From the NCBI GenBank assembly GCA_013001045.1, contig JABDNG010000018.1, forward strand, positions 1 to 44,324: DNA of 44,324 bases, written 5' to 3'. Positions 1-44,324 of the stretch are shown here, piece after piece (position 1 is the stretch's first letter; every line of letters starts with the position of its first letter). The notes under the pieces were generated by a model. The model ran no database searches. It saw nothing but the letters and a program-made list of their open reading frames with translations, and was not told the origin of the DNA. Made by a program: the position numbers and the translations under genes. Source of the DNA: Woeseiaceae bacterium (GTDB taxonomy: Bacteria > Pseudomonadota > Gammaproteobacteria > Steroidobacterales > Woeseiaceae).

Positions 1-170
1 CAGCTGTGCTGCAGGAAGGAGAGGAAAAGGCTCTCGATTTCTTTTTTCCCGTGACGCCTTCTCCCCAACAGATTGAACTCACCTATGTCAACGCCCAAGG
101 AAGTCACACACTTATTGTCGATACGCAAGCTGCGCTTGCGGGCTTACACCTGTTACAAGCTGAAGAATAA
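1..170 (+). CDS. C-terminal end of an unrecognised protein (clipped)
   Basis: An open frame enters from the left edge and ends at TAA 168-170, giving the last 55 residues of a protein. The visible part holds PVTPSPQQIELTYVNAQGSH and ends LLQAEE. It has no cysteine and no membrane segment, and I do not recognise the family. The frame is open to the edge, so this may be a real gene tail. With 55 residues and no homology it could also be chance. The next gene begins 230 bases later. Confidence 0.4.
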   Translation, partial: AVLQEGEEKALDFFFPVTPSPQQIELTYVNAQGSHTLIVDTQAALAGLHLLQAEE

Positions 171-402
171 CGATTACCGACCGCTTGTGGCCGTTAGCTG
201 CCTGTCATCTTGGTGATTTCCGCGACAATTGAATGACCGCTTTCGGTGAGACCGGACGTTCGATCCTGGCTCCTCGAAATATCCACTCCGGAATGGCCGC
301 ATTGGGCCACAAAAGCGACATTGAATTAAGCTAGCTCTAAACCTGAGCAAGACCACACAGCGGCCACTCGACAAGATCTACGAACATAGTTAGGTTGAAG
401 GA

Positions 403-813
403 ATGAAGCCAACCATCATCCCGACACTCCGTTATCACGATGCCCAGTCAGCCATCAAGTGGCTGTGCGACGCGTTTGGCTTCAAAGAGCATCTGGTCGT
501 TCCTGGTGACGACGGCCGAATCGAGCACGCTCAGCTCACCTTTGGCAATGGCATGATTATGCTCGGCTCCGCCCGAGACGACGATTTCGGCGGTCTACAA
601 GCGCCCCCAAGCTCGTCCGACGCAGTTGTATGTCAGAGCTCCTACATTATTGTTCGGGCGATTGACGAGCACTATCGCGAAGCCGTTAAAGCCGGAGCGA
701 AGATCGTCATGCCTCTAACCGCGGAGGACTATGGTGGTAAGAACTACTCGTGTCGAGATCCCGAGGGATACCTATGGAACTTTGGCAGCTACGACCCATG
801 GGCGGCCACTTAG
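403..813 (+). CDS. VOC-family (glyoxalase/bleomycin-resistance fold) protein
   Basis: This 136-residue protein has the length and pattern of a single-module VOC protein. It opens with TIIPTLRYHDAQSAIKWL followed by FGFKE, the usual first beta-alpha unit in which a small domain pairs a substrate with a metal. The second half has EAGA-like text (EAVKAGAKIV) and ends DPEGYLWNFGSYDPW, which resembles the DP-x-G-x-x-W/F end of PhnB/YdfO-like glyoxalase-superfamily members. The start ATG follows GAAGGA closely. VOC proteins range from dioxygenases to antibiotic-binding proteins, so no substrate can be named. It appears to stand alone, with non-coding gaps on both sides. Confidence 0.8.
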   Translation: MKPTIIPTLRYHDAQSAIKWLCDAFGFKEHLVVPGDDGRIEHAQLTFGNGMIMLGSARDDDFGGLQAPPSSSDAVVCQSSYIIVRAIDEHYREAVKAGAKIVMPLTAEDYGGKNYSCRDPEGYLWNFGSYDPWAAT

Positions 814-1057
814 TCAGGCAGTGCAGTGGTCGACTTCGTCTCTGACACCACCGTAGTCCGCTTTTTGCCGGAAGCCGACTGTCATTTCGTTGATTTAATC
901 CGTCTCTGAACGACCGCTATTGGTGAGAGGAGGCAACCAAAACCTGAACCTAGAATATTCGCTGCTAAGTGTCCTTTCTACGCCCGATAGCTGCTGTTGG
1001 CTTAGAATGAGGCGGAGGGGCCGGCTATGGTCCCAAGCGGACATCGGAGAATCTGCG

Positions 1058-1651
1058 GTGAATGAAGCATTGCAAACTGAATTGTTGGCAATGGCGGATC
1101 GAGACGAGCGTGTGCGCTCTGAATTGGCCTCCACGGGAGAATTATTTGACGGCTACAATGCTCGCATGGCCGCGGTTCATGAACAAAACGCCAAAGAAAT
1201 TGCACGCGTTATCGAACAGTATGGCTGGCCTGGAGTCTCGCTGGTCGGCAACGAAGGAATGGAGGCCGCGTGCCTGGTTTTGCAACACGCTATTGCAAAT
1301 CCGGAGTTGCAGCGTAAATGCCTGCCGCTTCTCAAGAAGGCGGCAGAGATCGGAGATGTGCCGGCAGTACATGTCGCCTATCTCGAAGATCGCATCTGCT
1401 GTTTCGAGGGGCGACCGCAACGCTATGGAACCCAGTTCGATTGGGACGTGAATGGCGCGCTAAGCCCTCAGCCGTTAGAAGACCCGCAGCAAGTAGACCG
1501 TTATAGGGAGTCCGTTGGGCTGGGACCCTTGTCCGAAAAGACTAGGGAAATGCGGTCGCGCGCCGCAGCAGATGGTCAGGAACGACCTCGCGACTTTCAC
1601 GAGCGCCAGAAGGAGATGGATGCTTGGGCGCGCTCGGTAGGTTGGCGCTGA
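1058..1651 (+). CDS. DUF6624-like hypothetical protein
   Basis: The product is a soluble protein of about 197 residues. The frame is open from about 920, but the first 46 codons look non-coding (Arg/Ser/Trp-rich, low in acidic residues). I place the start at GTG 1058, seven bases after CGGAGA. The protein then begins VNEALQTELLAMADRDERVR. The N-terminal helix with MADRDERVR, the later YGWPGVSLVG and the AWLVLQHA-like text (ACLVLQHAIANPELQR) match my recollection of DUF6624, a family of unknown function. Next come LLKKAAEIGDVPAVHVAYLEDRI and YGTQFDW, also typical of that family. There is no signal peptide and no operon partner. Confidence 0.65.
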   Translation: MNEALQTELLAMADRDERVRSELASTGELFDGYNARMAAVHEQNAKEIARVIEQYGWPGVSLVGNEGMEAACLVLQHAIANPELQRKCLPLLKKAAEIGDVPAVHVAYLEDRICCFEGRPQRYGTQFDWDVNGALSPQPLEDPQQVDRYRESVGLGPLSEKTREMRSRAAADGQERPRDFHERQKEMDAWARSVGWR

Positions 1652-1728
1652 GTAGCCGCTCGCGGCTGAAACCCGGACATTTCATTGTGAGACAGTCTCA
1701 CCGCGATAAACCCGCGGAGATTCTTGCC

Positions 1729-2484
1729 TCACCGCAAAACGCGGGCTACACCTTCCCTCACAGCAAGTAATAACGCGATAAGCGCCAGGCTTGTCGCGGC
1801 GCCGGACACCGCCGGTGTTTCGGACTGCATAACAGCAATTCCATAAGCGGCCCAGGCGACGACGAGAACGAATACTGCATCGCCGAAACGCAGGACCATC
1901 GTCGCGCCAATTGCCCCGGCTACGGCCAGTTTCAAGAGCGTCCAGCTTATGGCTGTCAGGCCGATATTGTCCCAGCCATTTCCAGTCTGCACGGCACTGA
2001 TATTCGCGATGGTCGCGAGCGTGATCCAGCCTGTGTAGAGACTGAAGGGTAAATGCAAAACCAGGTGCTGCGCCATCGAGGCCCGCGCAATACGCGCAAG
2101 CAGGGCACGATAAATCAGCACTAACGTAATAAGCAGCACCAGCATAATCAGCAGCGAGAGATTCAGCAGGTCGTAATGCCAGGCCACGAGCCAGCTGGCA
2201 TTGGCCACGCAATTGAACTGGAATAGCCGACTGATGCCGGCAATCGTTTCGTTGTTGCGTTGTGACGGCAATGACTGGTAAATCACGAATGCCATCAAGG
2301 CCAAATAGATGACACCCCAGATTGAGAACGTAAAACCGGCAGGCGTAAACAGTGACGGATATTTCGCCGAAATCTCGGGCATGGACTGTCCGTTGATCGG
2401 CAACGTGTTGGACAGCACATTTACCACAATGACCAGTGCGAACGCGGCGCAGTTGCCGCCCCAGTCAGACAGTGTTCTTTGCAT
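1729..2484 (-). CDS. TspO/MBR-like tryptophan-rich sensory family membrane protein
   Basis: This 251-residue, very hydrophobic protein has about seven predicted membrane spans. The stretch FTPAGFTFSIWGVIYLALM is the recognisable family segment of the long TspO/MBR-like proteins, in which a Pro-Ala-Gly-x-x-F-x-x-W-G-x-I-Y motif sits in the second span. Classical TspO is about 160 residues, so this is the extended type. The family binds porphyrins and other hydrophobic ligands, but the role of the long form is not settled. It lies 23 bases downstream of the cyclase-fold gene on the same strand and probably shares its transcript. The ribosome site before ATG 2484 (GGGAAACAAG) is weak. Confidence 0.7.
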   Translation of the reverse strand: MQRTLSDWGGNCAAFALVIVVNVLSNTLPINGQSMPEISAKYPSLFTPAGFTFSIWGVIYLALMAFVIYQSLPSQRNNETIAGISRLFQFNCVANASWLVAWHYDLLNLSLLIMLVLLITLVLIYRALLARIARASMAQHLVLHLPFSLYTGWITLATIANISAVQTGNGWDNIGLTAISWTLLKLAVAGAIGATMVLRFGDAVFVLVVAWAAYGIAVMQSETPAVSGAATSLALIALLLAVREGVARVLR

Positions 2485-2507
2485 TAATCTTGTTTCCCTG
2501 GCGTCAG

Positions 2508-3746
2508 CTAGATGGGGACGATCGTCGGGAGCTTCCGGTCCTGTATACCGAGCAGAATTGGTCGCGCCGTTTCTCGGTAAATGTTCACTTTGGCATTGAA
2601 AGCAACGCGCGACAGTCCGTGTTTGTCCTTTATCGTGAGCCGGCGAATATTGAATTTACCGTCACCGATATTCTCGCCCGTCAGGTAGCACTTTATGGCG
2701 GTAACGCGTTCGCCGGACAGTTCCATGCCGCTCAATCGTGACAGGTTTCCCTGGGCGCGCTGCAGGAATGTCACAGCGTCGATATTCGGGTCGACATAAT
2801 TCTCGTCTTTCTCGAGGTCTTCATCGATATCGGCCATAAAGTCGCCCACCAGTATTTGACCGGGCAACGCGCCATCGATCATGCGTGCCAGCTCCACGGT
2901 TACATCGCCGACAATAAAGTCGTGCAAAGTTGGATTGAGGCCGTCCGCCTGGTGGAATTCATAGCAGCTTCCAACGTGAAAACAGGCACGCAGGCGCGGC
3001 ACCGCTTTCGACGCGGACTTACTTCGTGCGATGGCGTTGTCTGCGAGGACGATGTGCATGAGGTGATAGAGATTCACGCTAGCCTCGAGCCCATCGTCGC
3101 GGTTCCAGATATAAAAACCGTCGCCGCTCGATGATCGTGCGAAATTAAGGTCTACGTTTTGTTCGAGCATCTTTGCGTGTGCAGAATTCAACGAGTAGGA
3201 CAGGCTGTTGAGTTGTGTCATTTGTTCAAACGGCGTCAGCAGTCCGAAGCCGACAATATCGAACAGAGTCACGGCCCGACTCGCGACGTAATTGATGCCA
3301 TAGCGCTGGATCATTTTCTCGATGATCTGCGTTTCTACGCGGCTGCCCGTCAATGGCTGCCGAAGTGGCACGTGGATTGGCTCGACCTGAAGCAATCGCG
3401 CGACCTTTTGCATTTGCGTTACTGACAGCTGGCGGTCGCCGGAAATCAGCTCCGTGATGAAACGCGGCGACAGGGTCGGGGGACGTCCGTCGGCCTGGGG
3501 AGACGTGTATTCCGCAATCGCGTAATGGGGAACCACGAGAATCGAGACGCCTTCATCGACGGGTGACCAGCTCAGGATATTGTTCTGTCCGAGTGACCAG
3601 TGGCCGTGAAGGCATTTTTCGAGGTGCACGAGGTTGCTGCGCTGCCGAAGGCCCATCTGTTGGGCCAGCCCAGCCAATTGGTCCAGATAGGGCGAATAGT
3701 TCGCTATTCGTCGAATCCCCGATTGCGACAGATCTTCTAATTCCAT
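2508..3746 (-). CDS. Class III nucleotide-cyclase-fold protein with altered substrate residues
   Basis: This 412-residue soluble protein has an N-terminal helical part of about 150 residues with no family I recognise. Residues ~155-310 look like a class III adenylyl/guanylyl cyclase homology domain. AVTLFDIVGF supplies the first metal Asp (D163). SSSGDGF supplies the second (D209), 46 residues on, close to the usual ~44. VGDVTVELARMI matches the G-D-x-V-N-x-A-x-R helix and keeps Arg288. Two things differ from active cyclases. The base-selecting Lys four residues before the second Asp is Ser205, and the Asn of the helix is replaced by Val284. The protein may be a divergent cyclase or a nucleotide-binding sensor. 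It is upstream of, and likely cotranscribed with, the TspO-like gene. Confidence 0.6.
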   Translation of the reverse strand: MELEDLSQSGIRRIANYSPYLDQLAGLAQQMGLRQRSNLVHLEKCLHGHWSLGQNNILSWSPVDEGVSILVVPHYAIAEYTSPQADGRPPTLSPRFITELISGDRQLSVTQMQKVARLLQVEPIHVPLRQPLTGSRVETQIIEKMIQRYGINYVASRAVTLFDIVGFGLLTPFEQMTQLNSLSYSLNSAHAKMLEQNVDLNFARSSSGDGFYIWNRDDGLEASVNLYHLMHIVLADNAIARSKSASKAVPRLRACFHVGSCYEFHQADGLNPTLHDFIVGDVTVELARMIDGALPGQILVGDFMADIDEDLEKDENYVDPNIDAVTFLQRAQGNLSRLSGMELSGERVTAIKCYLTGENIGDGKFNIRRLTIKDKHGLSRVAFNAKVNIYRETARPILLGIQDRKLPTIVPI

Positions 3747-3913
3747 GCGTATGCCTGCAGCGACTTCCGCGAACCGGTATTCTCTGCCACAGTTCGCTCA
3801 GCACAACGTAATCAACTCTTGTTGGCAGCGCAAGCATTATCAAGAAGTTGACGTATCTATTTTATTTTGAAGAAATTTAGCTTGCACGCGCCCGGACTGA
3901 TTTAACATAAGTA

Positions 3914-4900
3914 ATGATAGCAGCAGGACCAGATATTGCGGATATTGGGGCATTGCGCGAACGTCTTGCCCAAAAAACGACGCTTACACCCGTAATCCGC
4001 TGCGCGGCGATCGAGGATGCGATCGGCGGCGATACCCAGGTCTACGCGAAACTCGAGTTTCTCCAGCGCACCGGGACGTTCAAGGCCCGGGGTGCGCTTG
4101 CGACCTTGTATGCACTGACTCCCGAGCAATTGGCAGCAGGTGTTACCGCCGTTAGCGCCGGCAATCATGCGATCGCGACGGCCTTTGCGGCACAGGCGGT
4201 TGGCACGACGGCGAAGGTGGTAATGACGCGTTCCGCGAATCCTTCGCGGGTCGAGGCCTGCCGCTCCTATGGGGCCGAGGTCGTGTTGGCCGATGATGTC
4301 CACCAGGCTTTTGCAGTCGCCGAGGGTATTCAAGAAACGGAAGGGCGGTACTTCGTGCATCCATTTGAGGGGCCCGCCGTCGCGTTGGGGACCGGCACTC
4401 TAGGGCTGGAGATTTGCGAGCAATGTTCCGATTTTGACGCGGTCATCGTGCCTGTCGGCGGTGGCGGACTGATTGGCGGTATTGCGAACGCTGTCAAGCG
4501 ATTGCGGCCTGCCAGCGAAGTCATTGGCGTCGAGCCGGAAGGTGCGGACACGATGCATCGCAGCCTGGCGAGCGGCGAGCCGATGAAGATTGATGCCGTT
4601 CATACCATTGCCGACAGCCTGGGCGCACCCTTTGCGCTGCCGTACTCGTTTGGCCTTTGCCAAATGCATGTGGATCGCCTCGCGATGGTCGATGACATGC
4701 AGCTTCGCCAGGCAATGGGGTTCTTGTTCCGGGCAATGAAGATTGCTGTCGAGCCAGCGTGCGCGGCCAGCACGGCCGCGTTGTTGGGACCATTGCGTCA
4801 GGATCTCACGGGAAAGCGCGTCGTTCTCGTAATGTGTGGCAGCAACATCGACTGGGCTACCTTTGAAGAACAAGCAATTTTCGATGACGATGTTGATTGA
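3914..4900 (+). CDS. PLP-dependent threonine/serine dehydratase-family enzyme
   Basis: This 328-residue fold-type II PLP enzyme carries the Schiff-base lysine in TGTFKARGA (K57), where family members usually have SFKxRGA. The phosphate-binding glycine loop is VGGGGLIGG. The substrate-side VSAGNHA sits where dehydratases read SxGNHA/SAGNHAQ. There is no C-terminal ACT-like regulatory domain, so it resembles the short catabolic threonine dehydratase/serine dehydratase type rather than biosynthetic IlvA. Deamination of threonine to 2-oxobutyrate is the likeliest reaction, but serine or a modified amino acid is possible. Its 3' end overlaps the next gene by 17 bases, so the two are probably translated together. 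Confidence 0.8.
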   Translation: MIAAGPDIADIGALRERLAQKTTLTPVIRCAAIEDAIGGDTQVYAKLEFLQRTGTFKARGALATLYALTPEQLAAGVTAVSAGNHAIATAFAAQAVGTTAKVVMTRSANPSRVEACRSYGAEVVLADDVHQAFAVAEGIQETEGRYFVHPFEGPAVALGTGTLGLEICEQCSDFDAVIVPVGGGGLIGGIANAVKRLRPASEVIGVEPEGADTMHRSLASGEPMKIDAVHTIADSLGAPFALPYSFGLCQMHVDRLAMVDDMQLRQAMGFLFRAMKIAVEPACAASTAALLGPLRQDLTGKRVVLVMCGSNIDWATFEEQAIFDDDVD

Positions 4901-6278
4901 TCAGCTAAAGGCGATCGTCGGTCCGGACGCCTGGAAAACAGACCCGGCAGAAATGCAGCCAAACCTGACTGAATGGCGCGGCCTCGTGTTCGGTAAGACA
5001 CCGATTCTGCTTGAGCCAGCGAATACCGGGGAAGTCGTTCAGATTGTGCGCGCCTGCGCGCAGGCGGGCGTTTCGATTGTGCCGCAGGGTGGCAACACGG
5101 GGCTGTGCGCGGGGGCGGTCCCCGACGAATCCGGGGAACAAATCCTGTTGTCATTGAAGAGAATGAATCGGATACGCAGCGTCGACGCCTTCGATTTTTC
5201 GATGGAGGTGGAGGCAGGCTGCGTGCTGGCGGATATACAGGCCGCGGCCAGGGACGCCGATCGATATTTTCCGCTTAGCCTGGGGGCTGAAGGCAGCTGC
5301 CATATCGGTGGCAACCTCTCTACGAACGCGGGTGGAGTCAATGTCATTCGTTATGGGACGGCGCGAGCACTCGTCCTCGGCCTTGAGGTCGTGCTGGCGG
5401 ATGGCACCGTGCTGGATGGCTTGAGAACGCTGCGCAAGGACACGGCTGGATACGATCTCAAGCAGCTGTTTGTCGGTAGCGAAGGGACGCTAGGGATCAT
5501 TACAGCCGCAACGCTGCGGCTGTTTCCCGATCCGGGCGAAACGTCGACGGCACTTGTCGCGCTCAGCGAAAGTGGTGATGCCGTTCGCTTACTGGCGCAC
5601 CTGCGCGGGTCGCTGGCAGATCGTATCGAGGCGTTCGAGCTGGTGTCGCATCGGGTCTTCTCGTTGGTCGAAGAACATATCCCCAATGCCAGGCTGCCGT
5701 TCGAGGAGACCTACCCCTGGTATGTGCTTATCGAGGCAGCGACCGGACGTAACCCTGACGAACTCGAAAATGCGCTGGTGAATGTGGCGGAGGAAGTCTC
5801 GATCCTCGACGCTGTCATTGCCAAGAATTCGAGCGAAGCCGAAGATCTCTGGCGCTTGCGCCATTCGATCGCTGAGGCGGAACGTCACGACGGAGTCGGT
5901 CTGAAGCATGATATCTCGGTGCCGATCGGCCGTATGCAGGAGTTCCTCATTCGCGGTGATGCATTGCTCGAATCAACGATGCCCGAGGCTGGCTTGCTGG
6001 CATTCGGGCACGTTGGCGATGGCAATTTGCACTATAATGTTTCATTGCCGAGTGACTTGACAGCTGAGGCCCACAGCGAGGCTGGGGCGCGCATCACGCA
6101 TGGCATTTACGATCTGGTGGCGGAGCTGGGCGGCAGTTTCAGTGCCGAACATGGCGTAGGCCGTCTGAAAAAGGCGCAGCTGCGAGAATATCGCAGTACC
6201 GCGGAATTGGACTTGATGAAGCGCCTGAAGGCCGCACTGGATCCGCAAAATATTCTTAATCCCGGGAAGGTAATTTGA
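4884..6278 (+). CDS. FAD-binding D-2-hydroxyacid dehydrogenase (GlcD/D2HGDH-like)
   Basis: The product is a 464-residue flavoenzyme of the vanillyl-alcohol-oxidase fold. The N-terminal FAD domain has PQGGNTGLCAGAVPDE and IGGNLSTNAGG, both typical of D-2-hydroxyglutarate/D-lactate dehydrogenases. VGSEGTLGIIT follows. The C-terminal cap has FGHVGDGNLHYN, which holds metal-binding histidines, and EHGVGRLK near the end. Such enzymes oxidise D-2-hydroxyacids to 2-oxoacids and pass electrons to ETF or quinones. etfAB are in this same window, though far downstream. I choose ATG 4884 (MTMLIDQLK). The open frame goes back to 4836, but those codons overlap the previous gene and add no conserved sequence. 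The exact substrate is open. Confidence 0.85.
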   Translation: MTMLIDQLKAIVGPDAWKTDPAEMQPNLTEWRGLVFGKTPILLEPANTGEVVQIVRACAQAGVSIVPQGGNTGLCAGAVPDESGEQILLSLKRMNRIRSVDAFDFSMEVEAGCVLADIQAAARDADRYFPLSLGAEGSCHIGGNLSTNAGGVNVIRYGTARALVLGLEVVLADGTVLDGLRTLRKDTAGYDLKQLFVGSEGTLGIITAATLRLFPDPGETSTALVALSESGDAVRLLAHLRGSLADRIEAFELVSHRVFSLVEEHIPNARLPFEETYPWYVLIEAATGRNPDELENALVNVAEEVSILDAVIAKNSSEAEDLWRLRHSIAEAERHDGVGLKHDISVPIGRMQEFLIRGDALLESTMPEAGLLAFGHVGDGNLHYNVSLPSDLTAEAHSEAGARITHGIYDLVAELGGSFSAEHGVGRLKKAQLREYRSTAELDLMKRLKAALDPQNILNPGKVI

Positions 6279-6330
6279 CGACCAGTTCCGGTACTGAGCG
6301 TTGCTCAGTCAGTAAACTGGTGTGCTAATC

Positions 6331-8709
6331 ATGAGTGCAAACTTCAACAATATCCGCAGCGCGTTCAGCGACCAGCTGGCAAGCTTCGAGAGCCAGCGCG
6401 AAGGCTCGGTCGATGATGCCGATATGCTGGCAAGGATCCAGCAAGGCGTCGGTAGCCTGCTCGCTACAAGTCCCGATAGTGAGGCGGAGATTCGGCGCGT
6501 TCTGCAGGAACGTTACGATAGTGGATCGCTCCATGAAGAGACCTTCCGGTCGGTGCAGTCGATGCTCGATCGTCACATAACCGAAGATGTCCCGACCAGT
6601 CCGACCGATCGAACTCTGGGCCGCAAGGGAACACCCAAGGTCCGTGCGACACCCAAGACGGTTGCCAGACCCACGGTCCGTGACGAGGTCGAGGTGCCGG
6701 CCGGCGACGATGCCTTCGGGACAACCACCGTGATTCCGCACGATGAAGTTCCAATCGCGTTGGCGGAGTCTCGGGTTCAGGTCGGGTCCTTGTTGCGGGA
6801 TCGCTTTCTGCTGCAGGAAAAAGTCGCGGGCGGCAGCATGGGCGTCGTATACAAGGCGCTTGATCGTCGTCTCGCCGAAGCCGAGGCGGAAGAGCCGTGG
6901 GTGGCCATCAAGGTGCTGTCACCGCAGCTGGCCGAAAACGTGCAGGCGTTGCGCGCGTTGCAACAAGAGGCGACAAAGGGTCGTTGCCTGATTCATCCGA
7001 ATATCGTGCGATTCATCGACATGGATCGGGACGATGATCTGCATTTTCTCATCATGGAGTGGCTCGAGGGCCGCACGCTGGCCAGTATCCTGGATTCGGC
7101 CGACGCCGGCTGTATCGATCATGATGCGGCGTTTCGCATCGTCGCTCAGATAGGCGATGCGCTCGATTACGCCCACCGATGCGGCATCGTACACGCGGAT
7201 GTCAAACCCGGGAATATTATGATCATGCCGAACGGCGATGCGAAGTTGTTCGACTTCGGCGTGGCGCGCGTACGGCAGCAAAAGTCCGACACCGCGTTTA
7301 ATCCGGGCGTACTCGGCGCATTGACACCAGCTTACTCCAGTATGCAAGTCTTGACGGGCGAAGAGCCGGTTGCCTCTGACGACGTGTTCTCGCTGGCCTG
7401 TCTGCTGTACCGGTTGGTTGCGGGACACCGCGTGTTCGGTCCGCGCAATGCCGCAGAAGCCTCCCAGGAAGGCATGAAGCCACAGCGGCCGCAGGGTCTC
7501 AGCGATGGCCAATGGCGAGCTTTGAAAAAAGCGCTGTCTTACGCCCGCGTCATGCGCTTCCCCTCGGTCGAAGAATTTGTTAGTGCCCTGCAAAGCGGCG
7601 CTGATGATACGGCGAGCCTCGATACCTCTGAGATTGTCGAGGTCGAACAAAGCGCCGGAAAAGGCAAGTGGATTGCGGCACTTATCGTTCTGCTGGGTCT
7701 CGCGGGTGTTGCGGCCGTTCAGCTGGGTGTTGTCGATCTCCGATTAGATGATGTAATCGAACGCGTGCAAAGCGTGGTCGATCGAGAACCGCTCGAGCCT
7801 GTACTGCCACCGCCAGATGTATCGCCGGAGCCCGTGCCCGATGCTACTGCCATCGAATCTGTAGCCGATACATCCGAGCCATCGGTGGAATTGTTCAGTG
7901 AGCCCGTAATAGAAGAGACACCTGAGGAGCCGCTCATCGATTTTTCGACGCTGCCTCCTGCCGATGTCGAGGTCTCTTTCACCATGGGTTCATGGGCGGC
8001 CGCCGATTTCAAAGTGCGACTGCGTGAGAATGATGGTCCCGTCATAGTCGATTTTGTGCGACGCGGCAGGCTCGGCGCGCCACTCGTTCTGAAACTGGAG
8101 GAAGTCGGCTTCAGTGGCAATCGGTCGCCCTGGGCGTCACGCCAATACACGCTTTCAGATTCGGGTATCGTTCGTTTTCCCGCTGGCCAGAACCGCAGTC
8201 GCATCACGTTGCGAATGGCGTCGGATTCGATGCGCGAAGCGGATCAAATATCGACATTACGCTTGCGCGAAGTGGATTCCGCGGAGTCGGAGTTAGCTGT
8301 CCTGTACGTGACGCTCGAAGACGATGACCAGCGGGCGTTCGAAGCGGAGCTGCCCGTGAACACGATTGGTTTTGCGTCCAGCCAGGCTTCGATCCGGGAG
8401 ACCGACCCTGCGGTACAAATCGATCTTGTGCGTTTCAACCCGGACTCCTCGCGCGTACTCGTCCCTTATACCGTTAACGATGTTACGGCAACCGAGGGCG
8501 AGGATTATTTCGCACCTGGCGACTACACCATTTCGTTCGGGCCCGGCCAGCGGTCGGCACGGCTGTTGATTCCGCTGGTACAGGATTCCCGCGTGGAGGG
8601 GGACGAAATCTTCGTCGTTGAACTAGCGCTGCCCAGCGACCTCGCGGTCAAAGATGTCCACCAACGCGTCGCTGTAATGATTGTCGACGACGAGCCGCAA
8701 ACCCGCTGA
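6331..8709 (+). CDS. Membrane Ser/Thr protein kinase with C-terminal Calx-beta domains
   Basis: The product is 792 residues in four parts. Residues 1 to ~150 are polar and probably disordered. Residues ~155-420 form a Hanks-type kinase domain: the glycine loop is VAGGSMGVVYKALD, VAIKVL gives Lys194, HADVKPGN gives the catalytic base Asp290, and DFGVAR gives Asp308. A single membrane span follows at about 447-468 (WIAALIVLLGLAGVAAVQLG). Then come a Pro/Glu-rich linker and two Calx-beta-like repeats (~555-790) with acidic turns such as EGEDYFAPGDYTISFGPGQ and LEDDDQ. The kinase should be cytoplasmic and the Calx-beta repeats periplasmic, where such repeats usually bind calcium. HRD is HAD here, a common bacterial variant. 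No phosphatase or FHA partner is adjacent. Confidence 0.85.
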   Translation: MSANFNNIRSAFSDQLASFESQREGSVDDADMLARIQQGVGSLLATSPDSEAEIRRVLQERYDSGSLHEETFRSVQSMLDRHITEDVPTSPTDRTLGRKGTPKVRATPKTVARPTVRDEVEVPAGDDAFGTTTVIPHDEVPIALAESRVQVGSLLRDRFLLQEKVAGGSMGVVYKALDRRLAEAEAEEPWVAIKVLSPQLAENVQALRALQQEATKGRCLIHPNIVRFIDMDRDDDLHFLIMEWLEGRTLASILDSADAGCIDHDAAFRIVAQIGDALDYAHRCGIVHADVKPGNIMIMPNGDAKLFDFGVARVRQQKSDTAFNPGVLGALTPAYSSMQVLTGEEPVASDDVFSLACLLYRLVAGHRVFGPRNAAEASQEGMKPQRPQGLSDGQWRALKKALSYARVMRFPSVEEFVSALQSGADDTASLDTSEIVEVEQSAGKGKWIAALIVLLGLAGVAAVQLGVVDLRLDDVIERVQSVVDREPLEPVLPPPDVSPEPVPDATAIESVADTSEPSVELFSEPVIEETPEEPLIDFSTLPPADVEVSFTMGSWAAADFKVRLRENDGPVIVDFVRRGRLGAPLVLKLEEVGFSGNRSPWASRQYTLSDSGIVRFPAGQNRSRITLRMASDSMREADQISTLRLREVDSAESELAVLYVTLEDDDQRAFEAELPVNTIGFASSQASIRETDPAVQIDLVRFNPDSSRVLVPYTVNDVTATEGEDYFAPGDYTISFGPGQRSARLLIPLVQDSRVEGDEIFVVELALPSDLAVKDVHQRVAVMIVDDEPQTR

Positions 8710-8777
8710 TTTGCTGATAGACTGCCGCTCCGACCCCTCGGGGCACACTGGCAGCCATCCCGGAGCAAATCACCAGC

Positions 8778-10466
8778 ATGAGTGACAGAGAATTGCGGCG
8801 ATATTCTCGTATCGTTGTCGACGGTGTCGAACAGGCACCGAGCCGTGCAATGTTGCGCGCCGTTGGCTTTTCCGAAGACGATTTCAATCGACCCCAGATC
8901 GGTGTCGCTTCGACATGGAGCATGGTGACGCCGTGCAACATGCACATCGGTGGTTTGGCGGACGAGGCGGCGAAGGCGGCCAGCGCGGCCGGCGGTAAGG
9001 GCGTCGTGTTCAATACCATCAGCGTATCGGATGGTATTTCCATGGGTACACCCGGCATGCGCTATTCACTGGTGTCTCGCGAGATAATCGCCGATTCCAT
9101 CGAGGCCGTCGCCGGCGCCGAGGGATTCGATGGCGTGATTGCGATTGGCGGCTGCGACAAGAACATGCCGGCCTGCGTCATGGCAATGGCGCGTCTGAAC
9201 AGACCGTCAGTGTTCGTCTATGGCGGTACGATAAAACCTGGCGCGAAACGTCGCGACATCGTATCGGTGTTCGAAGCCGTCGGTGCAAGGTCTGGTGGAT
9301 TGATCTCGGATGAAGAGCTGCTGGAAGTTGAGAAAACAGCCATACCCGGGCCGGGCGCCTGTGGCGGCATGTACACGGCCAACACGATGGCGTCCGCCAT
9401 TGAGGCGCTAGGCATGAGTCTCGCCAACAGCTCTGCCCAGGAAGCTGTGTCCGAACAAAAGCTCGATGATTGCCGTCGTGCGGGGGCGGCGGTGATGGAA
9501 CTCATCCAGCGGGACATCAAGCCGCGTGACATCATGACCCGCGAGGCCTTCGAGAACGCGATTTCGGTGGTCATCGCGCTGGCCGGTTCGACTAACGCCG
9601 TGCTGCACTTACTCGCGATGGCGCGCGAAGCGGACGTTACACTGACCCTGGAGGATTTCACCCGAATTGGCGCGCGCGTGCCCGTGTTGGCCGACGTCAG
9701 GCCCAGTGGACAATTCCTGATGTCCGAGCTTATCGAGATCGGTGGCATACAGCCGCTCATGAAACGCCTGCTCGACAAGGGCTTGCTGCATGGAGACTGC
9801 ATGACCGTGACGGGTAAGACGCTGGCCGAGAATCTGGCCGACGTAATCGACTACCCGGAAGGGCAGAAGATTATCCGGGACTTTGATGATCCCATTAAAC
9901 CGGACAGCCACCTGTCGATTCTGTACGGCAATGTTGCACCCGAAGGATCCGTCGCGAAAATAACCGGCAAAGAAGGACTGCACTTCGACGGAAAGGCGCG
10001 TGTCTTTCATTCGGAAGAAGAGGCGTTACAGGCGATTCTTGACGACACCGTCAAAGCCGGCGATGTGCTCGTCATACGCTACGAAGGACCCAAAGGGGCG
10101 CCGGGCATGCGCGAAATGCTGAGCCCGACAGCTGCCATCATGGGTAAAGGGCTGGGTGCGGACGTTGCGTTGATTACGGACGGTCGGTTCTCGGGCGGCA
10201 GCCATGGTTTCGTCGTGGGGCACGTGTCCCCGGAGGCGGCGGCAGGTGGGCCAATCGGCCTCATAGAGGACGGCGATGCGATCAGAATCGACGCGGAAAC
10301 CAAGGAAATAAACGTTGTGGTCAGCGAAGCAGAGCTGGCCCGGCGCCGGTCGGCCTGGAAGCGGCCGCCATCGCCCGTGCGGCGCGGTGTACTGGCCAAG
10401 TACCGCAACGAAGTCTCTTCGGCATCCGAAGGCGCGGTGACAATTCCGCCGGCCTGGGACGAATGA
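8778..10466 (+). CDS. ilvD: Dihydroxy-acid dehydratase
   Basis: IlvD removes water from 2,3-dihydroxy-isovalerate or -methylvalerate to give the 2-oxoacid precursors of valine, leucine and isoleucine. The 562-residue length is normal. The three iron-sulfur cysteines are visible: C53 in TPCNMH, C126 in [10 protein letters not shown] and C195 in [14 protein letters not shown]. The C-terminal [16 protein letters not shown] motif is also present. It is separated from the other branched-chain genes (ilvC-leuACDB at 24.9-30.5 kb, minus strand). It lies alone between the kinase gene and the lysC-lysA leader. An imperfect hairpin in the 68 bases upstream (around 8722-8756) has no clear function. Confidence 0.97.
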
Positions 10467-10478
10467 CCTGCGCGAGGC

Positions 10479-10507
10479 TTGACGTTTGCCGCCAGTTTCG
10501 CTCTACT
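10479..10507 (+). promoter_or_regulatory. Predicted sigma-70 promoter for lysC-lysA leader
   Basis: TTGACG at 10479-10484 is followed after 17 bases by TCTACT at 10502-10507. This is a good match to the -35 box and a fair match to the -10 box. It lies just after ilvD and would start a transcript near 10514, giving a leader of about 195 bases before the aspartokinase start codon. Confidence 0.5.
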
Positions 10508-10546
10508 TCAGCGATGTATTTTTACGACACCCCCGTAATGTGCCAA

Positions 10547-10567
10547 CGTATCAACATGCTTGATACG
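10547..10567. promoter_or_regulatory. Perfect 8-bp inverted repeat in lysC leader
   Basis: CGTATCAA (10547-10554) and TTGATACG (10560-10567) form a perfect dyad around a five-base centre CATGC. It lies about 35 bases downstream of the predicted transcription start. It could be a repressor operator or an RNA hairpin over the start of the leader mini-ORF. It is not followed by a T run on either strand, so it is not a terminator. Confidence 0.5.
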
Positions 10568-10633
10568 AAAAAACACACAAAATATATGGCGCGCCAGAGG
10601 TGCGTGGGTGCGAGTGGCAACTGTATCGGCTAG
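10556..10633 (+). CDS. Candidate leader peptide of lysC-lysA (25 codons)
   Basis: From ATG 10556 the frame reads MLDTKKHTKYMARQRCVG and on to TAG 10631-10633. The same frame is open back to ATG 10514, which would be almost leaderless. Within eleven codons it has three Lys, two Thr, two Met and one Asp, the aspartate-family amino acids made through the downstream enzyme. No good ribosome site is seen before either ATG, so translation is uncertain. The stop lies 25 bases before the terminator hairpin, as expected for an attenuation leader. It is also possible that this is a chance ORF. Confidence 0.35.
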   Translation: MLDTKKHTKYMARQRCVGASGNCIG

Positions 10634-10657
10634 TAATAAAGTTCGAACGTTGTCAGC

Positions 10658-10690
10658 AAACCCGCCAGGAATTTCCTAGCGGGTTTTTTT
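10658..10690 (+). terminator. Intrinsic terminator / candidate attenuator just before lysC-lysA
   Basis: AAACCCGC (10658-10665) pairs with GCGGGTTT (10679-10686), with an inner AGGA/TCCT stem and an ATT loop. A run of nine T follows. It ends about 20 bases before the start codon at 10711, which leaves no room for a separate promoter. The gene must therefore be transcribed through it. GTGGGT at 10604-10609, inside the mini-ORF, can pair (one G-U) with ACCCGC of the 5' arm as an antiterminator. Confidence 0.8.
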
Positions 10691-10710
10691 TTGGACTAAC
10701 GAGTGAGTGT

Positions 10711-13353
10711 ATGAATAACAAGCTCTCTGAAGCTCCGTTTGAAGACAGTGCCACGCTGGGTGCACCACCGTCGATTGCCAACTCGCCGTGGGTCGTCATG
10801 AAGTTTGGCGGTAGCAGCGTGTCCAGCGCGGAAAACTGGGTAACGATTGCGACGTTGATCCATCGACGCCTCGATGCCGGACTCAAACCCGTCATTGTGC
10901 ATTCGGCATTGGCTGGAGTTTCAAATACGCTGGAGGATGTACTGCAAGCCGCGGCGGCCGGTGAGCCCACAGACCAGCTGGGCAGTATTCGTGACCAACA
11001 TTACGAACTTGCGGCAGCACTTGGGCTCGATGGCCCGGAGTTACTCGACGACAACTTGCACGAGCTGGATCAACTTGTCGCCGGTGTTCGCTTGATTAAA
11101 GAAGTCAGTGTTCGGGTTCGGGTCCGCATCATGGCGCTTGGTGAGCTGATGGCGACGCGCCTCGGTGCCGAATTCCTGACCGGCACCGGCTTGCCGGTGC
11201 AATGGATCGATGCGCGCGATCTGCTGGTCAGCAAGTCACGGACCGGTCGTAACACAGAGAACAGCTATCTCTCGGCAACCTGTGAGGTGGCTCCGGATGA
11301 AGCGCTACAAGCGGATCTTGCCGGCGACGGCAAAGTCATCCTGACGCAAGGTTTTATCGCGCGTAACGAGGCTGGTGAGACGGTCTTGCTGGGGCGCGGT
11401 GGTTCAGATACTTCGGCCGCCTATTTCGCGGCGAAGCTCGCGGCTCGCCGCCTGGAAATCTGGACAGACGTTCCGGGGATGTTCAGCGCCGATCCACGTG
11501 TCGTGCCGTCCGCCCGATTACTCGTTGCATTGCACTACGACGAAGCGCAAGAGCTTGCGTCGGCAGGCAGCACGGTGTTGCATCCACGCTGCATTTCGCC
11601 ACTGCGGGAATACGGTATTCCCCTTTTCATCCGCAGCACTACGGCAACGGAGATAGCTGGAACTGTCGTTTCCTCGGTGACCGAAGAGATCGAACCGCAG
11701 GTTAAGGGAATTTGTATTCGCGATGGCCTGACGCTGATATCCATGAATACGGTCGGCATGTGGCACGAGGTGGGGTTTCTCGCGAAAGCTTTCGCGGCAT
11801 TCAGCGATAACGGAGTTTCGGTTGACCTTATATCAACCTCGGAAACTAACGTTACCGTTTCGATCGATACGAGCGACGGGATGTTGCCCGACGATGTCGA
11901 GGCCTCGCTGTTGCACGACCTCGAGGAACTCTGTCGGGTCCATGTCATTCCGGGCTGTTCCGCCGTGAGCCTGGTGGGCCGAAAAATCCGAACCATCATC
12001 CCTCGGATGGCGCCCGCGCTTGAGGTCTTCGAGGAAGAGCGGATACACCTGATGTCGCAAGCGGCCAACGATTTGAATCTGAGCTTCGTTGTGGATCGCC
12101 AGCAGGGCCCGCGGCTGGTCAGCAAGTTGCACGCCTCCATTATTCGCAAGCAAGGCGCGTCGAAGGTTTTCGGTGCGAGTTGGGAACGCTTGTTTGCCGG
12201 CGACGAGCCTGTCGCTCGTGCGGCCGATACCTGGTGGATGAAGAAGCGAGACCAGCTACTCGACGTGGCGAACGGACAACTGAACGCTTACGTCTATGAT
12301 CGCGCCAGCGTCGAGGAAGCGGCAAAGAGCCTGTTAGACCTGAAAAACGTCGATCGGATTCTTTATGCCGTAAAAGCCAATTTCAATGCTGATCTATTAC
12401 AGACCATGGCGAGAGCGGGTGTCGATTTTGAGTGTGTCTCGCCCGGCGAAGTCGAATGGCTCGAACAAACCGTGCCGGACCTCGATCTGACTCGCATCCT
12501 GTTTACGCCTAATTTTGCGCCGCGTGAAGAGTACGAATGGGGCCTCAAGAAGGGGCTGCAGGTTACGCTGGACAACCTCTATCCGCTGCAGGCCTGGCCG
12601 GAGCTGTTTAGCGGACAGAAGTTGTTCATTCGAGTCGACCCCGGGCAAGGGCGCGGTCACCATGAGCATGTCAAAACAGCGGGCGTGCATTCAAAATTTG
12701 GTGTCCCGCAATTCGAGGTCGAGGAACTGATTCGCCTTGTCGCGGCTGCGGGTGCTGAGGTGATCGGAATTCATGCCCATAGCGGTAGCGGTATTCTGGA
12801 CCCGGACAACTGGCGCAGCGTCGCGGCGGAGCTCGTACAGATTGCCGAACGCTTTCCGTCCGTCACGACGATAGACCTCGGCGGCGGGCTCGGCGTGCCC
12901 GAAAAACCCGGGGACAAGTCCTTCGACCTCGAACGACTGGACCAGACGCTGGCCGAGATTCGTGAGGCATACCCGCAATATGAGCTTTGGCTCGAGCCGG
13001 GCCGCTTCCTTGTCGCGCGGGCTGGTGTACTGCTGACTCGAGTGACTCAGACCAAGGGCAAGGGAGAGATGCAGTACATTGGTGTCGGAACCGGCATGAA
13101 TTCTCTGATCCGCCCCGCGCTCTACGGTTCGTACCATGAGATCGTGAACCTGTCCCGCGCCGAAGAGGCACCGAGCGAAACCGTTACGATTGTGGGGCCG
13201 ATTTGCGAGACAGGAGATCGTTTGGGAAGCGATCGCCTGTTGCCGCCAACCACAGAGGGCGACGTTATCCTGGTGGCCAACGCCGGTGCTTATGGTTACG
13301 TAATGAGTTCACACTACAATCGGCGCGACGTCGCGAAAGAGATTGTCCTGTGA
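10711..13353 (+). CDS. Bifunctional aspartate kinase / diaminopimelate decarboxylase
   Basis: This single 880-residue polypeptide joins the first and last enzymes of the lysine pathway. The N-terminal aspartokinase (to ~465) has WVVMKFGGSSVSS, a GRGGSDTSAA nucleotide-binding segment and an ACT-type region containing SVDLISTSETNVTVSID. The C-terminal part (~500-880) is a PLP decarboxylase. Its Schiff-base lysine is in YAVKANF (Lys555). HAHSGSG and DLGGGLG bind the PLP phosphate, and CETGD (Cys832) contributes to the active site. The fusion is known from Xanthomonas and Xylella relatives. ATG 10711 is chosen because upstream in-frame codons overlap the terminator. Control is probably at the leader and by the ACT domains. 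Confidence 0.96.
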   Translation: MNNKLSEAPFEDSATLGAPPSIANSPWVVMKFGGSSVSSAENWVTIATLIHRRLDAGLKPVIVHSALAGVSNTLEDVLQAAAAGEPTDQLGSIRDQHYELAAALGLDGPELLDDNLHELDQLVAGVRLIKEVSVRVRVRIMALGELMATRLGAEFLTGTGLPVQWIDARDLLVSKSRTGRNTENSYLSATCEVAPDEALQADLAGDGKVILTQGFIARNEAGETVLLGRGGSDTSAAYFAAKLAARRLEIWTDVPGMFSADPRVVPSARLLVALHYDEAQELASAGSTVLHPRCISPLREYGIPLFIRSTTATEIAGTVVSSVTEEIEPQVKGICIRDGLTLISMNTVGMWHEVGFLAKAFAAFSDNGVSVDLISTSETNVTVSIDTSDGMLPDDVEASLLHDLEELCRVHVIPGCSAVSLVGRKIRTIIPRMAPALEVFEEERIHLMSQAANDLNLSFVVDRQQGPRLVSKLHASIIRKQGASKVFGASWERLFAGDEPVARAADTWWMKKRDQLLDVANGQLNAYVYDRASVEEAAKSLLDLKNVDRILYAVKANFNADLLQTMARAGVDFECVSPGEVEWLEQTVPDLDLTRILFTPNFAPREEYEWGLKKGLQVTLDNLYPLQAWPELFSGQKLFIRVDPGQGRGHHEHVKTAGVHSKFGVPQFEVEELIRLVAAAGAEVIGIHAHSGSGILDPDNWRSVAAELVQIAERFPSVTTIDLGGGLGVPEKPGDKSFDLERLDQTLAEIREAYPQYELWLEPGRFLVARAGVLLTRVTQTKGKGEMQYIGVGTGMNSLIRPALYGSYHEIVNLSRAEEAPSETVTIVGPICETGDRLGSDRLLPPTTEGDVILVANAGAYGYVMSSHYNRRDVAKEIVL

Positions 13354-13403
13354 AACTTTTCTGGGCACCGCAAACCCGTTCGACATAGGACTCACCGGAT
13401 AAG

Positions 13404-13433
13404 AAAAGGCCTTCCCGGAAACCAGGAAGGCCT
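13404..13433 (-). terminator. Terminator for the 13448-13897 gene
   Basis: AGGCCTTCC (13407-13415) pairs with GGAAGGCCT (13425-13433). Read on the minus strand the hairpin is followed by TTTTCTT, so it mainly ends the minus-strand gene. It lies between convergent genes and may also stall transcription leaving lysC-lysA. Confidence 0.75.
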
Positions 13434-13447
13434 CTGAATGACTCCGC

Positions 13448-13897
13448 CTACTTGAACGTAACCTTACGCATCATGTACTCGCCGGTAATTTCCCGAATAT
13501 TCGGGTACGTCACAACGATCTCGTCGGATTTTTTCTGATTTTCCTCGCCCCATTTCTTCATGAACGCATCATATTTCGCTTTGTCGGGTTGCAGTGACGC
13601 GGAGCTCTTGAAATCAGTACCGAGCACGACGTTGAAATCACCGCTGTTCGGCAACTGGCTGACGTGAATCCAATAACCTTCGATGTGCCCCAGCTCTTTT
13701 TGTATTTCGTTCGCCGGCGCCCATGTCTGGCGAAGGCCTTCCAGGTACTTGTCGATCATGTTGGAGTCAACCTTGACCGTAGTGACGTTGGTAACTCCTT
13801 CTTCTATGTCGTAGTCCTTCCAGGGTTCGAGATCCGCTAACGCAGAACCCGCAAAGCAAAACAGAATAAGTCCAGTCAGTAATTGGCGTAATTTCAT
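13448..13897 (-). CDS. Exported hypothetical protein
   Basis: This 149-residue protein has a clear signal peptide: MKLRQ, then a hydrophobic core, and a likely cut after GSALA near residue 21. The mature part is polar and rich in Lys, Glu and Asp, with no cysteine pair and no lipobox. It has LEPWKDYDIEEGV early and ends YMMRKVTFK. I do not recognise the family. A strong GGAAGGGG ribosome site precedes ATG 13897 and a terminator follows, so it is a single-gene unit. Periplasmic location is inferred from the signal peptide. Confidence 0.7.
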   Translation of the reverse strand: MKLRQLLTGLILFCFAGSALADLEPWKDYDIEEGVTNVTTVKVDSNMIDKYLEGLRQTWAPANEIQKELGHIEGYWIHVSQLPNSGDFNVVLGTDFKSSASLQPDKAKYDAFMKKWGEENQKKSDEIVVTYPNIREITGEYMMRKVTFK

Positions 13898-14243
13898 TTT
13901 TTGTACCCCTTCCTTAGTTGTTAGTTGTTGTTGGCGAACTTCGCGGGAGCGAAATTTCGCAAGCGCCGACAGTACGCGACATCCGTCGCAAAATCTAGCC
14001 GATGAGAAACGGCATCATTTGAAGCCCTTATCCTACTGACTCAAATAACGAAGTGAACGTCGATTGCGGATGCAAAACAGACGTTCACGGCTGATTACGA
14101 GAGGACGGTTGAGTGCCCAACTGGCAATCTCCTGTTCGTGTACTACGCTAAATAGACATGATCGAAGAAAATGATTTCGCGGACGAATCACGTTCGCCTG
14201 TCGTGTCGATCGCAATCCACTCTTTCCAGAGGTGTAAGAAACG
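13898..14243. other. 346-base gap between two divergent exported-protein genes
   Basis: This gap must hold the promoters of both flanking genes, but I cannot fix either with confidence. Near the minus-strand gene there are TTAGTTG repeats (13916-13930). A palindrome GCGAAATTTCGC lies at 13949-13960, inside a longer GGCG...CGCC dyad at about 13933-13966. A 60-codon minus frame at 14033-14215 has no coding features. Confidence 0.4.
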
Positions 14244-14891
14244 ATGAAGACAATACTTGTAACTATAGCCGCTTTCGGGCTATTGCTCGTCGGGGGTCCG
14301 GCCCTCAGCGATAATAATAATGCGCCACGTACGTATCAGGCGGTGGACATGATATCGCTGTCAGATTTCAGTTCTCAGGGCGCCGCGTGGCTGATACGCT
14401 CGAAGAACGGCCTGCAAGGCCGCGTTATGGTAAATGTCGATACCGCGGGCGATCCGTACACGGTTTGGTGGGTGATCTTCAATAATCCGAAGAAATGTGT
14501 TTACACACCGTGCACTGTCGGCGAGTTTCCGCTGGTTGATTTGCTCAACCCGGAGGTCGGGGTAGCGATCTTCAGCGCATCCGGTGCGATCAGCGCGCGC
14601 AACGGGATGCCGCCTGTGGATGGCATTAGGCCGGGCGTCATTAACGTTGACATCAGCACCGTGGCTGGGAATCACCCGGATGGTCTGTTTGTGCTTGCCT
14701 GGCCCTTTGTTGAAGGCCCTGCCATACCATTTGGAGACCGCCTCGATCGGGGTAAGGGATTCAGCGCCGAGGTACACATGGTCGTCGATATTCATCCGGA
14801 ATTCACTACTTGGGCGGAGGAATTGACGACCACGAACTTCACAGTAAACTCGAACCATCGCGCGGCGATCTTCGTGCCGACGAAGCCTTGA
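14244..14891 (+). CDS. Exported hypothetical protein, 215 residues
   Basis: The N-terminus is a signal peptide (MKTILVTIAAFGLLLVGG, cut near PALS-D at about 23). The mature domain is about 190 residues, beta-rich in look, with CVYTPCTVGEF (two cysteines) and several aromatic strands such as DPYTVWWVIFNNP. Later it has HPDGLFVLAWPFVEGPA and ends AIFVPTKP. I do not recognise a named family. The pattern suggests a secreted beta-sandwich protein, but that is a guess from composition. The start is supported by AGGTGTAAGAA before ATG. A GC-rich hairpin follows 44 bases after the stop. Confidence 0.65.
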   Translation: MKTILVTIAAFGLLLVGGPALSDNNNAPRTYQAVDMISLSDFSSQGAAWLIRSKNGLQGRVMVNVDTAGDPYTVWWVIFNNPKKCVYTPCTVGEFPLVDLLNPEVGVAIFSASGAISARNGMPPVDGIRPGVINVDISTVAGNHPDGLFVLAWPFVEGPAIPFGDRLDRGKGFSAEVHMVVDIHPEFTTWAEELTTTNFTVNSNHRAAIFVPTKP

Positions 14892-14934
14892 CAAAAAAAT
14901 GACAATGAGCGGTTAAGTACTCAAAGGCATCCGG

Positions 14935-14954
14935 AGCCCCGCTTCGGCGGGGCT
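14935..14954. terminator. UUCG-loop hairpin between convergent genes
   Basis: AGCCCCGC and GCGGGGCT form a perfect 8-bp stem closed by a TTCG tetraloop. No T run follows on either strand, so termination would be weak or factor-assisted. It sits between the plus-strand exported protein and the end of hisE, where a bidirectional stop is expected. Confidence 0.5.
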
Positions 14955-15089
14955 ATTGGAAATAGAAATGGGGTCACCGGGCTTGTTCTGAATGGGAACT
15001 GGGCTCAAACGGGGACATTCTGGCGGCTGCTACGCTTCGATGAAGCAAAGTCTTTCCCGCTCCTTAGTGTCGAGGGCTGCTGATCAAAC

Positions 15090-15395
15090 CTATGAATTAC
15101 GACCTGAATGTCGCAATTCGAGCCGATTCGCAATGTCTGCGAGGCTTAGGCCCTGGTCCGCGAGTAACACGATCAGGTGATAAACGAGGTCGGCGGCTTC
15201 GTCGATGACCTCTTCACGATCACCGGCCGTCGCAGCAAGTGCTAGTTCGACGCCTTCCTCGCCGAGTTTCTGCGCAATGCGTTTTGTCCCTGCCGCGGCG
15301 AGCTTTGCCGTGTAGCTTCCGTCGCTCGGGTTCTTGATGCGGTCCTGGACGATGGTTTCGAGGTCGCTGAAAAAGGCTATATCTGGTTTGCTCAC
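15090..15395 (-). CDS. hisE: Phosphoribosyl-ATP pyrophosphatase (stand-alone HisE)
   Basis: HisE cuts pyrophosphate from phosphoribosyl-ATP, step two of histidine synthesis. The 101-residue protein shows the MazG-like four-helix core: SYTAKLAAAGTKRIAQKLGEEGVE then DEAADLVYHLIVLL, with the conserved acidic metal ligands (EEGVE, DEAADL). It is not fused to HisI, and no HisI (phosphoribosyl-AMP cyclohydrolase) is encoded next to it or anywhere in this window. It starts two bases after the hisF stop and is the last gene of the his operon. Confidence 0.93.
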   Translation of the reverse strand: MSKPDIAFFSDLETIVQDRIKNPSDGSYTAKLAAAGTKRIAQKLGEEGVELALAATAGDREEVIDEAADLVYHLIVLLADQGLSLADIANRLELRHSGRNS

Positions 15396-15397
15396 GG

Positions 15398-16171
15398 TTA
15401 ATCCTGGGGTCTGATGTCGACCCGGTTATTTGCCAGGTATTCTTTAAGAGCCGGGATCGGAATTTCGGCGCTGTGGAAAACGCTGGCCGCTAACGCGCCG
15501 TCAACGTTTGCTTGTTCGAACACATCCAGAAAGTGCTGCATTGCGCCGGCCCCGCCCGATGCGATCAGAGGCACATTGCATGTTTCACGTACGGCGGCCA
15601 GTTGTCTGATGTCATAGCCCTTACGCACGCCATCCTGATTCATGCAGTTGAGCACAATCTCGCCCGCACCGCGCTGTTGTACTTCCATCACCCAGTCGAG
15701 CGTCGTGCGCTGCGCCGCCGTGGTCTTATCCGGGTCGCCGGTGAATTGGTAAACAAAGTAGTCGTCGTTCTCCTCGTGACTGTCAATACCAATGACGACG
15801 CACTGAGAACCAAATCGCCTGGCGAGCTCTGTGATTAGCGCCGGGTCGGCCAACGCAGGGGAGTTGATCGAAATCTTGTCCGCGCCCTTGTTCAGCACAT
15901 CTTCGGCGTCGGCAACGCTGCGAATACCGCCGGCAACGCAGAAAGGTATGTCGAGGACCCTGGCAACGCGGGTCACCCAGCTTCGATCGACGCTCCTGTC
16001 GTCCGGGCTTGCGGTGATGTCGTAAAAGACGAGCTCATCGGCGCCTTCGGCACAATAGCGTTCGGCGAGCTCGAGAATATCCCCGACAACGCGGTGATTT
16101 CGAAACTGCACGCCCTTGACGACAACGCCGTCACGAACGTCGAGGCAGGGAATTATGCGCTTCGCCGGAAT
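15398..16171 (-). CDS. hisF: Imidazole glycerol phosphate synthase, cyclase subunit; apparent AUU start
   Basis: HisF uses ammonia delivered by HisH to make imidazole glycerol phosphate and AICAR. With ATT 16171-16169 as codon 1, the protein is 257 residues and begins (M)[11 protein letters not shown]. This places the two catalytic aspartates at D11 and D130, the standard HisF numbering. There is no ATG, GTG or TTG in frame between the upstream stop (16265-16267) and GTG 16111. That later GTG would delete strand 1 and D11. GGAGGT (16183-16178) lies six bases before the ATT, an excellent ribosome site. The start overlaps the hisA end by 19 bases. A base-call error changing ATG to ATT is the alternative. 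Confidence 0.93.
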
Positions 16172-16893
16172 GACGCCACCTCCGTCGTCGTAATTGCGCC
16201 GTCCAGTAACGCCCGGCCGGAGATCGCGGCCGGGATGCCACGCGACCTCAGCTGCTGCAGGTCGTCAATGTTCCGAACACCACCCGACGCCTGCAGCTGC
16301 AAATCCGGATAGCGACGCAAGGTCTCTACGTACAGCTCGATGTTTGGACCGGCCATTGCGCCGTCGCGACTCACGTCCGTGCATAGAACTTGTTCGACTC
16401 CGGCATCGGAGTAGCTATCGATGCATTCCCAGAGTGAAACGCCAGCCTCCCGGGTCCAGCCGTGCGTCGTGAGCATCGGTGTTCCGTCTTTCGCAATGTT
16501 AACGTCGAGTGCCAGCACGATCCGATCAGCGCCGAATTCATGCAGCCACTCGCGCACTGTCGGGACTTCGGTAATCGCCATGCTGCCGATCACGACGCGG
16601 GCCACTCCGTTGCCGAGCCAATCCGCGACCGTTGAACGATCGCGTATTCCTCCACCCAACTGGATGTGTAGCCCGGTCTCCGCCGCGATCGCTCGCACGA
16701 TCGTTCTGTTATGTTGTTCGCCCGAGCGCGCACCGTCGAGATCGACAATGTGCAAGTCCTGCACATCAAGCCCGGAAAAGCGCCGTCCGACTGCCACGGG
16801 ATCGTTGCTGTATTCAGTCGTTCGATCGAAGTCGCCCTTGAACAGGCGCACGCATTTGCCGCCCTTGAGGTCGATGGCCGGGATGAGTCTCAT
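16153..16893 (-). CDS. hisA: ProFAR isomerase
   Basis: HisA is the (beta-alpha)8-barrel isomerase that converts ProFAR to PRFAR, the substrate of HisF-HisH. At 246 residues it has the normal length. The N-terminus [17 protein letters not shown] holds catalytic Asp8, and VLALDVN holds the second catalytic Asp130. QLGGGIRD and ASGGVRN are the paired phosphate-binding loops of the half-barrels. It overlaps hisH by four bases (start inside the hisH stop region) and hisF by 19, so translation is probably coupled. Confidence 0.96.
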
Positions 16894-17489
16894 AGCGATT
16901 CATCCAGGAAGTTCCGCAGCAGTTGTGCGCCGGCAGTCGAGGAGCGTTCCGGATGGAATTGCGCGGCAACGAAGTTGTTGCGCCCGATGACTGCGGAAAA
17001 TGGTTCTGCATGTTCGGCCGTCGCCAGCGTGAAATCGCAAACGGGCAGGGCATAGCTGTGCAGGTAATAGAAATGGCTGTCGTCGGGGATGTCCTGTAGC
17101 AACGAATGATCGCTTGTTTTTCGTGTGGCGCACCATCCCATATTGGGCACAGGGCAATCCGAAGTCGACGCCAAGCGCGCAGCAATTCCGGGTACGATGC
17201 CGAGACACTCGACATTCTCTTCCTCCGAGCCCTCCAGCAGCAGCTGCATTCCGAGGCAAATCCCAAGTACCGGTTGCGACAGTTCGCGAATGACGTCGAT
17301 GAGTTTCGCATCGGCCAGGCGATCCATGGCATCCTTCGCGGCGCCGACGCCTGGCAGCAACACGCGGTCGGCGGCTTTGATGACCGCCGCGTCCGTTGTG
17401 AGGTCCGCGTTTCGGCCGAGGCGTTCAAAAGCGAACAACAGCGATGCAATGTTGGCGCCGCCGCTGTCGATGATGGCGATCGTGCTCAT
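16890..17489 (-). CDS. hisH: Imidazole glycerol phosphate synthase, glutaminase subunit
   Basis: HisH is the class I glutamine amidotransferase that feeds ammonia to HisF. The 199-residue protein has the nucleophile Cys78 in LGICLGMQLL and the His179/Glu181 pair in QFHPERS. The N-terminus MSTIAIIDSGGANIASL varies the usual D(Y/S)G-x-GN-x-x-S start only slightly, with Ala in place of the second Gly. It starts five bases after the hisB stop and overlaps hisA by four. Confidence 0.96.
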   Translation of the reverse strand: MSTIAIIDSGGANIASLLFAFERLGRNADLTTDAAVIKAADRVLLPGVGAAKDAMDRLADAKLIDVIRELSQPVLGICLGMQLLLEGSEEENVECLGIVPGIAARLASTSDCPVPNMGWCATRKTSDHSLLQDIPDDSHFYYLHSYALPVCDFTLATAEHAEPFSAVIGRNNFVAAQFHPERSSTAGAQLLRNFLDESL

Positions 17490-17494
17490 AGGAG

Positions 17495-18571
17495 TCAGCC
17501 AAGCGTGCCCTTTGTTGACGGAAGGTCGGTGCCGTCCCGGTTTACGGCCTGGCGCAGTGCCCGACCAACGGATTTGAAGCAGGCCTCGATCATGTGGTGC
17601 GTGTTCTCGCCGCTCACCTCGATGTGCAAGGCGGCCCCCAGCGACTCGGCCAGCGAGCGGAAGAAATGTTCGACCATCTCCGTCGACAGCTCGCCCACGT
17701 TATCGCGTGGAAATTTCCCGGAAAACTGAAAAGACGCGCGCCCCGACAGGTCGAGTGCAACCTTGGCTTCGCTCTCGTCCATCGGCAGCAAGAAACCGTA
17801 CCGGCCGATACCGAACTTGTTTCCCAGGGCCTGGCGAAGCGCCGTGCCCAGGCAGATAGCCGTATCTTCGACCGTATGATGCTCGTCGATTTCCAGGTCG
17901 CCGTCGCACCGCAAGGTGAGACCGAAGCCCCCGTGTTTCGCGATCTGCTCCAGCATGTGATCGTAAAAGCCGATACCGGAGCTGACGACGATTTGATTGG
18001 CGGCGTCAAGATTTACGCTCACACTGATACGGGTCTCGTTGGTATTGCGTTCGATCGTTGCGACCCGGTCGGAGTGGCACAGCAGATCGACGAGTTCCGG
18101 CCAGGTCCTGGCCTCGTCATCGTCGACGTTGACCAGCAATCCCCGGACCCCGATGCGCTCGGCCAGTTGCATGTCTGTCGCTCGGTCTCCGATCACAGCG
18201 GACGCCTCGAGATCAATATCCGTCGCTGCCAGGTATCGGGTCAGAAGACCGGTTCGGGGCTTGCGGCATTCGCAATTCTCTGCCGGTAGATGGGGACAGA
18301 TAAAAACCTCGTCGAATACGATGCCCTGGCTCTTAAACAAGTTCATCGTATGATCGTGGCAAACGTCAAACTGGTCCTGTGGAAAGGCATCAGTACCGAG
18401 GCCATCCTGGTTGCTGACCATGACGAAGCGAAACCCGTGTTTCGCGAGTTCGAGCAGAGCGGGAATGACGCTGTCGACCAGCTGAATCTTTTCGACGGCA
18501 TCAACCTGGTTATCCTCGGGCTCTTCGATCAAGGTCCCGTCACGGTCCAGAAACAAAACTTTTACGGTCAT
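17495..18571 (-). CDS. hisB: Bifunctional histidinol-phosphatase / imidazoleglycerol-phosphate dehydratase
   Basis: This 358-residue protein is the gammaproteobacterial fused HisB. The N-terminal HAD phosphatase has LFLDRDGTL, where D9 and D11 are nucleophile and acid, and a zinc-loop-like CPHLPAENCECRKP. From about residue 168 the dehydratase half begins (RNTNETRISVSVNLD). Its manganese-binding motifs are DHMLEQIAKHGG, DEHHTVED and a third near EHFFRSLA. It carries out dehydration of IGP and, after HisC, dephosphorylation of histidinol phosphate. It overlaps hisC by four bases. Confidence 0.96.
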   Translation of the reverse strand: MTVKVLFLDRDGTLIEEPEDNQVDAVEKIQLVDSVIPALLELAKHGFRFVMVSNQDGLGTDAFPQDQFDVCHDHTMNLFKSQGIVFDEVFICPHLPAENCECRKPRTGLLTRYLAATDIDLEASAVIGDRATDMQLAERIGVRGLLVNVDDDEARTWPELVDLLCHSDRVATIERNTNETRISVSVNLDAANQIVVSSGIGFYDHMLEQIAKHGGFGLTLRCDGDLEIDEHHTVEDTAICLGTALRQALGNKFGIGRYGFLLPMDESEAKVALDLSGRASFQFSGKFPRDNVGELSTEMVEHFFRSLAESLGAALHIEVSGENTHHMIEACFKSVGRALRQAVNRDGTDLPSTKGTLG

Positions 18572-19635
18572 GGTTTTTGACCTTTTAGCGTTCCGAGTGC
18601 GCGTAGTAGTTGATTGTTATCGTCGGCGCTGCCGACGGTAATGCGGATGCAGTCCTCGAGGTTGCCGCCGAAATGGCGTAACAGGACGCGGTGTTCTTTA
18701 CAGCGACTCAAAACCTTGTCCGCATCGTCAACTTCGATGAGAAAGAAATTGGCGTCGCTCGGCCAGATCTTCTTGACGAAATCGAAGGCGCTGATTTCGC
18801 GCATCAATCGATTCCGTTCCTCGATAATCCGGGCGACCGCGCCCTCGGCGAGCGTCAGTTGTTCGTCTTGTAGCGCGTCTTCGACGCATTCGACGACAGG
18901 CGTGGCAAGCGCGTAGGGCGCTTGCACCGCACTTAACATTCGAATGACGGCTTCCGGACCGACTACCGCGCCGCAGCGTGCGCCCGCGAAGCCCAGCGCT
19001 TTCGATAAGGTACGGAGAACCAGCAGATTGGGATACTTGTCCAGCAACTCGATGACGGACGGTACGTCCCCGAATTCAACATAGGCTTCGTCCACGACAA
19101 CGGCCGACCGGTCACCACGCTGTTGCAGGAGCTTTTCGAGTTGGTCTCGTGGCAATGTCGTTCCGGTCGGATTGTTTGGCGAGCAAATGAAAATCAGCCG
19201 CGTGGTTTTCTCGCAGGCGCCAATCACAGCATCAACGTCGATGGCGAAATCTTGCTCAGCGAGCGTCGCCACCTCGACAAACCTGGCGCCCTGCACCTCG
19301 GCGTAGTGCCGGTACATCGAAAATGACGGCGACGTTGTCAGGACACTGTCGCGCCCGGCGCGGCAAAAAGTTCGCACAAGAAGATCGATTGCCTCGCTCG
19401 AGCCGCGTGTTACGAGTAGCTTTTTCGGCACACAGCCAAAGCGGGCGGCCAGTGCGCGCTGCAGTTTTTGCGGACGAATTTCGGGGTAGCGGTTCAACGG
19501 ACGCCGGAAATGGTCGACCGCGCTGACAATGGGCGACTCGTTGGCGTTCAGACGCACGGTGTCCTCAACCTGCTCGGCCGCTTCGTACGCATGCAAAGTC
19601 TGAATTTCCGGGCGGGCGAGTTTGGCAATATTCAC
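18568..19635 (-). CDS. hisC: Histidinol-phosphate aminotransferase
   Basis: HisC is a fold-type I PLP aminotransferase of 355 residues. The Schiff-base lysine is K212 in LRTLSKALGFAGARCG. SPNNPTGTTLP and VVDEAYVEFGD bind PLP, and RITVGSADDNN near the end contains the carboxylate-binding arginine. Its position between hisD and hisB, overlapping both by four bases, supports histidinol phosphate rather than another amino acid as the substrate. Confidence 0.95.
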   Translation of the reverse strand: MNIAKLARPEIQTLHAYEAAEQVEDTVRLNANESPIVSAVDHFRRPLNRYPEIRPQKLQRALAARFGCVPKKLLVTRGSSEAIDLLVRTFCRAGRDSVLTTSPSFSMYRHYAEVQGARFVEVATLAEQDFAIDVDAVIGACEKTTRLIFICSPNNPTGTTLPRDQLEKLLQQRGDRSAVVVDEAYVEFGDVPSVIELLDKYPNLLVLRTLSKALGFAGARCGAVVGPEAVIRMLSAVQAPYALATPVVECVEDALQDEQLTLAEGAVARIIEERNRLMREISAFDFVKKIWPSDANFFLIEVDDADKVLSRCKEHRVLLRHFGGNLEDCIRITVGSADDNNQLLRALGTLKGQKP

Positions 19636-20936
19636 GAAGATGACCTCAGCCTGCGCGTCACAGCCGCCGCATGTGCGTCGAGACCCTCCAGCCCGGCCAG
19701 GCTGATGACGGCACTACCGAGCTTACGCAAACCCTCATGGCTCAGTTCCTGCACAGTCATCTGGCGCATGAACTGGTCGACACCGAGACCGCTATACGTC
19801 TGTGCGAAGCCATAGGTGGGCAGCACATGGTTCGTGCCGCTGCAATAGTCGCCCACAGACTCAGGCGTCCAGGGGCCGACAAAGATCGAACCCGCATTGC
19901 GCAGCGTCGGTAACAGGTCTCTGGGATTGGCCACCTGCAAAATCAAATGCTCAGGCGCGTAACGATTGCTGACTGTAACGGCCGTCTCCAAGTCCGAAAC
20001 GATGATAATGCGCGCGTGTTTGAGCGACTCTGCAGCGATAGTGGCGCGCGATAAACCGGTCAGTTGCCGATCGAGTTCGGCAATGACCTTGGACGCGAGC
20101 TCGCCGCACGTGGTGATCAGCACGACCTGCGAGTCGATGCCGTGTTCCGCCTGTGACAGCAAGTCTGACGCAACAAACTCGGCTGAAGCGTGCTCGTCCC
20201 CGATTACCAGAACTTCGGATGGGCCCGCCGGCATGTCGATGGCGGCACCGTCCGGGTCGCTGCTTACCTGCGCCTTGGCGCTGGTGACCCATGCATTTCC
20301 CGGCCCGAAAACCTTGCAGACCTTGGGCACACTGTTGGTGCCGTAGGCCATTGCCGCGATCGCCTGCGCGCCACCCACTTTAAAAATGTCGGTCACGCCT
20401 GCGCGAGTTGCGGCGACCAGAACCGCCGGATCGGCCGTGCCATCGGGCCGCGGCGGCGTACACAGGATTTTCGTCGTGCAGCCCGCAATCGTTGCCGGAA
20501 CGGCCAGCATGATGGCCGCGGAGGGCAGCGGCGCGGTGCCAGCGGGGACGTACAGCCCGACGGCGTCGATGGCATGGCTTACGCGTTCACAAACGACTCC
20601 CGGCATGGTTTCAACCAGGATCGGCGCCGGGCGTTGCGGCTCATGGAAACATCGAACATTCGTGATCGCGAGGTCGATTGCGTCCAGCTGTTCTTCCGTC
20701 AGCTGTGTCGTGGCTGCAGCGATTTCCTCGTTGCTTACCCGGAATTCGTCGATGACGGCACCGTCGTACTGCTGAGTAAGCTCGCGCAATGCCGCATCGC
20801 CGCGTTCCCGGACCGCAGCGATGATCGCGGCGGTATCGGCCCGCACGGAGGCATCCTGGACGACGGCGGGCCGTCGCAGCAAAGCGCTCCGCCTGGTTTC
20901 ATCGAGTTCGGACCAGCTTGTCGGTTGCAATGTCAT
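19632..20936 (-). CDS. hisD: Histidinol dehydrogenase
   Basis: HisD carries out the last two NAD-dependent oxidations, histidinol to histidine, using zinc. The 434-residue protein has the family signature around IDMPAGPSEVLVIGDEHASAEFVASDLLSQAEHG, with KVFGPGNAWVTSAK before it. The zinc/catalytic region appears as SVGDYCSGTNHVLPT. The start ATG 20936 lies three bases after the hisG stop and the end overlaps hisC by four. Confidence 0.96.
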   Translation of the reverse strand: MTLQPTSWSELDETRRSALLRRPAVVQDASVRADTAAIIAAVRERGDAALRELTQQYDGAVIDEFRVSNEEIAAATTQLTEEQLDAIDLAITNVRCFHEPQRPAPILVETMPGVVCERVSHAIDAVGLYVPAGTAPLPSAAIMLAVPATIAGCTTKILCTPPRPDGTADPAVLVAATRAGVTDIFKVGGAQAIAAMAYGTNSVPKVCKVFGPGNAWVTSAKAQVSSDPDGAAIDMPAGPSEVLVIGDEHASAEFVASDLLSQAEHGIDSQVVLITTCGELASKVIAELDRQLTGLSRATIAAESLKHARIIIVSDLETAVTVSNRYAPEHLILQVANPRDLLPTLRNAGSIFVGPWTPESVGDYCSGTNHVLPTYGFAQTYSGLGVDQFMRQMTVQELSHEGLRKLGSAVISLAGLEGLDAHAAAVTRRLRSSS

Positions 20937-20939
20937 CGT

Positions 20940-21842
20940 TCAGGCCAGCATCTTTTCGACGGGCAACACGAGCAGTGAACTCGCGCCGGCGGCTTTCAGG
21001 TTCTCCAGCGTTTCCCAGAACACGTTCTCCCGGCACACCGCATGTACAGCCACCTTGTCGTCGGTCCCGTCCAGCGGCAGCACCGTGGGCGCCTCGGAGC
21101 CGGGTAGCAGATCGCGGATTTCGGCCAGGGCGGAACGCGGCGCGTGCAGCATGATGTACTTGCTTTCGCGGACCTGCAGCACGCCATCGAGGCGCTGCAG
21201 GATCTTGTCGACCAGTGCCTGCTTCTCGTCGCCCAGCGGCGCCTGGGTCTGGATGACCACGGCCTCGCTGTCCATGAGGACGTCGACCTCGGTCAGCCCG
21301 TTGGCCTTGAGGGTGGAGCCTGTCGACACCAGGTCGCAGATGTAGTCGGCGCGGCCGAGTTTCGGCGCTATTTCAACGGCGCCTGAGAAGTACACGGTCT
21401 CGGCATTGATATTATTTTTCTTCAGGTAATCATTTAAGATACCGACATAACTCGTTGCAATTCTTGTATTTTCAAGAGACTCAGGCCCGGCGTATTCGCG
21501 TTCTTCGGGGGCCGCCAGGGAGAGTCGGCAATGGCCGAAATCAAGTTCGTAAATCTGTTTGAAGAGGCCCTCGCGGCCTTCTGACTCGAGGTTCAGCCGT
21601 TTCTCCTCGACGATATTCAGCCCGACGATGCCTAAATCGCAGACGTCTTCACTGACCAGTCCCGGGATGTCGTCATCGCGAACGAGCAGGAGATCGATGG
21701 GCATATTCTCGCCATAGCAGATCAGCTGATCCCTGCTCTTGGTGATTTTCAGGCCACATCGCTCCAGCAGGTCAATGGAGTGCTCGGTCAGGCGGCCGGT
21801 TTTCTGCACCGCAATCTGTATGCGCTGCTCGGGGATGTCCAT
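20940..21842 (-). CDS. hisG: ATP phosphoribosyltransferase, long form
   Basis: HisG commits ATP and PRPP to histidine synthesis. I place the start at ATG 21842 (MDIPEQRIQIAVQKTGRL), giving 300 residues. The frame is open further upstream, but those codons overlap the regulator gene, and AAGGA lies seven bases before this ATG. The length shows the long form with a C-terminal regulatory domain (about residues 225-300) that senses histidine, so no HisZ partner is needed. DLGIVGLNIVEE and DLVSTGSTLKANGL, the PRPP-binding loop, are visible. It lies ten bases after the TrpR-like gene. Confidence 0.96.
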   Translation of the reverse strand: MDIPEQRIQIAVQKTGRLTEHSIDLLERCGLKITKSRDQLICYGENMPIDLLLVRDDDIPGLVSEDVCDLGIVGLNIVEEKRLNLESEGREGLFKQIYELDFGHCRLSLAAPEEREYAGPESLENTRIATSYVGILNDYLKKNNINAETVYFSGAVEIAPKLGRADYICDLVSTGSTLKANGLTEVDVLMDSEAVVIQTQAPLGDEKQALVDKILQRLDGVLQVRESKYIMLHAPRSALAEIRDLLPGSEAPTVLPLDGTDDKVAVHAVCRENVFWETLENLKAAGASSLLVLPVEKMLA

Positions 21843-21852
21843 CGGGTATTCC

Positions 21853-22179
21853 TTAGTGAGAGGTGTGGGGCTCGGAAGGGCGAATACGGTCGATCGCGGT
21901 GCGGTAGCCACCGAAGCCGTCTGTGAGGAAGCGCGCAACACGACCAATGGTCGTGACGCTGACGCCTGTGAGGTCATGAATCTTGCGGTACGGCAGGTCC
22001 TGCTCCAGGTACTCGACCACCTGCCATCGATCGACCAGCGCCTGCAGTTCGGCCGGCGTGCACAGGTCCTTGAAGAAATTTCGGCACTCGTCGATCGTCT
22101 TGAGGCTGATAATGGCCGCAAAAAGGGCGTCTTCGGCGTCGTGCTGCTGACGCTCGGATTCGTTGCGGTTAGGTTTCAT
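21853..22179 (-). CDS. TrpR-family (YerC/YecD-type) regulator, probable his repressor
   Basis: This 108-residue helical protein aligns with the TrpR/YerC family. FFKDLCTPAELQALVDRWQVVEYL is the dimer core, and PYRKIHDLTGVSVTTIGRVARFL is the helix-turn-helix. The recognition-helix text TTIGRV is the YerC-type form rather than the NATITRGS of true TrpR. It is the first gene of the his operon, ten bases before hisG, with a CTAG-centred dyad just upstream. A histidine-responsive repressor of this family (called HisR) has been proposed for Xanthomonadales by comparative genomics. The role here is inferred from position. Confidence 0.85.
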   Translation of the reverse strand: MKPNRNESERQQHDAEDALFAAIISLKTIDECRNFFKDLCTPAELQALVDRWQVVEYLEQDLPYRKIHDLTGVSVTTIGRVARFLTDGFGGYRTAIDRIRPSEPHTSH

Positions 22180-22190
22180 GGCGAACCAAT

Positions 22191-22224
22191 GTATTAACGT
22201 GCTAGTACGCTATTACATTAATAC
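22191..22224. promoter_or_regulatory. CTAG-centred operator-like dyad upstream of the his operon
   Basis: An 18-bp imperfect palindrome, TAACGTGCTAGTACGCTA (22195-22212), is centred on CTAG, the core of TrpR-type operators. It is nested in an outer GTATTAA (22191-22197) and TTAATAC (22218-22224) pair. It lies 12-45 bases before the regulator's start codon on the minus strand, where it would overlap the promoter. It is a candidate autoregulatory operator. Confidence 0.5.
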
Positions 22225-22330
22225 GACAATAGCAAGGATTTAGTAGGCCGAATGTCGGGGTCGATCGCAGCGACGAATAACTTCAGGAAAAACGGTTACT
22301 TGTGAGACTAAAAAAACTCGCACGAGTGCC

Positions 22331-22360
22331 TTGACCCTTGCCCGCCGTTGCACATACACT
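22331..22360 (+). promoter_or_regulatory. Predicted promoter of metB-metX
   Basis: TTGACC (22331-22336), an 18-base spacer and TACACT (22355-22360) form a fair sigma-70 promoter. The expected start near 22367 coincides with the 5' edge of the riboswitch, which supports the assignment. Confidence 0.55.
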
Positions 22361-22366
22361 CGCTGA

Positions 22367-22493
22367 AACTCATCGAGACCGGTCGAGGGATAGGCCCGAC
22401 GACGCCGGGGCAACCAGCAGGACTAACCATCCTGAAAAGGTGCCAACTCCTGCGATGCATTGCGAAGATTGCGATTGCATCGGTAGATGAGGG
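22367..22493 (+). ncRNA. SAM-I type (S-box) riboswitch
   Basis: The conserved S-box landmarks appear in order. P1 is CTCATC (22369-22374) paired with GATGAG (22486-22491). GAGGGATAGGCCC follows, then GGGGCAACC and AGGTGCCAACTCCTGC. This is the SAM-binding four-way junction core. High S-adenosylmethionine should reduce expression of the methionine genes that follow. The 110-base expression platform downstream has no T-rich terminator. It holds a second GATGAG at 22566-22571 and a GC hairpin near 22543-22560, which suggests control of translation or a P1-competing fold. Confidence 0.9.
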
Positions 22494-22603
22494 TTGCTGC
22501 AACGATCCGGAAGTCGTTCGGATGAAGGGCAGAACACCCCTCCCTTGCGGGCTTCGCAGGGTTCCGATGAGAAGTAATTGGAATCGCAATGCGGAGACCG
22601 ACC

Positions 22604-23800
22604 ATGACATCCAAAGCCAGCAAAGCCACCTGCGCCGTTCGTGCGTCCATTGAATCAGATACACAGCACGGCGCCGTCGTACCGCCTTTGCACCTTTCGT
22701 CGAATTTCGCGTTCGCGGGTTTTGGCGAGAAGCGGCAATACGATTACACGCGCTCAGGAAACCCGACGCGTGATGCGCTCGCCGACGCGCTGACCGAACT
22801 CGAAGGTGGTGCCGGGGCCGTGGTGACCTCGTCGGGCATGGCGGCGCTGACGCTTCTGACGCAACTGCTGCAACCGGGCGATGTCATCATTGCGCCGCAC
22901 GATTGCTACGGCGGTACCTTCCGCCTTTTTGAGCAGCAGTCGAAAAAAGGGCTGTTCGAGGTCGAGTTCGTCGATCAATCGAATCTCGAGGCATTGCGGG
23001 CCGCCTGCCAGTGCGGACCCAGGATCATTCTTACGGAAACGCCTTCCAACCCACTGCTGCGCATCGTTGATATTCGGGCTATCGCAGATATTGCCGAGCA
23101 GTGCGGCGCCATGTTTGCCGTGGACAACACGTTCCTGTCGCCCGCGCTGCAAAACCCGATCGAGTTTGGCGCCGACCTGGTTATTCACTCGACGACCAAG
23201 TACATCAATGGACACAGCGATGTGGTGGGCGGCTGTGTCGTCGCGGCAAGCGATGAGCTGGCCGAGGAAATCGCTTACTGGGCCAACTGTATCGGCATTA
23301 CCGGGGCACCGTTCGACAGCTACCTGACCTTGCGTGGCATCCGCACGCTGCATCCTCGTATCAGGCAGCACGAGGAAAGCGCAAGCCAGCTTGCGAATCT
23401 GCTTGACGGCCACGAACAGGTGAATCGTGTGTATTACCCGGGTCTCGAATCACACCCGGGGCACGAGATTGCCAAACGCCAGCAGCGCGGCTTCGGCGGC
23501 ATGATCAGTTTCGAAATTGAAGGTGGCGAGGAGGCGGTCAGGGCCTTTGTCGAGACACTGCAGTATTTCTCACTGGCCGAATCGTTGGGCGGCGTCGAGA
23601 GCCTGGTTTGCCATCCGTCCTCGATGACGCACGCGCCGGTCAGCGAGGAAGCACTCACCGAAGCCGGAATCAGAACGAATCTCGTGAGGCTGTCCGTCGG
23701 GCTGGAGTGTTGCGACGACCTGAGCGCCGATGTTCTTGCGGCGCTCGAAGCGGCCGCCGCGACGTGCACACCGCAGCCTGTGGCCGCGGTGTGCGGATAA
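22604..23800 (+). CDS. metB: Cystathionine gamma-synthase
   Basis: MetB joins cysteine to an activated homoserine ester to give cystathionine. The 398-residue protein belongs to the Cys/Met-metabolism PLP family. Its Schiff-base lysine is K199 in HSTTKYINGHSDVVGG, and it has YDYTRSGNPTRDAL and VDNTFLSP. ATG 22604 is chosen because CGGAG lies just before it; ATG 22589 is possible. The chain ends in an unusual Cys/Ala-rich tail (TCTPQPVAAVCG). Family members also include O-acylhomoserine sulfhydrylases, but length and sequence fit MetB. It is controlled by the SAM riboswitch and lies five bases before metX. Confidence 0.88.
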   Translation: MTSKASKATCAVRASIESDTQHGAVVPPLHLSSNFAFAGFGEKRQYDYTRSGNPTRDALADALTELEGGAGAVVTSSGMAALTLLTQLLQPGDVIIAPHDCYGGTFRLFEQQSKKGLFEVEFVDQSNLEALRAACQCGPRIILTETPSNPLLRIVDIRAIADIAEQCGAMFAVDNTFLSPALQNPIEFGADLVIHSTTKYINGHSDVVGGCVVAASDELAEEIAYWANCIGITGAPFDSYLTLRGIRTLHPRIRQHEESASQLANLLDGHEQVNRVYYPGLESHPGHEIAKRQQRGFGGMISFEIEGGEEAVRAFVETLQYFSLAESLGGVESLVCHPSSMTHAPVSEEALTEAGIRTNLVRLSVGLECCDDLSADVLAALEAAAATCTPQPVAAVCG

Positions 23801-23805
23801 CAGAA

Positions 23806-24909
23806 ATGAGTTTGCCTAACTACCTGCAGGCGCAGATTGCGGCGGAAACCGAGTTTCTGACGGTTCCGGGCGATTTCGCGCTGGAGAACGGAGAGCGCCT
23901 TCAGGATGTCGAGATTGCCTATCGAACCTGGGGAGATCCGGCGAACGCTGCGGACAACGGCATCCTGATCTGCCATGCACTCACCGGTTCGGCGGATGTC
24001 GAAGCGTGGTGGCCCAACATCATCGGTAACGGCAAGGCCTTTGATCCCGCGCACGACTACATCGTCTGCGCCAACATCCTCGGCAGTTGCTACGGCACCA
24101 CGGGACCGGTCAGCTTCAAACCCGGCACGGCAAAGCGTTATCGGGCGGATTTCCCGCGCATCACGGTGCGGGACATGGTCGAGCTGCAGCGCATCTTGCT
24201 GGATGAGCTGGGTATCGAGCGACTGGAGCTCGTCACCGGGCCGTCGCTGGGTGGCATGCAGGCACTCGAGTGGGCGATCAGCTATCCGGAACGGGTTCGC
24301 AGTGTCGTGCCGATTGGTGTCGGTGGGCGACATTCTGCCTGGTGTATCGGTATCAGCGAGGCGCAGCGGGCCGCGATTGCCGTCGATCCTAACTGGAACG
24401 ATGGCTATTACAGCGACGACGCGCCACCTGAGGATGGCCTGGCGGCGGCACGTATGATGGCTGTCTGTACGTATCGCAGCTGGGACAGCTTCGATCGCCG
24501 TTTCGGACGCGAGCGGCGCAGCGAGGATCAATACCAGGTGCAATCTTACCTGCGCCATCAGGGCGAGAAAATCAACGAGCGTTTCGACGCGAACACCTAC
24601 GTGACGCTGACTCACGCGATGCACACGCACGACTTGTCACGTGGCCGGGGCGAGTATCCGACCGTACTGCGTTCGATCCTGCAGCCGGCACTGGTGGTCT
24701 CTGTGAGTACAGACGCGCTGTATCCGCCCGAGGAGCAACAGCTTCTTGCGGAGCACCTACCGGGCGCTCGCTACGAAATACTGGATTCCGCCCACGGCCA
24801 TGACGGCTTTCTGATCGAGACCGAGGCGCTGGGCGACCGAATTGCACATTTTCGTGTCGCCAACCGGACGGCGGCGAATATGAAAGTGGTCAGTTCAGGT
24901 AGCGATTAA
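23806..24909 (+). CDS. metX: Homoserine O-acyltransferase (MetX family)
   Basis: MetX activates homoserine by transfer of an acetyl or succinyl group. The 367-residue alpha/beta-hydrolase has the triad Ser147 ([12 protein letters not shown]), Asp303 (VSTDALYPP) and His332 (AHGHDGFL). The acyl donor cannot be read with confidence here. Some gammaproteobacterial MetX enzymes use succinyl-CoA, and the neighbouring MetB would accept the succinyl ester. ATG 23806 is five bases after the metB stop; the frame upstream lies inside metB. The last 20 bases overlap the end of convergent leuB. Confidence 0.93.
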
Positions 24910-25951
24910 TCGCATCCGTCATGTCCGCGGTTGAAATCGGGGTCTCTCCGGCTGCCGCAATATCGGCGGTTCTTGCGCCGCTGGCGATCGCATCCTCGAT
25001 CGCCGATTCTACGGCGCAGGCTTCGTCTTCAAGCCCGAGGCTGTGACGCAAGAGCAGTGCCGCGCTGGCGATCGCGCCGCAGGGGTTGGCAATACCGCGG
25101 CCAGCAATGTCAGGCGCCGAGCCGTGTATCGGCTCGTACAGGCCACGCGCAGAATCACCAAGTGATGCCGACGGCAACATGCCCATCGATCCGGCCAGCA
25201 TGGACGCCTCGTCCGTCAGAATATCCCCGAACATGTTTTCCGTGACGATCACGTCAAAATCGCTGGGACGGCTCATCAGGTGCATTGCGGCCGCATCGAC
25301 CAGCAGGGTCTCGACCTCGATGTCGGGAAATTCATCGGCCATCAGGCGATCCGTCGTCTCGCGCCACAAACGGGATGTTTCGAGAATGTTGGCTTTGTCG
25401 ACGGAGCAAAGCTTGCTGCGACGCGTGCTGGCCAGCTTCGCAGCGACCCGCACTATGCGTTCGATTTCGTAGCGCTGATAAACGCAGAGATCACTCGCGG
25501 AATCAGCGTCGCGAGTCTTTGCGCCGAAGTAAATTCCGCCGGTCAGTTCGCGTACCACCAGCAGGTCGACGCCGTCGAGGATCTCGGCGCGTAACGGGGA
25601 CGCACCCGCGAGTGCATCATAAATTTTCACAGGTCGCAGGTTGGCGTACACACCCAGGGCAGCGCGCAATCCAAGCAAGCCTTGCTCCGGGCGCACAGCC
25701 GCATTCGGATCCGACCATTTGGGGCCACCGACGGCGCCCAGCAAGACGGCATCACTGGCCATGCAACTCTCTATGGTTGCCGGGGGTAGCGGGTCGCCGC
25801 AGGCGTCGATTGCCGCGCCGCCCATCAGCTCCTCCTTAAACGCGAATCGATGGCCGAACTTGTCTGCGACCGCTTGCAATGTTTGCCTGGCGGACGCGGT
25901 GACATCGGGACCAATGCCGTCGCCCGGTAACAATACGATTACGGCTTCCAT
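24890..25951 (-). CDS. leuB: 3-isopropylmalate dehydrogenase
   Basis: LeuB oxidatively decarboxylates 3-isopropylmalate to 2-oxoisocaproate with NAD. The 353-residue chain starts at ATG 25951 ([17 protein letters not shown]). The 38 codons before it in the open frame lie within leu[12 protein letters not shown] is the substrate-recognition loop, and the metal aspartates lie in the DxxLTDEAS-like text [30 protein letters not shown] is the NAD-binding end. It overlaps leuD by 13 bases and is the last gene of ilvC-leuACDB. Confidence 0.96.
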
Positions 25952-26523
25952 GCACGCGTCTCTTCGAAGTTTTCGATCTGGTCGAGCCGCTGCCGCAGGA
26001 ATCCGAGCTGGTCGACACCCTCCAGCAGGCAGTATTTTGCGAATCCATCGATTGGAAACCGGCACGAGTTCCCGTTGGGCAGCACCAGCTGCGCGTTCTC
26101 GACATCGACGATCACCTCGGCGCCCGGATTATCGGTCAGCCATTGGTGTGTGGCCTTATCGACGACAACGGGCACGAGGCCGTTTTTCAGGGCGTTGTTA
26201 CGAAAAATATCCGCGATCTCCGTCGAAATTATGGCCCGAAATCCATAATCGAGCAGGGCCCAGGGCGCGTGCTCACGCGACGAGCCGCAGCCGAAGTTAT
26301 TGCCGGCCACCAGCACCTGGCAGCCGCGCGACTCCTCTTGGTTGAGCGGGAAATCCGTTTTTTCGCTGCCATTCTCGTCGTAACGCAAGTCGTAAAAGAG
26401 ATTCTTGCCGAGTCCGTCGCGTGACGTTGTCGTGAGAAAGCGCGCAGCGATTATCTGGTCGGTATCGATATCTTTCGTTGCCAGCACAGTGGTGCGCGAC
26501 TGGACGCGCTTGACGGGTTTCAT
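25939..26523 (-). CDS. leuD: Isopropylmalate isomerase, small subunit
   Basis: LeuD is the swivelling small subunit that completes the aconitase-like active site with LeuC. The 194 residues carry [20 protein letters not shown], the substrate-binding loop, and [10 protein letters not shown] near the N-terminus. It overlaps leuC by four bases upstream and leuB by 13 downstream. Such tight packing suggests coupled translation and equal amounts of the two isomerase subunits. Confidence 0.96.
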
Positions 26524-27920
26524 GTGAAGGTCCTCGGATCGGCAACACGACCGCGAACCGCAGACGCGGCGGCTGTTGCCGGGCTCGCCAGTACCGTTCG
26601 AGCACCGACACCCTGACGACCTTCGAAGTTTCTATTGCTGGTACTCACACTCAGCTTTCCCTGCGGAACGACGTCACCGTTCATGCCGATGCACATGGAA
26701 CAGCCAGCCTCGCGCCATTCGGCACCGGCTTGCACGATGATCCGGTCGAGGCCCTTCGCTTCCGCCTCATTCTTGACCTGTTGCGATCCGGGCACGACCA
26801 ACATGCGCACGCCGTCCGCAATTTTCCGCCCATTCAATACGCGGGCCACTTCTTCGATGTCCGACAAGCGACCGTTGGTGCAACTGCCGACGAAGACGAC
26901 GTCGACGGCGTTATCGGTCATTGGCTTGCCCGATTCTATACGCATGTAGTTGAGCGCCTTCCTGAAGCTTGGGTCGTCGCCGCCATCGGGTACCGGATCG
27001 TTGATCCCGACCACCATGCCGGGGTTGGTACCAAAGGTCACCATAGGCTGCAGCGTGTCCGCCGCGAGAGTCACGGCCGCGTCAAATTCGGCACCTTCAT
27101 CCGTGCGCAGGCCTCTCCAGCGCGCGAGTGCAGCATCCCAGTCGGCTCCCCGAGGTGACCGCGGCCTGCCGTGCAGGTATTCGAAAGTTGTGTCGTCGGG
27201 AGCGATCATGCCCGCACGTGCGCCTGCTTCGATCGACATGTTGCAGATCGTCATGCGGCTTTCCATATCGAGGGCGGTGATGGCGGGGCCACGATACTCG
27301 ATGACGTGTCCAGTCCCGCCGTTGACGCCAACCTTACCGATAACAGCAAGGATGATGTCTTTGGCGGAGACACCTCGAGGAGGCTGTCCGTCTATGTTGA
27401 CCGCCAGCGTTTTCGGTTTGCGCTGCAGCAGGCACTGCGTGGCCAATACGTGGCCGACTTCAGTCGTGCCGATGCCGAAGGCGAGGGCGCCGAACGCGCC
27501 ATGCGTGCTGGAATGGCTGTCGCCGCAGACAATGGTCTTGCCGGGTTGGGTGGCACCGAGTTCCGGACCGATAACATGCACGATGCCGCGGTATTCGTTA
27601 CCGAAACCGATCAGGTCAAGGCCAAAATCCTCGCAATTTTGCTCCATTTGTCGAATCTGCCCGGCTGCGCTTTCGCCAACCACGGCGAGGTCCTTGAAGC
27701 TGGACACGGGCGTCGTCGGGGTCGAGTGATCCATGGTCGGCAGCGTAAGATCCGGCCGCCGCACGGGAATGCCCAGTTCACGAAGGACTGTAAACGCCTG
27801 CGGCGTTGTGACTTCGTGAATGATGTGCAAGTCGATGTACAGAACGGCGGGCGTATCCGGCGTTTCGTCGACGACGACATGATCCGCCCACACCTTTTCG
27901 AGAAGCGTTGTCTTGCTCAC
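26520..27920 (-). CDS. leuC: Isopropylmalate isomerase, large subunit
   Basis: LeuC is the [4Fe-4S] aconitase-family subunit that interconverts 2- and 3-isopropylmalate. The 466-residue protein has [11 protein letters not shown] and [11 protein letters not shown], which supply the three cluster cysteines. [18 protein letters not shown] is also present. The length is normal. It begins 13 bases after leuA ends. Confidence 0.97.
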
Positions 27921-27933
27921 TTGCTTTTTCAGC

Positions 27934-29499
27934 CTAAATAGTCGCTTGTTCCGGTGTCGGTTTGCCGGGTCCGGAAAGCCCCTGTTGCTTGCGGCGCAGA
28001 ATTCGATTCATGACCTCGAGACATGCACGGCAGCCTGCCTCAACGATGTCGACGCTGGCGCCTCGCCCGCGGTAGCTTTCGCCGTCGTACTCGACAGTAA
28101 CGGTGACCTCGCCCTGAGCATCCTCGCCAATCGATGCGCTGTGCAGTTCGAAATTGCGCAGCGTGAGTTCCACGCCGGTACTTTTCTCGAGCGCGAGAAA
28201 AGCAGCTGCGACCGGACCGTCGCCATGCGAACTTTTGACGGTCTCTTTGCCGTTTTCGTCAATGAGCGTGACGGCCGCGGTGGCAGGCTGGTCCGTGTGC
28301 GTCTGGACCTCCAGCGACTTGAGTGTCCAGGGACCGGACGATGCGCTGTCAGCGTTCATGATGATAGCTTCGATATCGCCGTCGTAGACATCTTTTTTCT
28401 TGTCAGCGAGCTTCTTAAATTCCTGGAAAGCGCGATTGGTCTCGAACTCGTCGAGTTCGAAGCCCAGTTCCTGAACGCGATCCCTGAACGCGTGTCGACC
28501 ACTGTGTTTACCCATGACCAGGTTTGACTTGCTCAGGCCGACGTCTTCCGGTCGCATGATTTCGTAAGTCGAGGCATGTTGCAGCATGCCGTGCTGATGA
28601 ATCCCGGCTTCATGCGCGAATGCGTTTTCGCCGACAATCGCTTTGTTCCTCGGCGCGTGCATGCCTGTGATGCTCGACACAAGGCGCGAGGTCGGATACA
28701 GGCGCGTCGTGTCAATCGCGGTCTCGAGGCCGAAGAACTCGGCGCGCGTTTTGATGGCCATCACGGCTTCTTCGAGGCTGCAATTGCCGGCCCGTTCGCC
28801 GATACCGTTGATCGTGCACTCGATTTGGCGCGCTCCGGCATTCACGGCTGCGAGGCTATTGGCGACAGCCATACCGAGATCGTTGTGACAATGGACACTC
28901 AGAATGATGTCGTCGATACGCTCGACGTGGTCCTTGAGATAACGAAACAGGTGGTCGAATTCAGCGGGCACCGTGTAGCCGACGGTATCCGGAATGTTCA
29001 CGGTCGTTGCGCCGGCCTCGATTGCCGCCGAGACCACTTCGGCGAGATAGGATAGCTCCGTGCGCGATGCATCCTCGGGGGAGAACTCAACATCCTCGAC
29101 GAGCTCCCGAGCCATCTCTATTGCACCGACAGCGCTTCTGATGATTTCTTCCTTCGCCATCTTGAGCTTGTGCTCCCGATGGATCGCACTGGTTGCAACG
29201 AACACATGGATGCGATGGCGCCCGGCGCCTTTGACCGCGTTGTAGACCTTTTCGATGTCGCCGGGGTTGCATCGGGCGAGGCCGCAAATGACAGGTCCGA
29301 AGTCGCGGTCCGCGATTGCCTTGACCGACTCAAAGTCGCCCGGCGACGCGGCCGGAAAACCGGCTTCTATGATGTCGACGTTGAGTTCAGATAGCGCCTT
29401 CGCAACACGGAGTTTTTCACTGAGCGTCATGCTGCAGCCCGGGGCCTGTTCCCCGTCGCGTAAGGTCGTGTCGAAAATGCGAATCTGCTTATCTGACAT
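27934..29499 (-). CDS. leuA: 2-isopropylmalate synthase
   Basis: LeuA condenses 2-oxoisovalerate with acetyl-CoA, the first step of the leucine branch. The 521-residue protein starts [18 protein letters not shown], with catalytic R14/D15. The metal histidines are in [12 protein letters not shown], and the family text is NGIGERAGN. The C-terminal ~130 residues form the LeuA regulatory domain that binds leucine for feedback inhibition, so both feedback and leader control are possible. It is 50 bases downstream of ilvC. Confidence 0.97.
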
Positions 29500-29549
29500 C
29501 GGATTTATCCTCCGGTCTTACCTCTGGTTACTAGAATTGACGTCGCGGC

Positions 29550-30536
29550 CTAGTCTTCCAGCCAGTCCATGCGACCGCGCAAATCGGCGCCGACCTTTTC
29601 GATCGGATGGTCGAGATCCGCTTTCATCATGCGTTTGAACTCGGGCATGCCGTTCTCGTTCTCCGCTATCCAGTTGCGGGCAAACGTGCCGTCCTGAATG
29701 TCGGTGAGGACGTCTTTCATTGCCGCGCGCGAAGCCGCGTCGACCACTCTGGGGCCGCTGACCATGTCGCCCCATGCTGCTGTGTCGCTAATGAACTTGT
29801 GCATCTTTCGCAGCCCACCTTCATGCAATAGGTCGACAATCAGCTTCAGCTCATGCATGACCTCGTAGTAGGCCACTTCCGGCTGGTACCCGGCCTCGAC
29901 CAGGGTTTCGAATCCGGCAACAATCAGCTCCGTCGCGCCACCGCACAGCACCGCTTGTTCGCCGAAGAGATCCGTTTCCGTTTCTTCGGCGAATGTCGTT
30001 TCAATAACGCCGGCACGGGCGCCACCGATGCCGGCGGAGTAGGCCAGCGCGACCTTCAAGGCATCGCCAGTCGCATCCTGATGCACGGCGACCAGGCATG
30101 GAACGCCGTGGCCTTCTTCGTACTGACGCCGCACCAGGCCACCCGGCCCCTTGGGTGCAATTAATGCGACATCAAGATCGCTGCGTGGCTCGACCTGCTT
30201 GTAATGCACGGCGAACCCGTGTGCGAACAACAGGGTTGCGCCGTTGTCGATGTCGTCGACGACCGATTGGTAGAGGGATTTCTGTACCATATCCGGGGTC
30301 AGGAACATCACGATTTTCGCCTTCCTGACTGCGTCATTGGGCTCCATGACCGTCAGACCGTCCGCTTTGGCTTTCGCCCAGCTCGCGCCGTTGCTGCGCA
30401 GCCCAACGACGACATTGAATCCGCTGTCCTTGAGATTCAATGCGTGCGCGCGACCCTGGCTGCCATAGCCCAAGATGGTGATCTGGCGATCTGCCAGACA
30501 GGAAATATCGACGTCTGCTTCCGAGTACATTTGCAT
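29550..30536 (-). CDS. ilvC: Ketol-acid reductoisomerase, class I
   Basis: IlvC isomerises and reduces acetolactate or acetohydroxybutyrate with NADPH and magnesium. The 328-residue length and lack of a duplicated C-terminal domain mark the short class I form. [15 protein letters not shown] is the dinucleotide loop, followed by [12 protein letters not shown] with the residues that read the 2'-phosphate. The metal ligands sit in [13 protein letters not shown] and nearby glutamates. The start may be ATG 30536 or ATG 30530. It is the first structural gene after the leucine-rich leader and attenuator. Confidence 0.97.
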
Positions 30537-30566
30537 GGTGGTTCCTCAGCCTGATGCAATTCTCAT

Positions 30567-30602
30567 AAAAAAAACCCCACTATCCATCTGGATGCGGGGT
30601 TT
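30567..30602 (-). terminator. Intrinsic terminator/attenuator upstream of ilvC
   Basis: On the minus strand AAACCCC (30602-30596) pairs with GGGGTTT (30578-30572). An inner ATCC/GGAT stem with AGAT loop completes it, followed directly by eight T. It lies 30 bases before the ilvC start and downstream of the leucine-rich mini-ORF. GCGGG at 30634-30630, across the mini-ORF stop, can pair with CCCGC of its 5' arm as an antiterminator. Confidence 0.88.
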
Positions 30603-30626
30603 ACGTGTCCGTGAACTGGATACGCG

Positions 30627-30713
30627 CTACCCGCTGTGCCTCCCGAGGAGCGGCAGGCCGAGTCGCAATGCGAGCAGCTTGTTCAGCGATGAATTCTTGT
30701 GCGGTCCAGTCAT
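30627..30713 (-). CDS. Leucine-rich leader peptide of ilvC-leuACDB (28 residues)
   Basis: ATG 30713 opens a 28-codon frame ending at TAG 30629-30627. The centre reads SSLNKLLALRLGLPLLG: eight leucines in 14 residues (10-23). The stop lies 25 bases before the terminator stem. This is the classic layout of a transcription-attenuation leader: shortage of charged leucyl-tRNA would stall the ribosome, free the downstream GCGGG, and favour antitermination. No strong ribosome site is seen before the ATG, and the predicted transcript start is only a few bases upstream. An overlapping 41-codon frame (30726-30601) is not leucine-rich. Confidence 0.65.
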   Translation of the reverse strand: MTGPHKNSSLNKLLALRLGLPLLGRHSG

Positions 30714-30721
30714 AGCGCCGA

Positions 30722-30750
30722 ATCATGTTGTAACGCCGGAATGATGTCAA
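30722..30750 (-). promoter_or_regulatory. Predicted promoter of ilvC-leuACDB
   Basis: On the minus strand a perfect TTGACA (30750-30745) is followed after 17 bases by CATGAT (30727-30722), four of six bases matching the -10 consensus. The transcript would start near 30715, just before the leucine-rich ORF. Confidence 0.55.
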
Positions 30751-31045
30751 CCATTGCTTAACCAGTTACGGGTGTTACTAAACAAAGACGATTAACAAAC
30801 ATTCCTAAGGCCATAATTAAGAAGGGCTAACGGGCGCGTACGGCCGAAATTCCCAATACCTTCTATTAGGGTCGCAAACGAGCTCGCGAATAGTGCGCCA
30901 GTCTTCGACAAGGATTGCGTCGTTACCGATCGTGTGTGCGGTGTTAAATCGCAACACCGAAATGGCGGATAGGTTGTTAAGAATTATGTAGTTCTTGGGC
31001 TGGTGATCTGGCAAGCATGTGTTATTCTTGGGCCCGAAGGACAGG
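30751..31045. other. Non-coding stretch before the TonB operon
   Basis: This AT-richer stretch contains no gene I can support. A 65-codon minus frame (31014-30817) lacks a ribosome site and shows no family resemblance that I trust. It may hold upstream control sites for the divergent ilvC and TonB operons. Confidence 0.4.
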
Positions 31046-31131
31046 GGAACCTTACGAACACAGGAACAAATGGCGGGGAAGCTTCGGCAAAGCCGGGGTA
31101 GCCAGAGACTAGAGTGAGAAAGTCAGGTTCC
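31046..31131 (+). ncRNA. Candidate structured leader RNA upstream of the TonB operon
   Basis: GGAACCT (31046-31052) and AGGTTCC (31125-31131) would close an 86-base domain. Inside, TGGC/GCCA encloses CTTCGGC-AAA-GCCGGGG, and GACT/AGTC makes a small hairpin. The pieces CACAGG, GCAAAGCC and GTCAGGTT appear in the order and rough spacing of c-di-GMP-I (GEMM) riboswitches, but the fit is incomplete and I do not claim that family. It lies 165 bases before the DUF3450 start codon and upstream of the predicted promoter at 31243. It would therefore need its own upstream promoter to be in the transcript. Confidence 0.3.
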
Positions 31132-31242
31132 AAAGCAAAATAAAATGATCGCCGCGCGGCGTAAGTGGAGAGGGTCGCGTGCGCAATGGATAACGTAATC
31201 TACGGTATCGCATAAAGTTTGTGCATGTATTCAACGGATACG

Positions 31243-31270
31243 TTGCATCCCTCTCTGTAACTATTAATAA
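31243..31270 (+). promoter_or_regulatory. Predicted promoter of the TonB operon
   Basis: TTGCAT (31243-31248), a 16-base spacer and TAATAA (31265-31270) give a reasonable sigma-70 promoter. The strong ribosome site AAGGAG (31286-31291) sits five bases before ATG 31297. Confidence 0.45.
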
Positions 31271-31296
31271 CAACATAAGACCATCAAGGAGCGTTC

Positions 31297-32076
31297 ATGA
31301 ATCGGTGCATAAGCAGCAGTCGGCGCATTACCGCGGCGTTTTTCGCAACAACGGTGATCGCGCTCTCCGGCAGCGTTTTCGCCCAGACCGTCGATCAGAT
31401 ATTGCAGGCTGATCAACGTCGTTTGAACCTGGCCCAACAATCGCAGGAGCGTATCAACAAGATTGTTGAAGGAACGCGTTCTCTCGAAGACCAGTATCGG
31501 GCCATCAATAAGGAAATCGACGGACTGAAAGTCTATAACCGCCTGATGCGGGCGCAGGTTGAGGGCCAGTCAGCGGTCCTGGAAGACATCGGATTATCGA
31601 TGGACCAGGTTGACGTCATAAACCGCCAGATTTTCCCGTTGATGGAACGCATGATCGACGGTATCGATCAGTCCGTGAAGTTGGACATTCCATTCCTGAT
31701 GGACGAACGCAATGAACGTATCGCCGCTCTTAAAGAGATTATGGAGCGCTCCGATGTCAGCGTTGCGGAGAAATTCCGTAAGGTGATGGAGGCCTACCAG
31801 ATCGAGAATGACTACGGCACGACGATCGAGAATTACACGCAGTCGTTGACCATCGATGGTTCGACGCGATCATTCAACATGTTGCGCATTGGCCGTATCG
31901 GCCTTTACTTCCAGTCCGACGACACAAAGATCACGGGTCGTTGGGACAACGAAGCGCGTAACTGGGTCATCGATGACTCGGCGCGCAACGAAGTGCGCAA
32001 GGGTTTGCGGGTCGCGAGGCAATTGATTGCGCCGGAACTCATTATCGTTCCTGTTCCAGCTGCGGAGGCTACCTAA
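31297..32076 (+). CDS. DUF3450 family periplasmic protein
   Basis: This 259-residue protein has an N-terminal signal peptide (cut near SVFA-Q, about residue 29). A long heptad-rich coiled coil follows (residues ~30-110: QILQADQRRLNLAQQSQERI onward). The globular end contains SMDQVDVINRQIFPLMERM and GRIGLYFQSDD, matching DUF3450. The family is found at the head of TonB2-type operons in marine gammaproteobacteria, and its biochemical role is not known. ATG 31297 follows an ideal AAGGAG. The next gene starts immediately after its stop, so it is the first gene of this seven-gene unit. Confidence 0.85.
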   Translation: MNRCISSSRRITAAFFATTVIALSGSVFAQTVDQILQADQRRLNLAQQSQERINKIVEGTRSLEDQYRAINKEIDGLKVYNRLMRAQVEGQSAVLEDIGLSMDQVDVINRQIFPLMERMIDGIDQSVKLDIPFLMDERNERIAALKEIMERSDVSVAEKFRKVMEAYQIENDYGTTIENYTQSLTIDGSTRSFNMLRIGRIGLYFQSDDTKITGRWDNEARNWVIDDSARNEVRKGLRVARQLIAPELIIVPVPAAEAT

Positions 32077-33444
32077 ATGAAACGTATTACACTCATTATC
32101 GCCGCCGGGCTGCTGAGTCTGGGAGTTGTTACCACGGCAAATGCGCAGGACGACGGAGCTCGAAGCATGTCGGAACTTCTGCGTCTTATCGAGCAGGGGC
32201 AGGCACGCGATTCGCAAGAAGCCCGACGACGCGAAGCGGCGTTCGCTCAAAACAAGAATCAACAACAGTCGCTTCTGAATCAGGCCCGTGCCGCACGTAC
32301 AGCCGAGGAAAATACGAGCGCCAGGCTCGAACAGCAGTTCGAGGAAAATCAACAGCAAATCATAACGGCCCGTCAAGCACTTGACGAGCGCCTGGGTGCC
32401 TTGAAAGAGCTGTTCGGCGTTTTGCAGACCGTGGCGGGTGATGCTCAGGGGCGTTTTAACGCATCGCTGACAAACATCGAGTATCCGGATCGTTCGAGCT
32501 TTCTCGTTGAACTAGGCAGCAAGATGGCCGGTTCGAGCAGTCTTGCATCGATCGAGGACATCGAGACGTTATGGGCGATGTTGCAGAAGGAAGTCGTTGA
32601 GACCGGTAAGGTCGTTCGCTTCAATCATCTCGTCACAAAAGCCGATGGCCAGCAGGAAGAAATGGAAGTTGTCCGCGTGGGCGCCTTCAATATTGTTTCC
32701 GAAAATGGCTACCTGGAATACGACTCGGGTGAGAAATCGCTTGCCGAGCTGCTGCGGCAGCCTGACGGGCGCTATGCATCGACAACGGGCGACCTGATGG
32801 ACGCCGACGGTGGTGTCGTTCCATTTGGCGTCGATGTCACGAAGGGCGGCATTCTTGGTCTGCTTGTCGAGTCACCGACGATCAGGGATCGAATCGAGCA
32901 GGGCGGTATAGTGGGTTACTGCATTATCGCGCTCGGCATTATCGGCCTGATTATCGCCGTTCTTCGCTGGTTCGCGTTGTCCAACGACAGTCGCAAGGTT
33001 ACAGCACAGCTCAAGCGTGATACGGCCAGCACGGATAATCCGCTGGGTCGCGTCCTCGCCGCTTACGAGAGTAATACCGGGGCGGATACCGAGACCATGG
33101 AGCTTAAACTCAGCGAGGCAGCACTGAAGGAAATGCCGGGACTGACCAAGGGTTTGCTGTTTATCAAGGTTGTTGCGGCCGTGGCACCGCTCATGGGTCT
33201 GCTTGGAACGGTTACCGGTATGATCAAGACCTTCCAGGTGATCACGCTTTATGGTGCGGGTGATCCGAAGATGATGGCGGGCGGTATCTCGCAGGCGTTG
33301 ATGACAACCGTATTGGGCCTTTGTGTCGCAATTCCGATGGTATTGCTGCACACGGTCGTCAGTGGTCAGAGTCGCAAGATTGTCAACATTCTTCAGTCGC
33401 AGAGTGCAGGCCTGGTTGCTCAGCACTCTGAAAAGACTCACTAA
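32077..33444 (+). CDS. Large ExbB/TolQ-family proton channel protein (TtpC-like)
   Basis: The 455-residue protein has a cleavable signal (TTANAQ). A long periplasmic part follows (about 24-270), beginning with a Gln/Arg-rich coiled coil and then a compact domain. A membrane span lies at about 278-298. The C-terminal MotA/TolQ/ExbB domain has the family core APLMGLLGTVTGMIKTFQVIT and GGISQALMTTVLGLCVAIP. This build matches TtpC, the extra ExbB-like protein of Vibrio TonB2 systems, which is needed for that system to work. It probably links the inner-membrane motor to partners across the periplasm. Confidence 0.9.
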   Translation: MKRITLIIAAGLLSLGVVTTANAQDDGARSMSELLRLIEQGQARDSQEARRREAAFAQNKNQQQSLLNQARAARTAEENTSARLEQQFEENQQQIITARQALDERLGALKELFGVLQTVAGDAQGRFNASLTNIEYPDRSSFLVELGSKMAGSSSLASIEDIETLWAMLQKEVVETGKVVRFNHLVTKADGQQEEMEVVRVGAFNIVSENGYLEYDSGEKSLAELLRQPDGRYASTTGDLMDADGGVVPFGVDVTKGGILGLLVESPTIRDRIEQGGIVGYCIIALGIIGLIIAVLRWFALSNDSRKVTAQLKRDTASTDNPLGRVLAAYESNTGADTETMELKLSEAALKEMPGLTKGLLFIKVVAAVAPLMGLLGTVTGMIKTFQVITLYGAGDPKMMAGGISQALMTTVLGLCVAIPMVLLHTVVSGQSRKIVNILQSQSAGLVAQHSEKTH

Positions 33445-33461
33445 CGCTACGAGGAGTCGCG

Positions 33462-33989
33462 ATGCTTTGGCTTGCTGATGCTGTAGAGGCAATTCGGGAC
33501 TTTATGAGTCTCGGTGGTCCGGTGCTCAAGGTAATCGCAGTCACAATCTTTCTCATGTGGGTTGTGATTGTTGAGCGAATTATGTTTTTCCGCACGTCTA
33601 TGAACCTGATGTCGCGCGAGATTCATGACAATTGGGAATCGAGGCCGGAACGGCGGTCCTGGAATGCACAGCAGATTCGCGAGTTGATGATTTCGCGATT
33701 CAGCGAAGCGACGAACAGGGGTATCAACCTGATCCAGACGCTGGTTGCACTGTGTCCGTTGCTGGGCCTTCTTGGCACGGTGACGGGCATGATCAGCGTG
33801 TTCCAGGTAATGGCTGTCTCCGGTTCCGGTAACGTCCGCGCGATGGCTGCGGGCGTATCCCAGGCTACGGTTCCTACGATGGCTGGAATGGTCGGCGCCC
33901 TGTCGGGCGTCCTTCTTGTAACAATACTTAGCCGCCGTGCGGCTCGTGAAGTCGAATTCCTCGAGGATTCGCTCACGATGGATCACTAG
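33462..33989 (+). CDS. exbB: ExbB-type biopolymer transport protein
   Basis: This 175-residue protein has three membrane spans, the first near residues 22-42 (VIAVTIFLMWVVIVERIMFF). The TolQ/ExbB core follows: CPLLGLLGTVTGMISVFQVMA and AGVSQATVPTMAGMVGALSGV. Together with ExbD it forms the proton-driven motor that energises TonB. It is shorter than E. coli ExbB (244) and resembles the ExbB2 type. It lies 17 bases after the large ExbB and 12 before the first ExbD. Confidence 0.9.
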   Translation: MLWLADAVEAIRDFMSLGGPVLKVIAVTIFLMWVVIVERIMFFRTSMNLMSREIHDNWESRPERRSWNAQQIRELMISRFSEATNRGINLIQTLVALCPLLGLLGTVTGMISVFQVMAVSGSGNVRAMAAGVSQATVPTMAGMVGALSGVLLVTILSRRAAREVEFLEDSLTMDH

Positions 33990-34001
33990 AGGTTAGCTGC
34001 C

Positions 34002-34415
34002 ATGAGTCGCCACCATCTCGCTGATATTCAAGTCGATGAGGATGAGAATGAGATCAACCTGACACCGATGCTCGATGTCGTGTTTATCATGCTCATCTTC
34101 TTTATTGTCACGGCTTCGTTCATCAAGGAAACGGGAATCGACGTCAATCGTCCCGACGCTCCGGTTACGGAGTCAAAGCCGGAAGACGCCAATATCCTGG
34201 TAATGATCAATGCCAATGACGAGATCTGGATCGACCGGCGCCTGATCGATCCGCGTGCGGTGCGTGCCAACATTGAACGTCTGCACGCAGAGAACCCGAA
34301 AGGGTCCGTAGTAATTCAGGCCGACCGCAAGTCGACGAATAAGATGCTCGTGTCAGTCATGGATTCTTCTCGAAATGCTGGCGTGTACAACATATCCATA
34401 GCGGATAGAAATTGA
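34002..34415 (+). CDS. exbD: ExbD paralogue 1
   Basis: The 137-residue ExbD has a short cytoplasmic end rich in Asp/Glu and a single span (PMLDVVFIMLIFFIVTASFI) with the proton-carrying Asp25. A periplasmic domain with ESKPEDANILVMINANDEIW and VIQADRKSTNKMLVSVMD follows. It pairs with the following paralogue. The identical EINLTPMLDVVFIMLIFFIV block in both points to a tandem duplication or an old heterodimer. The start follows a GAGGTTAGC ribosome site. Confidence 0.93.
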   Translation: MSRHHLADIQVDEDENEINLTPMLDVVFIMLIFFIVTASFIKETGIDVNRPDAPVTESKPEDANILVMINANDEIWIDRRLIDPRAVRANIERLHAENPKGSVVIQADRKSTNKMLVSVMDSSRNAGVYNISIADRN

Positions 34416-34440
34416 GCATGAACTCAACAGGACAATAGCG

Positions 34441-34851
34441 ATGCGAAAGAAACACGGTGCTATGGGTGCGGATGAAGAAGAGAATGAGATCAATCTCACT
34501 CCGATGCTGGACGTCGTCTTCATCATGCTCATCTTCTTCATTGTTACGGCGACTTTTATCAAGGAAGCCGGTATCCAGGTCGAGCGTCCGGATACGGTGA
34601 CAGCGGATACTCAGGATGACGCCTCGATCCTGATTGCGATCAGTGCTACAGATGAGATATGGGTCGATCGTAAAAAGCGAGATCCACGTGCCTTACGCTC
34701 GATTCTTGAGCGGCTGCATGCGGAGAATCCGAAAGGCTCCATTGTCATTCAGGCCGATGAGGAATCGACCAACGAGGTCCTGGTTATTGTGATGGAAGCC
34801 GCGAAGGGCGCAGGCGTTTCAAACGTCGCAATTGCGACCGACGACGGTTAG
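34441..34851 (+). CDS. exbD: ExbD paralogue 2
   Basis: This 136-residue second ExbD carries Asp24 in the same PMLDVVFIMLIFFIV span. The periplasmic domain (DDASILIAISATDEIWVDRKKRDPRALR) differs clearly from the first paralogue while keeping the fold. That suggests two distinct subunits in one motor rather than a recent copy. It lies 25 bases after exbD 1. An 84-base gap before tonB includes GAGGAGAA as that gene's ribosome site. Confidence 0.93.
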   Translation: MRKKHGAMGADEEENEINLTPMLDVVFIMLIFFIVTATFIKEAGIQVERPDTVTADTQDDASILIAISATDEIWVDRKKRDPRALRSILERLHAENPKGSIVIQADEESTNEVLVIVMEAAKGAGVSNVAIATDDG

Positions 34852-34935
34852 GAACGATACAGCCGGATATTTGTCATAAACAAGGAGTTGTCGGCGTAAG
34901 TTTCAGCGGCAATTCCCGGTGAGGAGAACTGGACC

Positions 34936-35541
34936 ATGATAGGTCGTTACGTATTTGCAATAGTCATCGGCACCGTCGTTACGCTAACCCTGCTGTTCGT
35001 TATGCAGCTGCTTATTGTTACGGGTAAGACGGCGCTGACAGACCCGCGCGAGCGCCACAAATTAGAGTTTGTTCGCGTCAAGCGCAATGAGAACCTCAAT
35101 ACCGCCGACCTCACACCGGAAAAGCCGCCGAAACCGCCGGAAACACCACCTGAGACTCCACCTCAGGAAATGGACAACATCAACCCGGACGCGCCCACGA
35201 TCAGCGTTGCAGCGCCCACCGTATCGGCTGACACGAGTATCGGTGGCCCCGGGGGGATGAATATCGCGGAGGGCGACTACCTGCCAATCGTCCGGGTGGC
35301 GCCTGTCTACCCGGCCCGCGCATTGTCGCGAGGGCTCGAGGGATTTGTGGATCTGTCGTTCACGGTCACATCGGCCGGCACGGTGAAAGATCCGATTGTC
35401 CTGCAATCATCGAGCAGTTTGTTTGAGCGGGCAGCTACGCGCGCCGTGCTCAAGTTCAAATACAAACCGAGAGTGGTCGATGGTGTTCCAGTCGAAGTTC
35501 CGGGTGTTAAAACGCGTATTTCTTTCCAACTCGAAGAATAA
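34936..35541 (+). CDS. tonB: TonB-family energy transducer
   Basis: The 201-residue protein has an N-terminal membrane anchor (residues ~7-29) and a proline-rich linker (EKPPKPPETPPETPPQEMD). The C-terminal TonB domain has APVYPARALSRGLEGFVDLS and FKYKPRVVDGVPVEVPGVKT. It should span the periplasm and pull on TonB-box receptors. The short length and Pro-Glu-Thr linker fit TonB2-type proteins. No TonB-dependent receptor gene is in this window, so the substrates served are unknown. Confidence 0.93.
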   Translation: MIGRYVFAIVIGTVVTLTLLFVMQLLIVTGKTALTDPRERHKLEFVRVKRNENLNTADLTPEKPPKPPETPPETPPQEMDNINPDAPTISVAAPTVSADTSIGGPGGMNIAEGDYLPIVRVAPVYPARALSRGLEGFVDLSFTVTSAGTVKDPIVLQSSSSLFERAATRAVLKFKYKPRVVDGVPVEVPGVKTRISFQLEE

Positions 35542-35593
35542 CGCCCGTGCGTTTTCAGAGTGAGACGAAGCCGAACAAGAGGGTTATTTTGAC

Positions 35594-36946
35594 ATGAAGA
35601 TGAATCGCGGAATTTCTTTGAAGCTGTTCCTGGCTCTGATTGTCGGGTTTCTGGCTGTCGGTAGTGCGTCGGCACAAAATGCGACCGACGAAGACAGGGA
35701 CAAGACCAAGACCAAGCAGGCGCAAGCGGTCAGTAAGGAAGTCTACGAGCGCATACAAAAAGCCCAGGAGATGGTCGACGAAAAGAACTACTCGGGTGCG
35801 TTGAAAACACTGAACAACCTCTATAACCCGGACAAATTGACAGAGTACGAACAGGCTAACGTGCTGAATTACATTGGCTTCGTCTACTACAACATGGACG
35901 ACACCAAGAACGCGATTCGAACCTACGAGAAGATGCTCGCGATTCCCACGCTCGAGCCACAGCAAGCCAAGCAAACGACGTTCACGCTGGCACAGTTGTT
36001 GACGATGGAGGAGCAATACCAGAGGGCGTTGAACACGCTCGACAAGTGGTTCACGCTGGAGACGAATCCTGCCCCCGAGCCCTTCATACTGCGTGCTCAG
36101 GTCCTCTATAACCTGAATCGCTACAAAGAGATGGTATCGCCCATCGAGAATGCCATGCGTGTCGCCCGGGAGCGCGACAAGCCTGTTAAAGAGGACTGGT
36201 ATGGCCTGCTCAACTTTGCGTATTTCCAACAGGAAAACTACGCCAAGGTTCGTGACATACAGAAGATTCTCCTGCAAAACTGGCCTAAAGCGCGATACTG
36301 GAAGTCACTCGCAGGCGCCTTCACGGAATTGGGCGAGGATGAAAAGCTAATTTACGCCTACGATGCTGCCCATACTCAAGGCATGCTCGTAAAAGACACC
36401 GAATTTGTCACTATGGCGCAACTTTACCTGCAGGCGGAGGTGCCGTATAAGGCCGCAACCTTGCTCGAAGAAAAGATGAATGCCGGAATCGTTCCCAAGT
36501 CTGAAAAGAACTATCGTTTACTGTCGCAGGCGTGGATGCTGGCGATGGAAGACGAGAAATCCATCCCGGCACTGCAGGCAGCCGCGGGCCTGTCCACTAA
36601 CGGGGACCTGGACCAACGCCTGGCGAACGCGTACCTGAATGTCGGTAATTACGCCGAGTGCGTGAAATCGGCAAACAACGCGGCGCGCAAAGGCGGCCTG
36701 AAGAATCCTGACAATTTACAGATCTCACGAGGCATGTGTCTGTATAACCTGCGGCGCTACAGCGACGCTAAATCGGCATTCCGCGAAGCAGCCAAGACGC
36801 CGCGCTCGGCCCGGACATCGGCCCAGTGGATCAAAGTGATCGACGCCGATGTCGAGCGCAACCGACAGATCAAACTCGCCGAGGAAGCGGCTCGCAAGAA
36901 ACGCCAGGAACTTGACGCGAAGAAGGCTGAATCCGCGCGCGTTTAG
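35594..36946 (+). CDS. Exported tetratricopeptide-repeat protein
   Basis: The 450-residue protein has a signal peptide (cut near ASAQ, about residue 28) and several TPR-like helix pairs, for example NVLNYIGFVYYNMDDTKNAI and ALNTLDKWFTLETNPAPEP. A Lys/Glu/Arg-rich tail follows (AEEAARKKRQELDAKKAE). TPR proteins are regular last members of TonB2-type operons in Vibrio and relatives, where they are thought to act as periplasmic scaffolds. It lies 52 bases after tonB. A very strong hairpin follows 26 bases after the stop. Confidence 0.88.
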   Translation: MKMNRGISLKLFLALIVGFLAVGSASAQNATDEDRDKTKTKQAQAVSKEVYERIQKAQEMVDEKNYSGALKTLNNLYNPDKLTEYEQANVLNYIGFVYYNMDDTKNAIRTYEKMLAIPTLEPQQAKQTTFTLAQLLTMEEQYQRALNTLDKWFTLETNPAPEPFILRAQVLYNLNRYKEMVSPIENAMRVARERDKPVKEDWYGLLNFAYFQQENYAKVRDIQKILLQNWPKARYWKSLAGAFTELGEDEKLIYAYDAAHTQGMLVKDTEFVTMAQLYLQAEVPYKAATLLEEKMNAGIVPKSEKNYRLLSQAWMLAMEDEKSIPALQAAAGLSTNGDLDQRLANAYLNVGNYAECVKSANNAARKGGLKNPDNLQISRGMCLYNLRRYSDAKSAFREAAKTPRSARTSAQWIKVIDADVERNRQIKLAEEAARKKRQELDAKKAESARV

Positions 36947-36972
36947 GGCCGAATTTAGCAACACAAATCGTT

Positions 36973-37027
36973 GCGCAATATCAACAAGGGCGTTGACCGG
37001 AAACGGTCAACGCCCTTAATATTGCGC
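36973..37027 (+). terminator. Nested 55-base hairpin after the TPR gene
   Basis: A perfect 14-bp stem, AAGGGCGTTGACCG (36986-36999), pairs with its complement at 37004-37017 around a GAAA tetraloop. It lies inside an outer stem GCGCAATAT (36973-36981) and ATATTGCGC (37019-37027). There is only a short AT stretch and no clear T run, so it may act as a terminator, an mRNA stabiliser or a processing site before the ferredoxin gene. Confidence 0.65.
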
Positions 37028-37051
37028 GTTGCGAAACGCTGGATCAAAGAA

Positions 37052-37372
37052 ATGCCGAAAATAATTTATGTCGCACCCGATGGCAACCGTCATGAAGTCG
37101 AGGTTGAAAACGGCTATTCAGTGATGGAAGGTGCCATCAATAATGAAATTGACGGCATTGTGGCGGAGTGCGGCGGTGCTTGTGCCTGCGCGACCTGTCA
37201 CAGCTATATCGACGAGACCTGGCTGGACAAGATGCCTGAGATGGACGATATGGAAGACAGTATGCTCGATGCGGCATTCGAACGGAAACCGAACAGTCGC
37301 CTTACCTGCCAGATCGAAGTTTCAGATGCGCTGGACGGACTTGTCGTCCACGTTGCCGAGAACGATTACTAG
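37052..37372 (+). CDS. [2Fe-2S] ferredoxin, adrenodoxin type
   Basis: This 106-residue ferredoxin has cluster cysteines C40, C46, C49 and C86 (C-x5-C-x2-C-x36-C in AECGGACACATC and LTCQIEV). This is the vertebrate-type/adrenodoxin spacing found in bacterial partners of P450s and oxygenases and in iron-sulfur assembly. The frame is open from 36971, but I start at ATG 37052 (MPKIIYVAPDG), the usual N-terminus. The upstream codons run through the hairpin. Its partner cannot be told, since no reductase or P450 gene is adjacent. Its stop overlaps the end of the convergent acyl-CoA dehydrogenase by four bases. Confidence 0.93.
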   Translation: MPKIIYVAPDGNRHEVEVENGYSVMEGAINNEIDGIVAECGGACACATCHSYIDETWLDKMPEMDDMEDSMLDAAFERKPNSRLTCQIEVSDALDGLVVHVAENDY

Positions 37373-38535
37373 CGTAAACCGGTCTCTGTACGCCCGATCA
37401 CCATGCGCTGAATTTCGCTCGTACCCTCGTAAATCTCCGTGATCTTCGCATCGCGGAAGTAGCGTTCCAGCGGCAACTCCTTGCTGTAACCCATGCCACC
37501 GTGAATCTGCAGCGCCTGGTGCGTTACGAACATGGCCGTTTCCGACGCATAAAGTTTCGCAATGCTTGAATTCAGCGTATTTCTCGCCCCGGTCTTCTTC
37601 GCAAGTTGTTTGGACCAGGCGGCTCGCAATACAAGCAACTGCGAGGCGTCAATTCGCATTTTCATATCGGCAATCTTTTCCTGAATCGCCTGGAAACTGC
37701 CAATGGCCGAACCGAAGGCTTTGCGCTCGCGCGAGTACTCGACAGCGGCCTTGTACGCGGCTTGCGCAATTCCAATCGCCTGCGCGGCAACTCCGACGCG
37801 TCCGGCATCGAGTACTGTAAGCGCGATCTTGAATCCCTGGCCCTCTTCCCCAATCCGGTTCTCAGCCGGGCATACGTAGTCTTCGAACTCGATCTCGCAG
37901 GTCGCGGAAGCACGAATGCCGAGTTTCGGTTCCGTTTTGCCCACGACGAATCCGTCGACTGCCGTATCGATCACGAATGCGCTGATGCCAACGGATTTGC
38001 CGTCACTGTCCAGCGTCTGTGTAAAGACAATCATGTACTTCGCGACCGGCCCGGAGGAAATCCATGATTTCTTTCCGTTCAGCGTGTACGTTGACCCGTC
38101 GGCGGAGCGCGCAGCACGGGTCCGCATGGTCGCCGCGTCGGATCCGGACTGCGGCTCGGTGAGCGCATAGGCGCCGTTGACTTCACCCGACGCGACGGGG
38201 CGCAGGAATTTCTGTTTTTGCTCTTCGGTACCAAACTCGACGAGCGGTACGCCAAACAATGAATTATTGACGGAAACGATCGTGCCATGCGCGGCGTCAG
38301 CTGCGGAAATCTCTTCCATAACAAGCACATAGCTGATCGAATCGAGTCCCGAGCCGCCGTACTCCACGGGCACCTCGATGCCCATGAATCCCAGTTCACC
38401 GGCCTGTCGTATGGTCTCCAGCGGAAACTCGCCGCTGGCATCGAACTTGGCAGCAATTGGAGCGATCTCGTTTTGTGCGAATTCACGAGCCGCGTCCTGG
38501 ATAAGCTGTTGTTCCTCAGTTAACGCAAAGTCCAT
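37369..38535 (-). CDS. Acyl-CoA dehydrogenase
   Basis: The 388-residue flavoenzyme oxidises an acyl-CoA to the 2-enoyl-CoA and passes electrons to ETF, whose genes lie 1.6 kb downstream in the window. Family motifs are YALTEPQSGSDAATMRT (FAD side), RKAFGSAIGSFQAIQEKIADM, and YEGTSEIQRMVIGR with the catalytic base Glu370. The base position near the C-terminus is that of short/medium-chain and butyryl/glutaryl types. Chain-length preference cannot be read reliably. It is transcribed alone and diverges from the peroxiredoxin gene. Confidence 0.93.
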   Translation of the reverse strand: MDFALTEEQQLIQDAAREFAQNEIAPIAAKFDASGEFPLETIRQAGELGFMGIEVPVEYGGSGLDSISYVLVMEEISAADAAHGTIVSVNNSLFGVPLVEFGTEEQKQKFLRPVASGEVNGAYALTEPQSGSDAATMRTRAARSADGSTYTLNGKKSWISSGPVAKYMIVFTQTLDSDGKSVGISAFVIDTAVDGFVVGKTEPKLGIRASATCEIEFEDYVCPAENRIGEEGQGFKIALTVLDAGRVGVAAQAIGIAQAAYKAAVEYSRERKAFGSAIGSFQAIQEKIADMKMRIDASQLLVLRAAWSKQLAKKTGARNTLNSSIAKLYASETAMFVTHQALQIHGGMGYSKELPLERYFRDAKITEIYEGTSEIQRMVIGRTETGLR

Positions 38536-38629
38536 AGTGTTTGCCTTCCTGCTAGAATCGTTCCAGTGCGGGCGAAAATCATTGCTGATTGTGTCCGGAA
38601 TCTCAATACCTCAACAGGAGTAATTTTTG

Positions 38630-39112
38630 ATGACGATTTCAGTTGGCCAGAAGATGCCGTCCGGTGCTTTCGGCGTAATGACCGAGTCAGGGCCTGGCGC
38701 TATTTCTACCGATGATCTCTTCGCCGGTAAGAAAGTGGTTCTTGTTTCGGTGCCGGGCGCATTCACGCCGACATGCTCGATGAACCATCTGCCGGGCTTT
38801 GTGGATCAAGCGGCACAATTGCAGTCTAAGGGCGTCGATACAATCGCTTGTATGGCCGTTAATGACGTCTTTGTCATGGACGCCTGGGGCAAGGATCGTG
38901 GTGTCGGCGACAAAGTCATGATGCTCGCGGACGGCAATGGCGAATACGCCAGGGCGCTGGGGCTGGAACTCGATGGCACGGGTTTTGGCATGGGCATGCG
39001 CGGTCAACGGTTTGCGATCGTCGTTGACGATGGCGTAGCGACCCATGTTGGTGTCGAGGCCCCCGGGCAGTTCGAAGTCAGCAAAGCCGAGGCAATACTC
39101 GAAGCACTGTAG
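38630..39112 (+). CDS. Peroxiredoxin, Prx5 type
   Basis: This 160-residue thiol peroxidase has the peroxidatic Cys49 in [16 protein letters not shown], the Prx5/AHP1 signature. The rest of the Prx5 fold follows ([27 protein letters not shown]). It removes hydrogen peroxide and organic peroxides, probably with glutathione/glutaredoxin as reductant. ATG 38630 is used (TTG 38627 is the alternative), with AGGAG nine bases before it. A bidirectional terminator follows. Confidence 0.93.
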
Positions 39113-39125
39113 CCAGGAGGTTGAG

Positions 39126-39160
39126 ACCAGGGTGGTCGCCTGCAATCCGACCACCCTGGT
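39126..39160. terminator. Bidirectional terminator between peroxiredoxin and etfA
   Basis: ACCAGGGTGGTCG (39126-39138) pairs with CGACCACCCTGGT (39148-39160) in a perfect 13-bp stem with a nine-base loop. TTGCTTCT follows on the plus strand. It lies between convergent genes and probably serves both. Confidence 0.85.
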
Positions 39161-39175
39161 TGCTTCTGTCTGCTT

Positions 39176-40117
39176 TCAGCCCAGCGCTTCAGTGAGCTCA
39201 GGCACGATGCTGAACAGGTCACCGACCAGCCCGATATCCGATACTTCAAATATCGGTGCTTCCTCGTCCTTGTTAATTGCGACGATCGTGCCGGCGTCCT
39301 TGATCCCCGTTATGTGCTGTATCGCACCGGAAATGCCGATCGCAATGTACAGATCGGGTGCGATGATCTGGCCCGTCTGCCCGACCTGCGTTTCAGGGGG
39401 CACATAGCCTGCGTCGACAGCGGCGCGGGACGACCCGATTGCCGCCCCAAGCTTGTCGGCCAACTTGAATATCAGTTCGAAGTTCTCCTCACTTCCCAGC
39501 GCGCGGCCGCCGGAAACCACTTTGGCTGCCGCCTGCAGGTCCGGGCGGTCAGACTTGCCCGTCTGCAATTCGACAAATCGTGTATGAGTTGGTACTTCGA
39601 CGTCGACAGTCGCGCTTTCAATCGGCGCCGCGTTGCCGCTTTCCGCCGCCTGGTAGGACGCCGTTCGAACGGTTGCGACGACAATGCTCTCGGCGGGAGC
39701 CTCGACGGTCACGATCGCATTGCCGGCATAGATTGGCCGCTTGAATCGATGGCTACCTTCGATACTCATAATGTCACTTATCTGGTTGACGCCGAGCAAC
39801 GCAGCGACCCGCGGCATCAGGTCTTTGCCAAACGCCGTCGAAGGCCCGAACAGGTGACTATAATCCGATGCCATTGCGGCGATTTGCGGCGCGAGAATGG
39901 CGGCAAGACCGGCATCATTCTCAGCTCGCTCAACGGTAACAACGCGACCGACGGAACTGATTTGAGCTGCTTCGGCCGCAACGCTGGCCGCCGACGCTGC
40001 AAGCACCGCGATATCGATCTCGGCACCGTCGATACTCGCCGCACAGGCAACACATTTGGCTGTGCTTGGATTCAGTGCCTCTTCGTTATGCTCAGCAATC
40101 ACAAGTATCTTAGTCAT
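39176..40117 (-). CDS. etfA: Electron transfer flavoprotein, alpha subunit
   Basis: EtfA binds the FAD that takes electrons from acyl-CoA dehydrogenases. The 313-residue protein has the C-terminal signature from [20 protein letters not shown] on to the [20 protein letters not shown] block. The N-terminal domain ([13 protein letters not shown]) resembles nucleotide-binding EtfB folds. It overlaps etfB by one base (stop/start contact), so the subunits are translated together and in equal amounts. Confidence 0.97.
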
Positions 40118-40866
40118 TACACCAGTCCTTTGTCTTTGAGTGCCGCGATCAAACCCGCAACATCTTCAACCATGATGCCGCGTTGCCGCCCGGCCGGTGG
40201 TTCGTAGGCCGTGGTCTTGATTTCCGGCGCCGCTTCCACGCTAAGGTCGGACAGCGCTATCTGCTCGAGCGGCTTCTTCTTGGCCTTCATAATGTCGGGC
40301 AACTTGACGTAGCGCGGCTCGTTGAGTCGCAGGTCGACCGTAATCACGGCGGGTAAATCAATATCGATCGTCTCCAGGCCGCTGTCCACTTCGCGCGTCA
40401 CTCGCGCTGTGTCACCGTCAAGAACGACTTCGGACGCGAAGGTTGCCTGCGGCCGGCCCCAGATAGCGGCGAGCATCTGACCGGTTTGGCTATTGTCGTC
40501 GTCGATCGCTTGCTTACCCAGGATCACGAGCTCGGCGTTTTCACGATCGACAAGCGCCTTGAATATGCGCGCGACGGTCAGCGAATCCACCGAAGTCCCG
40601 GATTCTACGAGAATCGCCCGGTCGGCTCCCATCGCGAGGCCGGTGCGAAGTTGCTGTTGCGCATCTGATGACCCGATCGACACGACGATGACCTCGGACG
40701 CCGCGCCGCTTTCCCTGATGCGAAGGGCCTCTTCCAGGGCGATTTCGTCAAATGGATTGATACTCATCTTGACACCGTCGGTATCAACACCGCTACCGTC
40801 GCTCTTGACCTGCACGCGGACGTTGTAGTCAACGACCCGCTTCAAGCCAACCAGAATTTTTTCCAC
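40117..40866 (-). CDS. etfB: Electron transfer flavoprotein, beta subunit
   Basis: EtfB is the 249-residue partner that binds AMP and contacts the dehydrogenases. KILVGLKRVVDYNVRVQVK opens the chain. The EtfB signature region is VTREVDSGLETIDIDLPAVITVD, and LPDIMKAKKKPLEQIAL contains the recognition loop that docks acyl-CoA dehydrogenases. It is first in the etfBA operon. Upstream, facing the sulfurtransferase gene, lies a perfect 22-bp palindrome. Confidence 0.97.
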   Translation of the reverse strand: MEKILVGLKRVVDYNVRVQVKSDGSGVDTDGVKMSINPFDEIALEEALRIRESGAASEVIVVSIGSSDAQQQLRTGLAMGADRAILVESGTSVDSLTVARIFKALVDRENAELVILGKQAIDDDNSQTGQMLAAIWGRPQATFASEVVLDGDTARVTREVDSGLETIDIDLPAVITVDLRLNEPRYVKLPDIMKAKKKPLEQIALSDLSVEAAPEIKTTAYEPPAGRQRGIMVEDVAGLIAALKDKGLV

Positions 40867-40895
40867 TTCTCTGACTCCCTGTTTACCAGCGCAAT

Positions 40896-40917
40896 TGCTG
40901 CGGGAATTCCCGCAGCA
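40896..40917. promoter_or_regulatory. Perfect 22-bp palindrome between etfB and the sulfurtransferase gene
   Basis: The half-site TGCTGCGGGAA (40896-40906) is followed at once by its exact complement (40907-40917), with no spacer. It sits 30 bases before the etfB start and 64 before the sulfurtransferase start. It could be an operator for either gene or a hairpin in the etfB leader. Confidence 0.55.
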
Positions 40918-40980
40918 CGCTATTGTCTACGAGGGTTCCACGGTGTACAAGGTCGAAAGCGCCTATTGACAGGGTTCCGA

Positions 40981-41871
40981 ATGGCCGACGACAGCAATCT
41001 GGTTAGTGCGGATGAACTGCAGATGCATCTTGATGATCCGAGCTATCGGATTGTTGATTGCCGATTCGAGCTTGCAGATCCTGGCGCCGGCCGGCGCATG
41101 TATCTCGAGAGTCATATCCCAGGCGCTGTATATGCTGATCTTGATGAGGACCTGGCATCCCCGATCAGCCCGGACAGTGGTCGTCATCCGCTACCTGACG
41201 CGGACGCGTTTGCAATCACATTGGGAGGACTGGGAATTGGCAACACGACCAATGTCATTGTTTACGACGCCGCGAATGGCGGGCTCGCGGCGCGTGCGTG
41301 GTGGCTGCTTCGCTGGCTCGGCCATCGGCAGGTACAGCTGCTCGACGGCGGATTCAGCCAATGGATTGCGACGGGGAGACCCGTGGCCGTCGGAGACGAA
41401 ATACCGGCAGTGGCGTGTTTCATCGCGCGGCCGCGCCACGATTGTGTCCTGACGACGGCGGAGCTTTCGAGCAACCTCGATGCCATACCGCAGTTGCGAC
41501 TGATAGACGCTCGAGACGCTGCGCGCTTTCGCGGTGACGTCGAGCCCATTGACCCTGTAGCCGGGCATATTCCCGGGTCCACGAACCTGCCGTTTCCGGT
41601 TAGCTTGAACAGCGATGGCACATGGAAGCCGAAAGCCGATCTTGAGGCATTGTGGGGCGCGGTGCTTGGCGAGGATCGCCAGGCAACCTGGGCCGTCATG
41701 TGTGGCTCAGGCGTTACCGCTTGTCATTTGGCCCTGTCAGCGGCAGAAGCTGGATACCGTGAGCCGCGCCTCTATGTGGGTTCCTGGAGTGAGTGGATTC
41801 GGGATCCCGAGCGCCCGATCGGGCTCGGCGACGGCTCCGCAGGGCACCCTGCGGCTGCGGATTTGGCCTAA
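40981..41871 (+). CDS. Thiosulfate/3-mercaptopyruvate sulfurtransferase
   Basis: The 296-residue protein has two rhodanese domains. The first is the inactive-like half (VDCRFELADPGAGRRMY, HIPGAVYADLDEDL). The second has the active-site loop CGSGVTAC with Cys241. CGSGVTA is typical of 3-mercaptopyruvate sulfurtransferases such as SseA, whereas thiosulfate rhodaneses often have a CRxGxx[R/T] loop. It transfers sulfur to cyanide or thiol acceptors. ATG 40981 is chosen over the upstream TTG. Confidence 0.9.
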   Translation: MADDSNLVSADELQMHLDDPSYRIVDCRFELADPGAGRRMYLESHIPGAVYADLDEDLASPISPDSGRHPLPDADAFAITLGGLGIGNTTNVIVYDAANGGLAARAWWLLRWLGHRQVQLLDGGFSQWIATGRPVAVGDEIPAVACFIARPRHDCVLTTAELSSNLDAIPQLRLIDARDAARFRGDVEPIDPVAGHIPGSTNLPFPVSLNSDGTWKPKADLEALWGAVLGEDRQATWAVMCGSGVTACHLALSAAEAGYREPRLYVGSWSEWIRDPERPIGLGDGSAGHPAAADLA

Positions 41872-41967
41872 ACTAAATACGGATTCGCTGTCTAATTCAG
41901 CGATGGAGCGGTTGAACTGGCCGATTTCGGCAACACCGGGTTTCGAAATTGTGCCACAATAAAAATA

Positions 41968-42438
41968 GTGTATAAACAATTAGTTATATTACTTTCTTCA
42001 AGTCTTTTAGTGGCTTGTGCGAGCTCAAAACCAGCCGACGAGAGGGCGGTTTCATCGCGTTCGGATTGCATCTCACAGCCAAGTATCCGAGGATACACCG
42101 TCCTTGATGAGTCGAATCTCCTGGTAACGACCTCGGGGCGCCGCAAGTACCACGTCGTACTGCAAAGAAGAGCCTACGGACTGCGGTCCAGTTGGGGAAT
42201 CGGCTTCAAAGGGCCGACGACGGGCCGAATCTGCGCAGCGTTCGGTGAAGTCTTTTTCGACGGACACTACGACAACGCGTCAGTCAGGATCGCGGCCATC
42301 AGGGCACTGGATTCCGAAGACGAAGAAGATCTCCTGATCCAATTCGGCAAGAAGAAGCCGGAAATCGAACACACACCAGCACCGCAGGAAGTTACAGGTG
42401 CTGAGGTAGAAGAGCTGGACCCGGCTGCCGACGATTAG
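41968..42438 (+). CDS. DUF6491-like lipoprotein
   Basis: This 156-residue protein begins with a GTG start and a lipoprotein signal (LLVAC, lipidated Cys17). The mature part has SDCISQPSIRGYTVLDESNLLV and later FGEVFFDGHYDNASVRIAAI, which match my recollection of DUF6491, a family of small lipoproteins of unknown function. The tail is acidic and low in complexity (EVTGAEVEELDPAADD). The region around the start is AT-rich and the ribosome site is poor, so expression may be low. An excellent terminator follows 47 bases after the stop. Confidence 0.7.
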   Translation: MYKQLVILLSSSLLVACASSKPADERAVSSRSDCISQPSIRGYTVLDESNLLVTTSGRRKYHVVLQRRAYGLRSSWGIGFKGPTTGRICAAFGEVFFDGHYDNASVRIAAIRALDSEDEEDLLIQFGKKKPEIEHTPAPQEVTGAEVEELDPAADD

Positions 42439-42485
42439 TCGTCTGGCAGCTGAGTCACGCAATCCGCAATCTCCGTGCGGACCCG

Positions 42486-42518
42486 CCCGGCCAACCTCGC
42501 GGTTGGCCGGGTTTTTTT
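42486..42518 (+). terminator. Strong intrinsic terminator after the lipoprotein gene
   Basis: CCCGGCCAACC (42486-42496) pairs with GGTTGGCCGGG (42501-42511) around TCGC, followed by seven T. It separates the lipoprotein from the CoA transferase and shows that the transferase start lies after it. Confidence 0.92.
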
Positions 42519-42552
42519 GATGCGGGTAAGTAACCAGGAAATTTGGCAGTCT

Positions 42553-43764
42553 ATGGCAGCGCCTCTCTCGAATATCCGGGTACTCGATATGAGCCGGGTT
42601 CTTGCCGGCCCCTGGGCAGGCCAATTGCTGGGCGACTATGGCGCCGATGTGGTCAAGATCGAGCGGCCCGGCAGCGGCGATGACACGCGCCGGTGGGGGC
42701 CGCCCTGGCTGGCCGGACAAGTCAACGGGGAGTCCGCGTACTTCGTCTCAACAAATCGCAACAAGCGTTCGGTGACGGTCAATATCGCTGAGCCCGATGG
42801 ACAGCGGGTCATCCGTGATCTTGCAGCGCACGCCGATGTGCTGCTGGAAAACTACAAGGTTGGCACACTGCAGCGATTCGGCCTGGGTCCTGACGAACTG
42901 CGTGCGATCAACACACGGCTCATTTATTGCTCCATATCCGCTTTCGGCCAAACGGGCTCACGTGCGGCGGAACCCGGCTACGACGCCATGATTCAGGCAT
43001 CGGCCGGCTTGATGAGCATTACGGGGCCGGCCGATGACAGCGGCGGCAGTCCGCAAAAAGTCGGGGTCGCGATCGCCGATATCATGGCAGGCATGTATGC
43101 GACGACGGCAGTACTCGCCGCACTGAACAATCGGGCGGTAACGGGGCAAGGACAGACGATCGATGTACCGCTTTATGACAGCCAGGTTGCCTGGCTGGCC
43201 AACCAGAATATGAACTACCTGGTAGGCGGCGACGTTCCCAAGCGGATGGGAACCGCGCATCCAAACCTGGTGCCGTACCAGGCCTTTTCGACGAGCGATG
43301 GAGACCTGATGCTGGCGGTCGGAAATGATCGGCAATTTGCCGCATGCGCCGAGTGCGTTGGTTTGCCGGGTTTGGCGACGGAGAAGAGGTTCGAGCACAA
43401 CAGCGTCCGCATTGCGAATCGCGTCGAGTTAATCGACATCCTCCAATCGGTGCTGAAGGGGCAGACCACCGCGCATTGGCTGAAGGAGTTCAATGACCGC
43501 GGTGTGCCGGCAGGGCCCATCAATACGATTGAAACGGTACTTACGAACTCACATGCAGAAGAACGTGGACTGGTTCGCCAGGTGAGAAACTCCCTGGGAC
43601 AGGAAGTACCCACGGTGTCCAACCCCGTCGAGTTTTCGGATACGGCCGTTAGCTATGAAAAGGCACCACCGCTGTTGGGCGAACATACGGAAGAAGTTCT
43701 GCGAGAATGGTTGGGTTACTCTCGCGAAATGATCGCTGAGCTTCGTGACCGTTCCGCGATATGA
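42553..43764 (+). CDS. CaiB/BaiF (class III) CoA transferase
   Basis: The 403-residue protein is a family III CoA transferase of the CaiB/BaiF type, moving CoA between carboxylic acids. The N-terminus has VLDMSRVLAGPWAGQLLGDYGADVVKIERP, the family signature, and the catalytic Asp144 lies in GYDAMIQASAGLM. YCSISAFGQTG and PYQAFSTSDGDLMLAVG follow. The open frame begins at 42475, but that part crosses the terminator, so ATG 42553 is preferred (ATG 42520 is possible). Substrates are unknown. The family includes formyl-, carnitine-, bile-acid- and succinyl-CoA transferases. Confidence 0.92.
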   Translation: MAAPLSNIRVLDMSRVLAGPWAGQLLGDYGADVVKIERPGSGDDTRRWGPPWLAGQVNGESAYFVSTNRNKRSVTVNIAEPDGQRVIRDLAAHADVLLENYKVGTLQRFGLGPDELRAINTRLIYCSISAFGQTGSRAAEPGYDAMIQASAGLMSITGPADDSGGSPQKVGVAIADIMAGMYATTAVLAALNNRAVTGQGQTIDVPLYDSQVAWLANQNMNYLVGGDVPKRMGTAHPNLVPYQAFSTSDGDLMLAVGNDRQFAACAECVGLPGLATEKRFEHNSVRIANRVELIDILQSVLKGQTTAHWLKEFNDRGVPAGPINTIETVLTNSHAEERGLVRQVRNSLGQEVPTVSNPVEFSDTAVSYEKAPPLLGEHTEEVLREWLGYSREMIAELRDRSAI

Positions 43765-43791
43765 TGTCGTCCCGTCAGGTTGAGTAGTCTT

Positions 43792-44324
43792 ATGGAACAA
43801 CAACTCCGCACGAGTGAGGCTCTGAAGGGCGTTCGCTATGAGATTCGTGGACAGCTCGCGCATCATGCGCTCGAACTGGAAAAACGCGGTTACGAAGTGA
43901 TCTCCCTGAATATTGGGAACCCGGGGCTTTTTGGCTTTCGCACGCCGGAGACAATGCGTCTCGCGATGATTGAAAACCTCGGACAGGCTGAGCCCTATTG
44001 CCATCAAAAGGGCATTTTTCCAGCGCGCGAAGCCGTTGTAATGCAACAGCAAGATCGCGGCATTCATGGCGTGAGCGCAGACGAAGTCTTCATTGGCAAT
44101 GGCGTCAGCGAACTGATCGACCTGTCGTTGCGGGCGTTGCTTAATCCTGGTGATGAAGTGCTCGTCCCAAGCCCTGATTATCCGTTGTGGAGTGCGGCCG
44201 TTGCATTGAACGGCGGGGTGCCTCGTCACTACACTTGCAGCAGCGACAATGGATTTCTACCTGATGTTGCGAACATCGAGAGTCTCGTAAGCGACAACAC
44301 GAAAGCGATAGTTGTTATTAATCC
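43792..44324 (+). CDS. Class I aminotransferase, AlaA-like (clipped)
   Basis: The first 177 residues of a fold-type I PLP aminotransferase are visible before the window ends. The chain opens MEQQLRTSEALKGVRYEIRG and shows ISLNIGNPGLFGF, VFIGNGVSELIDLSLRALLNPGDEVLVP and SPDYPLWSAAVALNGG. These match the AlaA/YfbQ glutamate-pyruvate aminotransferases more than aspartate or aromatic types. The Schiff-base lysine lies beyond the edge. It starts 27 bases after the CoA transferase stop, on the same strand. Confidence 0.85.
   Translation, partial: MEQQLRTSEALKGVRYEIRGQLAHHALELEKRGYEVISLNIGNPGLFGFRTPETMRLAMIENLGQAEPYCHQKGIFPAREAVVMQQQDRGIHGVSADEVFIGNGVSELIDLSLRALLNPGDEVLVPSPDYPLWSAAVALNGGVPRHYTCSSDNGFLPDVANIESLVSDNTKAIVVIN

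Follow-up and report, generated by a model that had tools for sequence, protein, structure and literature searches.

Based on sequence analysis and comparison with related genomes, the region upstream of ilvC in the investigated Woeseiaceae bacterium most probably (about 93%) represents a transcription attenuator that controls the ilvC-leuACDB operon through ribosome-mediated sensing of leucine. This reading is considered strong because related genomes conserve the leader, its leucine block and the antiterminator pairing. The parts of the switch, their order, their conservation and their energetic consistency were established by sequence and comparison, and we infer the start site, the translation and the leucine response of the leader. 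The window referred to below is the whole analyzed stretch of DNA, comprising 44,324 nucleotides.

According to the initial annotation, a promoter, a leader open reading frame (ORF) and a terminator precede ilvC in this order. The minus strand matched this description base for base, and the following features were recorded:

30745..30750, minus strand: -35 hexamer TTGACA, with TTGAC in 81/81 family promoters and the sixth-position A in 75/81
30722..30727, minus strand: -10 hexamer CATGAT (CATNAT in the family), with A2 and T6 in 81/81
30627..30713, minus strand: leader peptide ORF MTGPHKNSSLNKLLALRLGLPLLGRHSG, 28 codons, ATG at 30713-30711 and TAG at 30629-30627
30625..30634, minus strand: antiterminator 5' strand GCGGGTAGCG, spanning the final Gly codon plus the stop, paired with the 3' strand by RNAalifold
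30594..30605, minus strand: antiterminator 3' strand CGTAAACCCCGC, sharing CCCCGC with the terminator 5' arm
30567..30600, minus strand: intrinsic terminator ACCCCGCATCC-AGAT-GGATAGTGGGGT followed by T8, with the stem at 30600-30575 (one bulged base) and T8 at 30574-30567

The two hexamers are separated by a 17-nt spacer. Taken alone, the promoter match is at chance level (one found, 0.9 expected in a 900-base region); it is credible because TTGAC and the 17-nt spacing are invariant across the family. The eight leucines in 14 residues noticed previously were located within leader codons 10-23 (codons 10, 13, 14, 16, 18, 20, 22 and 23), and the peptide contains neither valine nor isoleucine. 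The window contains 424 ATG ORFs of 15-45 codons, of which the leader is the sole case with at least eight leucines in 14 residues, and its 60 Markov copies yielded 34,278 ATG ORFs in the same length range without one as leucine-rich (0/34,278). Moreover, the leader RNA fold compares favorably with shuffled sequences (z -3.1, 1/200 equally good). The leader hairpin was not picked up in a simple terminator scan of the window, probably because its stem contains a bulge, and the leader ORF falls below the length that routine gene callers detect.

Within positions 30500-30820, the Rfam Leu_leader covariance model yielded no match up to E 10, and no T-box or riboswitch family of Rfam matched at the leader. 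Judged from its sequence, the leader lies outside the enteric Leu_leader family of Rfam, with a mechanism predicted to be alike. The only riboswitch found in the window at gathering scores is a SAM-I riboswitch located elsewhere (22367-22493, plus strand, RF00162, 74 bits), downstream of which a cystathionine gamma-synthase gene (22589-23800) and an alpha/beta hydrolase ORF (23608-24909) were observed.

The ATG of ilvC is located at 30536, downstream of the leader terminator. Genes of the operon were identified with curated NCBIfam models:

29550..30536, minus strand: ilvC, ketol-acid reductoisomerase (NF004017, 516 bits; TIGR00465, 427 bits; both above cut-off)
27934..29499, minus strand: leuA, 2-isopropylmalate synthase (TIGR00973, 695.7 bits, above cut-off)
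26520..27920, minus strand: leuC, isopropylmalate dehydratase large subunit (TIGR00170, 637 bits, above cut-off)
25939..26523, minus strand: leuD, isopropylmalate dehydratase small subunit (TIGR00171, 181.7 bits, above cut-off)
24890..25951, minus strand: leuB, 3-isopropylmalate dehydrogenase (TIGR00169, 476.6 bits)

For leuB, the start was set at an in-frame ATG overlapping the end of leuD, the TIGR00169 match beginning at residue 43 of the longer ORF. A spacing of 50 nt separates ilvC from leuA, and all other junctions are at most 13 nt long or overlapping. Neither promoter-like sites within ilvC-leuACDB nor T-tailed hairpins in its gene gaps were detected in a scan of the window. The suggestion that ilvC and all leu genes form a single string is in line with the relatives, in which the order ilvC-leuA-leuC-leuD-leuB is kept. 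As deduced from the curated cut-offs and the conserved order, the operon downstream of the leader makes the amino acid that the leader is predicted to sense. The leu operon is adjoined by a Ton-like energy-transducing operon at 31297-36946 (plus strand), which encodes a DUF3450 protein, two MotA/ExbB-type proteins, two ExbD proteins, a TonB C-terminal protein and a TPR protein.

ilvC was searched in genomes of the GTDB family Woeseiaceae and found in 97 of 107. In total, 82 upstream regions yielded a usable leader (promoter columns, n=81; alignment, n=70; stalling model, n=74). The nearest named ilvC genes (88-92% identity) occur in MAGs called Woeseiaceae, Chromatiales or Gammaproteobacteria, and the genome was assigned to Woeseiaceae on this basis. 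Leaders are 20-36 codons long, show the consensus end ...LLLLGRQSG* and terminate with TAG in 70/82 cases. Leucine enrichment in homologous leaders, the lack of which had been named beforehand as a possible refutation, is strongly present in the 82 family genomes: among leader codons 6-16 before the stop, Leu accounts for 56%, Val for 9.8% and Ile for 3.4%, and the Leu share of codons 17-26 before the stop is 7%. Resolved by position before the stop, Leu reaches 50-91% at 6-9, 27-65% at 10-16 and at most 15% farther upstream. The operon's own proteins contain 8.2% Leu, 8.0% Val and 5.7% Ile. Furthermore, 82/82 leaders retain a GC-rich hairpin and a T5-T9 tract behind it, the stem base of the hairpin being nearly invariant and its upper stem variable with some double changes. 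CTT and CTC together represent 59% of the 593 leader Leu codons, compared with 39% in the operon genes of the window and 33% in ilvC and leuA of the relatives. This preference over CTG may adjust the switch to a single Leu-tRNA, or pairing constraints may simply account for it.

Pairing of GCGGG over the leader stop with CCCGC of the terminator 5' arm, as proposed in the initial annotation, was found in 70/70 aligned family leaders by RNAalifold with only the nascent stretch as input. GCGGG is located at or near the leader stop in 74/81 leaders. In four of these genomes (G062, G082, G086 and G003) the stop is shifted upstream and GCGGG lies outside the ORF, yet is unchanged; the motif is therefore kept as RNA and not as peptide. 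A second helix that had previously escaped notice joins GCG directly behind the stop with CGY directly in front of the terminator in 94-97% of the 70 leaders and is altered on both sides in G002, G003 and G105. The expectation of compensatory stem changes held in part: RNAalifold recorded a few double changes in the pairing (e.g., CG to TA and GC to CG), but this evidence is modest: shuffles matched the double-change count in 345/2000 cases. Covariation of the antiterminator is limited because its core pairs are nearly invariant. A duplex-energy test, in which segments 2 and 3 were swapped between genomes, was weak for the reason that the sequences are nearly invariant (p 0.018, barely above shuffles), and column counts and the frame-shift cases were used instead. 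A 1:2 protector hairpin was predicted in the window's own fold; in the RNAalifold consensus of the 70 leaders, structure in the coding part was absent.

Stalling was modeled on nascent RNA of 74 genomes, all RNA as far as the leading edge of the stalled ribosome being held unpaired. This model replaced an earlier one that allowed upstream RNA to pair across the ribosome and gave erratic values. The mean antiterminator probability was 0.81-1.00 when the ribosome stalled 6-16 codons ahead of the stop, 0.36 at 5 codons, at most 0.05 at 1-4 codons and 0 at the stop; for the window leader, stalls at all eight Leu codons resulted in values of 0.98-1.00. The leucine run ends at the boundary where a stalled ribosome would start covering GCGGG. 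Within this model, the claim that a ribosome stalled on Leu codons favors readthrough is supported, since GCGGG would be left free for CCCGC. In the equilibrium fold of the full-length leader the terminator always wins, and the switch must therefore be kinetic, which is usual for leader-peptide attenuators.

The following course of events is proposed. Transcription would begin within approximately 2 nt of the leader ATG, and the ribosome would initiate on an essentially leaderless RNA. With ample Leu-tRNA, it would read to the UAG adjoining GCGGG and cover this motif; ACCCCGCATCC would then pair with GGATAGTGGGGT, and RNA polymerase would halt at the U8 tract. With scarce Leu-tRNA, the ribosome would stall in the leucine block, 6-19 codons before the stop, so that GCGGGUAGCG could pair with CGUAAACCCCGC while the terminator 3' arm has yet to be transcribed. 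This would block terminator formation, and ilvC and all leu genes would be transcribed.

Other explanations of the same region were weighed against this one. A general branched-chain attenuator that senses Leu, Val and Ile together, as enteric ilvL does, would suit an operon headed by ilvC, which is common to the synthesis of all three, and Val does account for 33% of residues 14 codons before the stop and for 18% of those 9 codons before it. Over the whole stalling block, however, Val (9.8%) and Ile (3.4%) stay near their shares in the operon proteins (8.0% and 5.7%) with Leu at 56%, and the window leader is devoid of both residues, which makes joint sensing very unlikely. The ORF and hairpin could also be taken for a small protein gene with its own ordinary terminator, uncoupled from ilvC; an isolated small gene would show such an ORF and terminator, and 20/28 leader codons do not encode Leu. 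The peptide, however, is unconserved except in the Leu block and at the GR-x-SG end (post-start columns mostly 0.02-0.4 bits), GCGGG is kept even outside the ORF, its pairing with the terminator arm is retained in 70/70 leaders, and between the terminator and ilvC no promoter-like site was found, leaving hardly any probability for an uncoupled gene.

An attenuator that is real but is transcribed from a promoter elsewhere, the leader having an ordinary 5' UTR, is somewhat less remote and still improbable. In its favor, the 900-base region would by chance contain 0.9 promoter matches as good as the observed one. Against it stand the invariance of TTGAC and the 17-nt spacer in 81 promoters, the position of the start codon 6-8 nt past the -10 element in 75/82 leaders, and the distribution of Shine-Dalgarno-like motifs, which were found before the leader start in 0/82 cases and before ilvC in 59/82.

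The predicted near-leaderless ATG, to which the initial annotation had drawn attention, recurs throughout the family and is the most unusual feature of the attenuator. The distance from the end of the -10 element to the start codon is 8 nt in 53 genomes, 7 in 15, 6 in 7, 10-12 in six and 24 in one. Transcription usually starts about 6-8 nt after the -10 element, and the predicted 5' UTR therefore measures 0-2 nt, with the transcript start of the window leader predicted at approximately 30713-30715 from the -10 position. This spacing and the absent Shine-Dalgarno motif fit leaderless initiation on the leader, as a prediction. In the literature searched, no description of a leaderless attenuator layout was found for Gammaproteobacteria.

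Upstream of the promoter, a further conserved element was observed:

30762..30781, minus strand: imperfect dyad TTAGTAAC-ACCC-GTAACTGG (family consensus TTWGTAWCACNMGTAACTGA), 11 nt upstream of the -35 hexamer

Its half-site columns mostly carry 1.1-1.4 bits in 81 Woeseiaceae promoters, the conserved columns 31 to 12 bases before the -35 hexamer reading TTWGTAWC-N4-GTAACTGA. The 20-bp dyad TTAGTAAC-N4-GTAACTGA is present upstream of the ilvC-leu promoter in approximately 70/81 family genomes and suggests an additional regulator of the operon. A copy with one mismatch is located at 22293-22311 (minus strand), in the interval separating the SAM riboswitch/metB from the his operon, and in several relatives dyad-like sites occur approximately 13-16 nt before the -35-like TTGC of the likely his promoter. 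Most other genome matches to the dyad are at chance level. The dyad is a candidate regulator site common to the leu and his operons. G104, the closest relative, carries a tandem pair of perfect dyads CAGTTAC-ATAC-GTAACTG (L186 1465-1505) approximately 8 kb downstream of ilvC, a distance corresponding to the metB-his spacer of the window. The his operon opens, before hisG, with a gene for a TrpR-like protein of 108 residues (21853-22179, minus strand; PF01371, 86 bits), which is likely a histidine repressor; the promoter region of this gene contains a TACTAG sequence. A genuinely leaderless gammaproteobacterial leader peptide that is fixed in the family, whose 5'-terminal AUG times ribosome and polymerase, combined with a dyad-binding regulator possibly shared with the his operon, is a reading to which we assign roughly even odds.

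Beyond the family, a like arrangement, namely a Leu-rich ORF ending near GCGGG and a terminator, precedes ilvC at about twenty Steroidobacterales-type or other gammaproteobacterial loci, where ilvC heads ilvC-(leuA)-leuCDB. An example of a terminator outside the family is CCCCGCACCGGC...GCCGATGCGGGG followed by a T-run; Steroidobacterales-type terminators are homologous, with a different and re-paired upper stem. A Stenotrophomonas ilvC leader (L119, LLVLVLITEPTGAG) also resembles an amino-acid attenuator leader. The attenuator was absent from Rhodanobacter-type loci, which carry leu genes upstream of ilvC. Upstream of ilvI (acetolactate synthase), no leader rich in branched-chain amino acids followed by a T-run was found in the bacterium's own genome and four relatives. 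At approximately 100 nt upstream of ilvI, five family genomes (L222, L226-L229) share an almost identical stretch TTGCAATG...ATTAGTAAACACTCG, which probably represents a conserved promoter.

As judged by comparison, the Woeseiaceae element is a classical leader-peptide attenuator in its proposed mechanism, as in enteric leuL. The enteric leuL/leuABCD system comprises a 28-residue Leu-rich leader peptide, a competing antiterminator and a U-tailed terminator, and both systems are alike in the 28-residue Leu-rich leader, the competition between antiterminator and terminator, and the downstream leu genes. They differ in that the Woeseiaceae operon is headed by ilvC and its leader start is predicted to be near-leaderless. 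Moreover, the Leu codons of E. coli leuL are rare CUA codons, whereas Woeseiaceae leaders favor CTT/CTC. The leaderless layout has precedent in two other leaders. In Corynebacterium glutamicum, the ilvL start codon lies one nucleotide from the transcription start without a ribosome-binding site (PMC11857589); this leader, however, is actinobacterial, contains Ile, Val and Leu codons and controls ilvBNC. The attenuated trpL leader RNA (rnTrpL) of Sinorhizobium meliloti has the leader ORF's ATG at its 5' end, making it a leaderless mRNA (PMC7298713), but is alphaproteobacterial and senses Trp, and the RNA and peptide released from it have trans functions as well. LeuL of Campylobacter jejuni, a 28-residue leader before leuABCD with Leu codons near its end, gives an RNA that stops shortly past the leader stop codon (PMC3847290); it differs in having a predicted ribosome-binding site and an operon without ilvC. 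As far as can be taken from its citation in PMC1262725, the comparative-genomic work of Vitreschak et al. 2004 (FEMS Microbiol Lett 234:357) predicted amino-acid attenuators in proteobacteria that appear to be of the same class as the Woeseiaceae element. In the literature searched, no description of this attenuator in Woeseiaceae was found, the taxa of the 2004 proteobacterial survey lying outside the comparison.

These results extend the known range of leucine attenuation to the mostly uncultured Woeseiaceae and related groups. Furthermore, ilvC serves the synthesis of Ile, Val and Leu, yet here it would be placed under the control of leucine alone. If 5' ends confirm the predicted start, the element would be an attenuator driven by leaderless initiation in a gammaproteobacterium, and the family would provide dozens of natural variants for the tuning of ribosome timing and of the leucine-block boundary.
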